From NCBI GenBank assembly GCA_029339195.1, contig JAPTJF010000034.1:62001-126000 (forward strand): 64,000 nt of DNA, written 5' to 3'. Made by a program: the position numbers and the translations under genes. Position 1 is the first letter of the stretch; each line of letters begins with the position of its first letter. Below are positions 1 to 64,000 of this stretch, one piece after another. A model generated the notes under the pieces. It worked only from the letters and a program-made list of their open reading frames with translations, was not told the DNA's origin and did no database searches. The DNA is from Micractinium sp. NFX-FRZ (Eukaryota; Chlorophyta; Trebouxiophyceae; Chlorellales; Chlorellaceae).

Positions 1-1783
1 AAAGGCGGACCAGATGATGGAAGAGGCCACGATCTTGCCGCGCAGCTGGGCGGGGGCAATCTCCGCCAGGTAAATGTTGAAGCTGCCGGGGGCAGATGGG
101 GGGGGAGGGCAGGGGGGCAGGGTGGGGTGGGGGTGGGGATGGCCATCGATGGTGGTGGTGAAGTGGGAGGCCAGCTACAGTGCAGGGCGAGATCTGCCGG
201 GACGAGATCTGCCAGGCAGGCGGGGTTTTGAAAACAGGAGAAAGCGCAGGACATGCGGCGAGGTGGGGCGAGAGGAGGGGAGGAGGCGCTTGGAGTGCCG
301 CAAGAGAGGGGCTGAGCAGGCACCTCATGCAAGACCGCCCGCCGCCCTTGATCCCGGTACCTCCCACTCACACAAAGCAGGACCTCCCACTCACACAAAC
401 ATGCCGAAGCCCTCGCCCAGGCCGCAGATGGCGCGGCCCAGCAGGAGGATGGAGGAGGAGTGGGAGGTGATCTGCACGACGGCGCCCAGAGTGTTGAACA
501 GGGCGCACAGCTGGATGCCGATGGGGCGCCCAAAGTAGCGCATCACGTAGCCGCAAACGAAGGCGCCGACCATCATTGTGGGGTAGAGCACTGCGGGGGG
601 TGGGCGGGTGGGTGGGATGGGGGCGAGGCCGGGTGGGGAGGGTGGGTGGCCTAGAATGGGGGCCAACTGGACAAGCTTGCAAGCATGTCTTCAGGGAACG
701 CAGGGCTGAGGGGGGAGGGCAGAGGAGGGACAGGGACGGGCAGGGGCAGAGAGAAGCGCTGGCGTGCAGGTTGTGTGCACTGCAGCGTGCAGGCTGCGTG
801 CACTGCAGCTATGTGCACTGCACTGGCAGCCCAGCGCGCCAAGCAGCTGGTAAGAAGCTGGTCAGACTCACTCATGGAGTAGATGGCCAGGTCATTGGAG
901 GTGTCTGCAAGCGGGAGGAAGGCGGGCAGAGAGGAAGGCGGGAGGGAGAGCAGGAGGGGTGCGTAGGGGTGAGGGCGTTGGTAGTGTGCACACCAATGGT
1001 GCACGCCAGCTCAGCAGGCGCCCCCTCTCCCACCTTCCTCCCCATGGCAAGGCGCCGCCCTCGCTGCCCCCAGCCTGCCGCTGGCAGCACTCACATTGGC
1101 AGTAGGGAGATTCGGAGCGTCCCTTGAAGTCGGGGTAGAAGCGGGCCAGGAAGGTCTTTTTGGTGAACAGGCCTGCATGCAGGCAGAGGGCAGGCCGGGT
1201 GTGTGGGGTGAGGGCATTGGAGCTGTGTGGGTGGGCAACATGTGCATGCCAGCTCAGCAGGCACCCCATCTTTTCACTGCCCCATGGCAGTCAGTGTCGA
1301 TATGCCAGCTGAGCAGTTCCACCATCTGCGCACTGCCCCATTGCAAGCCAAAAACAAAATCCCACCTCCAGCGACGCCCACATCGTAACTGCAATTTGGC
1401 AGGGATGGCACACAGGATGAGGTGATGAGCCTGGTGCACTTCCCTGCTGCAGGGCGGCGGAAGCGGGGTAGTAGCAGCAGCAAGTGCCTCCCACATATTA
1501 CTGACCATCTGTGAGCTGCTCGCAGACAGAGGCAGCAAGTGGTTCCAAGTAACAGGGAAGCTGAAGTGGCGGGGGGCTCTGCTGGCACGGCGTACGCTGG
1601 CGCAGGCGGCGGCAGCGGCGCCGGAGCTCACCCAATGGTGAAGTGCAGGAAGCCGCCGAAGAGCGAGCAGAAGAAGAGGTAGAATGTGAATTTGTAATTG
1701 TATCCGAGCGTGGTAGCACTGATGCTATCGTGAGTCTTGGAGCCAGCGATGCTGCGCGACTTTGCCGGCTGCGACGTCCCCAT
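1..1783 (-). CDS. Sugar porter (MFS), 5' part of gene; 3' end off window
   Basis: Major facilitator sugar transporter, probably a plasma-membrane or organelle monosaccharide/H+ symporter of the sugar porter family (TC 2.A.1.1). Exons read on the minus strand: 1783-1632, 1388-1366, 1172-1095, 904-872, 590-395 and 82 to beyond base 1. Phase is kept at every junction, giving 188 residues so far. Seen in the protein: a first membrane helix ending GGFLHFTIGYDVGVAGG, which resembles the family's GYD.GV.GG motif, then MRYFGRPIG (equivalent of the loop-2 GR[RK] motif), then a segment around NIYLAEIAPAQLRGK that matches the family's YL(S/A)E.AP...RG signature. The GYDVGVAG motif is carried by a 23-nt exon. 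ATG at 1783 is preceded by no in-frame alternative that resembles protein. The PESP and later motifs would lie off the left end. The substrate cannot be told. Confidence 0.86.
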
Positions 1784-2263
1784 GGCTGCTGACTTTTTCA
1801 GCGATTTTTTTTCATGGCCGGCCAGAAGGTTGCGGGGCGGGAATATGACTCGGGGCCCCGTACCTGCACTCCGTCTGCTGGACCGGATTAGCACAGGGGC
1901 CTGGCCATGCTGGCCGTGTGCTGGCACTCCAGTATATCTGCTGTTGGCCGACATAGCTCCTTATCAATTGCATTTGTTTGGTGCCAGCATCTCAGATTGC
2001 TCGCAGTGGGGACTGTTCTTCAAAGTGTCCCCGTCCGTACCAGGGGCGCAGAAGCCTGCGAGCGGCAGGCGTCGTGGCATGCCTGCGGGCACACGCTGCA
2101 GGCAACCAGATCACATCAATTGGTTGACTCAGGGGTGCATGAGGATGCACACATAGGCAGTGCAGGCAAGCCACGGTGCCGCACCGCCCTCTGCCGCCGA
2201 GGCCGTCCGCCGGCATCCCAGGGCTTCCGGCGCAGCTGGACATGGGAGCAGCGGGCATCGAGG
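1784..2263. other. Spacer between sugar porter start and ERG28 3' UTR
   Basis: About 480 bases upstream of the sugar porter ATG and beyond the likely ERG28 transcript end. No gene was recognised. It should hold the sugar porter promoter and 5' UTR. The open frames here show no domain or splice-phase support. Confidence 0.5.
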
Positions 2264-2268
2264 TTACA
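2264..2268 (-). terminator. Likely polyadenylation signal of ERG28 (TGTAA on minus strand)
   Basis: TTACA on the plus strand is TGTAA on the coding strand, the usual chlorophyte polyadenylation signal. It lies about 530 bases beyond the ERG28 stop, so the 3' UTR would be long. A chance match is possible. Confidence 0.4.
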
Positions 2269-2796
2269 AGCAGCACCCCAGCTGGAGGCAAAACTCACAA
2301 GAGGCAGCCTGGGGACATGGGCGGCCCGGGCAGGGGGCGACGGCGGGCGGGTGGACAAGCACCCCGCACGCCGCGAGTCGGGGGGGACGGGGGTCAATAT
2401 GAAATACGGCAAACAAACAAGAGCAAAGCGCGAGAGGCAAGGTGCAGTGGACAAACAGTGTGTGGAGTGGGGGAAGAGATCGGGACGACGTGGGGAAAAG
2501 GGAGGGGTTCAATTCGTTGTGTGGGTGCATGCACAGGAGCACAGCACAGGAGCACAGCAGCTGCACCACATCACAGCAGAGACAGCAGCTGCACCACAGG
2601 GTGGGAAAGAAGGGGTGACCAATGGGACACTGAAGGGAGAAGGGGGCCCGACCAGCTGCCTGAACAGCTTTCAAGCTCTGCTCTGCGCTACGCTGTTGGG
2701 CCGGCACAGCGCACCGCGGGGCAAGCGTGCGCCAGCCTGGCCGCCATCACGTGCCAGTCTGGCGGCCGTGCCAGCCTGGCGGCTGCCAGCTCAGCC

Positions 2797-4736
2797 TCAG
2801 TCGTCCTTCTGCGTGACGGTGATGTCCTCCGAAATGGTCGGCTCAGCGCGCTCAGCATAGGCGGTGTAATAGTTCCACCCCAGCGCCATCCACAGGCTGG
2901 AGATGCCTGCAGCCAGATGGAACAATCAAGGCGTTGCAGTTTGAGGGGCACGCTCAGCGTAAGCTACACAGTAATCCACCCAGCGCCACCCACGACCCAC
3001 GGTGCCGCAACCTGGGCTGCAGCGTCACTCGAGGACAGCAAAAGGCGAACAAACAGGCCTGCCGCGCCTGGTGCTCTCTTGCCCCCCAGTGCAGATGCCA
3101 ACACACTGCACGGGCTGCAGCGCGCACTCAAGGTCGCACAGCCAAAAGCGCAAGCTGTTGACACCCGCTGCCCACCCGCCACACTCATGGGCTGCCGCAC
3201 AAACCTCACACACAGCTGCAAGCAGCTGCTGCCGCCTGGCTGCCCACCTGCCACAATCATGTGCGGCAGCGCGCAAACCCCACACACAGCCAACAGCACA
3301 GGCTGCCTCCCCACCTGCCGCGGACCATGGGCTGCAGCGCACAAGCCACACACAGCTACAAGCACGGGCTGCTGCCTGGCTGCCCACCTGCCACAATCAT
3401 GGGCTGCAGGGCAAACTTGAGGCTCATGGTCTGGAACAGCGCCAGCTCCATCACAAAGTGCAGCAGCGCGATGAGGAAGGAGCCCAGGGTGGCGCCTGCA
3501 GGAGGAAGGCGGGCGGGCAGGCAGAATATATGCATGGTTGGGCCTGCGAGGCGAGTGAGGCTGAGTGCACATGAGGAAGGAGCCCAGGGTGGCGCCTGCA
3601 GGAGGGCAGGGGCATGCAGGCAAAGCACGAGGGGTTGCAGGTGACGGTAGGGAATCAAGCTGAGGTGCAGCAGCGCGATGAGGGAAGAATCCAGGGTGGC
3701 GCCTGCAGGAGGGCAGCCCCCAGGGGGAAGTAAGAACAGAACATAGACATAGTTGGACGTCTGCGAGGCCAGTGAGGCTGAGTGCACTCAAAGGCAGTGC
3801 ACAGGAGGGAGGAGCACGTGGTGGCACGCCTGCACCAGGACGGGAAGGGCAGGCAGGCACGGGGGGTTGCAGGTGCAGGTGCAGGCCCGGGCTGGGGAGG
3901 TGCTAACCCCGGGGTGGCGCCGGTAGTTGGGGAGCAAAGAAAGAGGAGTGAAGGGATTGCAACAGCAAGGATGGGGTAGCGGGAAAAGGACCCAGCAGGG
4001 TGGCGGCTTCCAATGGAAGGCCGGGAGGGATTGAGAAGTGGAGAGCAGGAGAGCCCAGGTGGCGACAGCAGAAAGGGCGGGCAGCGGAGCGGTGCTTGCA
4101 AGCCGACGGTCCGCAGGCATGTATGCTGGCCGCCTGCACGAGGAGCACTGCACGGAGAAGCTGGCCCGGCAGCAGCAGAGCGCACTCTGCAAGGTTCACT
4201 CAGCAAGATCTGTGGAGGAACTCCTCACCGTAGATGGCGGGCACGCAGGGGTTGCGCGCGCAGATGAGGCACAGCATGCACGACGTGAGGGTCCACGTCG
4301 CAAATATCCGCCCCGCTAGGTCCGTGACTGCAGCAGCACGGGGGTGGCGGAGTATGAGCGCTGGGGGCAGGCAGGTGCCTCAACCGGCCTGTCCGCCGCT
4401 CTGCTGCTCAGCCATGCGTGAGCTCCTCATTCTGCACCTCTCACACCAGCAGCTGTCCTCACCTCCATCTGGCTGCTTGTTGTACAGGTTGGTCTGGAAG
4501 CGGTGCGGCTGTGCATAGCCCAGCACCACTGCACGGCAGGACAGGGGCGGGCAAGGGGGGTCGGTGGGCGGAGGCAGGGGGTCAGTGGGCGGAGGCAGGC
4601 AGGAGCGGCATCACCAGGGTTCTGTGGTGCTCGATGTGCAGCGATCACCGGGCCAGTGGGTGACCCACGCACCTGAGAACAGCCTGAGCAGCGCCACAAA
4701 CACCAGCCAGCGCCTTAGCGCGGTTACCGAGGGCAT
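2797..4736 (-). CDS. ERG28: Ergosterol biosynthetic protein 28 homologue
   Basis: Small endoplasmic-reticulum membrane protein that in yeast scaffolds the sterol C-4 demethylation enzymes. Exons on the minus strand: 4736-4673, 4528-4463, 4327-4229, 3495-3388 and 2906-2797, giving 148 residues, the family's usual size. All introns interrupt codons after the first base, and all phases agree. Family features seen: an N-terminal helix (LRRWLVFVALLRLFS), the block GRIFATWTLTSCMLCLICA (known members have R.FG.WTL....R...A), then LGSFLIALLHFVMELALFQT (members have IALLHF..E...FKT), and a last helix around SLWMALGWNYYT. The C-terminal tail is hydrophilic and ends KDD. It is divergent to the glutathione peroxidase gene, with 299 bases between start codons. 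Both introns next to exon 4 carry degraded copies of exon 4 edges. Assignment is strong. Confidence 0.92.
3170..3387 (-). repeat. Tandem partial copies of ERG28 exon 4 donor edge
   Basis: The last bases of ERG28 exon 4 and its donor read TGCCCACCTGCCACAATCAT on the plus strand at 3381-3400. Diverged copies of this block with the following GGGCTGCA and a shared ACACACAGCTAC-type tail start near 3171, 3241 and 3311, in steps of about 70 bases, and run up to the true exon edge. The copies keep donor-like CACCTG (CAGGTG on the coding strand). Confidence 0.75.
3571..3712 (-). repeat. Two partial copies of ERG28 exon 4 acceptor edge inside intron 3
   Basis: The true exon edge at 3471-3503 is ATGAGGAAGGAGCCCAGGGT followed by GGCGCCTGCAGGAGG. 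The same string recurs at 3571-3605, exactly 100 bases away, and again with a few changes at 3665-3712, where the copy extends further into the exon (GTGCAGCAGCGCGATGAGG). Flanks ending GTGAGGCTGAGTGCAC near 3554-3570 and 3771-3787 are also duplicated. Each copy keeps an AG acceptor. Confidence 0.85.
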
Positions 4737-5035
4737 CCCTGAGCGCTGCTGCTGCGCCGGGCGGTGGGCGCTAGACGGTGCGAGCTTTCAGCCGTTGCAT
4801 ACACCGACCCTGGGTGCTGCCTGCACTCAAGCTGAAGAGCGGCGGCTTCGAATTGAGAGCTGAGAAACGCTGCGATGCGCAGTGTACAGAGCAGTCTACA
4901 GGTGTGATCGGCTAGCTGAATCGTTAAGGATCGCTACCGTGCATCACTTCCAGCAGCCGTGCAGCCGTGCATGTCATGCGCAGCAGGTGGACTGGTTCTG
5001 AGCAACCGGCCAGCCGATGTGCAGATCAACACGAC
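4737..5035. promoter_or_regulatory. Divergent spacer, ERG28 / glutathione peroxidase
   Basis: The 299 bases between the two start codons must contain both core promoters and 5' UTRs. No TATA box or other named element could be identified with confidence. Confidence 0.45.
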
Positions 5036-7507
5036 ATGCTCGCCACGCAGGCGTGTACCGTCCGTCCTGAGGGGCGGGCAGCACTGCCCACTGCCTGCCG
5101 CACTGTCGGCACCAACAGAGCTCACGGACGCCGCGCTTGCACAGTGTCTGTGCGCGCCAGCGCTGCTGGTAGGCCTCAGGATGATATAAGCGGCATTGTG
5201 GCGGGCCGCCGGAAGGCCCTGGCTGCCGGCGGAGCGCTGGCGGCGGGGCTGCTGCTGCCTGGCAGCGGCGTCTTGGGCGCGGGGGTGGCCGCGGCAGCTG
5301 AGCCGGAGTCCATCTATGACCTCTCTGCGCTCATGTTTGGAGAGGAGGTGCCGCTGAGCCGCTACAGGGACCAGGTGCGAGGCGGGCAGGTGTTGGCCGG
5401 GACGCAGTGGCTCTGCCTGGGCAGCGCCGCACGGCCCCATGCACCTCTGCTGCCCCGCCTCTGTCACCCCTCCCTGGAACTGCGTGCGACTGGTTCCTTG
5501 CCGTCCACGCTCATCCGGCTTGCTGCTGCAGGTTCTGCTGGTGCTGAATGTCGCATCCGAGTGACCTCTGCAGAACGTCAACTACCCTGGTGAGTGTTCC
5601 GCTCATGCATGCCATGCAGGAGGATGACACCAACTTTTGTGTGTGCCAGCGTGAGAAGCAGCCATCCTTGGGGGCCAGAGCTCCCCAGTGGCCCCAGCAA
5701 GCAGCCACTAACGTTCACTGCCTGCCCGCTGGCTGGTGGCCTGCAGGTGCCAGAGCGCTGTACGACAAGTACAGGTCAGACCCTGTACTGCCGCACCTGT
5801 GCCCCGCTCCTTGCATGCCCGCCGACGATGTCAGTGCGCCACACATGTGCCTGAGCACAGAGGCTGCACGCTGCTGTCGCTGAGACACTGCTCTGCCCTG
5901 GCGCTGCCGCCTGCTGTGGCACACTCGCACGAGCCTGCACTTCACCGTCGCGCGTACTGCCTAACCTTCCTTCCTGTCCTGCAGGGACCAGGGTTTCAAC
6001 ATTGTGGCCTTCCCATGCAACCAGGTGCGGCCCGGGGCATGAGCGCAGCTTGGGGAGAACGGCGAGGAATGTGGGGGTGCAAGGGAGGCAAAGTCCCTGC
6101 TGTGGGGAGGGAAGACGACAACAAGGCAGCCAGGCAACGTCCAAGGCACGCCACGACAACCAACCCTCCTCGCATCCCTGGTCATGGTATGCCAGCCTGC
6201 CTAGAAATGGGTTTCCAGTCTCACCCCACGCAACCCCCTTTAGTCAGACGACTTCCCCTGCAACCTGGCAATTCGGCGTCCCCCCCCCCTGCTGCTGCAG
6301 TTTGGCGGGCAGGCCCCGGGCACTTCCCAGGAGGAGCGGGAGTGGGCCTGGCGCAAGTTTGGATTTAATTTTGATGTGTTCGACAAGATTGAGGTGCGAG
6401 CTCTGCAGCCGGCAGAGCCCTTCTCGTCCCGCCCTGCCTCCCACACTCAAACCCCCTGCCAGACACACACAAACACACACTCTCTCTCTCTGAGGCTGCG
6501 GGTGCCCTGGGTTCTGAGTTTGGGTTGCCTTTCAGGCAGCCTGCTGGGATCTGGGCTCCAAGGCGGGCTTCCCCCAGGCAGCTAGCCCAGGATGGATGCC
6601 ATGCCAGCCACCTCACCCCCTGCCCTGCCACATGTGCGGCTCGCTTGCTCACACAGGAGCTTGTTGCTGCTGTGCCGGTGCACTTGAAATGTAATTGATT
6701 GATTGATTGTGCCGCCGCCCGCTGCAGGTCAACGGCGCCGGCACGCACCCCATCTACCGCGTGCTGAAGCAGCAGCAGCGCGTGAGCCTGCCCTCCTCCT
6801 CCCCGCCGCCGCCGGGCGAGGCGGGACGCATCGAGTGGAAGTGAGTGCTGCTGCCGGGGCGGGGGTAGCGCGTGAGCAGCGCGCCGGCCGGGCTGGGTGC
6901 ACGGCTGCCGCCATTGCTTGTCAACCGCGGCAACCCGCACTGCACCCGCCAGCCAAAGCACCCGCCACACCCAGTTTCTGGTGGGCGCTCACACACGGAA
7001 CCGCTGCCTTGTGCGAAACGCAACCCGCTTCGCTTGCATTATGTAGATTATGTAGAACTGTAACTTACGAATAAATCATCCGCCTCATTCATTTGTGTGC
7101 AGCTACACCAAATTCCTTGTGGACCGCTCCGGCGTGGCCCGCAAGCGGTACAAGTGAGGGGGAGGGAGCCTGCGGGAGACGGGTCGGGCCCCTGCACAGA
7201 GCAAGAGAAGCAGTGCGCGGCGCGAGGCAGCCGCAGCACAGCGGGGCGCATCAGGGCACAGCATGCGCAGCCCCTCCTCCTGCCTGCGCAGAGCGGAACC
7301 CTCCCGCCCCTCCCCGCCTGCCTGCCCTCCACCGCTCCCTCTCTCCACCCCCTGCCTGCCTGCAGGCCCGGCTTCGACCCTCTTGACTTTGAGGCCGACA
7401 TCCGCCTGCTGCTGGCGGGCAAGGAGCCGCTGCCGGCAGAGTGCATCATGCACCCCGGGCGCAAGGTCTGCAAGGTGGACCCGCGCCTGGCTGGGGAGGA
7501 GGCCTAG
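5036..7507 (+). CDS. Glutathione peroxidase, apparent selenoprotein, plastid/thylakoid-lumen targeted
   Basis: Peroxidase reducing hydrogen or lipid hydroperoxides. Exons: 5036-5374, 5532-5589, 5747-5774, 5985-6024, 6301-6393, 6728-6840, 7103-7153 and 7366-7507. All phases agree, giving 287 residues if the in-frame TGA at 5562-5564 is read as selenocysteine. The active-site block reads NVASE-U-PLQNVNY, which aligns without gaps to NVASQ-U-GKTEVNY of animal GPX4. The rest of the tetrad is present: FPCNQFGGQ (Gln), EWNYTKFLVD (Trp, Asn). The leader has a stromal-type stretch ending near VRASA, then GRRKALAAGGALAAGLLLPG and AVAAAAE-like residues, i.e. a twin-arginine lumen signal (inferred). The C-terminal extension is Cys-containing (AECIMHPGRKVCK). 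ATG 4967 in frame is an alternative start. Without readthrough the product would be a short fragment. Confidence 0.88.
5562..5564 (+). other. In-frame TGA at the catalytic position (predicted Sec codon)
   Basis: Within exon 2 (5532-5589) the frame runs GTC GCA TCC GAG TGA CCT CTG CAG. The flanking exons both require this frame. Removing TGA by splicing would need a GTGACC...CAG intron of about 12 bases, which is not credible. The position equals Cys/Sec of the glutathione peroxidase family. A sequencing error (TGC to TGA) is the main alternative. Confidence 0.82.
6461..6492 (+). repeat. CA/CT simple repeat in glutathione peroxidase intron 5
   Basis: A run of ACAC units followed by TCTCTCTC. 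It is a simple microsatellite with no evident role. Confidence 0.7.
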
Positions 7508-7590
7508 AGGCGGTGCCAGCCTGGCTGTGCCAGCCTGGCGCCAGCAAGGCCCAGCAGCCCGGCGCCAGCCTGGCGGCGCCGCCTGTGTCT
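7508..7590 (+). repeat. GCCAGCCTGGC cluster directly after the glutathione peroxidase stop
   Basis: The motif GCCAGCCTGGC or close variants occurs about four times within 80 bases of the stop codon. Because GCCAGC and GCTGGC are complementary, the block can fold on itself. Similar clusters follow the ERG28, ABC1K and COV1 stops. Confidence 0.6.
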
Positions 7591-8553
7591 CCTGAAGGAG
7601 GAGTGGGCTCCTGAAGCAGAGGGCTCCAGCTTGATGCTGGCGGTGGCAGAGGCCTGCCCAGGCCAACCTTCCCACCCCACCCCCCCAATTCCCACCCCAA
7701 CTCCCCCTCAGTCTAAAGTGTGCGGCTGCCTGCCGCAGCGCACGGCTGCAGGGGCCGGCGCAGCAGCGCTGCCTTGCATTATGACGGCACCAGGCTAAAC
7801 TGCGTACGCAGACGCCTGCTGCCCGACACACCCGGCCGCCCAGTGCCTGCCGCCTGCGCTCTGGCGGCGGCACTGGCGACCTGCAGGCGCGCTGCTGCCC
7901 GGCCCCCTGCAAGCCTGCGCATGCAACTGGCCCCTCGCACTGTCTGCCCACCCGAGAGAGAGAGGTCGGTTTTCCCTCAGTGCCTATTGAAAACTGTGTT
8001 CCCAGCATCTTTTTTGAACAATTTCGCAACACAACACACACCATCCGAAGTAAGCAAACCCGCGGAACTTGTGTTGGCATGAAATGAGGACAAGCACTCG
8101 TTTGAACGACACAAGGCTACGCTTCGTGCATGCATCAGTGGGGTAGGAAAACAACCGAGCGGCGCCACCAAGGCGCTCGTACCCACCGCAGATTGAGACA
8201 GGGGAGGGACCCAACAAAAGAAATACCGAGATGGGGGGCAGGGACGCAATCAAGGGGTGTGAAGTCATGGGGGCTGAGGAGAGCGCTTGAGAGGAGGGAT
8301 GTGCTGCGCTTTTGGGGAGCAATCAGGCAGGAGGGCAGCTGAACAAATCCGGGCGCAGCAGGGCACGCTCCCGGGTGTTCAGGAGGCGGGCGCTGCGCCT
8401 GTCGAGGAACAATCAAACCAGGGGGGTGCAAGTGAAACAATCCAGGGGCAGCATAGCCGTGCCACCGTGGGTGGGGTGGGGTGGGGTGGGGCGGGGTGGG
8501 CTCAAGGAGGCTTGCAAAGGGGGGCTTGGGGCACTGTTGGGCGGCCTGCTGAT
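7591..8553. other. Glutathione peroxidase 3' UTR and convergent spacer
   Basis: Apart from the SECIS candidate, this stretch holds the end of the glutathione peroxidase transcript and the 3' UTR of the convergent minus-strand gene. A GGGGT-rich minisatellite lies at about 8467-8500. No further gene was seen. Confidence 0.5.
7781..7827 (+). promoter_or_regulatory. Candidate SECIS element (core and apical part)
   Basis: ATGA at 7781-7784 faces GA at 7825-7826, able to form the tandem G.A pairs of a SECIS core. GGCACCAGGC (7786-7795) pairs with GCCTGCTGCC (7814-7823) with one C-C mismatch. The apical part starts TAAAC, so the conserved A run begins 12 bases after ATGA, the usual spacing. CTGC-GTAC-GCAG then forms the extra ministem of a form-2 SECIS. 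There is one C-C mismatch beside the core, and helix I below the core is not clear. It lies about 275 bases after the stop, a normal place for eukaryotic SECIS. Confidence 0.6.
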
Positions 8554-11500
8554 CTAGATGTGCACGGCCTGTGCCGGCGCTGCGGCCTGAGGCGGGTGGA
8601 TGCAGGCCAGGAAGAGGCGGCGCCCCAGGGACTCCTGCCGGTGCACCAGCAGCAGGGGTGCCACCGCTGCGGCCGCTGCCAGGCCGAGATCCTGCAAAAG
8701 CAGGAGGGCAACGGTCGGGGTGCCGCCGGCGGGTGGGTGGCCGGCTAGCAGGCGCGGCAGCAGGGGTCGAGGGCAAGGCGTGCGGGCAGTGTTTGATGGC
8801 GCGCCAGCTGCAGCACAGCATGCCTGGCACAACAGACGCGCGGGGCATGAGACTAGAAACCAGCAGCATGGCCCGGCCAGACTGCAGGGCGCAATGCAGG
8901 CAGCAACCCCCCGGCCAGATGGGAAGGGCGCAAGCAAGTTTTGTGATTGGATTACAGCGGCATCACCTGGCCGGACCAGTCAAACGCGCCGTGCTGCAGC
9001 AGCGCAGCGGCGCTGGCGGCGAGCAGGAGCGCCTGCAGTGGGGCCTGGACGCAGAAGCGCCCCTGCATGCCGGGAGGGGAGCAGGCACTACACAGGGTGT
9101 GCCGGGGCACGCCGCATGAACGTGTAGTCAACAGAGCGCGCACGTCTTTTGTGGCTGGGCCAGCAGGGCACACAGCATGGCCTCCAGTGGCCCACCCGGG
9201 GCGGCCAGGCGGCACGGGCAGGAGAGGCGGCCGGAAAAGCAAGGCAGGCGAGGCAAGGTGGGAGGTGAGGCAGGCGGCTGAGGCAGGCACCTTGGTGGCT
9301 GACCCCAGCAGGCATGGAGGCGGGCAGGCAGGCAGGTAGGCAAGCAGGCAGGCAACAAAGGAGGCAACAAAGGAGGAAGGGGAGGCGGGCGGGCACCTGA
9401 ATGGCAAGCCCCAGCATGACGGGCAGCAGTACGCCGGGCTGGCCGCCGCAGCAGTACAGCTGCCAGAGGGCGCAGCAGAGGTATGCCGTGAGCAGGAGGC
9501 TGTCGCGGGCACGCATGTAGCTGCGGTGGGCAAGCGGGAGCAAGGCGGCAGGCCGGCTGACTAAGCCTGTGAAGCCCAAGGACTAAAGACTGCAGGCATG
9601 CAAGTGTGATCCCACGTGTGTGCGGCAGGCGTGGCGGGCTACCAAAGGTGACATGCCAGGCCAGAGAGAGGGGCGGCAGGCTATGCTCGGGGATCAGCTG
9701 GGGCTTGCATGATGAGCTTACGTGTGCCGTGCACTCAGCATGAAGCCCAGCATTAGCAGCGCCGCGGCCACGGGGAGCAGGGCTGTCCAGCCACCCGGCC
9801 ATCCAGCCACCCAGCCTTGCTGGGCGGGGGCACTGCTGCCGGGGGTGCGGGCCAGGCTGGCTGACGAGAAGAGCAGGGAGAGGTGGAGGGCAAGGAAGAG
9901 GCCTGCGCTGGTGACGTCCAACTGAAGTCAGGCAGGCGGGCGGGCGGGTGCAGGGGTGCAGGTTTCTTTAGGAGACGGGGCAGAGAAGGTGGGCATGGAC
10001 AGGAGATTGGGCGGGCAGGCAGGCAGGCAGGCTCGACGCCCTTGGGATGGGCTGAGCTGTTGGGCACAAACACCACCACGCCAGAGAGTTGAACAACGAG
10101 AGCGTCACGTCGTGCCTCAGAGCGCCTCTGGCCTGCCCCATGGCCCCTCCCGCCAGGGTGCCTCCTCACCTTCCACAAATTCCGGTAGTGCAGCGCCGCA
10201 AAGCGCGCCTCCGCCAGCGGGTCCGCAAATGTGAGCAGCAGGCGGTGCCAGCCTGGCGTGGCGGCCGCCAGCTGGACGGCTGCCGCGTCATCCAGCAGCA
10301 GGAAGCTGCCCCCCTCCTGCTCGCCCTCTGCAGTGCTGCTGGGCGAGTGCTTCAGCAGCTGAGACTGCAGGCTGGAGGAGGCGGTGGCCAAGCTGCCAGT
10401 GCTGCTGCTGCTGCTGAGCATGCTGGTGCCGGCAGTGGGCAGCGCCGGCCCTGCCTCCAAATGCTTGGCCCTGGCCTTGACGGCAGAGGGGCTCTCTGGG
10501 GGCTGCCACTGCTGCTGCTGGCCCTGCGCTGCGCTGCTGCCCTGTGAACTGCCAGCTGGCTCGGGGCTGGTGCCCTGCAGCTGACCCACCGGCAGGGCAG
10601 CAGCAGGCGAGCCGGGGTCCTCCGGCGGCCGCGCCCCGTCCCCCCGGCAGGCACCGGAGCTCCACTGCACCGGCGGCGCCTGTGCCTCTTCGCCTCCCTG
10701 CCCACCCGCCGCCAGTCCCTCCTCCTCTTCCTCTTCCTCCTCCCACTGCTCATCCTCCGAGTCTGTTAGCATCAGCTCGCTGCCGCTGCTCTCCGCTGCC
10801 TCCCCCTCGCCAGCCGCTGCAGCCGCCAGGCCCAGCTGCTGCTGCCCCCGGTGCGGGGCGCGGGGTTGGGGCACGCCTAGAATCCAGCTGCAGTGCAGCA
10901 GCAGCTCGGCAGCAGCCGCCTCCGCCCCGGGAGCCAGGGAGGCACCCAGCACCTGCAGGTTGCGAGCGTGCAGGGCGTCCAGCTGGGGAGGTGCCCCCCC
11001 GCCTCCCTCGCCGCCGGCAGGGAAGCTGAGCAGCAGCGCGCCCAGGCAGCGGCCGCCGGGTGCCGTGCCTGCTGCGCCTGCTGTGCCCGGGGTGGCTCCA
11101 GGGATTGGAGGCTCCAGAAGGGGCAGGCAGAAGATGGATCCCCCTTCAAAGTCGTAGCAGGCCAGGCCGCGGCTGCACACAAACCCATGGCAAGTTGGGG
11201 TGTGGAGAAAGGGGGGTAGGGAAGGAGTCGTGCGAGTGGTACCGGAGCGTGAGATATGCTGCGCAAATCACCGCGCGCCCAAACAACAAGGGGCAGCATG
11301 CCACTGGGCTGAACGTGCTGAAGCGTGACTGCAAAGCTACAGCTGAGCAGTCTGCTCGACAAGTGGGCAATCGAGCAGGGACCACAATCATGCAGTGAGG
11401 CGCCGCAGCAGGCACTGCAGCCCCTGCTGCATCTGCTTGCCTGGCCTCGCGAGTCAGGTACACCGGTCCCCGGCGCACGACCGCCGTGCCCGCCGCCGAT

Positions 11501-11876
11501 GCGCGCACCGGCACCAGCGCCAGCCGCAGGCGGCCCGGGGCCAGCAGTGATCCAACAGAGGCAAGCACCTGGGGGTCCCCAGTCAGCAGGCACACCCTGT
11601 CAAGGAGGGGCCAGGGAGAAGATGGGAGAGGGGTGAGAACCTCGGACAACGAGCCTGCCGCCAGGGCTGCCGTGCACCTGAGGCCCAGTCAGCGCGCCTC
11701 CCGCCGCCGCTGCTTGGTGCCCTGGCTGCCTAGCGCGCCCCTCGGTTGGCTGCTGCGCACCTCAAGCTGTCAGCACAAGGAAACAGCCTGCGGAAGAGGG
11801 CTGCTGCGCCCTCCGGGACCACTTCGGAACGCAGGCAGGCGAGAGCCACCTGCGCAAGCTGCTGTTGGGCGGCCAT
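8554..11876 (-). CDS. GAF-like N-terminus plus about six membrane segments, function unknown
   Basis: Exons on the minus strand: 11876-11761, 11596-11441, 11172-10170, 9921-9722, 9520-9397, 9062-8967 and 8691-8554 (610 residues). An in-frame alternative for the last exon starts at 8823. Residues about 10-210 have the layout of a GAF sensor domain (SLRVCLLTGDP, then ACYDFEGGSIFCLPLLE, then GGRCLGALLLSF), judged by eye only. A Ser/Gln-rich linker with a Glu run follows. Residues about 425-610 contain around six hydrophobic helices, e.g. GLFLALHLSLLFSSA and LLPVAAALLMLGFML. The end of exon 3 (ADPLAEARFAALHYRNLW) may be a short helix before the membrane part. The intron after 11441 has a GC donor (AG|GCAAGC). 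I know no named family. A membrane-anchored sensor is a guess. Confidence 0.72.
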
Positions 11877-12298
11877 CGTGTGAGCCTTCTGGGCAGCCCA
11901 GGCATGCGTAAGCAGCCCACTTGAGGCTTAAAAGCGAAGGGGCATCTCTGTTGGGTAACCTACTTTCCTCTTAAGTGTTGACATCACCACCCGGTCCTAA
12001 ACCCTGTTCACTGTTGCAACACGAGTCCCAGGCAGTTGAGAGTCACAAGCGTGGCTGGTATGTGACAGGGCTCGACAGTGTATTCAAGAGTGTGCAGTGC
12101 ACCGAGAAGGTCTGAGGGCATCATGAAAGGCTTGGAAAAAACACAGGAGATAGGTTTTGTATAGCTGTAGGGAGTGGGTAGAGCAGCTAGGATAGAGTAA
12201 AGGAGGCGGCGAGGCACGCTGGGGGTACAAGGTTGGGCGCCGGCAGTCAGACCACCTGATGGGCAGTTGAGCACACTTTTCAGCCGGTTCTACAGCCG
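11877..12298. other. Spacer upstream of the GAF-like gene, downstream of the arrestin
   Basis: Holds the promoter of the minus-strand GAF-like gene and the arrestin 3' UTR. Nothing else was recognised. Confidence 0.5.
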
Positions 12299-15200
12299 TC
12301 AGACGACGTCGTATTGGGAGGTGGGGCCGCCAGCTGCCCCCAGAAGCGGGTTCTTCTCCTTGTTGCTCGTGGAACGCGCCCAGAAGGGCGCGTCTGCATG
12401 GGGAGGGAGGGGGACCAGGCAGGCGGACAGATTAGTGGACAGCCGGGCAGACCGAGGGGATCCAGCCAGGGCGAGGGCCAAGAGCAGGGCGGGCGGGCGG
12501 GCGGGCAGAACCCAGAGGATGGCTGCTGCGGGGCTCATCAAAGAGTGGCATCCTTGGCGGTGCCCGCACATCTCCCACGTCCGCCCAGCCCCGCATGCAC
12601 TAGCGCCGGCAGGCCCTACCCACACCCCGCCCGGCTCACCTGGCTGCAGCAGCTCTGGCGGCGGCGGCGGTGCGGAGGGCACCGCAATGGCCTCGGGCGG
12701 CTGCACCTCTGTGGGACTCCAGAAAGGCGGCGGCTTCTCATAAAAGGGCTCCTCCAGGGTGGGGGCCGGCTGCGGCGCCAGCACAACCAGCGGCACCTGC
12801 AGGGGCCATGCACAGCAGGGGGATGGGCCGTGAGCAGGAAGCCAGCAGGGCAAGTGCTGGGGAGCGATGGTGGGCTGGGGGCGGCAGCCAGCAAGAGCGG
12901 AGAGCCGCAGGGAGGATATTGGCTGGGGAGACGGGCAGGCACGGGGAATGCAGGGGCGAGGCAGGCGGGGAGCAGCGGGAAGCTCAGGGAGCTGCCTGCA
13001 GGGCCACCCTTCCTCACGACCAGCGCTCTCTCCACCACGCACCCCCCACAACCCCTGGCTACGCCTCACTTTGAGCTTGATGTCCTTCACGCAGGACCCA
13101 ATGTTCATCTTGACCTGCACAGTTGCTCATCCAGGCAGAAGGGGTTTGCAAAGGTAAGGTCGCATGCCGTGGCGCCTTCACATGCCTTCGTGCATGCGCA
13201 CCGCCTGTGCGCAAGCATGCGCCTCTGGAACAGAAGCTTTCCTAACACAACGCTAGAATATAGTCATTCCAGAGGATTGTTATTTATTTACCTTGACAAA
13301 GTAGTCGCAGGTGATGAGGGTGCCGCGCATGGAGGGCGGCAGGTCGGGAGGCAGCGCCATTGCCATGCGCCTGCGGGGGGCCCAGGGCGCCCGACAGCAG
13401 GAGTGGCCATGCATGTCACAAGGCCCACTGACGTGGGAGGCAGCAGAACTGGCGGTGCGCTGGCAGGCAGGCAGGATGGCGGCATGCCCTGGGCTCCTGG
13501 CACCTGCCCTGCCTTGGCAAACGACCCGAACCCCCGCCCCCTCCCACGCATGCGTCGCAACCCGCCTCCGCAGCCAGGCCCCCGACCCCCGTCCCCGCGC
13601 ACCGTGCCAGCCCGCCCTGCAGCGTGGTGAACGGCTGCACCCCCTGGTTCTTGGTTGTGCCCATCTCCTTGTGCGAGCGCCAGGTGGCGCCGCCGCTGCC
13701 TTTGGGCCGCTCCCGGGCATACACCTCCCGCTTGAGGGACAGCTGCAGGCAGCACATGAGGCAGGCAGTACATGGGGCAGGCAGTACATGGGGCAGCACA
13801 GGGAGGCAGTACAGGAGAGGGGGGCCGGGCTGAACAAGGGGAGATGCTGCCCTTGGGCATGCACCTTGTGCTCCAGTAGCAGCTGCAGGCATGGCAAGCA
13901 GCTGGGCATGGCGGGTGCATGGCGGTGTGCCGGCCCTCCGCTCGGCCCCGCCCACCTCAGATGCTGCTGCGGCCTACTAGCGTCCTGCTCACCTGCCCAC
14001 ACACACAAACAGCGCTCCACTTGGGTACTGGTTGAGCCTGCGCCCCTGCGCCGTCCCCCATCCTAGCCCGTCCCACCCCACCCTACCCTACTGTGCCACC
14101 CCACCCACTCCACCCAACCCCAACCCCAACCTGCTGCGCCACCCCACCCCACCCCACCCCATCCTACTGTGCCCATAACGCAACCTCACCTCGATTGCGT
14201 CCACCGGCAGCTTGCTCCTGTTGTCCACTTCTAGGATGACCCCCACCTCCTCGCCAGGCTGGCACCGGTCCTTGTCCAGCTTCACGCTGGCTGACAGCAT
14301 GCCACGGTTGATGCAGCAGCAGCCGATCAGGGGCTGCTCCTGCAGCCACACGGGGCGCCGGCGCCGGCGGGGAGGCAGGATCGTCAATGCATGCAGTCAG
14401 CTGAGCTGGTCAATGCACTGCCCCCACCCTTGTGCATTACTGATCCGTGAAATCGTCCCCTCCCTCGAAACCCCTCCCACACTTCACCGCGTACAGCTCC
14501 ACAGTAACGGGCCGCGCCTGCAAGCGCTTATGGACATCATGCCCCCTCCCTCCCTCCCTGCGTCCCTCCCATCTTTCATCACTCTTCTCACCGCTGACTG
14601 CTCCACGATGACAGGGGGCGCCTGCAGGCGCTGGCGCACCGTCAGCACCTGCGTGCTGCGGATGGCCTTGGTGAGGAAGCCGGGGGTGTGGAAGACCACG
14701 TTGACTGTACATGACAAAGGCAAGAGTCAGGTCGCTGTTAGGCTTGCTTGCTGTTAGGCGGCGGCAAAGAGCAGGGTCGTGTTCCGGTCACACCCAGGTG
14801 ACTGTGGTAGGGAGGCTGCCCGAGTGGTGTCCCGTAAGCTCGCCCAGGCCACAGCACACAGCCCGGGTACATGCCGCCCCCGCTCAAACGCTTGCTGCGG
14901 TGAACAGTCTGCCAGACACCCGACAGGCGGAACACATGCCTCGGATGCCTTTGTGGTGCAGTTCAGCAAAGGCTTGCCCCACACTTGGGAGGCTGAGCTG
15001 GGAGAGCCGGGCTCAAACGCGGCCCATGCCCCAGCATAAATCACTGCTTCCTTCGCCCACGAACACAGCATGCATGCCCTCACTCACCGCTGTACGTCAC
15101 CTCAGCACTGCAGGTGGGGGCATGGGGAGGGGCAGAGGGCACGGGTGTTGGGGCCGGCAGTCAGAGGGATGCGCACAGCTGAGGGGGCAGAGCGGCTGAG

Positions 15201-16645
15201 GCTCGCTGGCACTCGTCCCTCTTGCCTGCAACCCTCGCACTGCTTCGAATTTTTACCAGCCCTCACACTGCCTGCCCCGCCCTCGCACCCATCCCCAGCG
15301 GAGCTGACTCTGAAGGAGGAGGGCAGGCCCAGGGGCAGGCCAAACACCACGTTCCACTGCAGGGGGCGGCAGAGCAGCAAGGGAAGACACCTCGGCCGCT
15401 CAGTGCTCTCATGATTGATCGCATGATCAAGTACAGCTCGCCCACAGGGACGGACTTTCAGTGGCAAGCACCACGGTTGGGCGCAAGGCAGAGCGGTGAG
15501 GGTTGCGAAACAAGGCACTCCGTGCTCCCGCTTGGTCATCAAGAGACACAAGGCGTTTGCATGGCAGGCGTGCCAGGGTGGCAGTGCTGAGGAAGGAAGG
15601 CTGCAATGGCAGTGACACCCAAATCACCCAGCTGCTTTGGCAGGGCAGGCACCCTGCTTGGTAGCGGCCCTGCCGCCTTAACTTGCCTGATACTGCCCCG
15701 CTGCCAGCTCCCGCCCCGCGCCCGCCAGCGGGTGGCTGACGTTCAGCAGCTGCACGGTGCCGCCTGCGCTGGCAGGCGGGGGGGACATGTGGGAGCGCAA
15801 GGTTTGGGGGACGCCGGGCAGCAAAGTGCCAGGTGTGCCGGTAGCACGAGGAGCACCAGCACGGTGGTGGTGTGCTGACGTGGCACAGCAGGCTGGACAT
15901 GGCAGAACCCAGAAGAAAGGAGTGATGGAGGGTCGCCGCACCATGTGACGTGGTCCAATGGGTTTTGTGAGAGCCACTCCCGCTCTCATGGTGCTCCGTC
16001 CTGTGGGCAGGGGCGCCATGTCAAGGAGGGCAGGCAGGCAGGCAGCCAGTCAGGCAGGGGGCCAGGGGGGAGGCCAGCGGGCCGGCAGACGGGGCAGCTA
16101 CCAGGGCAAGGGCCCCGGACGAGTCGAGAGTGGCAGACTGCTCCTTCAAAATGAGTGCTGCATGCTGCTGCACCTTGCACCGCTGCTCGCCAACTGCCCC
16201 ACCTGCGGTTGTGATGGGCAGCATTGCACTGTGTGTTTGATATTCTGCTTTCACTGGGACCCGGCGTGGCGCCCTGGGTACCCACCCCGCTCCCGCCTCA
16301 CCAATGCGTCGTCTCCACCCCCAGCAGCTGGCAGTCGATGGAGGTGATGGTCACTGGCTGGACAATGTTGAGGCACACCAGGCCCTGCACCCAGTCACCC
16401 TCGTAGTAGACCTGCCAGGGCGACAAGTGTGGGGAAAACACGTCGGGGGAAGGTAGGTCGCGCACGCAGTAAGTGCCTGGTGGCAGCGGCAGCGGCAGCA
16501 GGAGGGAAGCCAAACGGTGGGATCCAGTTGGACGGCGCGGCCTCTTCGGGCGCTGGGCGTGCACCCCGGCGAGCCTCTGAAGTTAGCGCACCGGCTTGTC
16601 CGTCTGCAGCCACGCGCTGTTCGACTTGGACCAGGAGGCGCCCAT
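12299..16645 (-). CDS. Alpha-arrestin (arrestin-domain-containing) protein
   Basis: Cytosolic or membrane-associated adaptor. In fungi and animals alpha-arrestins recruit ubiquitin ligases to membrane cargo. Exons on the minus strand: 16645-16592, 16411-16302, 15768-15687, 15356-15289, 15107-15088, 14704-14592, 14339-14190, 13742-13603, 13370-13292, 13114-13070, 12796-12640 and 12393-12299 (370 residues, phases agree). The N-terminus MGASWSK fits an N-myristoylation signal (MGxxxS). Arrestin_N (about 18-150): VYYEGDWVQGLVCLNI, GLPLGLPSSF. Arrestin_C (about 160-300): LSASVKLDKDRCQPGEE, SKLPVDAIELSLKREV, VKMNIGSCVKDIKLKVPLVV. The tail is Pro-rich (PPPFW, PPPPPELL) and ends SQYDVV; no canonical PPxY was seen. 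One exon is 20 nt, and the intron after 15687 uses a GC donor. The acceptor at 15768 is the least certain. Confidence 0.88.
14088..14165 (-). repeat. C-rich minisatellite in arrestin intron
   Basis: Short CCCCA/CCCTA units repeated many times between arrestin exons. It is low complexity with no evident function. Confidence 0.7.
14486..14545 (-). repeat. Partial copy of an arrestin exon donor edge in the next intron
   Basis: The true exon end at 14590-14650 encodes RLQAPPVIVEQSA plus its donor. About 104 bases away a diverged copy encodes RLQARPVTVELYA followed by a donor-like GTGAAG. The copy is not needed for the reading frame. Confidence 0.75.
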
Positions 16646-18160
16646 GTTGCCGCCTCCTGCTGCCTCTACAGCGCGGATCTTCAAGAATAAGAAGAGGAAC
16701 AAAGGCTTTGATGCCAACGGACAGCAGGCGGCTTGTTGTAGGAGATGCGCCAGCGGCGGCAAGAAACCCTGCCCTTCACCGCAAGAAATGTTGCCACCGA
16801 AAACCCTCCCGGATTGTGGGATGATGGGAGGGCCTGGTGGTTAATGTTGCAAGGCGGCAGTTACATGCCCTGGGTGCTATCAAGTGGATTACCGGCTCTT
16901 TTAGCTGGTGCAACCATGTGCAACCCTCCACTGGCAGGATGCATGCCGTGCGCCCATTCACGCTGCGCCATGGAGAGGGGCCTGAAGCAATGAACCCGCT
17001 CCCCTAAATAAAGCTCAGTGCTTCATCATATCCCATTGCGCAACACACCCCAAAGAGCTCTTGGCTTGGTGGGCAAGCGGCACCATGCGCTGGCACAAAG
17101 GGGGGGCATGCGGCTGCTGGGTCGGGCGGTACTGCATCAGCAGGCGAGATGTACTCAACTCGGGCGATCGACTCAGCTGTTGCTGGTGCACCGGTCGTGA
17201 GCAACAGAGAAAATCGAAAAAAACAGGCGCTGATTTGAAGGCAGTTGCAGATTTACTGGCTACTTGGGGTGGCTGTCAGGGGCCGGGTGGCGTCGAGAGT
17301 GGCGGGAGGCTGTGCTGCGGCGGTGCAGGGCAGGGCCCCCCAGGTCCTAGGCTGGAGCCTCCTGCCCTGCTCTGTGACAATATTTGAAGCGATCGTGCTT
17401 GGGACAGATGCACGAGCATGGACATGAACTGCTGTCCCTCGCTCCCATCAAGGTGACACGGCTACTGAGCTGCGGGACAGAACTGGGACGCTCTGGTGAA
17501 CGCCTCTTTCATGGGCAGCAACCAACAGCCGACAGGGGCTGCCACTGGCTGCGGGACGGGATGTGTTGGCCTAGTGTGAGGGTGCTCTACAACCCTCGGA
17601 AATGTTGTGCGCCGCTTTCCGCTCCTGCAGGTGTTGGCGCCGCCTGCCGTGCGCCGCTGCTCCGCCCGTGCCGCCAGCGGAGACTGTTGCGCCCCAGCGT
17701 CGCCTTTGCAGACCTCTCGGCACAGAAGCTCTGATAAATCATTGGAAACAGTTGATCTAGGCCCTGCCGCATGTGGGCTGGGCGCAAGCCAACAAACTCA
17801 AGTTGCTGCCAAGGCTTGGCACCCCGTCAAACTGCGCAACGCACTGCTACAAGTAGCAATATGTTTGTGAAGTACATCGATGTAGCGAGCAGTGTGATGG
17901 AGGCCCCAGACTGGGCACTCTGCGATGACAGGCTGGCCCGCCCGGGGAAAGGAAGGCAAGCCAGAGGGGCTCCCACATGTGGCGGCTGCAAGCCGGGCTC
18001 GCCCTCTTTGGCCCAGACGGCTGGTGAGTGTGATGGGCAGTGCTGTGCGCGCGCAGCCGCCGATTGCCCGCATGTGCGCCAGTGGCAGCATGCGCTCACA
18101 GACGCCCTTCCGGCCCGGCTGCAGATTTTAGGCGTCCAGAGGTCGGCAAGAGCAGGCAGG
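16646..18160. other. 1.5-kb spacer, arrestin / RPL14 divergent promoters
   Basis: Lies between two divergent start codons. Open frames exist (e.g. minus 17004-17204, plus 17384-17734), but none begins at a convincing ATG with domain similarity or splice continuity. A GTGAGT at 18024 and an acceptor ending at 18124 could bound an intron in the RPL14 5' UTR. Confidence 0.5.
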
Positions 18161-20329
18161 ATGCCGTTCGCTCGCCAGGTCTCTATTGGGCGCGTGGCGC
18201 TCATCCAGTTCCCCGAGGCGGAGGCCGGCAAGCTGGTGGTCATCAGCGATGTTGTCAGCCCCGTTGCGGTGAGCACGGGGCCTCGCCGGTGCAGGCCCTG
18301 CGCTGGCCCATGGTGCTGCCACGCGAGTCATGCAGCGCGCTGGGGCGTCCTGCTGTTGCTCTGACAGTAGCAGGGAACGTGTTAGTACCGCGGACCGCGT
18401 CGGAAGAGCAGACTGCAGCGCCAGCAGGCTGTGGGGACCAGCGGCGGCAGCCCGGCGGCAGGCGGCACGGCAGTGGCAGCACAAGCAAGAGGAGCAGCAG
18501 CAGCTGGGACGCCTGGCTTTGCAGCAGCAGGATGACAGCTGCCATTGCAGTGGGGCATGTCGCTGGCGGGCATGTCGCTGGGGGCAGGCAACCGCAATTG
18601 GCGTGCAGCAGTAGCGTGCAGCTGGCGTACTCGGCCAGTGCGGTGCAGAGCCGCCGGCGGCGACGTGCGCTGCTCAGGAGGCTGCACTTGCCCTGGCAGC
18701 AGCCGCTGCACAGCACCAGCAGGGTTTGCGATGGTCAAGCCACTGCCGCTGTCGGCTGCGGCTGGTGTCGCTGCGCGCTGTGTGCTCACTCCACGCAATC
18801 TCCCTCCGTGCCCCACTTGTGCACCCACCTCCTCTCGCCCGCAGGCCCTGGTCGACTTCCCCGGCCAGACCCGCCGCGTGGTGAGCTTCAAGCGCATGGC
18901 GCTCACCGACTTCACCGTGGAGATCCCCCGCCTCGCCAAGAAGTCCGTGCTGAAGAAGGCTGTGGAGGAGGCGGGTGAGCAAAGGAAGGGGCAGGGCAGG
19001 GAAGGGAAGCTGAGACAGTTTTTGACGTTTCTGTTGTTTGGGGGACGGGGGGCGGGTGGAGCTGTGTGCATTTGAGCGCTGCGTCCGTCTGCGCCGCGCT
19101 TGCAGCAGCGGCTTGTGCCATGTGTGCGTAGTGAGCACGATGAGAGTTGGTGTCGGCATAGCAGTGGACGCGTGCTGCTGGGCGCATGGCAGGCAGGCGC
19201 TGAGCGGGCAGCTGGGCAGCAGCAGCAGCGGCAACAACAGCAGTTTTGGAGAGCTGTCAGGCGCTTACAGCAGCACAGAGCAGATGCCCGCAGAAGAGCA
19301 GCCAGGGGCAGCATGGGAGAGCATCCTGGCAGCCTCGAAGCTTTACCCATGCCAGCTTGGCCACAGCCATGTCAGCATGGGGGAGGAGCCAGGCAGCATG
19401 CATCAGCTTTTGCGCCAATTGTCCACAGAGTGCCAGCACGAATGCGGCGGCATGCCTTGCCAGAGCAGCAGTGCAGGCGCTCATGTGGCCGGCAGGGGAG
19501 GCGCAGCAGCACAGCGGGCCCAGCAGCGCAGCTGCCATGCTGTGTGGATGCGGATATTTGGGGGAGCAGCTGGAAGCGGCTTGGCTGGCGCTGGCTAGCG
19601 AGCTCCAGCAGTGGCAACTGCGGCTCGCACAGAACCAGTGGCGCAGCAGTGCTGACGTGTGTTTTGGCGCCGGGGCAGCCCATGGGCAGCTGTTGGCACA
19701 GCATCCACCTCGCAGCCATGCAGCCGAGCGGTTAGTAGGAGGCATTTGGCACTGCGGTGCAATTGGGCGCCTGCGCAGCACCCTCTGCTCATCCGCAGCG
19801 GTCATCTACGGCACGTCGAAAAGCTGGCAGGCAGGCAGCGAGGCGGGCAGTTGTTGGCTGCAGTCAACACTGCAGCACAGCAGTCCAGCAGCCTGGCGCA
19901 GCCTCCTGCTGCCGCTCGACACAGGCGCCGCTGCAGTCTCGCAGCAGCTGCAGCGGCAATACGCCATTGCCACATGCAGCTGCCCAGCAGCTGACCCAGC
20001 CGACCCGCCAGCGGTGGCAGCACCCCGCTGTCCCGCTCGCCACAGCCCGCGCTGCCACCCAATCTGGCACAAAATTTCGCTGCACCCAAGAACCTGCACC
20101 CCTCCTCTGCCGCTGACACTTCCTTCTGCACCCCTCCCCCACACCCTGCCCTCACCCCGCAGACGTTGAGGCCAAGTTCGCCAAGAGCGCGTGGGGCCAG
20201 AAGCTGGCCAAGCGCTCCGCCAAGGCGGCCCAGTCTGACTTTGACCGCTACAAGGCAGCAGTGACGAAGATGAAGCGCAGCTCCCAGGTGCGCCGCGCCT
20301 TCAACGCGCTCAAGAAGAGCGCCAAGTGA
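18161..20329 (+). CDS. RPL14: 60S ribosomal protein L14 (eL14)
   Basis: Component of the large cytosolic ribosomal subunit. Exons: 18161-18268, 18845-18974 and 20163-20329, with phases 0 and 1, giving 134 residues, the normal size for eL14. It begins MPFARQVSIGRVALIQF and continues GKLVVISDVVSPVALVDFPG, followed by VVSFKRMALTDFTVEIPR, all typical of the family (MPFKRYVEIGRVAL..., GKLVVIVDVVDQNRALVD... in animals). The C-terminus is basic (AFNALKKSAK). Introns are 576 and 1188 bases, large for this window. I looked for C/D snoRNA boxes there and saw no convincing pair. Assignment is certain. Confidence 0.97.
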
Positions 20330-20469
20330 GCGGGCTGACCGAGCGGGACGTCCTCCGGCTGCGGCGGCCACGCCAGCGCGGCGACCCGCCCCACAGCTGG
20401 AGCCCCACTCGCATGCACGCTTGCCAGCGGCTGCGCGCGCTGTCGCCACGCCGCATGCACCCCTCCAGG

Positions 20470-20474
20470 TGTAA
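20470..20474 (+). terminator. Likely polyadenylation signal of RPL14 (TGTAA)
   Basis: TGTAA lies 141 bases after the RPL14 stop, a typical chlorophyte position. Confidence 0.55.
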
Positions 20475-20603
20475 ACACGTAGCCTCGCAGAGTTTTCTTT
20501 CACAGCGAACACACACACAGGGGCTGGCCAGGGGTGCAGTCTGCTGGCGAGGGGCCTTGAGTGGGTGGTGCAAGGTAGGGGCCTGGGGTGGGTGCTGCCA
20601 GGT

Positions 20604-20608
20604 TTACA
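20604..20608 (-). terminator. Likely polyadenylation signal of the convergent 272-residue gene
   Basis: TTACA (TGTAA on the minus strand) lies about 320 bases past the stop of the minus-strand gene. The region between it and RPL14 is a short convergent spacer with nothing else seen. Confidence 0.45.
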
Positions 20609-20924
20609 GCGGGCAGGAGGGGTGGCATAGGTGCCAGCAGAGAGGTTGGTAGTGTTGACAGCGAACAAAAAACAAACAGAGGAACAGCCAGGATAGAAAG
20701 GCTGGTATCAGCCTAAAACAAGCGGAGAGGAGAGCACGAGCGGGGCAGAGGGCGAGTTGCGAGCGGGCAACAGTGATTGAATAATACACTAACATCACAG
20801 GGTGCAATGCACATCCAGCGACAGATGCTACAGTATTCGTGTTTAAGGCGGAGAAGCAGACTTGTATCGTTGTGAGGGAGCGGAGTGCAGCCTCGGCAGG
20901 CATGCCACGTGCTCGCAAGGCAGC

Positions 20925-22268
20925 CTACGCCGGCGCGGGCGGGCCCAGAGCCACCACAGCAGCCAGGCTGTGCAGCTGGTTGGCCACATCCTGCAGCCCC
21001 GCAGTGACCGCCGGGTTGGCCTGCCTGAGCCAGTCCTGATGCGCCCGCACGAGCTGCGCCATGCGCCCCGCCATGCTGGCCAGCTCATCCTCCAGCGGCA
21101 CCTGGGAGGAAGCTGGTGCCCTCGCTGCCAGGCGCGGCTCCCGCCTGCCAAAGCCGCTGCCGCTGAGCAGTTCGCCATCGCCCAGCAGCAGGCGCCCGGC
21201 ACCGCCGCGGGGACGCAGCGGGGGCCGCTGCCTCAGGCCGTCGCGGCGCGGGCGGTTCAGGCGCGCCTCCTGCGGGGCACAGGGCGGGCGGCGCAGCATG
21301 CAGCTCGCTCCCCCCTCCGCATCCACACCCACCCCCCAATCGGGGTCCCTTGGCACCAGCCCATTCTATGGAAAGTCACGCAGCAACGCAGCTAGGAAGG
21401 CAGGCACAGGGCACAAGCAGCACCCAGCTACATGCGCAAGGCACCCTTGTTCCGCACGTGTGGGTGCTGCGCAGGCATGTTGCAGGTGGGTGCTGCACAG
21501 GCATGAGTTGGAGGGGGTGGGCTTCCCAGCTCGTGCCCACCACACGCAAGTGGCGCCTCAACTACCCACCACACCCAGCATCTGCGCCCCAAAGCCGCTC
21601 CATTCTGGCACCCAACCCATTTCACAAGTGCCCACCCACCTGCATGGCATCATCCACCAGGCGCCAGGGGCACAGATCGTCCAGGCTGGGCCCCTGGCTG
21701 CTGCTGGGTGCTGAGCCGGCCACCGGCGGTGCCATCTCCTCCTCCCAGTCCTCCTCAGACTCGCTGTCAGAAGCAGGCACCAGCGGCGGCGGGGAGGGTG
21801 ATGACCAGTCGTACGGCTCCAACCAGGCGGGCGCTGGTGGGGAGGAGGGCGGCTGCGCGGTGTGCAGCGCGCGTGCGGCGGGCGGCGCGCCCCGCATCAG
21901 CGCGGCCAGCGAGAGAGGAGCGTGGTCCAGGCCCAACGACGCGTGCGCGACGCGCAGGGGGAGCAGCAGGCTGGACAGGCCACGCGTGCTGGCATCGTGC
22001 TGGTTCAGCAGCGCATCACGGTGTGCTAGTCTGCAGCAGGGCGGGTGACGGAAGGATGAGCATGCATGGCAAGTTCTGGGGGTCGGTAGCCGCTCCCGCT
22101 TGCACCAGGCGCCGGCGCCGCGCCCGCCCGCCGCCCACCGCATGCTGGTCCGCTCCAATGGAATCCCCAGCTGCGCAGCACCCACCCGTTTGCCTGCGCC
22201 TCGTGCGCGCCGCCCGCTCCCTGCAAGGAGGAGGCCTCGCCCTCTGCCGGCGGCAGCGGAAGGCCCAT
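20925..22268 (-). CDS. Uncharacterised 272-residue protein
   Basis: Not recognised. Exons on the minus strand: 22268-22186, 22030-21640 and 21269-20925, with phases agreeing. The N-terminus MGLPLPPAEGEASSLQGAGG is unstructured. The middle contains LLPLRVAHASLGLDHAPLSL, a Pro-rich stretch, then an acidic patch (SDSESEEDWEEEM) followed by DLCPWRLVDDAMQ. The C-terminal 60 residues look like an amphipathic helix pair (LEDELASMAGRMAQLVRAHQ, then LQDVANQLHSLAAVVAL). No membrane segment or signal peptide is evident. It may be an adaptor or scaffold, but nothing in the sequence proves this. It converges with RPL14. Confidence 0.7.
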
Positions 22269-23523
22269 AGCAGTGTTGCCGCTGTAGAAGGCTGTCTACG
22301 ATTGCAGCACTGCTTTGCAAACCGCTGCAGCGCCCGGGGGTGAAGGCGAGTGGTAACCGGCTAAATGGAGATCGAGACTTGGTTGACTGGTTGCACGGCG
22401 GCTGCAATGTGTCGAGAGCGCAGGGAGAGGCAACAAATGAAGAATTGGTCACGAGCGCCGCCCGATTGAGCAAGGCACCGCATGCATGGGCGCGACCGGG
22501 CGGCCGCCGCCAGCACAGCAGTGCACCGCGGTTACTGCCGAAGCGGGGCAGCACTTGACAATGCGGGCGGCAGCCAGCCACCTCTGCAAATTGCAACAAT
22601 ACCTGCACCCATTGTGCAGGGAGATCGAATCAAAAGGACGCAGCAATTCTGACCTCCCTTATGGGTTGCGTCGCCAATGTGCCCGTGGCGTGGGCACGCT
22701 GATTCACATCATGGGACGCAACCCCTTCAACTATCCAAGTCATCCAAGTGCCACCGCAGGTAAATTCGCGGTGTCTCGCCACCACGCCTCGTTGTGGTGC
22801 CAGCACCCTTGCACTGACGGAGTGTTGCTGTGATGCACGTTGTGGCTCGCTAAGGGCTGCCTGTGCCCTGCGCCGGGTGTGCAAAGCTTGCATTCCCTGT
22901 TCTTTGACATGCCATCTTTGCTGAGTGAAAATGAGTCTTTAAAGCATGCTGTCACTGATCGGTGCCGCCTTCCACGTCCCCTGTTGCCCTTTGTTGCCGC
23001 CTTGCATCCCGTGCCGCCTGGTGGCAGCAGCAAAGGTGGCCGATCCACATGGAGCCGGTCACACCTGGCACCCCTGTCTAGAATGCCCTACTTCTGCCAG
23101 GACGGCGCCTTGAGCTCTCACTCAGGGCTACTGCGTGGTTGTTGCTGCATCGGCGTGCGCGCTGGTTGACTGGCGGCACAGCCGCTGGCACGACTGGTGC
23201 ACGTGGCCACTTATGTAATGTGCACCATTCTGCCCCGAGCACATCTAGTCTGGCAGGCTTTGGCAGGCTTTGTTAGGATGATGGAAATGTCACATGACGT
23301 CGTGCAGGGATTTCAAAAGCCAGCAGTGCTTGTGCCCACTTCTGCAGGCACCGCACTGCCGCCACACCAGTGGCTCCTCTGCCCATAGCGTAAATCCTCC
23401 TGCAAACGAAGTGCGAGCAACTTCGCTCCTTCGACACTCCTCTCGACACTCATGTCATGAGCACGCCCGCTGCACAAGCCGTTCCCGTGTCGGGGGAAGC
23501 CTAGCTAGGGCGAGTGGCGCGCG
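22269..23523. other. 1.25-kb divergent spacer
   Basis: Lies between the start codons of the 272-residue gene (minus) and the NFD4-type transporter (plus). AT content is locally higher than in the genes. The frame opening at 22840 has no ATG or similarity. No gene was seen. Confidence 0.5.
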
Positions 23524-26500
23524 ATGGTGAGTGCCCTTGTGTGGCTCGGTGCCGCTCAGGGGACATGGTTATCTCTCGGAACAGCTTGGCAGTTGGTCTG
23601 AGTAGGGCCCGGGCCAGGTAGCGCTCACGTTGTTCCTGCCGCCCGCCGCGCTGCGCCCAGGGCAAGCGGCAGCCGCTCATTGCAGCGCGCTCTCCTGCCC
23701 CTCTCTCCCTGCTCTCCCTGGCTAGGCGTACTTCAAGAGTTACATCAATAAGTGGTGGACGTTCTGCGCCTCGATTCTGGTGGAGCTATGCTTCGGGTGA
23801 GTTTGCCGGCACCGAGCTGTCGGCTGCCAGCCGCGCCCCGCCGTTCCCTCTCCAGCCGCTGCATCGGCCCACACCTCTGCTACAACCTTGATCCAGCCCT
23901 GCGCTCCGGCTGCACTCTGCTGCAGGTCTGCCTATTGCTTCCCCCTGTGGGGACCCATCGTGAAAGCCACCTACAACCTCAGCCAGGGTCAGCTGGAGTT
24001 CATCGGCAGCAGCGCAAACGTGGCGGGCTGCAGGTGCGGAACGGGCCTCGCCCTGCGCCCTCTGTGTTGCTTTCCCGTTTCGACTGCTGGCGGCAGTCTG
24101 TAACAAGACATGCTGGTGCCATGTTGCTTCGGCTTGGTAACAACCCTAACACTCTGACCATGCCTGCATGCCTGCAGCGCCATCCTCAGCGGCCTGTTGT
24201 ATGACTCCTTAGAGCGGCACAAGCGGGTGGGCCCCCGCCTGGTGCTGCTGGTGGGGCTGGCCTTCAACGTCGCCGGCTACTTTGGCCTCTGGATGGCGGT
24301 CAGCGGGTGCGTGCTTAGACATTTACCTCTTGGTTACGTCCCTCTTGTTTCCCTGTGTTCAGTGGGGTGGCCACGTTCTGTCTCCCACCGGGCCACCTGC
24401 CTCTGGTTGGCCGTCAGTGGGTGTGGCGGTTGCGTGGCATGACACACACAGCGGGCACAGGCAGACTGGGGGGGTGAATGCCTTGCAGCCTTGGGGGCGG
24501 GGGCGGCAGCAAAGTTTCTTGTGTGGCTTGGCAATGGCCGGTGTCCTCTGGTTCAGTGCCAGCAGCTGCCCCGCCCCGCCGTTGTTCCCTACCCCGCACT
24601 GCATGCCTCCTCACCTACCCCCACTGCCAGGCGGTTTGAGGCCAGCCTGGGTCAGCTGGCCGTGCTGGCGGCACTGGCTGCCAATGGCGGCACGTGGCCT
24701 GACACCACGGTCATGGTTACCAATGTGAGTCAGCGAGGCTACGCCTGCTGGGCATGCTGGGCATGCTGAGCTGGCCCACGCCCATTTGCTCTTGCCACAG
24801 TGTGCACATGCGTGCTGTTGGTGTGCCCATTGGTACCGCCCGGTTTGTCCTAGCACCTGCTCACCTCCTGCCCGCCTCCGCCCTGCCTGCGCAGGTGCGC
24901 AACTTTCCTTTCAGCCGCGGCAGCGTAGTGGCCGCGCTGAAGGCCGCGGTGGGGCTGTCAGGTGGGCAGGCAGGCAGGCAGGCCTGTGCTTGGCCCCACA
25001 GCAGCGCGCTGTCGTGGAGGCTGTGATCAGCCCAGAAGCAGTCCCTGCTTGGCAAGCGACCTGTCTGGCAGACGGGCCCGGCACACACACCTCCTGTTCC
25101 CCTGGCCCCTGTCACACCTCACTACATCAATCCCCCGCACCTCCCTCCCCCCTGCAGGCTCCTTCTATGCCTGCATCTTTTCCGGCCTCTTTGTGCCCGG
25201 CCACGCCCCCGCCTTCCTTCTCTTCCTGGCGCTGTTCCCAGTGGGCATCGCTCTGCTGGCGCTGCCGCTGGTCAACCATTGCTCCTTTGTGCAGCTCTCG
25301 GAGACAGAGGCGGGGCAGGGTGCCTTTACCACAGGTAGGGCGAGTGGGTGGGTGAGCTGGCGCGGCGGCGGGGGCTCGGGCCACTATGACAGGCGGGGTA
25401 CGGCGTGCAAAAAGGCAGCCATGATGGCAGTGGCAGCACTGCAAGCAGCAGGCAGCGCCGCCAAGGGGGCGGGCGCCCGGGCCCCGTGCACTGCCTGGCG
25501 CTGATTATGCGCTGGCAACCCTCGCGCCTCGTGCCCCACCGCTGCTGCAGAGCGGCGCTTCAACCTCACCCTGCAAGTGCTGGCCGTCTTGGCTGCTTAC
25601 CTCATCACCACCACCACCCTGGCCTCCGCCTACACCTTGACCCACGCACAGCGTCTGGCCATGACCGCCGGCGCAGGCCTGCTGCTGCTGCCGCTACTGC
25701 TGGTGCCCTGGGGCAGCGGGGGGCTGCTGTCCAGGCGGGCGCATCTGCACCAGCCGCTGGCGCTTATGCCTGAAGAGGACGAGGAGGAGGAGGAAGATGG
25801 GGAGGAAGGGGAGGGAGAGGGTGATGCGCCCGGCTGGCAGAGCGGGGAGCCGGAGCGCTTCGTCACGTCCGGCAGCGGCGGCGGCAGCCAAGGCGGCAGC
25901 AGCAGCGCTGGCGGCAGACGCAGCCTTAGTAAGAGCAGCGGCGACCTGGAACAGCCACTACTGCCATTGTTAGATCAACCAGGCCTGGCAGCAGCCTGCT
26001 GCACCGCCGCTGCTGCCCCAAGCCAGCCTGGGACGGCGGCGGGCCTGCAGCCAGCAGTGCCTGGGACAGCAGTACCGCTGCTGGAAGCCAAGGAGAAGCT
26101 GCCAGAGCTGTCGCCGCTGCAGTGCTTGCGTGACGCCGACTTCTGGCTCCTGTTTTCAGTCTGCTGCATAGGCACGGGGTCAGGTGAGCGATAAATAGGT
26201 GGATGAGGAGGCAGGGTGCCGAGGCTGGCCAGGCTTGCCGTGTGATGCGTGCACGTGCCACGTGCACCTGGCAGCTCCTGCATGCTGCATGTCGCGGCGC
26301 CTGGTGCCCCGCCTGCCGCCCCTTTGCCGTGTGCGACCTGCTTGCGCTCCTCACGCAGCTGAGCATCACAGCAGCAGCTGCTGCTCTGGTCGGCTGTGTG
26401 GGCCTACAGCGGGCATTGGCGAGAGGAGCGCTTCCCAAGCGTCCTGTTCCCCTGCCTTGTTGAGAGCCTGTGTATCATTATGTGTCATTGTGACCTGCAG

Positions 26501-27812
26501 GCCTCACGCTGCTCAACAACCTCGCCCAGGTGGTGACTGCCCTGTCTGGGGCGGCCCGAGCCACCCCCGTGCTGGTCTCTCTGTTTGGCGTCTGCAACTG
26601 TGCCGGTGAGTTGGCACTTGCAGCAGGGATATCAGCTCACGGCTCGAGCGGGTGCGGCGCCGGCCTGCCGACCAGGCTGTTCCTGTCTTGCTGGGTCTTA
26701 GAGGCAAGGGCCAGGCTCTCTCCCCTCCCTCTCCCCAACCACGCCCCCCTCCCCTCCCCTGGCCTCGCTCCCACAGGCCGCATGCTGATGGGCCACATCC
26801 CGGAGCGCGCACTCCACCGCCACGGCACCCCCCGCCTCCTCTTCCTGCCCCACGTCTCCGCCCTCATGTCGGCCGCCTTCCTGGCGCTGGCCCTCAGCCC
26901 CCTGCCGGCGCTCTACCCATTGGTCGCCCTGGCTGGCTTCTCCTACGGTGAGTGAAGCGCAGCAATTGAAAGGCCGCGAGCAGCCCCAATACAGCCCGGC
27001 TCTTGCACTCGTGCTTACGAAGGCCTCGCTTTGCAGGCGGATGATTAACAACGTGCGGTGCTCTGCCCCCCACGCTTTGCCAGGTGGCCACTGGGCGCTC
27101 ATCCCGGCACTCGTCAGCGAGCTCTTTGGCTTGCGCCGGTTTGCGGGTGCGTGGCGCTGGCACAGCATGCCGCCTTTGCTGGGCAGGGCTGTGGGTTGGG
27201 TCGGTGAGACGGGTGGCATTCGTCTGGCCACTGCTCTCGCCTCTGCAGCCTGGCCCCCGCCCTCACCTCTTCAGCCGAGCTCTTCTGCTGCCCTCGCCCA
27301 CCCCTCCCTCGCACCCTCCCCCCCGCAGCCAACTACGCGCTGCTGCTCATGGCGCCTGCGGTGGGCAGCTTTGGGCTGGCCATGTGCCTGGCCAGCTGGC
27401 AGTACCAGGTGAGCAGTACAGCACGGCACAGCGTTCGCTGCTGGGAGCACTCAGAGAGATTCAAGCGGGGAGTGCACAGGGCTCCGGCCAGCCGTCGGTA
27501 CCAGGCCATTGGGTATGGCCCACTCCCAAATCTTCCTCCCATGCCTTCTTGCGCCTCACTGCTCTGCGCCACCGTGCCGCCACCGCATCCCCCGCTGCCA
27601 TTTTGCAGCGCGCCATCGCGCAGCACGGAGGCAGCGGACACACCTGCGTGGGGCAGGACTGCTTCCGGCTCACCTTTTTGGTGCTGGCAGCACTGGGGCT
27701 GGGCTCCAGCGCGTGCGGTGCGGTTCTGTACCGCAGGCGGCGGGGGCTGTACCGCCTGGAGTACCGCCAGCTGCACACGTACGACGAGGAGACACACCGG
27801 CGAGACAGCTGA
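23524..27812 (+). CDS. NFD4/nodulin-like MFS transporter
   Basis: Membrane transporter of the nodulin-like MFS group (plant NUCLEAR FUSION DEFECTIVE 4 relatives); substrate unknown. Exons: 23524-23526, 23726-23796, 23926-24033, 24178-24306, 24631-24724, 24895-24961, 25158-25334, 25551-26183, 26501-26605, 26777-26947, 27084-27146, 27329-27408 and 27609-27812 (634 residues). The first coding exon is the ATG alone, followed at once by GTGAGT. The N-terminal half has the family block KWWTFCASILVELCFGSAYC, then YNLSQGQLEFIGSSANVAG and an LSGLLYDSL loop. A long acidic cytosolic loop (EEDEEEEEDGEEGEGEGD, exon 8) separates the halves. The second half starts LRDADFWLLFSVCCIGTGSG, a pattern shared with NFD4 proteins, and ends with a basic tail. 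Hydrophobic helices alternate as expected for about 12 segments. Confidence 0.88.
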
Positions 27813-27816
27813 CACC

Positions 27817-27821
27817 TGTAA
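27817..27821 (+). terminator. Likely polyadenylation signal of the NFD4-type gene (TGTAA)
   Basis: TGTAA begins only five bases after the stop codon, so the 3' UTR may be very short unless a later signal is used. Confidence 0.45.
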
Positions 27822-28691
27822 AGCATTTCACTGAACTCTGATGCCTGCTTCACCCGCCGGCTTGCTTGTTTGGCGACTCGCGTGTTCCCTTGTGTGCTTG
27901 GTTGCATCGTGGTCGTGCCGCTCGGCTCGCTTTTGTGATGCCAATAGATGCGCACAACCAGGGGTGCGGCAGTAGCAGGAGTCTGTACTGCCAGCTGTAC
28001 TCTTATGGCGCGGAGGCCCAACAGCCGGACAGCTGGCAGAGCCCGGCACAAGGGTTGATAAGGCACTGCTCGGAAGAGCGAAAGCGCTGCCACCTAACCC
28101 CTGATCCCTGCCCAATCATCTGCCGCCCCCCTCTTGCACTTACTCTGCCAGCTGACGCAAACCTAAGCACCGCCCCTCCCCATGTACCAATTCACTTGCG
28201 CCGCCGCGCCGCCCTCAGCCCTGCACGCTTGTCTGTATACATGCTCACGTTGCTTAGCGCTGCGTGCTGTTATAAAGACTCGAATGCAACGGCGCTTGCA
28301 ATCAGAGCTGGATGGGCGCAATCAGAGCGGGGAGTGGAGAAGTGGATGAGAAGGGTGGCGGAGAGGTTCGTGAACGTGTTTGCGATGGGCAGGAGATGTA
28401 GGCGGGCATGCCACTGTATGTGCAACAACCGCTGAGGTGCATGCATGCCAAGGTGAAGGGCCAACCATGCGGCAAAGGCAGGGTGTGGGAGCTGAAAGCA
28501 CAACGCGACATGAATGAAGGGGAGCAATGCGCAGAGAGGGGCAGGGAGTGATGCACAAGAGTACAATGAAGAAGCAATGTACAACTAGCATACAAAGTGC
28601 ATGCACACGGATCAGAAGCGAGCGTGGGCGGCCGAGGAGGCAGGGGCGCCGCATGCGGCAGCGGCCGCAATGCACCCGGAGGCTGCCTTGC
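27822..28691. other. Convergent spacer
   Basis: About 870 bases between the NFD4-type stop and the stop of the minus-strand repeat protein. It is less GC-rich than the coding DNA. No gene, tRNA or repeat was recognised. Confidence 0.5.
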
Positions 28692-30279
28692 CTACTCGCC
28701 CAACATGCTGTCATCTGGCCGCTGCAGATAGCGGACAGCACAAGGGACATGCACAGCGATGGCCAGGCACTCTAGAAAGCGGATCTGCTCCCGGTTCATG
28801 GGCCCCTCCACCAGCATGACCTCGGTGCCACTTGTCGGCATGTTGCCCTCATGCAGCAGTGCCGACAGGTGGTTGTACACCTGGTCCGCCCTGCAACCAA
28901 ACAGTGGGGCGCGCGTCCAGCAGCAATGCATTGTGAGACCACGCAGCGCATGGGCCTGGGGCGTGGCAGGAAGAGGGGCGCTAGCTCAAGCAGCTGACCC
29001 ACCGGCGCTCCACTGCTGTGTCAACCCGGCGCAACCAGAGGGCGGCGTGTGCCGCAGCTTTCTGTGTGGCCCCCGGCTGCCCTTCTGTCGCACACGAGGC
29101 GGGGACAGCAGGCGAGGCAGCAGCAGGCAGCAGCAGCAGGCAGCAGCAGGCAGCCGCAGCACAGCACCGTGACAGCTTAGTGCACATGCACACTGCACAG
29201 CATGCTTACTTCTCTGGGATGTGTTCTTCTCTCCAGGAAGGGTTGGCCTCCAGGATGCGAGCCAGCAGGTCGGGGCGCCGTCTGCCCAGCCTGCCCCACA
29301 TGCTCTTGCGGTCCTCTAAGCTGGTGGGGTCCGGTGGTGGGAACAGCCGATCTTCTGCAAACTCTGCAACAGACGCAGCCAGAACAGCGGGATCAGTGCC
29401 GACGCCGGCATGCTCCGCCGACGCCAGCCTCGTGCAGCGCACGTCAACTGGCATGCCCAACACGGCTGGCAGTGAGCTGGCAACTTGAGCGCATGCACAG
29501 GCACTGCCCACCCTGCCAGCAGCCTGCACGTCAGCCGTTGCACTGTGATGGGAACTGCTGCTGGCTGCAGGCTTACCCACGAGCCCGCGTGCGTTCAGCG
29601 CGTCCAGAACGTGCAGGTACCGGGCCCCCAGAGTCTGCAGGGGAGCGGTGGTTTGATGGGCAGATGCATGAGATTGGCAGGGCAGCTCACAGCCCTGGCC
29701 ACTGTTGCTCCTGTGATAGCCAGCCAGCGCTAACAATAGGTACCCTTTGCTTACCTCCAGCTGCGAGCTGAGGACCACCACCTCGGAGCGCCACTGTGCC
29801 ACGGTGGCCTCCTTCTGAGCAGCCGCGGCCTCCTTCAGCGCAGCCGCCAAGGCGGCCGCGCTCTCGGCAGCCACCACCGCCTCCTCTGCAGCGGCAGCCG
29901 CCAAGGCGGCCTCCTTCTCCGCAGCGGCAAGCGCCAAGGCGGCCTCCTTCTCCGCAGCGGCAAGCGCCAAGGCGGCCTCCTTCTCCGCAGCGGCAGCCGC
30001 CAAGGCGGCCTCCTTCTCCGCAGCGGCAAGCGCCAAGGCGGCCTCCTTCTCCGCAGCGGCAGCCGCCTCCCTCACCAGCTGGGCCTGCTTCTGAAGCAGG
30101 GCTTTACTCACGCGCGGCTTGGCCACCAACTCGCTCAGCCCCTGGATAGCGTCATCCAACCCGGCGTAATTGACGATTCTGACCGCTGACGTACGTAGGA
30201 CTGGCTGCACGCGGCCAGCGAAGCGGCCAGGCCGCGGCAGTGGCCTGCCGACACACGACGCGCTCTGCACCAGGTGCAT
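28692..30279 (-). CDS. Ala/Glu/Lys 11-residue-repeat protein, function unknown
   Basis: Exons on the minus strand: 30279-29755, 29634-29577, 29363-29210 and 28890-28692 (311 residues). The N-terminus (MHLVQSASCVGRPLPRPGRF, then basic and Ser residues) looks like an organelle transit peptide. Residues about 75-140 consist of roughly five copies of AAEKEAALALA, an 11-residue repeat coded by a 33-base tandem repeat. Such hendecads form long helices, as in coiled coils or group 3 LEA proteins. After it come TLGARYLHVLDALNARGL, FPPPDPTSLEDRKSMWGRLG, LARILEANPSWREEHIPEK and VMLVEGPMNREQIRFLECLA. The last part appears globular, but I know no family for it. The start at 30279 was chosen because upstream sequence in frame has no further ATG close by and is pyrimidine-rich like a leader. 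Confidence 0.75.
29880..30070 (-). repeat. 33-base coding tandem repeat (11-residue units)
   Basis: Units GGCGGCCTCCTTCTCCGCAG followed by CGGCAAGCGCCAA repeat about five times with few changes, encoding AAEKEAALALA. High identity between units suggests recent expansion or homogenisation. Confidence 0.85.
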
Positions 30280-30889
30280 TGCGGACAGCCAGGCACAGAA
30301 GGACAGGCGGACCGCGAGAATAGGGTAGGGTGAAGAAAGAAGAAGCTGACACGCGTGGGTGACTGGGGGGTGATAGCGACAGCCTGGCTGGCGGCGGCTA
30401 ATGCCGCCGCTGCCAGACTGCCGACCCACTCCCTTGTAGGGGCCTGTCAGCCGGGCCCGCCCTGTCCAACTCTTTCAGGAGCTTGCCTTCCGTTGTCCAG
30501 ATATTCTCAGTGCACAAAACCGCAGCATTCTGCACCCGCCCAACCGCTTGTGCTGCCCGCTGTGCACTCACCCCACATCCCAGCAGCCCCTCCGCTAGCG
30601 TAGCTGCGACCAGGCCCGAATGCGAAACCACCACTGGGTACACAGTCACCTCCCAGTCAGGAAGGCTGATTAGGCTGATGAGGCGGCCCTCCCAGCGGAG
30701 GCAAGGGCCCTGCCTACATGTGCAGTGCTCACTGAGGCATTCAGCTCATTTGACGCCCGTGCATGTGCTTTGGCTGTGTTTGGTGGTTTCCCCGTTGTTG
30801 ACAAAAAAAACAAAAGATTTTGTGCGTGCTGTGTACAGCACGCAGGCACGTTCACGCGTTTGCAGTACGAGCAGGGCAGCACCTCGCTT
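30280..30889. other. Spacer with one unexplained minus-strand open frame
   Basis: Between OBAP stop and the repeat-protein start. On the minus strand a frame from about 30712 to a stop at 30398 reads like protein (RWEGRLISLISLPDWEVTVY, AAVLCTENIWTTEGKLL) but has no ATG and no proven splice partner. It could be an exon of an unplaced small gene, an alternative 3' exon of OBAP, or chance. Confidence 0.3.
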
Positions 30890-33800
30890 CTAGCTGCTTC
30901 CCTCCACCCGCTCTCCCCCCTCTGCCGTGCGACCGCTGCCAGCAGCGGGCTTGAAGGGGACCTTCTCCACGTTTGTTTGCCAGGAGGTGCCGCTCTGCCA
31001 GTGGTCTGCGGCAGGGTCGATGCTGGGCGGCCAGTCCAGCTGCTCCCTCCTCTCCCTCCCCTTGTCTGCAGTTGAGTGGGGATGTGAAGGGTGGGTGTGA
31101 CAACGGGGAAGAAACTGCCACAGCAGCGTGGTGTCCTCTGCGTCACTGGCTGCCAAGCCGAGTGCGACGCCCGCTGCTCCTGGCACCTGTGTACTGAGAC
31201 AGCGGGGCGGGGCGCACGACAGTGCCTCTCTTGAGCCCTCTCAGAGTAACTGTCGACCAGACTCTGCTCAGCTGTCTGCTGCCAGCATATAGGTGATTGA
31301 GGGGCACAGCAGTGCACGGGTCCACACACCTGCTGTGCTCACTCCAAAGCGTGCATCCCGCTCTGCCACCAGCTCTGGCCGCACCTGCTACCAAGGCATT
31401 GGAGTAGCAACAGTTGTCTCTAAATAAGAACCTGGGCAGAGTGGCTGCCAGCAAGGCGGTGTGCGCCATCACGGGCAGAGGTCAACAATCGCACCGACAT
31501 ACATTGTTGGGCAAGGCTGCGCTGCGCTGCAGGCCCCGCAGGCACCACGGGCCTAGCCATGCAGCATCGCATTGTGACTCTAAAACAGGCTCCAAAGGAC
31601 CCCGAAGCACCGCTGTGTGGCCACTGGTGCATCAAGCCAAGTCAGCTGTCGCCTCACCTGGCCATCTGCCGTGAAGGCCATCATGAGCTGGGGCGGCCCT
31701 GTGGACAGGGGCCAGGCAGGGGGGGAGGTTATTGATGCCATGGGGAGGTAGGGGTTGTAGAAAGGGGTGCGTCCTGCGTTTGAATAAAGACAGCTTGCGT
31801 TCCTGGGCCGGGCAAGAGGAAGGCAGTTGACAGCAGCCGAAGCGCCACGGGCTTGGCAGACATCCAGTCTGCTGGAATAAAGGCAAGCACATCGTCGGAT
31901 ATAGAAACACATTGAACGACACACTGCTCGCTGGCACCCACCGTAGGGCAGCGGGTCCCCTCGGTCCACCTGCCATGTGTGCCACGTCTTGCCGTAGGTG
32001 CCAATGAGCTGCAGCTAGGAGACGGAGCGGGAAAGAAAATTGGCAAGAAGATGAAGAAGACAAGTGCATTTACATCGACAGCAGCCTGCACCCTTCTCAT
32101 GTGTGGCATGAACAATCAATGATGCCAGCTGCAAGGGGGACCACAGAGGCAGAGACAGGAAACAATCGGGCCCGCCACCTGTGCCTCGGCGGCCCTACAA
32201 ACCCAGGCGGGGCTCACTGCGAGTGTTTTTGTTGCGGCTGCAGCACGTAGTCTCAAGCTTAGGCACGTGCCCGCTCACCTTCTGTGTGCCTTTCGGTCTC
32301 CCCCAAGCAAGCAAGCAAGCGGTGCAGAGCGCAAGTGCAGTCGATCATACTGCAGGTCATGCCCACACGTGCACGCGTGTTGCAAATGACAGAACAGTGC
32401 CCGCTCACCTTCTGCATGTCCTGCCGCTCCGCCAGCCCCGGCACGCGTGGCGCCACCAGCAGCCCGCTGCCTACCTCATACCTGCTCGGCAGCACGGAGG
32501 GCGGCAACATGTCATGCTGGGCGATACATCCGCATGTGCTGCAGCCCTGCCAGCACTGAGACTGCTGCGGGAAGGCAGGGGCAGGGCAGGGCAGGGCACG
32601 AGGGCGGCCTGGCCGGCTCGACGCCATGCCCGCTGCATATGCAGCCTGCCCCTGCTTGATTCCCTCCCTGCTGGCCATATGTGCATGCAACCGCGGTAAG
32701 TGCAGCCCCGCTCCCCTCTGCCACCCACCGACCTGTGGCTGTGCCAGTACTTCTTTTCCTCCTCGGGGAGCTCCTTGAACAGCCGTTCGCTGATGATGTA
32801 CTGCTTGGTGGGTTGGGGATGTGGCATGTGAGGGGGTAGAAAGATTGGTTGGGGTGAGCAGCCGCACCGAGTGTTGAAGGATGCGGGAGCGGTGGGGAGG
32901 CTGGGCAGCTGAACACCCGAGAGCACAGGCACACAAAGCGGTCCGCAGCCCTCGTCCCTGCGTATAAGCCAGGCTGGCGGCAGCACCCCAGCAGGTCTCA
33001 CCTCCACGCCAATGAGCCGTGCGCCAGCTGGGGTGCCACACGGAGGCAGGTTGGAAGTAAGCGAGGCACAGAAAACGGAGCCTGGTAAGGGCAGTTGCAG
33101 AGGCACAAGCGCCAGGGCAGTGCCGGTCCCACCGCCAACCACACACTTTGCACACAGTAGATGTGCAGCAGCACAACACGTGTGCTGAACAAGGCGCTAA
33201 GCCTCCCTCCCCTGCACCTGCGTCCGAGTCGAACAGGCAGCACTGCCTGAACTCCTCGCTGGGGTGGCTGCAGTAATGATGCACCTCCACCTGGCGTGAC
33301 ATGTCATCTACGTTTGTCGCAAGTGGGGGGAAGCAGGTGGCGGGCCGAGGTTGGGGGTGCACAGCTATTTGTTGTAATGGTGCAGGCAGGGGGCTGGTGC
33401 GCAGCTGCTAAGTGCACATGGCGGAGGACAGGCAGAGGTGGTGTGGCTGCAGCTGAAGCGACCCCCCTCACCCGGTGTTTCGGCCAGCTGGGCTGAGGCA
33501 TGCGTGCGCATAGGAATGGTAGTGCCTGGCATCATGTGACTACAGCAGCCCCCGGGGTTCAGCTCACACAACCCCCGCCCCGTCCTGCTCCCAAAACCGC
33601 CTAGCATCTCCCTGAGCTCACGTGCGTAGAAGTGCCAGGCGCAGACGTGTTCGTGAATGGCCTTCACAGGTGTGAAGCTCTGCATCACATCCCGCCCCAC
33701 GTCCAGCACCTGTGGGATGGAGGGAGTGGCAAGGCGGAGGGCTGGCACAGCTGCGGCAGGTGGAGTGGGCAGCTCTGCTGAACATTCCCGGCCCATGTCC

Positions 33801-34903
33801 GGCACCCCCTGCTGAGGGTAACAGGCACCAAAGGATAGATCAAGGGGAAGCTGGCAGACTTGCGACACACGTGCGGTGCGTGCAGCGGAGCTCTGTAGCA
33901 GCATTGTCGCCTCAAACATCCAGCACCTGGACCAGAGGGGGCATGTCTGGGTGAACCAGCAGCGTGGCAGCAACAGGCAACGGCAGATGACAGCAGCATG
34001 CCAAGGACGGCGCACTATCACAGCCAAGGGAGGGAACTGGGCACAGCTGCTTGTTTGGATGAGTCATAGCCGGCCCCTGTGCTGCTCACCTTGCGGTGCC
34101 GCCAAAGTGCCCTCCACTTGGCAGCACACGTGGCGCCCACCCACCACCCCCCAACCTTCAACTGGGAAGAAGGGTGCATCCTGTGCCGATGCTGGCCCCA
34201 CCCTGCCAGTGGGGCCGCCTGCAGGCTCAAGTGCATAACCCCCATCCTGGGGACTGCAAATCTCAGCGCCACCCCCCCTTCCTGGGGCCTGCAAGGTTCA
34301 GCGCCACCCCACCCCACTCTTGGAGCGGCCCCCCACCTTGGTGCTCAGCTCCACTGGCTCCCCTGGCACCTGGGACTTGCTCTCAGAGGCACGGGCCTCC
34401 TGCAGGGTGAGTGAGAGCGGGCAGGCCTTATGAGCATGGAGTGCAGCAGCTTGAGGTGGGAGGCAGGCAGACAAGGGCCCCGGGGGCTGGGGTGGGTTGC
34501 AGCGGCACTGGCATTGCAGGAGCGGGCTGACATCTGCCCGGGGCGTGCAAACAGTGCTGCGGCTAGCATGATGCACCTCCCTAACTTCAGGACAGCATGT
34601 GCTTACCGGGCCCACGCCGGGGTGCAGAGGGCTGGACTTGGGTGGCTCGCCAGGTGCGCCGGCTGTCTCGGTGCTGACGCCCAGGGCAACGTTGGTGTGC
34701 GCGCCACTGCTTGCTCCGCCGGCGGAGCGGCCTCCGCTGGCCCTCAGCTGGCCGGCGGCAGTGCCGCCGCTCAACACGGCTTGGGCCGCAAAGGAGCCGG
34801 CCAGGTCGCTTGTGGTGTCCTCCTCGGTGTGGTGCACGGCGTCATAGTGGCTGGCTGCCTCCCGCACTTCAGCCTCGCTCTCAAAGGGATCCTGCTCCGA
34901 CAT
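30890..34903 (-). CDS. Oil-body-associated protein (OBAP / DUF1264 family)
   Basis: Plant OBAP proteins associate with lipid droplets; bacterial relatives exist. Exons on the minus strand: 34903-34607, 34399-34337, 33709-33622, 33307-33218, 33027-33002, 32800-32733, 32481-32409, 32008-31942, 31698-31658, 31384-31330 and 31065-30890 (347 residues, all phases agree). The first about 120 residues are a Ser/Ala/Gly-rich extension not in typical OBAPs. The DUF1264 core follows: VKAIHEHVCAWHFYA, HDMSRQVEVHHYCSH, ARLIGVEYIISERLFKELPE, KKYWHSHRYEVGSGLL, YGKTWHTWQVDRGDPLPYG, QLMMAFTADGQVRPELVAER, then DWPPSIDPAADHWQSG near the C-terminus. The conserved His-rich motifs are intact. One exon is 26 nt. 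It starts divergently from the nucleoplasmin-fold gene. A copy of the exon 7 donor edge lies in intron 7. Confidence 0.9.
32262..32292 (-). repeat. Copy of OBAP exon 7 donor edge
   Basis: GTGCCCGCTCACCTTCTG occurs at the true donor (about 32398-32415) and again exactly 130 bases away at about 32268-32285 within the downstream intron, keeping the donor GT on the minus strand. Confidence 0.75.
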
Positions 34904-35378
34904 GCCTCCCTGCTGCTTCGTGCTTGATTGCGTGTGGGTGAGGCTTCTTCTAGCAAGGGTGTCAAGAGGAATATGCAGAGAGGGAGCTGACTAGGCACCG
35001 CAGGGTCCACAAGCTTCGGCTTTCCTTCTCCCAAACGGGCCCCAATTTGCTCTTGTCACGTAGTCAGGGGGAGGCGTGGAGGCACCTCAAGGCACCACTA
35101 GCAACGCCAGGAACAGACTGGGGGGAGAGAAACTACACCGTCTCTTTCTTTGAGACCGCAAATCACGCAAGAGCAAGGAGCAAGAGCAGCCATCTAAGAC
35201 ATCCAAGGACAAGTAGGCGAGAGGTGCCGTCGCTCTTACAAGTACTACACACACACAGAGCTGCCCTGCCACCGCCTGTGCTGTGCGCCAGCACCTCCTT
35301 ACCAGAGGTGTACAGCCCTCCTTGCACCTGCAGGCCCACTTCCCCGAGGCACAGACTGCGCCCCTCCCGCTGTTAGCA
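34904..35378. promoter_or_regulatory. Divergent spacer, OBAP / nucleoplasmin-fold gene
   Basis: The 475 bases between two start codons presumably contain both promoters and 5' UTRs. No specific element was identified. Confidence 0.45.
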
Positions 35379-36065
35379 ATGCAGGAGACGTGGCTCTTGA
35401 AAGTTCCCGTGGGCAGCACCGCAGACGTAGACCTGCCGCCGGGCAAGCTGCTTACGGTCACCCACGCCTGCCTGCACATCCCACAGGTGGGTGGGGCTGG
35501 GACAAAGAGGAAGGGCAGGCGATTGCGTGTCGGTTCTTACAGTGCAGGTTGTGGTTGAGCTGTTTTTGAAAACAAGTTGGATGTGCGGCAAAAGGCAGGG
35601 AGGCAGGTGAAGCTCTCTGGCCCGACGTTGTTTCTGCAGTGTTGTGGGGGAGGCCCGTCCCGAAAGGATGTTTTAGCCAGGGACTGCTAGTCAGTCAAAA
35701 TCTGTCAACCCATGCTGGTTGAGGCTGGTGCGCATTGCTGTACGTTCTTTGATCTGCAGGGTGCCAAGCTGGCAGCAGCAGCCCCCTCCGGCCCCCAGCC
35801 TATCGACTGGGTCACTCTGAGCGTGGCCAAGGCACGCCCCACCAGCCAGGGCCTGCCCGAGTTCCACTCCGTAGCAGCCCTCTCCTGGCCCACTGAGCGC
35901 AACAGCGAGGCGGCCAGCCTGGCAACAGCGCTCCACCTGTCGTTGGATGCTGACGTCAGCTTTGCGGCCTCCTGGAGCCGCCTGGCGGGCGGCAGCGTGG
36001 GCGGCGGCGGCGCGCTGCCGGGCGTGGAGGTGCATCTCAGCGGGCACATGGAGGGCCAGCAGTGA
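35379..36065 (+). CDS. Nucleoplasmin-like domain protein
   Basis: Exons 35379-35486 and 35760-36065 (137 residues). The sequence follows the nucleoplasmin-like fold found in plant HD2-type proteins and the N-termini of nuclear FKBPs: an opening WLLKVPVGSTADVDLPPGKL with VTHACLHIPQGAKL (family: kV.pg....LHiSqA.L), a middle WVTLSVAKARPTSQ, then LATALHLSLDADVSFAASW and VEVHLSGHMEGQQ (family: l.l.f..D.ev.f...G...vhltGy). It is thus probably a pentamer-forming nuclear histone or nucleolar chaperone. Unlike most relatives it stops straight after the core, with no acidic tail, zinc finger or PPIase domain. The start at 35379 is the first ATG. An upstream exon adding a leader cannot be excluded. Confidence 0.72.
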
Positions 36066-36521
36066 GGGGAGGGATATTCAAAGACTGCAAAGGTGGCATG
36101 CTGCCACTCAAAACGCTTCAGCTCAGTGCAGGTCGAAGGAGTGCAGCCAGCCCAGCACACATGCCGAGGGGGGCGGCGGGAGGCTGGCGGGCAGCGGCAC
36201 CGATGGCGGCTGGTGCGCTGCTGCAATCCATGTTTTGACTTGAAGCGTTGTGATTTTCAAGCCTTTGATGTCCGTTTCACAAGAGTCATATCAGCATTCA
36301 CAAGGCCAGTCTCTGCGCTGCTGGAGCCATGTGCCAGGTCAGCGCCGCCGCTGGCAGCCATGGGCCTTGATCCACGCCGCCCATTTCGCGATCCAGCGCT
36401 CTGTTCCGGCCCAGTGAACCTTTGTCAGCATTTGCAGCGTGCGGCTCTGGCCCGTTCTCTCAAAGCAATCGCCAGACCGGTCTCCTCTGGTCCTGCAACC
36501 AAGTCAACCTTCCTATCAATC
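36066..36521. promoter_or_regulatory. Spacer upstream of ABC1K
   Basis: Contains the 3' UTR of the nucleoplasmin-fold gene and the ABC1K promoter. The ABC1K frame is open through here with an alternative ATG at 36360. Confidence 0.45.
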
Positions 36522-39500
36522 ATGCTGGCCGTCGCCGGCACAATTGCTGGCCGTGCCGTGCCACGGCAGGCGGCACTGGCGCCGGCCTCCGCACGTCCGA
36601 GCAGCGCACGGGGCGCGCCGCTGCGGGTGTCTTGCAGGGCGGTGGGAAGTGCGCCCCCATACACAGGAGGCAGCAGCAGTGGCAGCAGCAGCTCCAGCAC
36701 TGGCAGCGGCGGCTTCCGCTCCGCCAGCGGTGCAGCGCCGCAGCAGCTGGACCCGGCGCAGCTGGCCAAGCGGCTGCAGGAGCTGCAAGAGCTGCTGCAG
36801 GAGGCAGCTCAGATCGCCATTGCCACAGGGCCACGCGGCATCGCACGCAGCGCGCAGGCCGCGCAGGCGCTGCTGTCCGTAGCGCGCGACCAAGCGGAGC
36901 TGCTGCAGGCGGGGCAGCCGCCTGAGGGCCCCGCTGTCGTGCTGCGCAAGCTGTTTGAGCGGCTGGGTGCTACCTACATCAAGCTGGGGCAGTTTGTTGC
37001 CAGCAGGTGGGTGCTGCGCTGCGCACACACGCGCCAGCCGGCAGGCAGGTGTCCGCTCTGGCCACCACTCTTTTGACACGGTGCCGCGGTTCGGTCGCTG
37101 CACCCACCAATTCATCAACCACGCCCCGCCATCCCTGTTGCACGCCTGCCTGCAGCCCCACCCTCTTCCCCGAGGAGTACGTGAACGAATTCGCAAAGTG
37201 CCTGGACAACACGGAGCCAGTGTCGTTTGACATCATGCGGTGAGGCATCTTGGTCTTCCCTCTTCTTGTGTTCCCTTGTCCTTGTTTCTCTCTGTTGTTT
37301 GTATAGCAGGCTAATTGGCGATGCAGGGTGCTGGTGGGACGTCGACTCTGACCTGTGGATGAGCCTGGCGCATGTTTGCTCACCTCCCCAACACTGTTTG
37401 AACAGAACCCCAGCTGTTTGAAGCCCATCCTTACACCTTGACTGCAGGCGTACCATTGAGTCTGAGCTGGGCATGAGCCTGGAGGATGTGTTCACCAGCG
37501 TGGACAGCACACCCCTGGCAACAGCCTCCATTGCACAGGTGGGGTGTGCTACCTGCCTCCCCAGCACGCTCACACACCGGCCTTCATTGCTAGCACTGCG
37601 CTGCACCGCCCATGCCACACATGCTGCGCTGCGCGCATGCCACACTGCCTTTCTTGACCATGGCTGCTTGGAGTGCAGCACAGCTGTGCTGCAGGGCAGT
37701 GGCAGGAGATGTGAGTTACAAGCACACTGCCCTTGCATCTGTTCTGGTGCAGGTGCACGCCGCCGTGCTGCGGGGCAGCAACAAGGAGGTGGTCATCAAG
37801 GTGCTGAAGCCGGGGGTGGAGGACGTGCTGACCACGGGTGAGCTGGCGCTGAGCTGGCAGAGCCGGCTGCTGAGCTGGCGGGTGCTGAAAGCGCGGCGCT
37901 GACGTGGATGAGGCCCCCAGGCCCCTAGAGGTGGCTGGCCGTTGGGACGCAGACTGCACCCTCTACTCCCACCTCCCTTCACCGCTGGCGACAGCTTCCT
38001 CTACCACTGCTCCCGCATCCTGCTTTCCTCTCACTTTCCCCTCGTTTGAATATGGAACTACCCCCCTTATCCCCCTGTCCCGCAGACCTCAACTTCCTCT
38101 ACCTCTCCTCCCGCTTCCTGGAGTTCATCTCACCGGACCTGGCCCGCACCTCGCTGTCAGGTGGGTGGCACTGGATGGGATGGGGCGGTTGGAAGGTGAC
38201 AGCGCAGTGCTTGTCAGACCTGGCGCGCACCTCGCTGTCAGGTGGGTGGCATGGGATGGGTGGGCGTGCAAGAGGGTGGGGTGGGCGGGAGGCAACTGGC
38301 ACGCAATTGGCAGTCATTGCGCGGCGGGTGGGTGGGTGTATCTCCGGACACCCGATACTGGAAGAAGTGGCCTCTAGCCTGGAAGAAGAGGAGGCCGCGC
38401 CCCGCCCCCACATACACCTCATCTTGTCGCTACCGGGCCCTTGCTCCACCGCCGCCCCTGTCCCCCTGCAGCCATTGTGGGCGACGCCACAATCCACGCC
38501 TCCATGATCGAACAGGTGGCCTATAGCAAAGAGGCCGCTCACGCACCTCAACCCACCACACCTCATCCCAACCCTCCCTGGCCGTTTTCTCTCCCCGCTG
38601 CAGCCATAGTGGGCGACATCCGCGCCTCCATGCTGGAGGAGGTGGACTTCCGGAAGGAGGCCGCCCATGTGGCGCAGTTTGCAGACTACCTGGACCGAGC
38701 AGGGCTCAGGAGGGTGGCCACCTGCCCGGGCGTGTACAAGCAGTTCTCCACGCAGCGGTGAGGGGGTGTGTGGGGGGCCCGGAGGGCAGGGAAGAGTTGT
38801 GGGCCTGTGTGTATGTGCGGGGCCGGGTGGCCTGAGGATGGTGGCCACCTTCTTGGGGTGTGTGCAAGCAGCGGTGAGAGGGGGCGGCCAGGGCGCACAA
38901 ATGAGAGGATGGGGAAGGGGAGACTACGAAGCGTGGTCACCGGGCGGGTGTGTTCCAGCATTTATTTGCTCCACCCTCTTCTGTGTGCCCGAGTTGTGCA
39001 AGTATGTTACCCTCCCACCCCACCCTGTTTGCGGCGCAGTGTGATGGTGATGGACCGCCTGCGGGGCGTGCCCCTCACAGACCTGGACGCCGTGCGCAGC
39101 ATCACCTCTGGTGCGCTGCGCTGTGCATGCTGTGCTGGCCCTGCTGTACATGCTGTGCCGTGTCATGCTTTGCTGAATCATGCCGCTCGCAGTCCTGGAT
39201 ACAGCGTGCTGCGCTGTGCTGTGCTGTGCTGTGCCGTGCCATGCTGCGCCGTTGGCCTGATACTGTGCAGTGCTGCCTTCCACTGTTGAGTTGTAGCGGG
39301 CAGAGCAGGCAGAGCAGCCGCTTGCTTGCTGGCCCTCCGCATGCGCCGCACGCTTCCCACATCAAACCGCCCCCGACCCCTTTTCCTCCTAACGCTATCC
39401 CCTGGTATGCAGTGGAGCCTGAGTTGGTGCTTATCAATGGCCTGAACACCTGGTTCGGATCGGTGGTGGGGTGCGAGACATTCCACGCGGGTGGGTGGGC

Positions 39501-41589
39501 AGGTGGTGGGTGCCTGCGACGCCAGGTGGCGCCCAGAGTGATGCCAGCAGGGCGCCACGAGGGCACGCACGCAGCTGCTGCTACTTTTGCTGCCACGCAA
39601 GTGTACACCCCCGTTCAAACCATGCATCCGGCTTGCCTCGCCTCTCCTCACCCCTGCCACCGCTGCACCCTGCATGCACCCGTCTCCTCCCTCCCGCAAT
39701 CACCCCTTGCTACCCCCCACTCTTTCTCCTGCAGACGTGCACGCCGGAAACCTGTTGGTGCTGCCTGATGGGCGGGTGGGCTTCATCGATTTTGGCATTG
39801 TGGGGCGCATCAGGTGCGTGTGCATGTGTGTGTGCAACTGCGTGTGGGGACCAAGGCTGGCTCGTGGGCATGTGTATGTGAGAGGGTGGGTGGGGTGCAT
39901 TGGCTCTGGCATTGTGGGGCGCTCGGGTGAGGGTGATTGTGTACAGGGCGCAAACATAACCCGTCTCTTGAGATGTCCTCCGCCCCACGGCTCCCCCGCA
40001 CAGCCCTCCACGCCATCCTCGCTCGCCCACTCACCTACCTGCCTCTCTGCAGCCCAATGGCTCGCCGCTAGACGATGCGCTGCTGCTGGCCGCTGCTGCA
40101 CACAACGTGTACCTCTTCCCCCGCCCCCCTGCAGCCCGGTGACGTGGCGTGCCGTCGAGGCCCTGCTGCTGGCCACCGGCAGCAGCGACTACGAGACAAT
40201 GGCCAAGGCGCTTGTGACCATTGGAGCCACGAGCGGGGAGGTGGACATCAAGGTGGGTGGGCGGGGGTGACGTGGTGGTGGGCGGGAGGCGATGGCGAAG
40301 AGGGGCAGGGAGGCGACGGCGGTAGCAGACAGTCGACGGGGGGAGGGGCGGGGAGGCTTGAGGACAATAGGCGCTCCAAAACGATGGCTACGAGCCCCTG
40401 AACCCCACCCACCCCTTCCCCCCGCCCCCTCGCTGCAGGCCTTTGCCGCCGATCTGGAGCACCTCTTCTCCTCCCTGCAGTCGGTGGATGCGGAGCCGGT
40501 CATTTTTCACCGCTCATTGCCAACAAACGTTCGGCCACCCCGTTCCCAACAGTGTTGCCTTCCCCCCGCCCCCTCTCCGCAGGCCTGTGCTGCCGACCTA
40601 GAGCACCTCTTTGCTTCAGTCGGTTGATGCGGAGGCGATCATTTTTCACCGTTCATTGCCAACAAACGTTCAGCCACCCCCGTTTCCAACAGGATTGCCT
40701 TACCTCGCCCCCCTCCCTGCAGGCCTTTGCCGCCGACCTGGAGCACCTCTTCTCCTCCCTGCAGTCGGTGGATGCGGAGCTGATTGTGCAGGCGGGCGCG
40801 GGGGGCGCCGTGTCCGCCTCGGTGGCGGCGGACGATGCCGCAGTCAACCGCGTGCTGCTGGACCTGGTCAGGTCAGGAAGCTTTACTGCTCCTGCCTCGT
40901 GTTTCCGGATAGTTTGGGGTCGCCGGTGTGTGCTGCTGCTGCTGGGCTTGGTCAGGTGGGTGGGGGCAAGGCGCCGGTGGCAGCGATTGGAGGGTGAACG
41001 CATTGTTGCCTTCCCACCACTGGTGTGCGGCGTTCGGTGTTCGCAGATGTTGATTGGCTCTCTGCCCGCCCTGGCTGCAGGGTTGGCAAGAACAATGGCA
41101 TCTGCTTCCCCTTGCTGATCAGTCTCTGTTATGAGCGTAACGTTCAATTGTGCCTACTTTTCTTCCTTCTCCCACTTGCAGGGTGGGCGAGAACAACGGC
41201 ATCCGCTTCCCCCGCGAGTTCGCGCTGCTCATCAAGCAGCTGCTCTACTTTGACAGGTCAGCAACGCAACACAACTTCGTGTTCTTTGCATGAGCTGTCA
41301 GCGCAGTGCTGTGCCTACGCATCAAGCCTATGGGCTCGGGCGCGCACGTTGACAAGCGTGATGGTGCTTGCGCGGCCGGCCTGCGCCCTCACGGCCCCCT
41401 GGCATCCTCACAACCCCACTCACCCCTCACCCCTACCCCTCTCATGCCACCCTTCCCGCCCCCACCCTGTGCACACACACACACACACATGCACGCAGGT
41501 ACAACCGCATCCTGGCTCCCCAACTGCGCGTGTTTGACGACCAGCGGATCAATTTGAGGCAGGTCGACCTGGACTTTGACCTAAATTGA
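36522..41589 (+). CDS. ABC1/UbiB-family atypical kinase (ABC1K), plastid
   Basis: Atypical kinase of the ABC1/ADCK/UbiB family; plant members act in plastoglobules or mitochondria on prenylquinone metabolism. Exons: 36522-37006, 37156-37239, 37448-37538, 37753-37837, 38086-38160, 38604-38757, 39040-39110, 39413-39490, 39735-39813, 40135-40252, 40723-40871, 41182-41256 and 41499-41589 (544 residues). The leader (MLAVAGTIAGRAVPRQAALA, then VSCRAVG) resembles a chloroplast transit peptide. Family hallmarks: KxGQ in YIKLGQFVAS (K154, Q157), Ala-rich loop TPLATASIAQVH (about 211-222), Lys in EVVIKVLKPG (K236), ExD in LEEVDF (E286, D288), DVHAGN (D375-N380) and DFG (D393-G395). All catalytic motifs are intact. 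At least six intron segments repeat exon edges. ATG 36360 in frame would add 54 residues. Confidence 0.93.
38215..38260 (+). repeat. Copy of ABC1K exon 5 donor edge
   Basis: CGCACCTCGCTGTCAGGTGG occurs at the true donor (about 38145-38164) and again 82 bases downstream, with flanks GACCTGGC upstream and GTGGCA downstream also shared. Both copies carry the GT donor. Confidence 0.85.
38462..38545 (+). pseudogene. Degenerate duplicate of ABC1K exon 6 start
   Basis: After an acceptor AG at 38470-38471, the sequence reads AIVGDATIHASMIEQVAYSK, then EAAHA, parallel to the true exon 6 (AIVGDIRASMLEEVDFRKEA) whose acceptor is 132 bases on. The copy has a two-residue insertion and has lost the ExD motif (EQVA instead of EEVD). 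It then runs into non-homologous sequence. It looks like a decayed duplicated exon. Confidence 0.8.
38835..38885 (+). repeat. Copy of ABC1K exon 6 donor edge
   Basis: GTGGCCACCT...GTGT.CAAGCAG...CAGCGGTGAG of the true exon end recurs about 127 bases downstream with a deletion, ending AAGCAGCGGTGAGAGGGG. Confidence 0.7.
39890..39935 (+). repeat. Copy of ABC1K exon 9 donor edge
   Basis: GGCATTGTGGGGCGC of the true exon end (39794-39808) recurs at about 39908-39922, preceded by a diverged GGGTGGGGTGCATTGGCTCT and followed by a donor-like GGTGAG. Confidence 0.7.
40051..40110 (+). repeat. Copy of ABC1K exon 10 acceptor edge
   Basis: CTCTGCAGCCCAATGGCTCG followed by GATGCGCTGCTGCTGGCC mirrors the true CCTGCAGCCCGGTGACGTGG with GGCCCTGCTGCTGGCC 82 bases later. 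The copy contains an in-frame stop and is not a usable exon. Confidence 0.7.
40437..40722 (+). repeat. Two tandem copies of ABC1K exon 11 start (triplicated unit)
   Basis: The block AGGCCTTTGCCGCCGACCTG, GAGCACCTCTTCTCCTCCCT, GCAGTCGGTGGATGCGGAG at the true exon (acceptor 40721-40722) is also present at 40437-40496 (nearly identical) and at 40581-40634 (shorter, frame broken). The repeat period is about 140-144 bases. The units share the tail CATTTTTCACCGCTCATTGC and a pyrimidine tract. The last unit is the functional exon. The first could still be spliced in some transcripts. Confidence 0.88.
41060..41120 (+). repeat. Copy of ABC1K exon 12 acceptor edge
   Basis: GCAGGGTTGGCAAGAACAAT then GGCATCTGCTTCCCC at 41077 parallels the true GCAGGGTGGGCGAGAACAAC and GGCATCCGCTTCCCC 101 bases on. 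The copy then diverges. Confidence 0.8.
41471..41490 (+). repeat. CA microsatellite in ABC1K last intron
   Basis: A run of ACAC units just before the last acceptor. It is a simple repeat. Confidence 0.65.
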
Positions 41590-42172
41590 AAGCGGTGATG
41601 AGCCGGCGCTGGTGCTGAGCTGGCGCTGTGGCCGAGCTGGCGGCGCTACGCTTCGAACAGGCAGCGCTGAGCTGCTGGCTGCCAGTGTCTCTCAGTTTGC
41701 CTATCACACCCTCTCTCCCGCCCTCTGCAAGCCTCTCCACCCCCCCATTGAGCCAGTGGGGCACGCCGAGGGGCCGGCCGCCTTCGGTGCATTTGCTTGT
41801 GGCCGCCTCCTCTGGCTCCAGAAGCCGCTCCTGTATTCTTTACTATCAATCGTCCCTCATGCGCTCATCATTCTCTCACGGATTTGTCAAGTAGAGCTGT
41901 ACCCTCGACCCCCCCCCCCTGCGTATGGTGTTGTCTCCGCCTGGCTGGGCCCCTTCTTCACTCCGCCTTTCATTTAATGAAAGTGTCGATTCGTGCCAGA
42001 TTCGATGCGAGCTTGCCTTTGCGTGCTCACAACATTGTGAATTACAAGACGACACCGTGCAGCTCTCCCAGAGGCAGGGGCTCCCCAAATAAAGAGACGG
42101 ACGGAAGCAGGGGCCTCGCCCTGGGGCCACGCTGTGCCAGCTTAGCGCCACGCCAGGAGGCGCCAGCTGTCA
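41590..42172. other. Convergent 3' UTRs of ABC1K and COV1-like gene
   Basis: Clusters of GAGCTGGCG/GCCAGC-type motifs follow both stop codons (41600-41650 on the plus strand, 42125-42170 for the minus-strand gene). A C run lies near 41912-41920. No gene was seen. Confidence 0.55.
42042..42046 (-). terminator. Likely polyadenylation signal of COV1-like gene (TGTAA on minus)
   Basis: TTACA lies about 130 bases past the COV1-like stop, a typical spacing for the chlorophyte signal. Confidence 0.55.
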
Positions 42173-44966
42173 TCATCGTTTGACGGTCGAGCCGCGGTGC
42201 CGCGCGTGATGTGCCACGATTTTGTTGGGCACCGCCATGCCCACGCTCACAACGATCTCCAGGCCCTCTCGCACTGCAGGGACGGTGGGGGTGGGCACCA
42301 CAGGTGGGGATTGGGCATGGTAAGGATGCAGCAAGAGCACGATATGACAGACCTGAATGCTGCACAACACGAGTGCAGCTGGCACCTGCACGCCACACGA
42401 CATGCACTTCACGACCAGCGGTTCCGACACCCCCCCAGCACAAAGAAGCCGACACCCCACACGGACCCCACACCACACCACCGCCCCAACACGACAGCTT
42501 GAGGGGTCGTATCCAATACGTAATACAAGAGTTCAGGCCCCCGGCTCACCCGACAGGTTGTTGCGTATGATGTCTGCATCCCCCAGCAGGAAGATGTCGC
42601 CAACATACACGTGGTTGGTGGGCACGTAGCAGCAGTACAGCGTCTCCTCACCCTCATCCGTCTGCAAGAAGCAGCAAAGCAAAGCAACGGCAGCAGCAAA
42701 CAGCAGTCAGAATGGGTGCGGGCAAAGAGGAGCATGGGAATGGTGGGGATGTGGTAGCAGCACAGCATCTCCTCCGCCTCATCCCTCGGCAACAACTGCC
42801 CCACCCCGCTGACGGCCCACCCGCACCTGCAGCACCGTCTGCCCAGTGATGAAGGCAAACGCGTATTCGCCGTCCCGCCGCGGGTGCCGGATGATGACAC
42901 ACTCCCGGAAGCTGTTTGCTGCCCCATTGTCTGGCGACACCGCCGCCGACACCTGCAGCATCCCAAAGGGGTGCCAAAAGGAGGGGGTGGCAGTAGGGGG
43001 CGGCAGCAGGTCAGGAGCTGTGGGCGATCTTGACATCAGGAGACACGGCTGCCGCCACCTGCAGATCCCTGGGTGCCAGCAGGGGTGGCAGTAGCGGGTG
43101 GCAGTGGATCGGGAGCTGTGGGCCACGTCATTCTCAGGGCAGGCTGCTGCCGGCACCTGTGGGAGTGGAAGGCGGGTGACATGAGGGGTGGGGGCGGATG
43201 CATGGTAATTGTTGCAGAGTGAGCTCGGCGGCAGAAAGATGGGGGACACAATCGTCAGGCGGCACCATGGGCAGGCCATAGAACCAGAGCGCCAACAACA
43301 GCGGCAGGCGCAGCAGGCACAGCGGCTGAGGCCATGCGGCATGCAGGCGGCAGCGCCGCGGCCGTGCTGTCCAAGGAGCCCTAACCGCTCTCCCGGCTCG
43401 TGCCCCTCAGCCTGGTGCAGCAGCTGAGCGCCGACCTGGCCAGAGCGCGCAGCCGCAGCCCACCTGAGCTGCTTTGCAGCACGGGAGCAAGGCAAGCAAA
43501 AGACGACTCCGGCTTCCCTGCCTGGGGGCCCACTGGGTGTGTGAGCTGGGCCCGGGCCACCCGCAGCAGCGGTAGCAGCAACAAAACACGAGGCCCACAG
43601 CAGCGGCATGGAGAGGGAAGGATGGTGGAACCCACCTGCTTTGCTGCCGAGTAGATGTGCTTCACCAGGGGCACCCTCTTGATGATGTATTCGCCCATGC
43701 CTATGCTCACGCTGCCCAGCCAGGTGGAGGTGAACACTGCACAGCGCATGGGGAGGGGCACAGCAGGCACAGCATGAGCCGGTGATGCCCTGCGCCTCCT
43801 CTGCCACACGCATCACGATTGCGCCACTTCCATCACACTGCAGTGGCCCTGTCGCCTCCGACTCCAGACACAAAGAGCATTGTTGGGAGGGAACTCAGTC
43901 CCATTTGCCCCCTGCAACTCACTCGCACCTACCACTCCCATCACCACAGCGTTCAGCGCCCCCCGCACCTCCCACGCCAAACAACAGCACTGCATTGCCC
44001 CTCGCACCTCCCACGCCAACAGAAGCAAAGCATTGTCCCCCGCACCTCCCACGCCAAACACAAAGAGCATGGTGGTGAGGAAGCCGAGGCCAAAGACGTG
44101 GAAACCAAAAAGGAAGTCGTAGAGGGGAGAGAAGAAGCCGTCAAAGAACTCTAGAAACCTGGGAAAGGAGGGAAGAAAGACAGCACAAGGCAGACGTGTC
44201 GGCCAGGCCACTACAGAGCGCTGCTCTCTGCTGGTCAGCACGGGGGGGGCCCAACTGTGGGCCTCTCAAATTTATCACGTGCAGCGTCAGGGCAGGCACA
44301 CGTGCGGCAGGTGCCGGCGCAGCTTACCACCACATGATGTAGACCGTTAACGCAATCGGAAGTAGCACCGCGCTGCAGGCAGGGCGGCCAGGTGAGCAGG
44401 CAGGTGGGCAGGCAGGCAGCTGTGCTGCGGAAGCACAGGGCAGGGTCGATAAGATGGGGTGGGCAGCAACCCGGGGGGCCCCAGCATGGTTGTGGCAGCG
44501 CAGCACGGCAACAGCAGCAGCAGCAGCAGCACACCATAGCATCGGCTGGGTATGCCACACAGCACCGGGCAAACAGTTTCACGGGTACGTGTGCGGTGGC
44601 AGCAGGCGCGCAGGCTCACCAGCCGCTCATGAAGCGCCGGCTGATGTAGCTAGCAAATATGCTTTGTGCTGCCTGCATTAGGGTGCATGCAGGCCATACA
44701 CGCGTTACGCTAACGTGCAAGCCGCTGCCGCGGGTTTGGTTCTCTGTGCGGGTCGGTCGGCCCCTGCCGCCGCTGCCTGCCGCCGCTGCCTGCCGCCACC
44801 GGCCCTTGCCCACCCCTGCCCCGCGCACCTCTGTGGCACTGTGAGAGCGCCGCATGTTCATCGCTGCTCGTGTGCGCGGCGATAGCGCCTGGAGCTCCAC
44901 GTCCTCCGAGCGCATCGTGTCAAGCGCGCCGCTTCCTTGGGGCGACGCCGCAGGGCTGCCTGTCAT
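42173..44966 (-). CDS. COV1-like membrane protein (DUF502)
   Basis: Plant relatives (CONTINUOUS VASCULAR RING, LIKE-COV) are Golgi membrane proteins needed for trafficking. Exons on the minus strand: 44966-44829, 44672-44620, 44372-44328, 44158-44046, 43736-43636, 42952-42827, 42661-42550 and 42273-42173 (262 residues, phases agree). Two hydrophobic helices: CAVLLPIALTVYIMWW and GFLTTMLFVFGVG, separated by FFDGFFSPLYDF. The family core follows: GSVSIGMGEYIIKRVPLVKH, IYSAAKQVSAAVSPDNGAA, CVIIRHPRRDGEYAFAFITG, YCCYVPTNHVYVGDIFLLG, then EGLEIVVSVGMAVP. Plant proteins read GEWFIKRMPLVRHIYNASKQ and VPTNHLYIGD at these places. The N-terminal 45 residues are Ser/Arg-rich and cytosolic. It is divergent to the lipase gene (398 bases apart). 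Introns hold exon-edge copies. Confidence 0.92.
42735..42810 (-). repeat. Degenerate copy of COV1-like exon 7 start
   Basis: Minus-strand translation reads LPRDEAEEMLCCYHIPTIP, parallel to the true exon 7 TDEGEETLYCCYVPTNH about 120 bases away. The copy lies in the preceding intron and is out of use. Confidence 0.72.
43012..43165 (-). repeat. Two tandem copies of COV1-like exon 6 acceptor edge
   Basis: True exon 6 begins VSAAVSPDNGAANSF (acceptor at 42953). Copies about 106 and 204 bases upstream in the intron read VAAAVSPDVKIAHSS (stop follows) and VPAAACPENDVAHSS, each directly after an AG. The flanking intron sequence (GGTGGCAGTAG...GGAGCTGTGGGC) is repeated with them, so these are ~100-base tandem units whose last member is the real exon. 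Confidence 0.85.
43920..44045 (-). repeat. ~39-base tandem copies of COV1-like exon 4 donor edge
   Basis: GCACCTCCCACGCCAA, the true exon end plus donor at 44042, recurs at 44004 and 43965, with a weaker copy near 43925, at 38-40-base steps. Each keeps CACCT (AGGTG on the coding strand). Confidence 0.82.
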
Positions 44967-45364
44967 CCTGCCGATGTTACACGCGCCCTGCTCAGGGCGA
45001 ATGTAGCTGTGACCAGCGGTCTGCCTGCCTCAAACCTGGCGTTGTGCTTTTTGCTCGATTTCGCTGCCGGGAGCCCTAAATTTGTTCCAGACGTGATCGG
45101 CATAAGAATGAGGGGCATGGGGCGCTTCAAATTGGAGTGGCAGCAGCCGCCACGCTGGCGTGGCTGAAGGAACCCCCGAAACAGCAACTGGCTTCGCCAG
45201 TTCACGACGTCCGTTCGCCAATTGGTTCCGGTGTGTCGTGGGCTGCTGGAACGCCCACCCCCCCCCCCAACGCCCCGCCGACGAGCAGGCCCCACCCACA
45301 CTGGCCAGCCTCCCTCAGGGCACACTGTAGCTCCAGGCCTGGTCAGCCACCTATTGCCTTTTGC
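44967..45364. promoter_or_regulatory. Divergent spacer, COV1-like / LCAT-like genes
   Basis: The 398 bases between the two ATGs likely hold both promoters. A long C run lies at about 45258-45270. Confidence 0.45.
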
Positions 45365-48300
45365 ATGGCAACCTCGAGCCTGCACTGCGGCCCTGGCCGC
45401 AGCATCGAGGACCCGCCCACTCCGCCGCGTGCGCCGCTGCTTCTAGTGCCCGGTGCGCTCCCCAGGGACTGCGAGCGATGTGCTTGAAATGACGTTTGTG
45501 CGTCTGACGAGCTCGAGTGCTGATGCACCTTCTGAGCTTTGTTGGAGCTCCGCGCCACCTCCTATGCAGGCGTATGCGGCACAATGCTGGCGGTGCGTCG
45601 CAAGGGCGAGGAGGGCGACGGGGAGCGGTGCTGGGTGAACCTCGCCAGCGCCGACGCTTCCTACAAAAACGTGCGCTGGCGGTCGGGGATGCACGCTCAT
45701 GCACGCAGCCAGCCCACAGCGCCCACCTGCCCATAGCACCCACCCGCATGCGAGCGCACAGCAGCAGCAGCAGCAGCAGCTACTACATACCACCTTCTCT
45801 CTTCCCGTGCTTGAAGCGCCCCTTTGAATGCCTGCACACCCGCCGGGCTCCCTCTGCAGCTGTGGGGGCGGTACAGCAAGGAGACACAGGGGGTGGAGCT
45901 TCTGGAGCCAGGCATGGAGGCCTGCGTACCACGGGGCCCCGACGACAGCGGGCTGTATGCTGTCTCAGGTGGGTGGGTGGGGTGGCCTGTGTGCAGTGCT
46001 ACACCACTTGGTAGCACTGCACACCAGCGGGCGGGTGGAAGGTGCCCTGCCTCCCTCCGGTCCGTGTTGCTGCCGTGTGTTACATTGCTTCTGACCGCCC
46101 CGTCGTGCAGTGCTGGACCCAGACATCGGCCCCGCTGTGCTGAGCCCTGTAAAGTACTTTGACCCCCTCATCCAGCATTTCACGGTAGGCAGCACCTGCT
46201 TGCAATTGGTGCTGGTACCTGACGGTAGGCAGCCCTCCCGTTGGCAGCTGAATTGGTATCGCCCCCCACCCCGCCTGCGTTTGCCTTCCATTTTAGGCTT
46301 CCGTGCACTTCTGTGCCTACCTGTGTTTCTCCACCCGTTCATCTGCCTGCGGGCCCGCCTGCGTGAGCGCCTTCCTTTGTCCCGCTGCTCACCTCCGTGC
46401 TTGCATGCTCGTCAGCCTGCCCGCCAACCTGCCTGCCCGCCATCCAGCCTGCCTGCCTGCCTCTTCCCCTTGCCTGCTGCCTCTCTGCCACCCCTGCAGA
46501 CCAACGGCTACACCCGCGGCCTCAACCTGTTTGGCGGCGGGTACGACTTCCGCCAGAGCTGCCGCGCCAGCGCCGCCCGCCTGCTGGGGCGGTTGGAGGA
46601 GGTGTCACGCCAGGCGGGAGGCGCACGCGTGGACGTGGTCACGCACAGCATGGGCGGCCTCGTGCTGCGCTCCCTGCTGGCCGACCATCCCCAGGACTTT
46701 GAGCGGCTGGTAGGCGGGCAATGGGGGAGGGGAAGGTGGGCACAACCTGGGATGTGTGCCTCTTCGGGATGTGTGCCTCTTCTGGAGAGTGTGGCCACAA
46801 GAATTTGAGCGGCTTGTGAAGGTTGAGGGGGAAAGGGAGGGGGGAGGCTGGGGAGGGGAGGAACTTCCTGCACTTGAAGTGGGAGGGGGACGGACAGGGG
46901 GTCTGGTAAGGCAGAAGCCAAAGATGAGGAGCAGGTGAGGAGGCGGCAAGTGTCTGGCTTTGAAGTGCGTGGAGGAGTGGGTGGGGTGGACGTCAAGGGC
47001 TTGCCTGGGCTGGCGAGACACCGCTTTGAAGACGCCAGAGACAGGCGAGCTTGCCTCACAAGTGTTCAACCCAGCTGCTCGCAGGTTGGGCGCTGGGTGG
47101 CCATTGGCTGCCCCTTTGGGGGAGCACCTGGGTACACGGTGGACGCGCTCATCACGGTGAGAGCAGCCCGCTGAGCCTGCTAGGCCTGCTGTGTGCGACC
47201 TGCTGAGCCTGCTGGGCGTGCACTGCATGCCACCTGCTCCCCCAGCTACACAGTGGATGCGCTCATCACAGTCGGTGCAGCCTGCCACGCCTGCAGCACA
47301 TCCCCTGTGAAACGGCCGCCGCCGTCCGCCTGCTCCCCAGCCACGTGGCACTGCATCGCGCAACTTGCTGCCCGATGCTCAATCAAGCGCTCATGCCCCA
47401 CCTGCGCTCTAATGCAGGGCGTGTGTTTTGGTGGATCGCTTGGCAGCCAGTTCTTCGTGAAGCGGGAGACCTTTCGCCAGGTGGGCGCCAGGCTGGCACC
47501 GTGCCACGCTGGCACGGCAGACTTCCAGTGGGGCGATTCTGCCCTGTCAGCTGGTCTGGCGGCGGCGCGCTCGCATGCTTCCTGGCAAGTGCGCCGGGCC
47601 CGCGCTTGCGCGAGTTTGATCACACTCCCCTCTCGGTTGCTCACAAGCATTTGCGACTGCTGCCTTTCCCGTCACTGTCTCCGCCTCATGAGTTGGCTAG
47701 AAGCCTCCGTGGACATAAGAAGATCCCATGCCCCCCATGCCTGCACTTGTGCTGCCTGCAGGCCGCACTGCAGAGCCCCTCCATCTATGAGCTCCTGCCC
47801 CCGCTGTGCTTCCCTTATGCCGCCCCACCTCCCACTCTGGTGCTGTGGCTGAGGGAGCCCATCCCACAGCACAGCATGGCACAGCACAGCATGGCGCCAG
47901 CAGCAGCAGAGGTGGGAGCAGCTGCGCCAGCTGCCCCACCCGCCATCGCTGCGTGCCCGCACTGCGGCGGCCTGCTTCAGCTGCCGGGCGCACAAGCCAG
48001 AGCAGCAGCCGCGCCACCAGGGCAAGTGCAGCAGCAGCAGCAGCTTGCGGGGCATCCAGAGCAGGAACCACCACTGCCCTGCCTCTCCCACGCACGCTTC
48101 ACACTTCCCAGCCCGCTGCTGGCAGCGGGAGGTTTCGGCGCCAGCGCAAGCGCTGGCATGATCACCTGTGGCAGCAGCAGCAGCAGCAGCAGCGGCGGCG
48201 GCGGCGGCGGCTGCCCCAGCAACCAGGCCACCCAGTATACGTTTGGGCATGACCACCTTCCCGGCTTGCTCACCCGCCTGCTGCTGGACAACGCAGGTGC

Positions 48301-49718
48301 GGATGAAGGGCGGCGTGTGCACAACAACATGCACGGGCTGTGGTGGGGTCTGACTTGAGCCAACGCGCTTTTGCACTGGCCGACTCGCTGCGCCTCAAAG
48401 CTCAGCCCCACCTGCACCCTTCCCGTGCATTCAGCACGGGTGGACAGCACTCAGCTTCCCTAGGAAAGAGGAACCCTTGGGCTCCGTCCGTTCCTCTTGC
48501 CCCATTTCCCACCTCCTAACTGCAGTTGGCGTGCGTGGCGCCAGCATCGCGCTTTCCTTTGACCTTGATCTTGCCACACTTCCCTTACCCGTTCCCTGCC
48601 TCCCTTGATTCTCCCTGCAGTCCGCGTGGGCGGCGCCAGCATCCCCCTGCCCTTTGACCAGGAGCTCTGGGCGCTGGGCCAGGCCACCCACGAGTCATGG
48701 GCAGCCGCCAAGCTGCCCCCCTCCTGCGCTTTCTACAACGTGCATGGCGCCGGGGTGGCCACGCCCTACGATGTGCAGTACGGCGCCTGGTGGTACCCCC
48801 TGCAGGTTGGGGTGGTGGGTGGGGACTCGCATCGTGGGGGGATCGCATCGTGGGGTGATGGGGCAGCTAGTGTTCGGCTGGCCATTTGTGTGATGCGCAG
48901 TACGGCACTCATTGGCACCCTTTGCAGGTGGCCGCGGAGTGTGGTGAGTTGGGAGATACATTGCGGGTTGCCAATGCCGGTGCTATCCCACTGATAAAAT
49001 GGGCGCCTGGGATCCGGCGGCCTCCTGGGACAACAGCTGCAGGTGCAACCCTGACCCCTGCCTCCTGCTTCCCCAACTGCCCTGCCCTGCCCCCTCAGGA
49101 CCTTGAGGCGGTGCCCTCATCACAGGCCTCATACACTTACATTGACGGTGACGGCACGGTGCCCACAGAGAGCGCCAACGCGCACGGCCTGGAGCTGGCC
49201 GGCGCTGCTGCCATCCAGGGCATCGGGCACCGAGACCTGGTGGCCTCTCAGGCAGTGTGGGACCAGGTGCGGCCTTTGCTGGGCTTCACAGCAGCACAAA
49301 ATCAACAGCGGTGGCCCAAGAACGACACAGCAGGCTGGTGGGCGGCCTTTGCCACTCGACTCCACTGCGCTTACAGCGCCGCTTGCCCACAATTGGTTGC
49401 TTGCAGGTGCTGACCTGGCTGAGGGAGCCGGCGCCGCAGCCAGCGGCGAGGACCGGCGGCCGCTGCCTCAGCAGCGGCAGCGACAGGGCGGCTGCCGGCC
49501 AATGGACCGAGCATGCAGCGCAGGCTGGCCGCGGCGGGGAAAGCGGCATTGGCTGGCACGGCATGGGGGATGCACCGGCTGCGGTGCCGCCGCCGCATTG
49601 CCAGGCCGCCCAGCTGCAGCGCCCGCCGGAAGCTGGGGCTGGACGGCACCAGGTGGAGGAGACGGCGGAGGGCGAGGGGTTTTGGAACCCGCTCGTGTGG
49701 CAAATGCTGCTAGCTTGA
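45365..49718 (+). CDS. LCAT/PLA-like acyltransferase or phospholipase
   Basis: Alpha/beta hydrolase of the lecithin:cholesterol acyltransferase family (plant LCAT4/PLA1 and PDAT relatives). It acts on glycerophospholipids; the exact reaction is not decidable. Exons: 45365-45452, 45570-45670, 45860-45968, 46111-46184, 46500-46709, 47085-47156, 47418-47480, 47762-48296, 48621-48805, 49099-49266 and 49407-49718 (638 residues). Early APLLLVPGVCGTMLAV is the oxyanion-side PG.G motif. The nucleophile lies in VVTHSMGGLV (S174). FYNVHGAGVATPYDVQYG is diagnostic of the family. YIDGDGTVP supplies Asp (D497) and GIGHRDLV His (H523). Exon 8 adds a low-complexity insertion of about 100 residues with a Gln run, a Gly run and CPHCGGLL, not usual in the family. 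The last about 100 residues are also unrelated to it. No signal peptide was seen. Confidence 0.9.
46790..46830 (+). repeat. Copy of lipase exon 5 donor edge
   Basis: TTTGAGCGGCT of the true exon end (46698-46708) followed by GGTAGG recurs about 106 bases downstream as TTTGAGCGGCTTGTGAAGG. Confidence 0.65.
47240..47285 (+). repeat. Copy of lipase exon 6 donor edge
   Basis: TACACGGTGGACGCGCTCAT at the true exon end recurs 114 bases downstream as TACACAGTGGATGCGCTCAT. The donor GT is changed to ACAGTC in the copy. Confidence 0.8.
48885..48932 (+). repeat. Copy of lipase exon 9 donor edge
   Basis: GATGTGCAGTACGGC...GGTACCCCCTGCAGGT of exon 9 recurs about 122 bases downstream as GATGCGCAGTACGGCACTCA with TTGGCACCCTTTGCAGGTGG. 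Confidence 0.78.
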
Positions 49719-50520
49719 ACATTGCGGGTGCACGACAGCATCACTATCAATCTCATTGGGACGCCTGGTGCCCTTACTCCCCTGATCCTGAGCACACTCT
49801 GGCGTGCTTCTTCACCTGTAGCATGCCTTCCTTCCTGCAAGCCTATCTGGCAACCTCTTTCCCTGCCTTCCGGGGGCTGCATTCACCCCCATTGTCTTCG
49901 TAGGCTGGGCTTTGTCTGCGACTTCCCTGCTGCCATGTAAGCCGCAGGTGCCAGAGAGGTGATTGACAGCCGTACATGCCTGGTTGGAGTGTTTGAGCCC
50001 TTTATGTGAACGACGAGCAGCAACTGGGCTGTTGGTGCACCTTGCAACGCTGTGTATGGTGCCTCCTGCTCTCCTGGGCGCACGTGGGCATTTGGCAAGG
50101 ACGCCAGCCCCATGCGCAGACAGGGTCCCAAACGCTGGATATAGTGGTGTCATTCGTTAGCTTGCAAAACACGTTATGCTTCTTCCTGCTTGAACGGGTG
50201 GCAGACAAGAGGGGGCGCGTCCTCTCCCAGCTGCCGGCGGCGCGTCCTCTCCCAGCTGCCGGCGGCGCCCACGTGGCGGCATCTGCCTGAACCCCTGGCA
50301 CAGGGCCTGAGGCTCTCGCCCGCCCGACGCATTACTCGAATATTTATCTAAATCTACGCTTTCTCGTTGCCCCTTGGACCGCCAGCCGAACTGAGCGGGT
50401 GTTGAACGCCCGACGGCAGGCGGCACTGGCCGCCCGCGCTACACGGGCTCGCTTACAACTCGATTCTGTTGACCCGAATTAGGGGACGGGCGCCCGCCAG
50501 GGATCCTAGCGGCGGCCAGG
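49719..50520. other. Lipase 3' UTR and TOG-gene promoter spacer
   Basis: Includes a TGTAA at 49936-49940. A short direct repeat (CCTCTCCCAGCTGCCGGCGG twice) lies at about 50220-50268. No gene was seen. Confidence 0.5.
49936..49940 (+). terminator. Likely polyadenylation signal of LCAT-like gene (TGTAA)
   Basis: TGTAA lies 218 bases after the stop codon. Confidence 0.5.
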
Positions 50521-53500
50521 ATGGCCTCGGTGAGTGCCGGCGCCGTGCTTCCAGGAACGGTAAGGCGCTGGTTTTTGGCACTCAGTATCATGACGGCCGT
50601 CGCTTTCGACACCCCGCTGTATCGCCGCAGGAGGGCGGCGACCCTGCCGCCGCCGCCCCGCCTCCCGCCAAAGCGGTCGACTCTGCCGCACTCGAGTTTG
50701 GCTGGGTGCCAGCTGAGGTTGTGCGCGCACTGCTGGAGGAGGTGGGAAACTTCCGGGCGCGAGCGGCGGCCATCGAGCTGCTGCACGCTGCGGTGTTGGA
50801 GGCGGCGACGGAGCCAGCCACCGTGCTGCCCACGCTCTCCGCTTTCCTCTCCTTCTTGCTGCGCCTGGTGGCTGATGCCAACTTCAAAATTGCCATCTCA
50901 GCCATGACCATCCTAGAGGACCTGGTGTCACCGTTGGGTGCTGGCGTGCAACCGTACCTGGGCACTTTGACAGCGCCGCTCATCGAGCGCCTGGGTGACA
51001 ACGTGCAGGTGGGTGCTGTGTGGGAGCAGCCGGCAGGGGCTCTGATGGGACCGCAGCAGCTCATGCTGGCATGCAGTGAGGCGTGGGCTGGCTGGCTGGC
51101 TTTGTAAGGCGACACCCGCGTATGAGATGCCCGTATTCACTTGCCCCTCCAATTGTGCAGATGGTGCGCCAGGCGGCGGCGCGTGCCATCGCGGCGCTTG
51201 CGCGCGCGCTGGGCCCCGCTGCCGTGCTGGCAGCACTGGGCGGTGCACTGGTGCACCCTGCCTGGCGTGTGCGCGAGGAGGGTGTGAACGCGCACATCGC
51301 CGCCCTGCTGAGTCACCCCAAGGAGCGGCTTGACTACCCTTCCTGCGTGCGCGCGCTGGCGGGTGCTGCAGCCGACGAGGCGCCACGCGTGGCGGCGGCC
51401 GCGCTCGAGGCGTTTGCCCTTCTGCACGCGCGGCTGGGCGCGCTGCTGCAGGGGCTGTTGACTGCAGTGGGGGCACCCGATCCTGTGAAGAAGGCGGTGG
51501 CAGAGCGCATCCGCCAGGCGCCAGCCCTGGGCCTGCCAGGCCTGGACGCACAAGGCAACGTGCAACACCAGGTGGGCGGGATTGTGGTGGGGTCGTCAGT
51601 TGGGTGCTGCTCAATAGATGTACGTGTGTTGTTTTCACATGTTGAACCATCCAGGTGCTGGAAACTGACGCCCGCTTGCGTTGGCTTTGTTCTGCGTGCA
51701 GGCACACGCGCGGCCACCAAGTGCACAGCGCTCAAAGTCGGCACCAATCGCAGGCATGGCAGCAGGAGCGTTTACTGCTGCAGCCCAGCAACGGCAGCAG
51801 GCGGCTCCAGGCTCAGCCAGCACTGCTGCAATGGTGGGTGCTGCAGGCGGCTTGCCGGCTGTGTGTGGCAACTCACTGGCGGTGGCTACGCGATCTCCAC
51901 TAGCTGCAGGCGGGGATGGCAGCACAGCAGTGTCCATGTCAGGCCCTGAGCTCAGCGGTGTGTCCGCCACGCTCACTAGCCAGCCCTGGCAGTCACGGGC
52001 GCCAGTGGATGCAGCAGCAGCAGCGGCGGCAGTGTATTCTCCAGCGCTCACCCCTGCTGTGGCGTCTGATACCAGCAGCGGGTACTATGCTGAGACAGCC
52101 ACCACATATGGCTTTGTAGGCGAGCCAGCGACAGGTGCGTATCTGGAGGCCAGTGCTCCCAGCTACGCCAGCGGCAGCAGCATTGCCAGCCGTGCCAGCT
52201 ATGCGAGCCACGTCGCCGCCGGCGGTGGCTGGGACGTGCCCAGTGGTGGGCAGGAGGTGGAGCGCTCGGAGGGGTCCCTGCTCAACTGGCAGCGCCCGGC
52301 ACGGCGCCCAAACCAGCCGTCGTTCACACTGCCTTCTGGCAGCAGGGTGGCCAGCGCGGGCGGGACTGGAGGCCTTGTAGCCACTGGCTCAGCTGCTTTG
52401 GGCAGAGCAGGCGCTACAGAGCCTCAGCTGCAGCAGCATGACATGCAGGGCAGGACCAGCATGCACAGCTTCTCTCAGCGGGCAGCCAAGCCGGCAGATG
52501 ACGTGGCTGGAGGGCAGCGCTCGCTGATGGGAGCAACGATCCCACCGCCCGCACTGGCACGCCGCGCACTCCCGCCGCAGCAGCATGCGCAGGCTGCTCT
52601 GTCGGCTACCATGCCAGCTGCGCTGCCGTCTGGGGCTGGTGCAGCAGCAGCGGCGGGCGGAGGCAGCGCTTACAATCCTGACCTGTACAGCAGCGTGCAG
52701 AACTGGCAGCGGCATCGGCAAGGCAGTGGAACCTCTGGTGATGGTGACCCGCCCGATGTCATGGTTGGACTGGCAGGCAGTGAGGCTTGGGGTGCCTTGC
52801 CTAGCCACCAACAGGGAGCGGCAGGGCAAGATGCCGGCCTGGCTGTAGAGGCCCGCTCAGACTCGCTGCTACAATGGCGCCTGCCCAAGCCAAGGGGATC
52901 CGCAGCCCAGGGCAGCCCGCAGCTTGCAATGGCTGGGACTGCAGCTGCAGTGGCTCCTGCAGCAGCAGCGCTCCCATCACCATCCTCGGCTGTGGCGCCG
53001 TCGCCAGCCCGCATTGGCAGCGCCACCTTCAAGCGCACGCTGAGCAGCTTCAAAAAGAAGCTGTTTGGGGGAGAGGCAGATGCTGGCGGGAAGGAGCAGG
53101 TGTCGCAGCTGGAGGATGTGCAGCAGGAGCAGCAGTTGACTGGCGGCCCGGGGTGGAGCATAGCAGCGGCGCGGCCCCAGGCCGAGCCTCCTGCTAGCCA
53201 GGAGCAGCAGCAGCAGCCAGCAGTGCACGCGCTGGTTCAGGAACGCACCTGGCCAGCCAGGCCTTCCCTGGCTGTGGTGGTTCCCAGCGCAGAGTGCCAG
53301 CTGGGCAGCTGCATCGACCAGCAGCAGCCGGGCGCAGCAGAGAGCCCCACCAGGGGCGCTGCCGACCGGCTGAGCCGCTTGAAGCAGATGACAGAGCGCC
53401 GCAGGGTGTGGAGCGCCCCATCCACACCCCACCGCCCGCAGCTGTCTGTCGAGGCTGCTGGCACGGATCTGGCCACGGTCACTTCGGTAGCAGCCGAGGG

Positions 53501-56500
53501 CAACCTCACTGCAGAGATGGGCCAAGTTGCAGTACAGGCTATCATTGGCGCTGCTGACAGTGGGCCCAGTGTCCGCCCGGGGCTGCAGGCTCTCAAGCGT
53601 GCGCGCACGGCCCGCATTTCCAGCATCAGCAGCCTAGGCGCCCCGCCACTGACTGCGGGTGGCAGCGGCAGCTTCCAGGCCTACTCGATGGAGGCTGTGG
53701 ATGAGTTGTTTGGCCCAGACCAACCAGTGGGTGGCGGTGGCCTGACAGCTGGCAGCGCAGGCGGGAGGGGGCTGTGGTCCCCGCTCAAGTCTGCCGGCAG
53801 TGGCAGTTTTGGCTTTCCTGGCGCCCCCGGCGTGCCCCGACTGTCTTCCCTGCTGCTTCACAGCGGGGCCAGCGGCAGCATGCAGTGGCCTGACAGCCCG
53901 CAGGGCGCCAGCGCCGGCTCGCTGTCTGGTGCCGCATCCTTGCGGGCAGGGGGCCTCCCTGCCTCCCCCACCGCCGCCGCCGCCAGCAGCCCCAAGGCGT
54001 CATTCATATCCTTGGAGGGCAGCGGCGGCAGTGGCAGCGGCTTCAGCCCAGCCGCGGACACCACACCGCTGGCGCAGCCCGAGGCAGCGCTGCAGCAGGT
54101 CATGAGTGCGCTGCAGGCAGCAGCGGTCAGCCAGAAGAAGGAGCTGGACTGGCAGGCGCAGTTTGAGGCGCTGCGCACGGTGCGCCGCCTGGCGCTGCAC
54201 CACCCCGGCGTGCTGGCACCCCCCGCTACTCTGCACGCGCTCGTAGTGCTGGCAGCACCTGTGGTGGACGCGCTGCGCAGCACGATGTCACGCCTGGCCA
54301 TCGCCGTCTTCCAGGTGGGTGGGCAGGTGCATGGGGTGTGCAGGACAGGGCGTGCACACATAACACGGTTGACTTGGGTGTGGGGAGGTCAACGGGTGGG
54401 TGGGCACGCACGCACAAAAGTCATTGCCGCTCTAGCAGCAGAGCAGCAACAGCAGCAGTGCTTCAGCCGGTGCATGTACGGCTGTGCATGCCTCACTCTG
54501 CGTGTATGTGTGTCTTCTCTGCGCTGCGCTGCTGTAGGGACTGGTGGAAGCACTGGGCCCTGCCATGGATGCTGAGCTGGACGCTTTTGTGCCCCTGCTG
54601 CTCAAGCGGGCCGGACAGGTGCGCATGCTAGGCCTTCCCTTGCTGCCGTTCGCCCAAGTCGTTTGGGCAACGACTGGAATGCTACCGCAGAAGCGCCGTC
54701 GGAAGCAGCCCAGCTATGCCACCTGGAGGCAGCACCCCGGGATGCCTGGGGCTGCACACGCAAGCACACAGCATTGCAGCGTGCGAAGCAGCATGTCATT
54801 CAGTGCACTTTGTCGCCGCACCCTCCCTACGTGCCTGTAGATCTCCATCTCTGGGCGGGACAACTTCCTTGCAGTGGAGGCGGACCGAGCGCTGGCAGCA
54901 GTGGTGGCGCATGCAGGGGAGGCGCGCGCCTGCGGCTCGCTGCTCACCTGCCTGGCCTCCAAGTCGCCCGATGTCCGGGCCAAGGCGGCCATGCACCTGG
55001 ACCTGTGGCTGCAGCAGCACGGCGCACGCCTGGTCGGCGGCACGGGCGGAGTGGGCGGCGGCGGCAGCGCAGCTTTGGTGACCCGCCTGCTGAGGGCTGC
55101 TGTGGGGCTGCTGGACGAGGGAGGCCTGGAGGGACGCACTGCTGGCAAGCGCATTCTGTGGGAGCTGCGCCGCCTGATGGATGGTGCTTCGGCTGCGGGC
55201 GGTGGTGACGACTTCAAGCGCACCCTGCACCGCCTGGACTGCAAGGCAGACAAGGTGTGGGGAGAGGGGGCGCACTTGGCCCGAACGCTGGGAGTGACGT
55301 AGGGATGCAGGCTGGGGTGCCTGGGGGACTGCAGGCGGCACGCAGCCTGCTTGCTTTTGGGGTTTGCGTGAACACTTGTCAACTGTGTGATGCGCCTGCC
55401 CTCTCTCAGTGAAGCCTTGGCTGTATTTCTAGCTCACGGTTGCTTTTCACCCCTAACAACCGCCTGTGCAGGTCTGGGACATGTTTGAGTCAGGACGCAT
55501 GCCGGCAGCCCCCGCCCGCCTGCCCTCTGCAACCCTGCGCCTGCCCTCCGCGGGCAGTGGCCCACCGTCGCCCACGGCTGGCAGCTACAGCCCTGCCAGG
55601 CCAAGCATGCCGCCTGCCGCTGGCAGCACACTGGTGCAGGCGCCTCGCGGCAGCAGTGCCAGTCTGGCAGGCCCCAGTAGCTTGCTGAACAGCACGGCTG
55701 GCTCCAGAGTGTCATCTGCTGTGCCGGGGACTGGTAGCGCCGGCAGCAACACCGGCGCTGGCGTTGCTGCAGCTGCCCCACGCCAGCCTGGCAGCCGATC
55801 TGGCAGCTTGTTAGGAGGTGGTTCTGGTGCTCTGAACAGCAGGAGCGCCGGCGGTGACCGGGCAGCGGGCAGCGCAGCAGCAGGGCCAGGTGTGCGGCGG
55901 GGGTCCAGGCCAGGCAGCGCTGGTGTCCCTGGCCCTGCACCCTCCGGCTCCTTGGCTGGCCTGGATCCAGACCTGCAGCAACGGCTGGAGGCAGCACAGG
56001 CGCAGATGGGCAGCCCAGAATGGAAGGTCCGCGTGCAGGGGGTGGAGGCAGTGCAAGCGGCTGCGGCAGCGCAGGCAGGGGCGCTGCCAGTTGAGGCGCA
56101 GCTATGGCTGGCTGATGCGTTGACTCAGCGAGCGGTGGACGCCAATCTCAAGGTCCAGCAGCAGGTGGGTGCTGGGCGAACAACAAGGTGGGGTGTTTGG
56201 GCACCTGGCCTACTGCTCACATGAGCTGGGTGGGCTTGTTTTGTGATTGCATGCGCGCCCGACTGTCCATCCGTGTGGGATCCTTTCTGAGGGGAGTGCC
56301 ATGAACCGCTCCTAGTGTGGCCTGCTTCTTTCGCGCCCTGTCCGCCTGCCCAAGCTCTCTCACAATAACAGCTGGCCCCTGCGCTCTTACAGGCCCTGGC
56401 AGTTCTGAACATCGTGCTGGACAGCGCGGGGCCTGCCCTGGCGCCCACAGCACCTGCCCTGCTGCCCGCCGTCTGCAAGTGCCTGGACTCGGGCAACCCC

Positions 56501-57080
56501 TCTGTGCGCCAGGTGGGCACCTCTTACAGAGAGACTCGGAGCTTGGAGCTCGGAGAGACTCGGAGCGGAGCTCTCATGAAAAGTGCAGGGCAGCCTTCTG
56601 TCAGAATGTCTGCTGTCGCATGCTTGGGCTTAATAAAAAGCTGTGCTCGCTGCCACCTCAGCTCCTCACATACCCACTCTCCACGCTCCCCTCGGCCTCA
56701 ATTCGCAGGCGGCCGGGGGCGCGCTGGACGCAGTGCTGCGCTCCTGGAGTGTTGACGCGCACCTGCCACTGCTGATGGGCTCTCTGGGCTCTGCTCTGGG
56801 AACAGCCCGCAGCAAGGAGGCACTGATTGATCGCCTGGGTAGGCTGGTGCCTTCTCTGTGGCAGGCACGCCCAGCGCTTGTCCGCCAACACGTGCTGCCA
56901 GCAGTCTTCTCCCTTCTGGCTGCTGGGCGGCGCCCAGAGCTGCGACAGCTGGCACAGGGTGCGCTGCCGATGCTGGCAACGGCGGTGGGAAGCGAGCTGC
57001 TGACGGCTGCTGCAGCCTCGCCGGTACTGGGGGAGGCGCAAAAGCAGTTGGTGGTTGAGGCAGCGGCTGCAACACGATGA
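50521..57080 (+). CDS. TOG-array protein, crescerin/TOGARAM-like
   Basis: Probable microtubule regulator. Exons: 50521-50529, 50631-51008, 51161-51571, 51702-54314, 54538-54618, 54841-55254, 55472-56164, 56393-56512 and 56709-57080, all phase 0, 1696 residues. TOG-like HEAT array 1 (about 30-265) includes SFLLRLVADANFKIAISAM, PAWRVREEGVNAHIAALL and VAAAALEAFALLHARLG, close in order and wording to TOG1 of animal TOGARAM1/crescerin (FLRLLDDSNFKV..., VREEVVN...LL, RQAALEAFAVL). Array 2 spans about 1056-1302 (KKELDWQAQFEALRTVRRLA; SPDVRAKAAMHLDLWLQ) and array 3 about 1467-1696 (SPEWKVRVQGVEAVQAAA; VDANLKVQQQALAVLNIVLD). The long middle is Ser/Ala/Gln-rich with a thrice-repeated Trp motif (SLLNWQRP, SVQNWQRH, SLLQWRLP) and a basic patch LSSFKKKLFGG. 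CLASP is the alternative name, but the wording fits crescerin better. The first exon codes only three residues. Confidence 0.85.
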
Positions 57081-57332
57081 CCAGGACCGGTCGCGACTGC
57101 AACCCTTCTTTACTCAAATTTACTCTCAACCCAAGTTTACTCTCAACCCCCTGAACTGATGTGATGGCGCAATTGCGACCCTTTCCATCCTAATCATGAG
57201 CGAAATTAAGTGCCCAACTGATTGTCATGCCGAGACTGTTTCCCCCAACACCCACTGTTCTTCTGTTCTGCCTTGCGTGCTCTCCATGCGGCCAGTTTTA
57301 GCAGATACACTGCCGCCTGGCAGCCCGCTTTG

Positions 57333-57337
57333 TGTAA
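57333..57337 (+). terminator. Likely polyadenylation signal of TOG-array gene (TGTAA)
   Basis: TGTAA lies 253 bases after the stop. Confidence 0.5.
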
Positions 57338-57759
57338 ATGCCTCACGCCAATTGAGTCAAGCAAAGCTCATGCACATCTCAGCCAGTCGTTCTGATGTTA
57401 CAACACAACGGCTACACACAAGAAGCAGCCAGGATGGGATATCCAGTGCAGGGGACGGATCCATAACACAGTATTCAGGGATTCTGAAAGACAGAGGCAG
57501 GAGGATGGGAGCAGTACTGCGCAGGCAGCCGACAGCTGCACTGAAATCGGAGAGCAACAAGTAAGACGGGGCAGAAAGAATCGCGACGTTGACAACATGT
57601 GAAGTACAGCTAACTCTGTGTGCGCGTCGATCATGGGCTAGGGCGGCGACCCCGTGGGGTGGAGGCAGCTGCCACGGACCGACCAGCGTTGCCCCATTCC
57701 CCACAACAGTAGGTATGGGTTGCAGGCGCCGCCGCAGAGCCAGTCAGCCAAGTTTAAGT

Positions 57760-57764
57760 TTACA
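57760..57764 (-). terminator. Likely polyadenylation signal of Sel1/F-box gene (TGTAA on minus)
   Basis: TTACA lies about 226 bases past the minus-strand stop. Confidence 0.5.
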
Positions 57765-57989
57765 TCTCAAGCATACTGCCCTGTGTTGTACCTGCAGGCG
57801 CGGGGCACACAAGCGGGGGCAGCAGAAAGTGCAGAGGTGAGGGGCGCACAGCTGAGGGGCGATCTATATTCTGACCATCTTGTGCTTTCCACACTGAAGG
57901 CCTACAAGCGCACCCTGCCCATGCCGCCCGCCCCAAAGCTCCAACTGTGCGCCCCCTACAGCCAGCCTGGGCAACCAGCACCAAGCCAC

Positions 57990-59628
57990 TCACAGCGAGC
58001 CCAGCACACGGGCGGCCTCGCGGCAGCCGTGCCATTCGGCCAGCCGGAACCAGCGGATGGCGGTGGCCACATCAGCTTTGGTGCCCTCGCCATCCAAGTT
58101 AAGATAGCCCAAAATGTGGGCCGCCTGCGGGAGGGGCGGATGCAGGTTGGTGCACGGAAAAGAGAGGGGTGACAAGGGCGTAAGCGGAGGGGGGGGGGGG
58201 GGGGGCACTTCAGGAGAGATGCCCCACGTCAGCCACTGGGCAACATGGCGCAAGTGCAGCCAGAAAGCACATGAATGCACAGGCAGTGAATGAAGGACCA
58301 GCCCGACACGCCAGCAGCCGTGCCCCTCTTTGGCTTGCCTGTGAGAGGATCTGCCGGCACAGAGCCGCGCTCATCAGCGGCGGCAGGGCCCTGCCGCCTG
58401 CCGCCTCCACAGGCGCAGCGCTCTCCACAACGTCGCCAGGGGCTGCGTCACCGGGCGCGCCTGTTATGCCCCCCAGCTGCTTGGCGGCGCGCGTGAGCCA
58501 CAGCAAGGCCTCCTCCCCATCGCGGAGCAGGCCCATCAGGCCCTGCAGGCAGGCGGGAAGCCAGGCCAAGCTAGTGAAGCACGGACGAGGCTATGGAGGG
58601 CTACGCTGTGGATGGCAGCTGAGTAGCAAACGGAGACGGCTTATCGGGTTGGCGGTGATGGGCAAGGGGTCACAGCCCGGGGGCACTGGCCGGCAAGCTC
58701 TTATCAACATGAGCAGACCAACAACGCCCCAGGCAAGCGCCACTTGAACCAGGATCCCCCCATTAGCCCTCCCTTCCCTTGCCTGCCGTCCTTCCATGAC
58801 CGCTCTCTTCAGCACACCCTCAGCCCCAGCCGCGGAGGCGGCGAGCATGTCATGCCATCTTTCCAGCAGCATGCCCGGCAGTAGTACCACCTCCCCTGCA
58901 GGACGTCACCCATGTAGCAAGCATACCCCAGCTTCCCCACTGCATCACCCCCTCGCAGTACCACCTGCCCACCCCGCCGCACCTTGTAGCGGGCGTACCC
59001 CAGCTTCCACTGCGCTTCAGGGTGCCCCAGCTTGGCGGCCTTGCACCACAGCCGTGCCGCATCGGACTCTCCTCCAGTCCTGGCTGCTGCACCCAGCACT
59101 TGCCCTGCGGCACCCGCCCGCCCAGCCCGCCGGCAGCTGCCGTACCAAGTGGCGGCGCCTGGGTCTTCGCCAGGGCTGCCGCCGCCAAAGCTGCTGCCGC
59201 CCAGCAGTGCCAGCTGCTGCTGCTCCAGGTGGCGAGCTGCCAGCACGGTGGCAGTTACGTTGCCCGCCTTAATGGCAAGCTCCAACAAACGGGGAAGCTG
59301 CTGCGGTGCTGCCTTCAGAATGCCGCCGCCCCGGCTGCTACTGCTGCTGCTGCTGCTGCAGCCGCCAGCTGCTTCAGCCTCCGGCAGGCGGTGCAGGCAG
59401 GCGAAGCGCAGCTGCTGCAGCGCGCCGCGCTCACCAGCCAAGCCCTGCCGCCAGGCGGGGCACACATGGGAGAGGGTGCGCGCTGTGGTTGCGCTGTGCC
59501 CCGCCTGGGCAAGCACAGCAGCCAGCAGCTCAGGCTGCAGCTCGGGCCAGGGGGAGTGCTCCAAGCTGCTGCGGTGCTTGGCTGGCAGCAAGGGCGCGTG
59601 CTGCAGGGGCTGCTCACATGCCGCGCCC

Positions 59629-59664
<36 letters not shown>

Positions 59665-60470
59665 GCCGGCGGCGGCGGCTGAGCTGTGGGCGTGCTGGCA
59701 ACCGCAGCAGCCCGCGCCGTTGCTGCCACTGTCGACAGCCCTGATGCAGCGGAGGCTGCAGTTGGCAACACAGTTGCTGTTGGCGTTGCTGGCGTGCCCA
59801 CTGCTGTCCCTGCTGCCGGCACAACAGGCACTGCAGCCGTGCCTCCTGCTGCTGCTGCCGCTGCCACTGGCGCAACCCCTGCTGCTTCCGCTGGTAAACC
59901 GCCAGCTGGCCCTGCTGCCAGCACTGGCACTTCTGCCGCCGCTGCCGTGCCGCTGCTGCCGCTGCTGTCTTGCCAGCTCATCGACGTTGCCCGCCCCGCT
60001 ATGCTCCACAGCAGCGACTGCCGCGGCTCACACTCAAACAGCAGAGATGGGTGCTGAGCGCCAGGCTGTGCCTGCTGTGCCTGTTGCGCCCTTTCCTGCC
60101 CCCTCAGCTGGGACAGCTGGCTCACCTGCTGCGCCCCCTGCTCCTGCTGCTCCAGCTGCCGCCGCCGGCGACGCTCGCAGGCAGCCACACGCTCCGCCTG
60201 GCCCCACTGCTCTTGCTGGTTTGTCACTGCTGGTGCTGCGGCTGCTGCCGCTGCATTTCCTAGCAGTGCTGCTGTCTGAGGGGCCACTGGCGGCGGGGCG
60301 CCCACGGCGGCGGCCGGCGCAGCGGGGGCCACCTCAGCGCCACTGCCTCCTGCGGCGGCTCTTGCTAGCGGCCTTGCGGACGCACCAGAGGAGCGGCGCA
60401 GCAGGCAGTGCAGCAGCTGCTGCTGCTCGTGCCTCTGCCGTGCGGGCTGCTGGATAGCGCCTGCCTCCAT
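57990..60470 (-). CDS. F-box and Sel1-repeat protein
   Basis: Exons on the minus strand: 60470-58983, 58542-58339 and 58124-57990 (608 residues, all phase 0). The N-terminal half is low complexity (Ala, Gln, Thr; a polyglutamine run near residues 270-282). Around 305-345 an F-box-like segment reads WPELQPELLAAVLAQAG, then TLSHVCPAWRQGL, which fits an SCF substrate-receptor role (inferred). The C-terminal part has Sel1/TPR-like repeats: ARLWCKAAKLGHPEAQWKLG, EEALLWLTRAAKQLGG, AAHILGYLNLDGEGTKADVA, then AIRWFRLAEWHGCREAARVL. Such F-box/Sel1 or MYND/Sel1 proteins are common in green plants. The second intron has a GC donor (CACAG|GCAAGC). A 17-G run lies in it at 58189-58205. Confidence 0.85.
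58905..58945 (-). repeat. Copy of Sel1 gene exon 1 donor edge
   Basis: The true exon end reads (minus) CAGTGGAAGCTGGGGTACGC CCGCTACAAGGTG. A copy 72 bases into the intron reads CAGTGGGGAAGCTGGGGTAT GCTTGCTACATGGGTG. Confidence 0.82.
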
Positions 60471-60827
60471 TTTGTCCGTCTGTGGTCCGCCGCTGGGGCC
60501 GCCGCTGGTGCCGCCTCAGGGTGCCGCCTGGGCCGCCAGTCGCTGCTGCCGCCGGTGGGGCGTGCTTCCCAGGGATGAGGGAGCTCTGGGACACCTGGCC
60601 GGTCGCTCTGGTGAGATACAGCGCCCACAATTTCCTCCCACCGCAGTTTCGGTGCTGCAAGCCACTCAGGGAATGATCAGCCCACTAGACCAACGTTTGA
60701 GGCTTTTCGACTGGTCTGATCGCTGGTTTCCTGCCAAGCAGCCTTTTTTGGCACTAATCTGCTGCGACATGCTGCGGGAAGTATTTTCACACAAAGCGCG
60801 CATCGCCGGCCTAAGCATCCACATCCT
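60471..60827. promoter_or_regulatory. Divergent spacer, Sel1/F-box and small CxxC protein
   Basis: The 357 bases between start codons probably carry both promoters. No named element was identified. Confidence 0.45.
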
Positions 60828-61610
60828 ATGCCAATTGCTCAACCGACACCCTGCATGGCTTCACTGGTTGCCCGGCAGGCCGCCCAGGCTCCTCCCCACA
60901 CGCAGCTCTGCCGTCGCTCGCTGCATGTCTCTGGCGGCAGCCTAGCCCAGTGGCATCGCCGTCAGAGCTTCGCGGCGGCTGCCCCACCAGCAGCTGTACC
61001 TGCGGCGGCGGCGGCGGCAGCGGCAGCGGCGGCAGCAGCGGCCGTGCAACCTCCTGCCACGGCGGCGCAGCCATTTGTAGACCTGGCGGCAGCAATAGTG
61101 GATGAGGCACCGGCATGGACCCTTGATCAAGCGGTCGGCCTCGTCTTTGGCGGCCTCCTATTGCTGCTCTACCTCAGCTCCACGCAGGTAGGCTGGCAAG
61201 CGGCAGGCAGGCAGGGGCTGGGGCTGGAGCTTGCTGTGCGTGACAAGTGCTGCAAAGCAAGGCTTGCCGCCCTGGCAAGGATTGAGAAGAAGTTGCAGCC
61301 CCATCATCTGAGCCGCCTGGTGGGCCCCGCTGCCTGCCCTCACCCAATGCCCCTGCTCCGTGCGCACCTGTAAGCACCAGTACCCCGGCCGTCGCAGGTG
61401 GGTCCGTGCGCGCGCTGCTCCCATGCTGCTCATCCCTGCTTCGCAAAGCCAACCTGCCGCCCACTCCACCGTCTTTCCGCCCCACCCCCGCAGGTCGACA
61501 AGTATGTGGCCAAGGAGCAGCGGCGGCAGCTGGGGCTGTGTGAGGAGTGTGGAGGGGTCAACGATCCCGCCACCTGCCAGCAGAAGGGCTGCCCCAGCCG
61601 CACCCGATGA
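60828..61610 (+). CDS. Small single-pass membrane protein with CxxC...C....C tail, probably plastid
   Basis: Exons 60828-61187 and 61494-61610 (158 residues; 149 if the in-frame ATG at 60855 is used). The first about 75 residues are Ala/Arg/Ser-rich with no acidic residues (MASLVARQAAQAPPHTQLCR), typical of a chloroplast transit peptide, with an Ala run before the mature part. One hydrophobic helix, LDQAVGLVFGGLLLLLYLSS, is followed by a charged stretch (KYVAKEQRRQ) and a Cys motif, LCEECGGVNDPATCQQKGCP (C-x2-C-x8-C-x4-C), that could bind zinc or an iron-sulphur centre. An acceptor at 61399 (GCAG|GTGGGT) would give an unlikely reading. The family was not recognised. Confidence 0.78.
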
Positions 61611-61995
61611 GGCCAGCTGCCAGCAGGGGTTGGCGGGTCGAGGCCTCCGGAGGTGCAGCGCTGACAGTTCCAACCACCCCCCCTGCATTGCCTGTTTGTC
61701 TGCTTTGCTGGCTTTTCGTGTCAACAATCTGTGAGTCTGTCGCTCAGCAACAAATAGGGGGAAACAGGGTAGGGTGCATGGCAGCGCACAACACAACAAA
61801 CAGATTACATCAGTGCATGCGCAGCAGGGCGCAGGCAGCAGGGCACAGGGGCATTACAACAGGATCAAGGGGCTGGCTGCTGAGCAGGGCCGGGTGGGCT
61901 GCCCGCATGCGCCAACACCAGGCCTCTCCCCTGGCCGGCACGGAGGGCCGGCCGGTGCCGTACACAGCTGGCGGCTCCCCTTTCCGTCCTGTCCC
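61611..61995. other. Convergent 3' UTRs
   Basis: Between the stops of the small CxxC gene and the SWIB gene. Holds TTACA at 61805-61809. GGCCGG/CCGGCC inverted motifs lie at 61932-61960. No gene was seen. Confidence 0.5.
61805..61809 (-). terminator. Likely polyadenylation signal of SWIB gene (TGTAA on minus)
   Basis: TTACA lies about 190 bases past the SWIB stop. Confidence 0.5.
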
Positions 61996-63444
61996 TCACG
62001 CGTCTGCGTATCCCTGGAAGTGTGCCTTGATGTACTTGCTGAAGGAGAAGCCCTTGAACCGCTCCTCCCCGGTGAGCCCCTTGAGCGCCGCGTCCGCCAC
62101 AATCACGCTCTTGTCAGAAGGGTCCTGCGCTTGCGTGGACAGGACGGGGCATATGTGTGAACAGGGCGTTCATGTGAATGGGACGTGGGGGAGGGGCAGG
62201 GCGACAAAGTCATGCGCGTGCATATGGGACAGGTGTCTGAAGGTGCCATGCGTGTGAATGGGAGATGAGGGAGGGCAGGGTGGCTTGGTTCCCCCACACA
62301 CCACCTGCACGCCTGGGAGCAACAATCGACACACACCTGCAGCCCCCTCTCCTTGCAGTATGCCCAGAAGAACTTGGTGATCTCGGGGCGCGAGGCGGTG
62401 GGCTTGCCAATCCAGGCAGCCATCTCGTCCGAAAGCCTGCATTCCACAGTTGGCTTGCGTTTGGAAGTGCAGCGCATTGCCGCAAGGCGATGCATGCAAC
62501 TAACTGCACAGCGGCGTGCAGCAACGCAACATGCACTGCCCAGGCGCTCCTGCCCAAGGCGCCCGAGCACCCCGCCCGTCCGCCCCTGCCGCTGCCTCCC
62601 TCCACGCCTCCACCACCATGCCCCCGCAGGCAGAAAGTGGGCAGGCAGGTGCGGTGTGTGTGCTGGGCTCACTTGCACTCCTTGGTGAACCCGTTGGGCT
62701 TCCGCTCCTTCCCATCCCCCTCCCCGCTGCCTTTGCTCTTCCGCCGGCTGCCGCTGCTGCTCTTGGGGGCTGCGCCGGAGGATTGCCGCGAGCGCTTGGC
62801 CGCCGGCTGCGCCTCCTCCTCATCACCGCCACCCTCCTCCTCCTCTTCTCCCTCGCTCTCGCTGCCGCCCACCACGTCTGCAAGGGGCGGCGCCGGAGGG
62901 GCGGGCGGCCGGGTGGGCGGGTGAGCGTGCAGGCCAGGAGCGTGAGGTGTGCCAGTGGTGCAGCACAGAAGCCGCCTGCTGCCTTCCAGTGCTGAAGCAG
63001 CATCTCCTGCACCTGCCAACAACAGGCTCCCACCCTAACGTATGCAACGACTCCACGCAAACAAACCACCCACCGGATGTTTTGCAGTGCTTGGACAGCT
63101 GCTTCTGCATCTTGAACATGTCCGTCTTCTCCCCCGTAAACAGCTTCTTCAGCGCGTCATCTGCACGTGACACACAAAGGCTCCCACCATGAAAACAAGT
63201 GACGGAGCAAATGCTTGGCTTCTTTGCTTGCGGAGCAGCGTCTTGAGCGTCACCTGCCATGCAGCACGCCCAACACAATGCAACACGTCCAGCTCAGCAG
63301 CGTGCGCCACGCAGTTCCACACAGCCCCCCGCCACCTCAGGCACCCCGCCACCTCAGCGCCGCCTCACCAAACAGGATGACGCGCTTGTTCTTGGGGTCC
63401 TGCAGGTTGTGCTCCTTGATGTACTCCCACATGCGCTTCACCAC
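61996..63444 (-). CDS. Double SWIB-domain protein, 3' part; 5' end off window
   Basis: SWIB/MDM2-fold chromatin-associated protein (BAF60 relatives; plant and algal stand-alone SWIB proteins occur in nucleus and plastids). Exons on the minus strand within the window: 63444-63369, 63160-63074, 62877-62673, 62436-62337 and 62124-61996, coding the last 198 residues. The first SWIB domain is represented by its second half (VVKRMWEYIKEHNLQDPKNK, then DDALKKLFTGEKTDMFKM and QLSKH). A linker follows that is acidic then basic (SESEGEEEEEGGGDEEE, then AKRSRQ and SRRKSKG). The second SWIB is complete (LSDEMAAWIGKPTASRPEIT, FFWAYCKERGLQDPSDKS, FKGFSFSKYIKAHF). The intron upstream of 63444 continues beyond base 64000. 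I found no exon for the start of the first domain in 63445-64000. Confidence 0.88.
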
Positions 63445-64000
63445 CTGTGCAGTGACACAAGGCAGCCAAGGAAACAGACTGAAGAATGTGGGAGGCGAAT
63501 GGGGCAGGCAGCGCGGGTTGTGCCCGCTGGGTGCAGCAGCGCCCGCACGCGCTTTGCCGGCTGGGTTGGTGGGAAAGGCGTGCATGCGCGGAGCAAGACA
63601 GGGTGGTGGAGGTGACGAGCATGCATGCACAGCAAGGGAAGATGAAGGGAAGGCGAGCATCAGATGCAGAATGGCACAGAGAAGACAGGCCAGGAGGGTG
63701 GAAGTGCACGAATCTGTTGCCCCAGCCCCCCTCTGGCCTCCGCCGTCGCAGCAGACTTCCGCTCCCACTGGAGGCGCCGCTGACCCTGCTTGAATGCCCT
63801 TCCCCACACAACAGGCGCTCCACTCCCGAGCCTCTCACATGCATGCGCACACCTGCGTGAGCGGGCACCCTGCCGCGGGGGCCGCTCAGACCAGGCCCCT
63901 TGCCTGGCCTACCCCTGGGAACACCTTCGTCCTTGGGGGACCAGGCCCCGGAATCCCACAAGGCACACCACACCATACCACACCACTGCCACAATGCTCT
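63445..64000 (-). other. Intron of the SWIB gene running off the window
   Basis: No open frame here continues the SWIB domain. The sequence is presumed intronic and contains the acceptor at 63445-63446. Nothing else was recognised. Confidence 0.5.

Follow-up and report, generated by a model that had tools for sequence, protein, structure and literature searches.

The window, a stretch of 64,000 nucleotides (C34:62001–126000) from a genome of 66 Mb in 838 contigs, holds a nuclear gene of a Chlorella-like green alga that appears to be intact and to encode a selenoprotein: a glutathione peroxidase (GPx) from the clade of Chlamydomonas GPX2/CrGPxB, with a TGA at the catalytic codon. Judged from sequence comparisons, it is very probable that selenocysteine (Sec) is inserted at this codon into an otherwise intact GPx.

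The gene lies on the plus strand, from the ATG at 5036 to the end of the TAG at 7507, and these bounds, already given in a preliminary description of this DNA, fit a model of eight exons that was placed by eye with homology as a guide and checked for splicing and frame. Exon 1 (5036–5374), supported by the exon and frame check and by relatives, encodes the N-terminal targeting part, which carries a lumen-type twin-arginine signal, and the start of the GPx domain. Exon 2 (5532–5589), the putative Sec exon, is 58 nt long and in its frame reads VLLVLNVASE-U-PLQNVNYP. The in-frame TGA at 5562–5564, the proposed Sec codon of residue 124, stands between NVASE and PLQNVNY, where the preliminary description had placed it, and aligns with the NVAS.C of homologues. 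Exon 3 (5747–5774) was set by its GT–AG borders, and the gene model supplies exon 4 (5985–6024), which terminates in FPCNQ, and exon 7 (7103–7153), which encodes (N)YTKFLVDRSG, the Asn codon straddling the exon 6–7 junction. Three exons were recovered by a protein-query search as well as by the gene model: exon 5 (6301–6393), with the catalytic Gln in FGGQ; exon 6 (6728–6840), reaching the catalytic Trp; and exon 8 (7366–7507), with the tail AECIMHPGRKVCKVD, its CX8C pair and the terminal TAG, the last being supported by the tails of relatives too. The joined exons measure 864 nt, 287 codons precede the TAG, and the frame contains two stop codons, the TGA at codon 124 and the final TAG. A gene is broken most simply by a stop within an exon, and a Cys or Sec codon could have decayed here into a true stop; against such a pseudogene, which we regard as very unlikely, all eight exons are otherwise open, all introns are GT...AG, and the stop falls on the one codon expected for Sec.

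In the GPx catalytic tetrad, Gln, Trp and Asn are the partners of Sec or Cys. The window protein has the Gln in FPCNQFGGQ and the Trp and Asn in EWNY, in line with the active site described earlier as intact, and Q159, W223 and N224 are invariant across a 22-sequence alignment. With Cys put at the TGA, the translation matches the Pfam family GSHPx (PF00255) at 100.9 bits (cut-off 27) and aligns to poplar GPX5 (2p5q) with an E-value of 2.8e-33. This alignment is free of gaps across the catalytic loop, as had been claimed from the sequence, and the TGA is aligned with the catalytic Cys of the solved GPx.

The layout of the SECIS core, in form II with the quartet, is AUGA, helix II, unpaired AA and GA. 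All of these core features are present 3′ of the gene at 7781–7826 (AUGA at 7781, GA at 7826), within a SECIS-like element of form II layout that occupies 7773–7839 on the plus strand. By eye and by folding, the order of its parts is AUGAC – GGCACCAGGC – UAAA – CUGCGUACGCAG mini-helix – AC – GCCUGCUGCC – CGAC. The Rfam model SECIS_1 covers 7773–7839 over its full length at 22.9 bits (E = 0.44 for the stretch), short of the gathering score of 35; this is the best of nine rows and the sole SECIS row in the 4.4 kb searched, and at the gathering threshold Rfam has no match anywhere in the window. The sub-gathering score makes the element less certain. We also scanned both strands of the window under a strict rule that required [AG]TGA, 9–13 bases, AA, GA and pairing in the helix, composed after the element had been seen. 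Among the 15 matches, the element at 7781 ranks first by energy (−19.9 kcal/mol) and third by pair number, and one match in 2.56 Mb of dinucleotide shuffles equals it in both pairs and energy. A looser scan that omits the AA rule returns three window matches (plus strand, 7781 and 9416; minus strand, 7449), two in 9 kb of contig C308 and six in 1.28 Mb of shuffles; the two extra window matches (−23.9 and −20.1) equal or exceed the 7781 element in stability, and the scan without the AA rule is too loose. A SECIS function of 7773–7839, together with Sec insertion, is strongly suggested. With a single assembly, it is conceivable that TGC or TGT became TGA through an error of sequencing or assembly, but such an error leaves the SECIS-like element unexplained, and we give it a slimmer chance still than a decayed gene.

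Absence of the whole Sec-insertion machinery from the genome, which according to the preliminary description would count against a selenoprotein, is not what we find: tRNA-Sec, SepSecS and eEFSec are clear, and PSTK and selenophosphate synthetase, which that description had also named, are found through weaker matches. The tRNA-Sec, with the anticodon TCA, lies on C20 and scores 67.9 bits (gathering score 47). A second tRNA-Sec match over the cut-off, on C5, is a tRNA-Leu according to ARAGORN, which detects no tRNA in the window. SepSecS is represented on C115 by eight exon pieces, with a best E of 1.0e-21, that lie between positions 1 and 443 of the 444 in the model; each of them is under the whole-protein cut-off because the search proceeds exon by exon. 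The TGA flagged in one piece is a splice donor read through and no Sec codon; we disregarded one further match, the ninth, which is weak and lies on C581. The two weaker matches fall short of their cut-offs: PSTK, one piece on C69 covering positions 2–195 of 340, scores 68.2 bits (E = 1.5e-17) against 382, and selenophosphate synthetase, four pieces on C13, reaches 52.3 bits at best against 125. The motif CGGCGSK occurs close to the beginning of the first synthetase piece, the matched pieces in C13:284193–285995 are stop-free, and the gene may encode a Cys-type form fused to another domain.

The eEFSec gene, on the minus strand of C93, gives the single genome match to a degenerate DNA pattern for GH[IV]DSGKT. 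Its joined exon pieces align to the solved eEFSec 5izk with an E-value of 2.8e-101, compared with 9.2e-25 for the best EF-Tu. Profile searches of the genome for eEFSec gave no match with PF21131, one short C93 piece with PF21208 (27.8 bits, marginally above the cut-off of 27) and six matches with TIGR00475. Three of the latter are probably not eEFSec: the match on C838, a tRNA-rich, organelle-like contig, is presumably chloroplast EF-Tu, judging from this context, and two on C61 resemble eIF2-gamma in sequence, which we take them to be. The SECIS-like element and the machinery argue against a pseudogene and lend support to the earlier reading of the gene as a true selenoprotein.

GPx genes in this genome apparently number at least two of the TGA type and at least three of the Cys type, counts that are lower bounds. 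Cys is found at the catalytic site in the genes on C5 (NVASQCGYTG), C229 (NVASACG) and C450 (NVASLCGYTG). A paralogue on C308 (within C308:13000–22000) has TGA at the same catalytic codon, about C308:14940, in the context NVASK-[TGA]-GLTATNYKG, and this second TGA at an identical codon is a further point against a sequencing error in the window gene. Some 120 nt past the probable stop of the C308 gene, assigned by reading, lies a hairpin with its AUGA at C308:16656. It has the AUGAC...CGAC core seen at 7781 and a ten-pair helix II, including one G-U, without an apical AA, and was recovered neither by the strict AA-rule scan nor by Rfam with E-values of up to 5 admitted. The C308 gene resembles the UG-type Sec-GPx, such as Chlamydomonas GPX1, in its TGA at the catalytic codon and its SECIS-like hairpin, and judging by the motif it probably corresponds to GPX1; it differs from the window gene in having Gly, not Pro, after Sec and in falling outside the clade of 34 sequences described below, grouping instead with the C229 gene and plant Cys-GPx (FastTree support 0.843). 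A genome search with Pfam GSHPx gave six matches, all on C5, C229 and C450, and so missed the two TGA-type genes; a protein-query search recovered all five genes (15 rows, E up to 1). Viral contigs contain 28 GPx loci, with identity of at most 41%, and a Sec-loop DNA pattern matched nowhere in them.

Relatives of the window protein were drawn from the best 120 of 944 protein matches, of which the first 33 were separated from the other 87; 13 of the 33 carry green-alga names. NVAS.C is present in none of the 33 and in 78 of the 87, a count that is partly circular because the dividing line was drawn after alignment of the first 36, where rows from P0034 onward carry NVAS.C. The tree is a check separate from this count: FastTree groups all 33 relatives with the window gene as a single clade (34 of 34, support 1.0), apart from 48 other sequences, made up of 44 of the others (every second of the 87) and four in-genome paralogues. 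The database models of 32 of the 33 relatives lack the Sec site, and either start downstream of it (MNYPG..., VNYP...) or are spliced around it. Such mis-annotation by automatic pipelines had been foreseen in the preliminary description, and surveys built on protein models would miss the residue as a consequence. The aligned codon in these 32 relatives is probably TGA. The NVAS loop is retained only in P0003, where the site is occupied by Trp; its codon may be a TGA read under another code or a true TGG. The top named relatives among the matches listed are Micractinium conductrix C2E20_8780 (84% identity over 64% of the query), from a species placed in Chlorellaceae, Trebouxiophyceae, and Chlorella ohadii COHA_009226 (77% identity over 66% of the query); their public models differ from ours in skipping or mis-splicing the Sec loop. 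Given these two relatives, the window very probably comes from a green alga of the Chlorella clade. That the NVAS loop is missing from the models of 32 relatives speaks against a pseudogene in the window, and an isolated base error leaves the loss of the same loop unexplained.

An AlphaFold2 model of P0003, built with 54 sequences (mean pLDDT 83.0), was compared with solved structures. Schistosoma GPx 2v1m came first, followed by poplar GPX5, and GPX4 was within the best ten. Animal GPX4, the phospholipid-hydroperoxide GPx, uses Sec chemistry, and its fold is close to that of the P0003 model (for example 6hkq, TM 0.90 by target length). Unlike animal GPX4, the window gene encodes an N-terminal targeting part, a C-terminal CX8C tail and a Pro after Sec.

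One member of the clade has already been described in the literature. Relative P0008 is CHLRE_08g358525, and the available text of PMC9404770 identifies Cre08.g358525 as the Sec-containing GPX2 of C. reinhardtii. In the accessible part of PMC3095285, the selenoprotein CrGPxB (GPx2) is described as 259 residues long, with a chloroplast prediction (0.65448/0.649) and with expression seen by RT-PCR. P0008 likewise has 259 residues, and by our own reading the primers given in that part of the paper translate as DSIYQF and, reversed, DIEWNY, both matching P0008. The two Sec-GPx are named GPX1 and GPX2 in the available portion of PMC7230881. Skipping or alternative splicing of the 58-nt exon would remove the TGA from the window gene and yield proteins like the public models, and those of P0001, P0002, P0004, P0005 and P0008 indeed have this form. 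However, these five models lose the catalytic residue and are mutually inconsistent, while the P0008 gene is a selenoprotein in print, as far as the available texts go; we consider such splicing the least probable reading, with hardly any weight.

The portion of PMC6627142 at hand reports the full Sec machinery in sequenced Trebouxiophyceae, Ulvophyceae and Chlorophyceae, with one exception, and GPx among the selenoproteins; Sec-GPX occurs in over half of 36 algal genomes according to the accessible text of PMC7539508, and the selenoprotein matches of the trebouxiophyte Picochlorum include two GPX in that of PMC11092101. The window gene and GPX2/CrGPxB belong to the same clade (the smallest clade shared by both has 18 members and support of 0.887) and share the RR signal and the HPGRKVC tail, GPX2/CrGPxB being Sec-type and chloroplast-predicted in the published text available. 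They differ in sequence, with 51% identity in the 22-sequence alignment, and in that the public model P0008 is devoid of the Sec loop. Since the Chlamydomonas member of the clade is already published as a Sec protein, the window gene extends a known type of Sec-GPx, and it adds a well-supported selenoprotein gene to a Chlorella-like genome.

Tat signals for the thylakoid lumen consist of RR, a hydrophobic stretch and AxA, and follow a transit peptide. Residues 57–88 of the window protein, GRRKALAAGGALAAGLLLPGSGVLGAGVAAAA, form a twin-arginine signal of this lumen type, with RRKAL, a mean hydropathy of 1.92 over 12 residues and AxA. The domain-start motif is retained in 12 of the 34 sequences and missing from 22; in nine of these 12 it is preceded by all three parts of the signal (RR, hydrophobic stretch, AxA), compared with 0.53 expected from residue shuffles, the criteria having been fixed after the alignment was seen and the nine not being independent events, as the sequences are related. 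The strict RR signal is absent from the other three: P0016 has KR, P0026 has DR and P0003 begins too late. A stricter regular expression had found the signal in three of five N-termini, a result superseded by the 12-sequence count. The opposite end of the protein is also distinctive: CX8C occurs within the last 45 residues in 30 of the 33 relatives (all except P0031, P0032 and P0033) and in none of the 87 others, and reads CIMHPGRKVC in the window protein.

The twin-arginine signal and the CX8C pair together suggest that the clade is a thylakoid-lumen selenoprotein, synthesized in the cytosol, imported into the plastid and passed on into the lumen through Tat, a proposal that we rate at about an even chance or slightly better. 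The competing possibility, that the Sec-GPx is retained in the stroma or lies in some other place, RR being a chance piece of a transit peptide, is a serious one, if somewhat short of an even chance. In its favour, the accessible text of PMC3095285 predicts CrGPxB for the chloroplast and calls plant GPx stromal, and the strict motif is missing from three of the 12 sequences; the recurrence of the full signal in the remaining nine counts against it, within the limits set by their relatedness. Among literature titles and abstract openings, a scope with most subscription journals outside it, no report of a selenoprotein or GPx located in the lumen was found, and the accessible text of PMC3095285 gives no lumen location for Chlamydomonas GPx. 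A lumen selenoprotein, if true, would have been overlooked because the public models lose the Sec site, and its range would extend from Chlorella relatives to Chlamydomonas or further. A working lumen signal would place selenium chemistry inside the thylakoid, near photosystem II.

The favoured course of events for the window gene, with Sec insertion at its centre, can be outlined as follows. The UGA of exon 2 would be decoded as Sec by tRNA-Sec(UCA) brought by eEFSec, and the SECIS-like stem-loop would direct this decoding from ~770 nt downstream in the transcript, presuming a 3′ UTR free of introns. Gln, Trp and Asn would hold the selenolate, which would then reduce hydroperoxides in the plastid, an enzyme activity deduced from the family. 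The N-terminal twin-arginine part would probably take the enzyme via Tat into the thylakoid lumen. The clade-typical cysteine pair at the C-terminus may aid re-reduction of the selenium; as a further guess, it may pass electrons to selenium in the lumen.

Elsewhere in the window, Pfam was run on ten chosen ORFs out of 23 of ≥260 aa and gave a single match, a piece of DUF1264 (42.4 bits, cut-off 25) in an ORF at 32259–33362 on the minus strand. Two tandem repeats are also apparent. One, at 40414–40784, has 140-base units in 2.6 copies with 83% matches; the other, at 29880–30067, has units of 33 bases (11 codons) in 5.7 copies with 93% matches and sits within a minus-strand ORF of 407 aa at 29206–30429.
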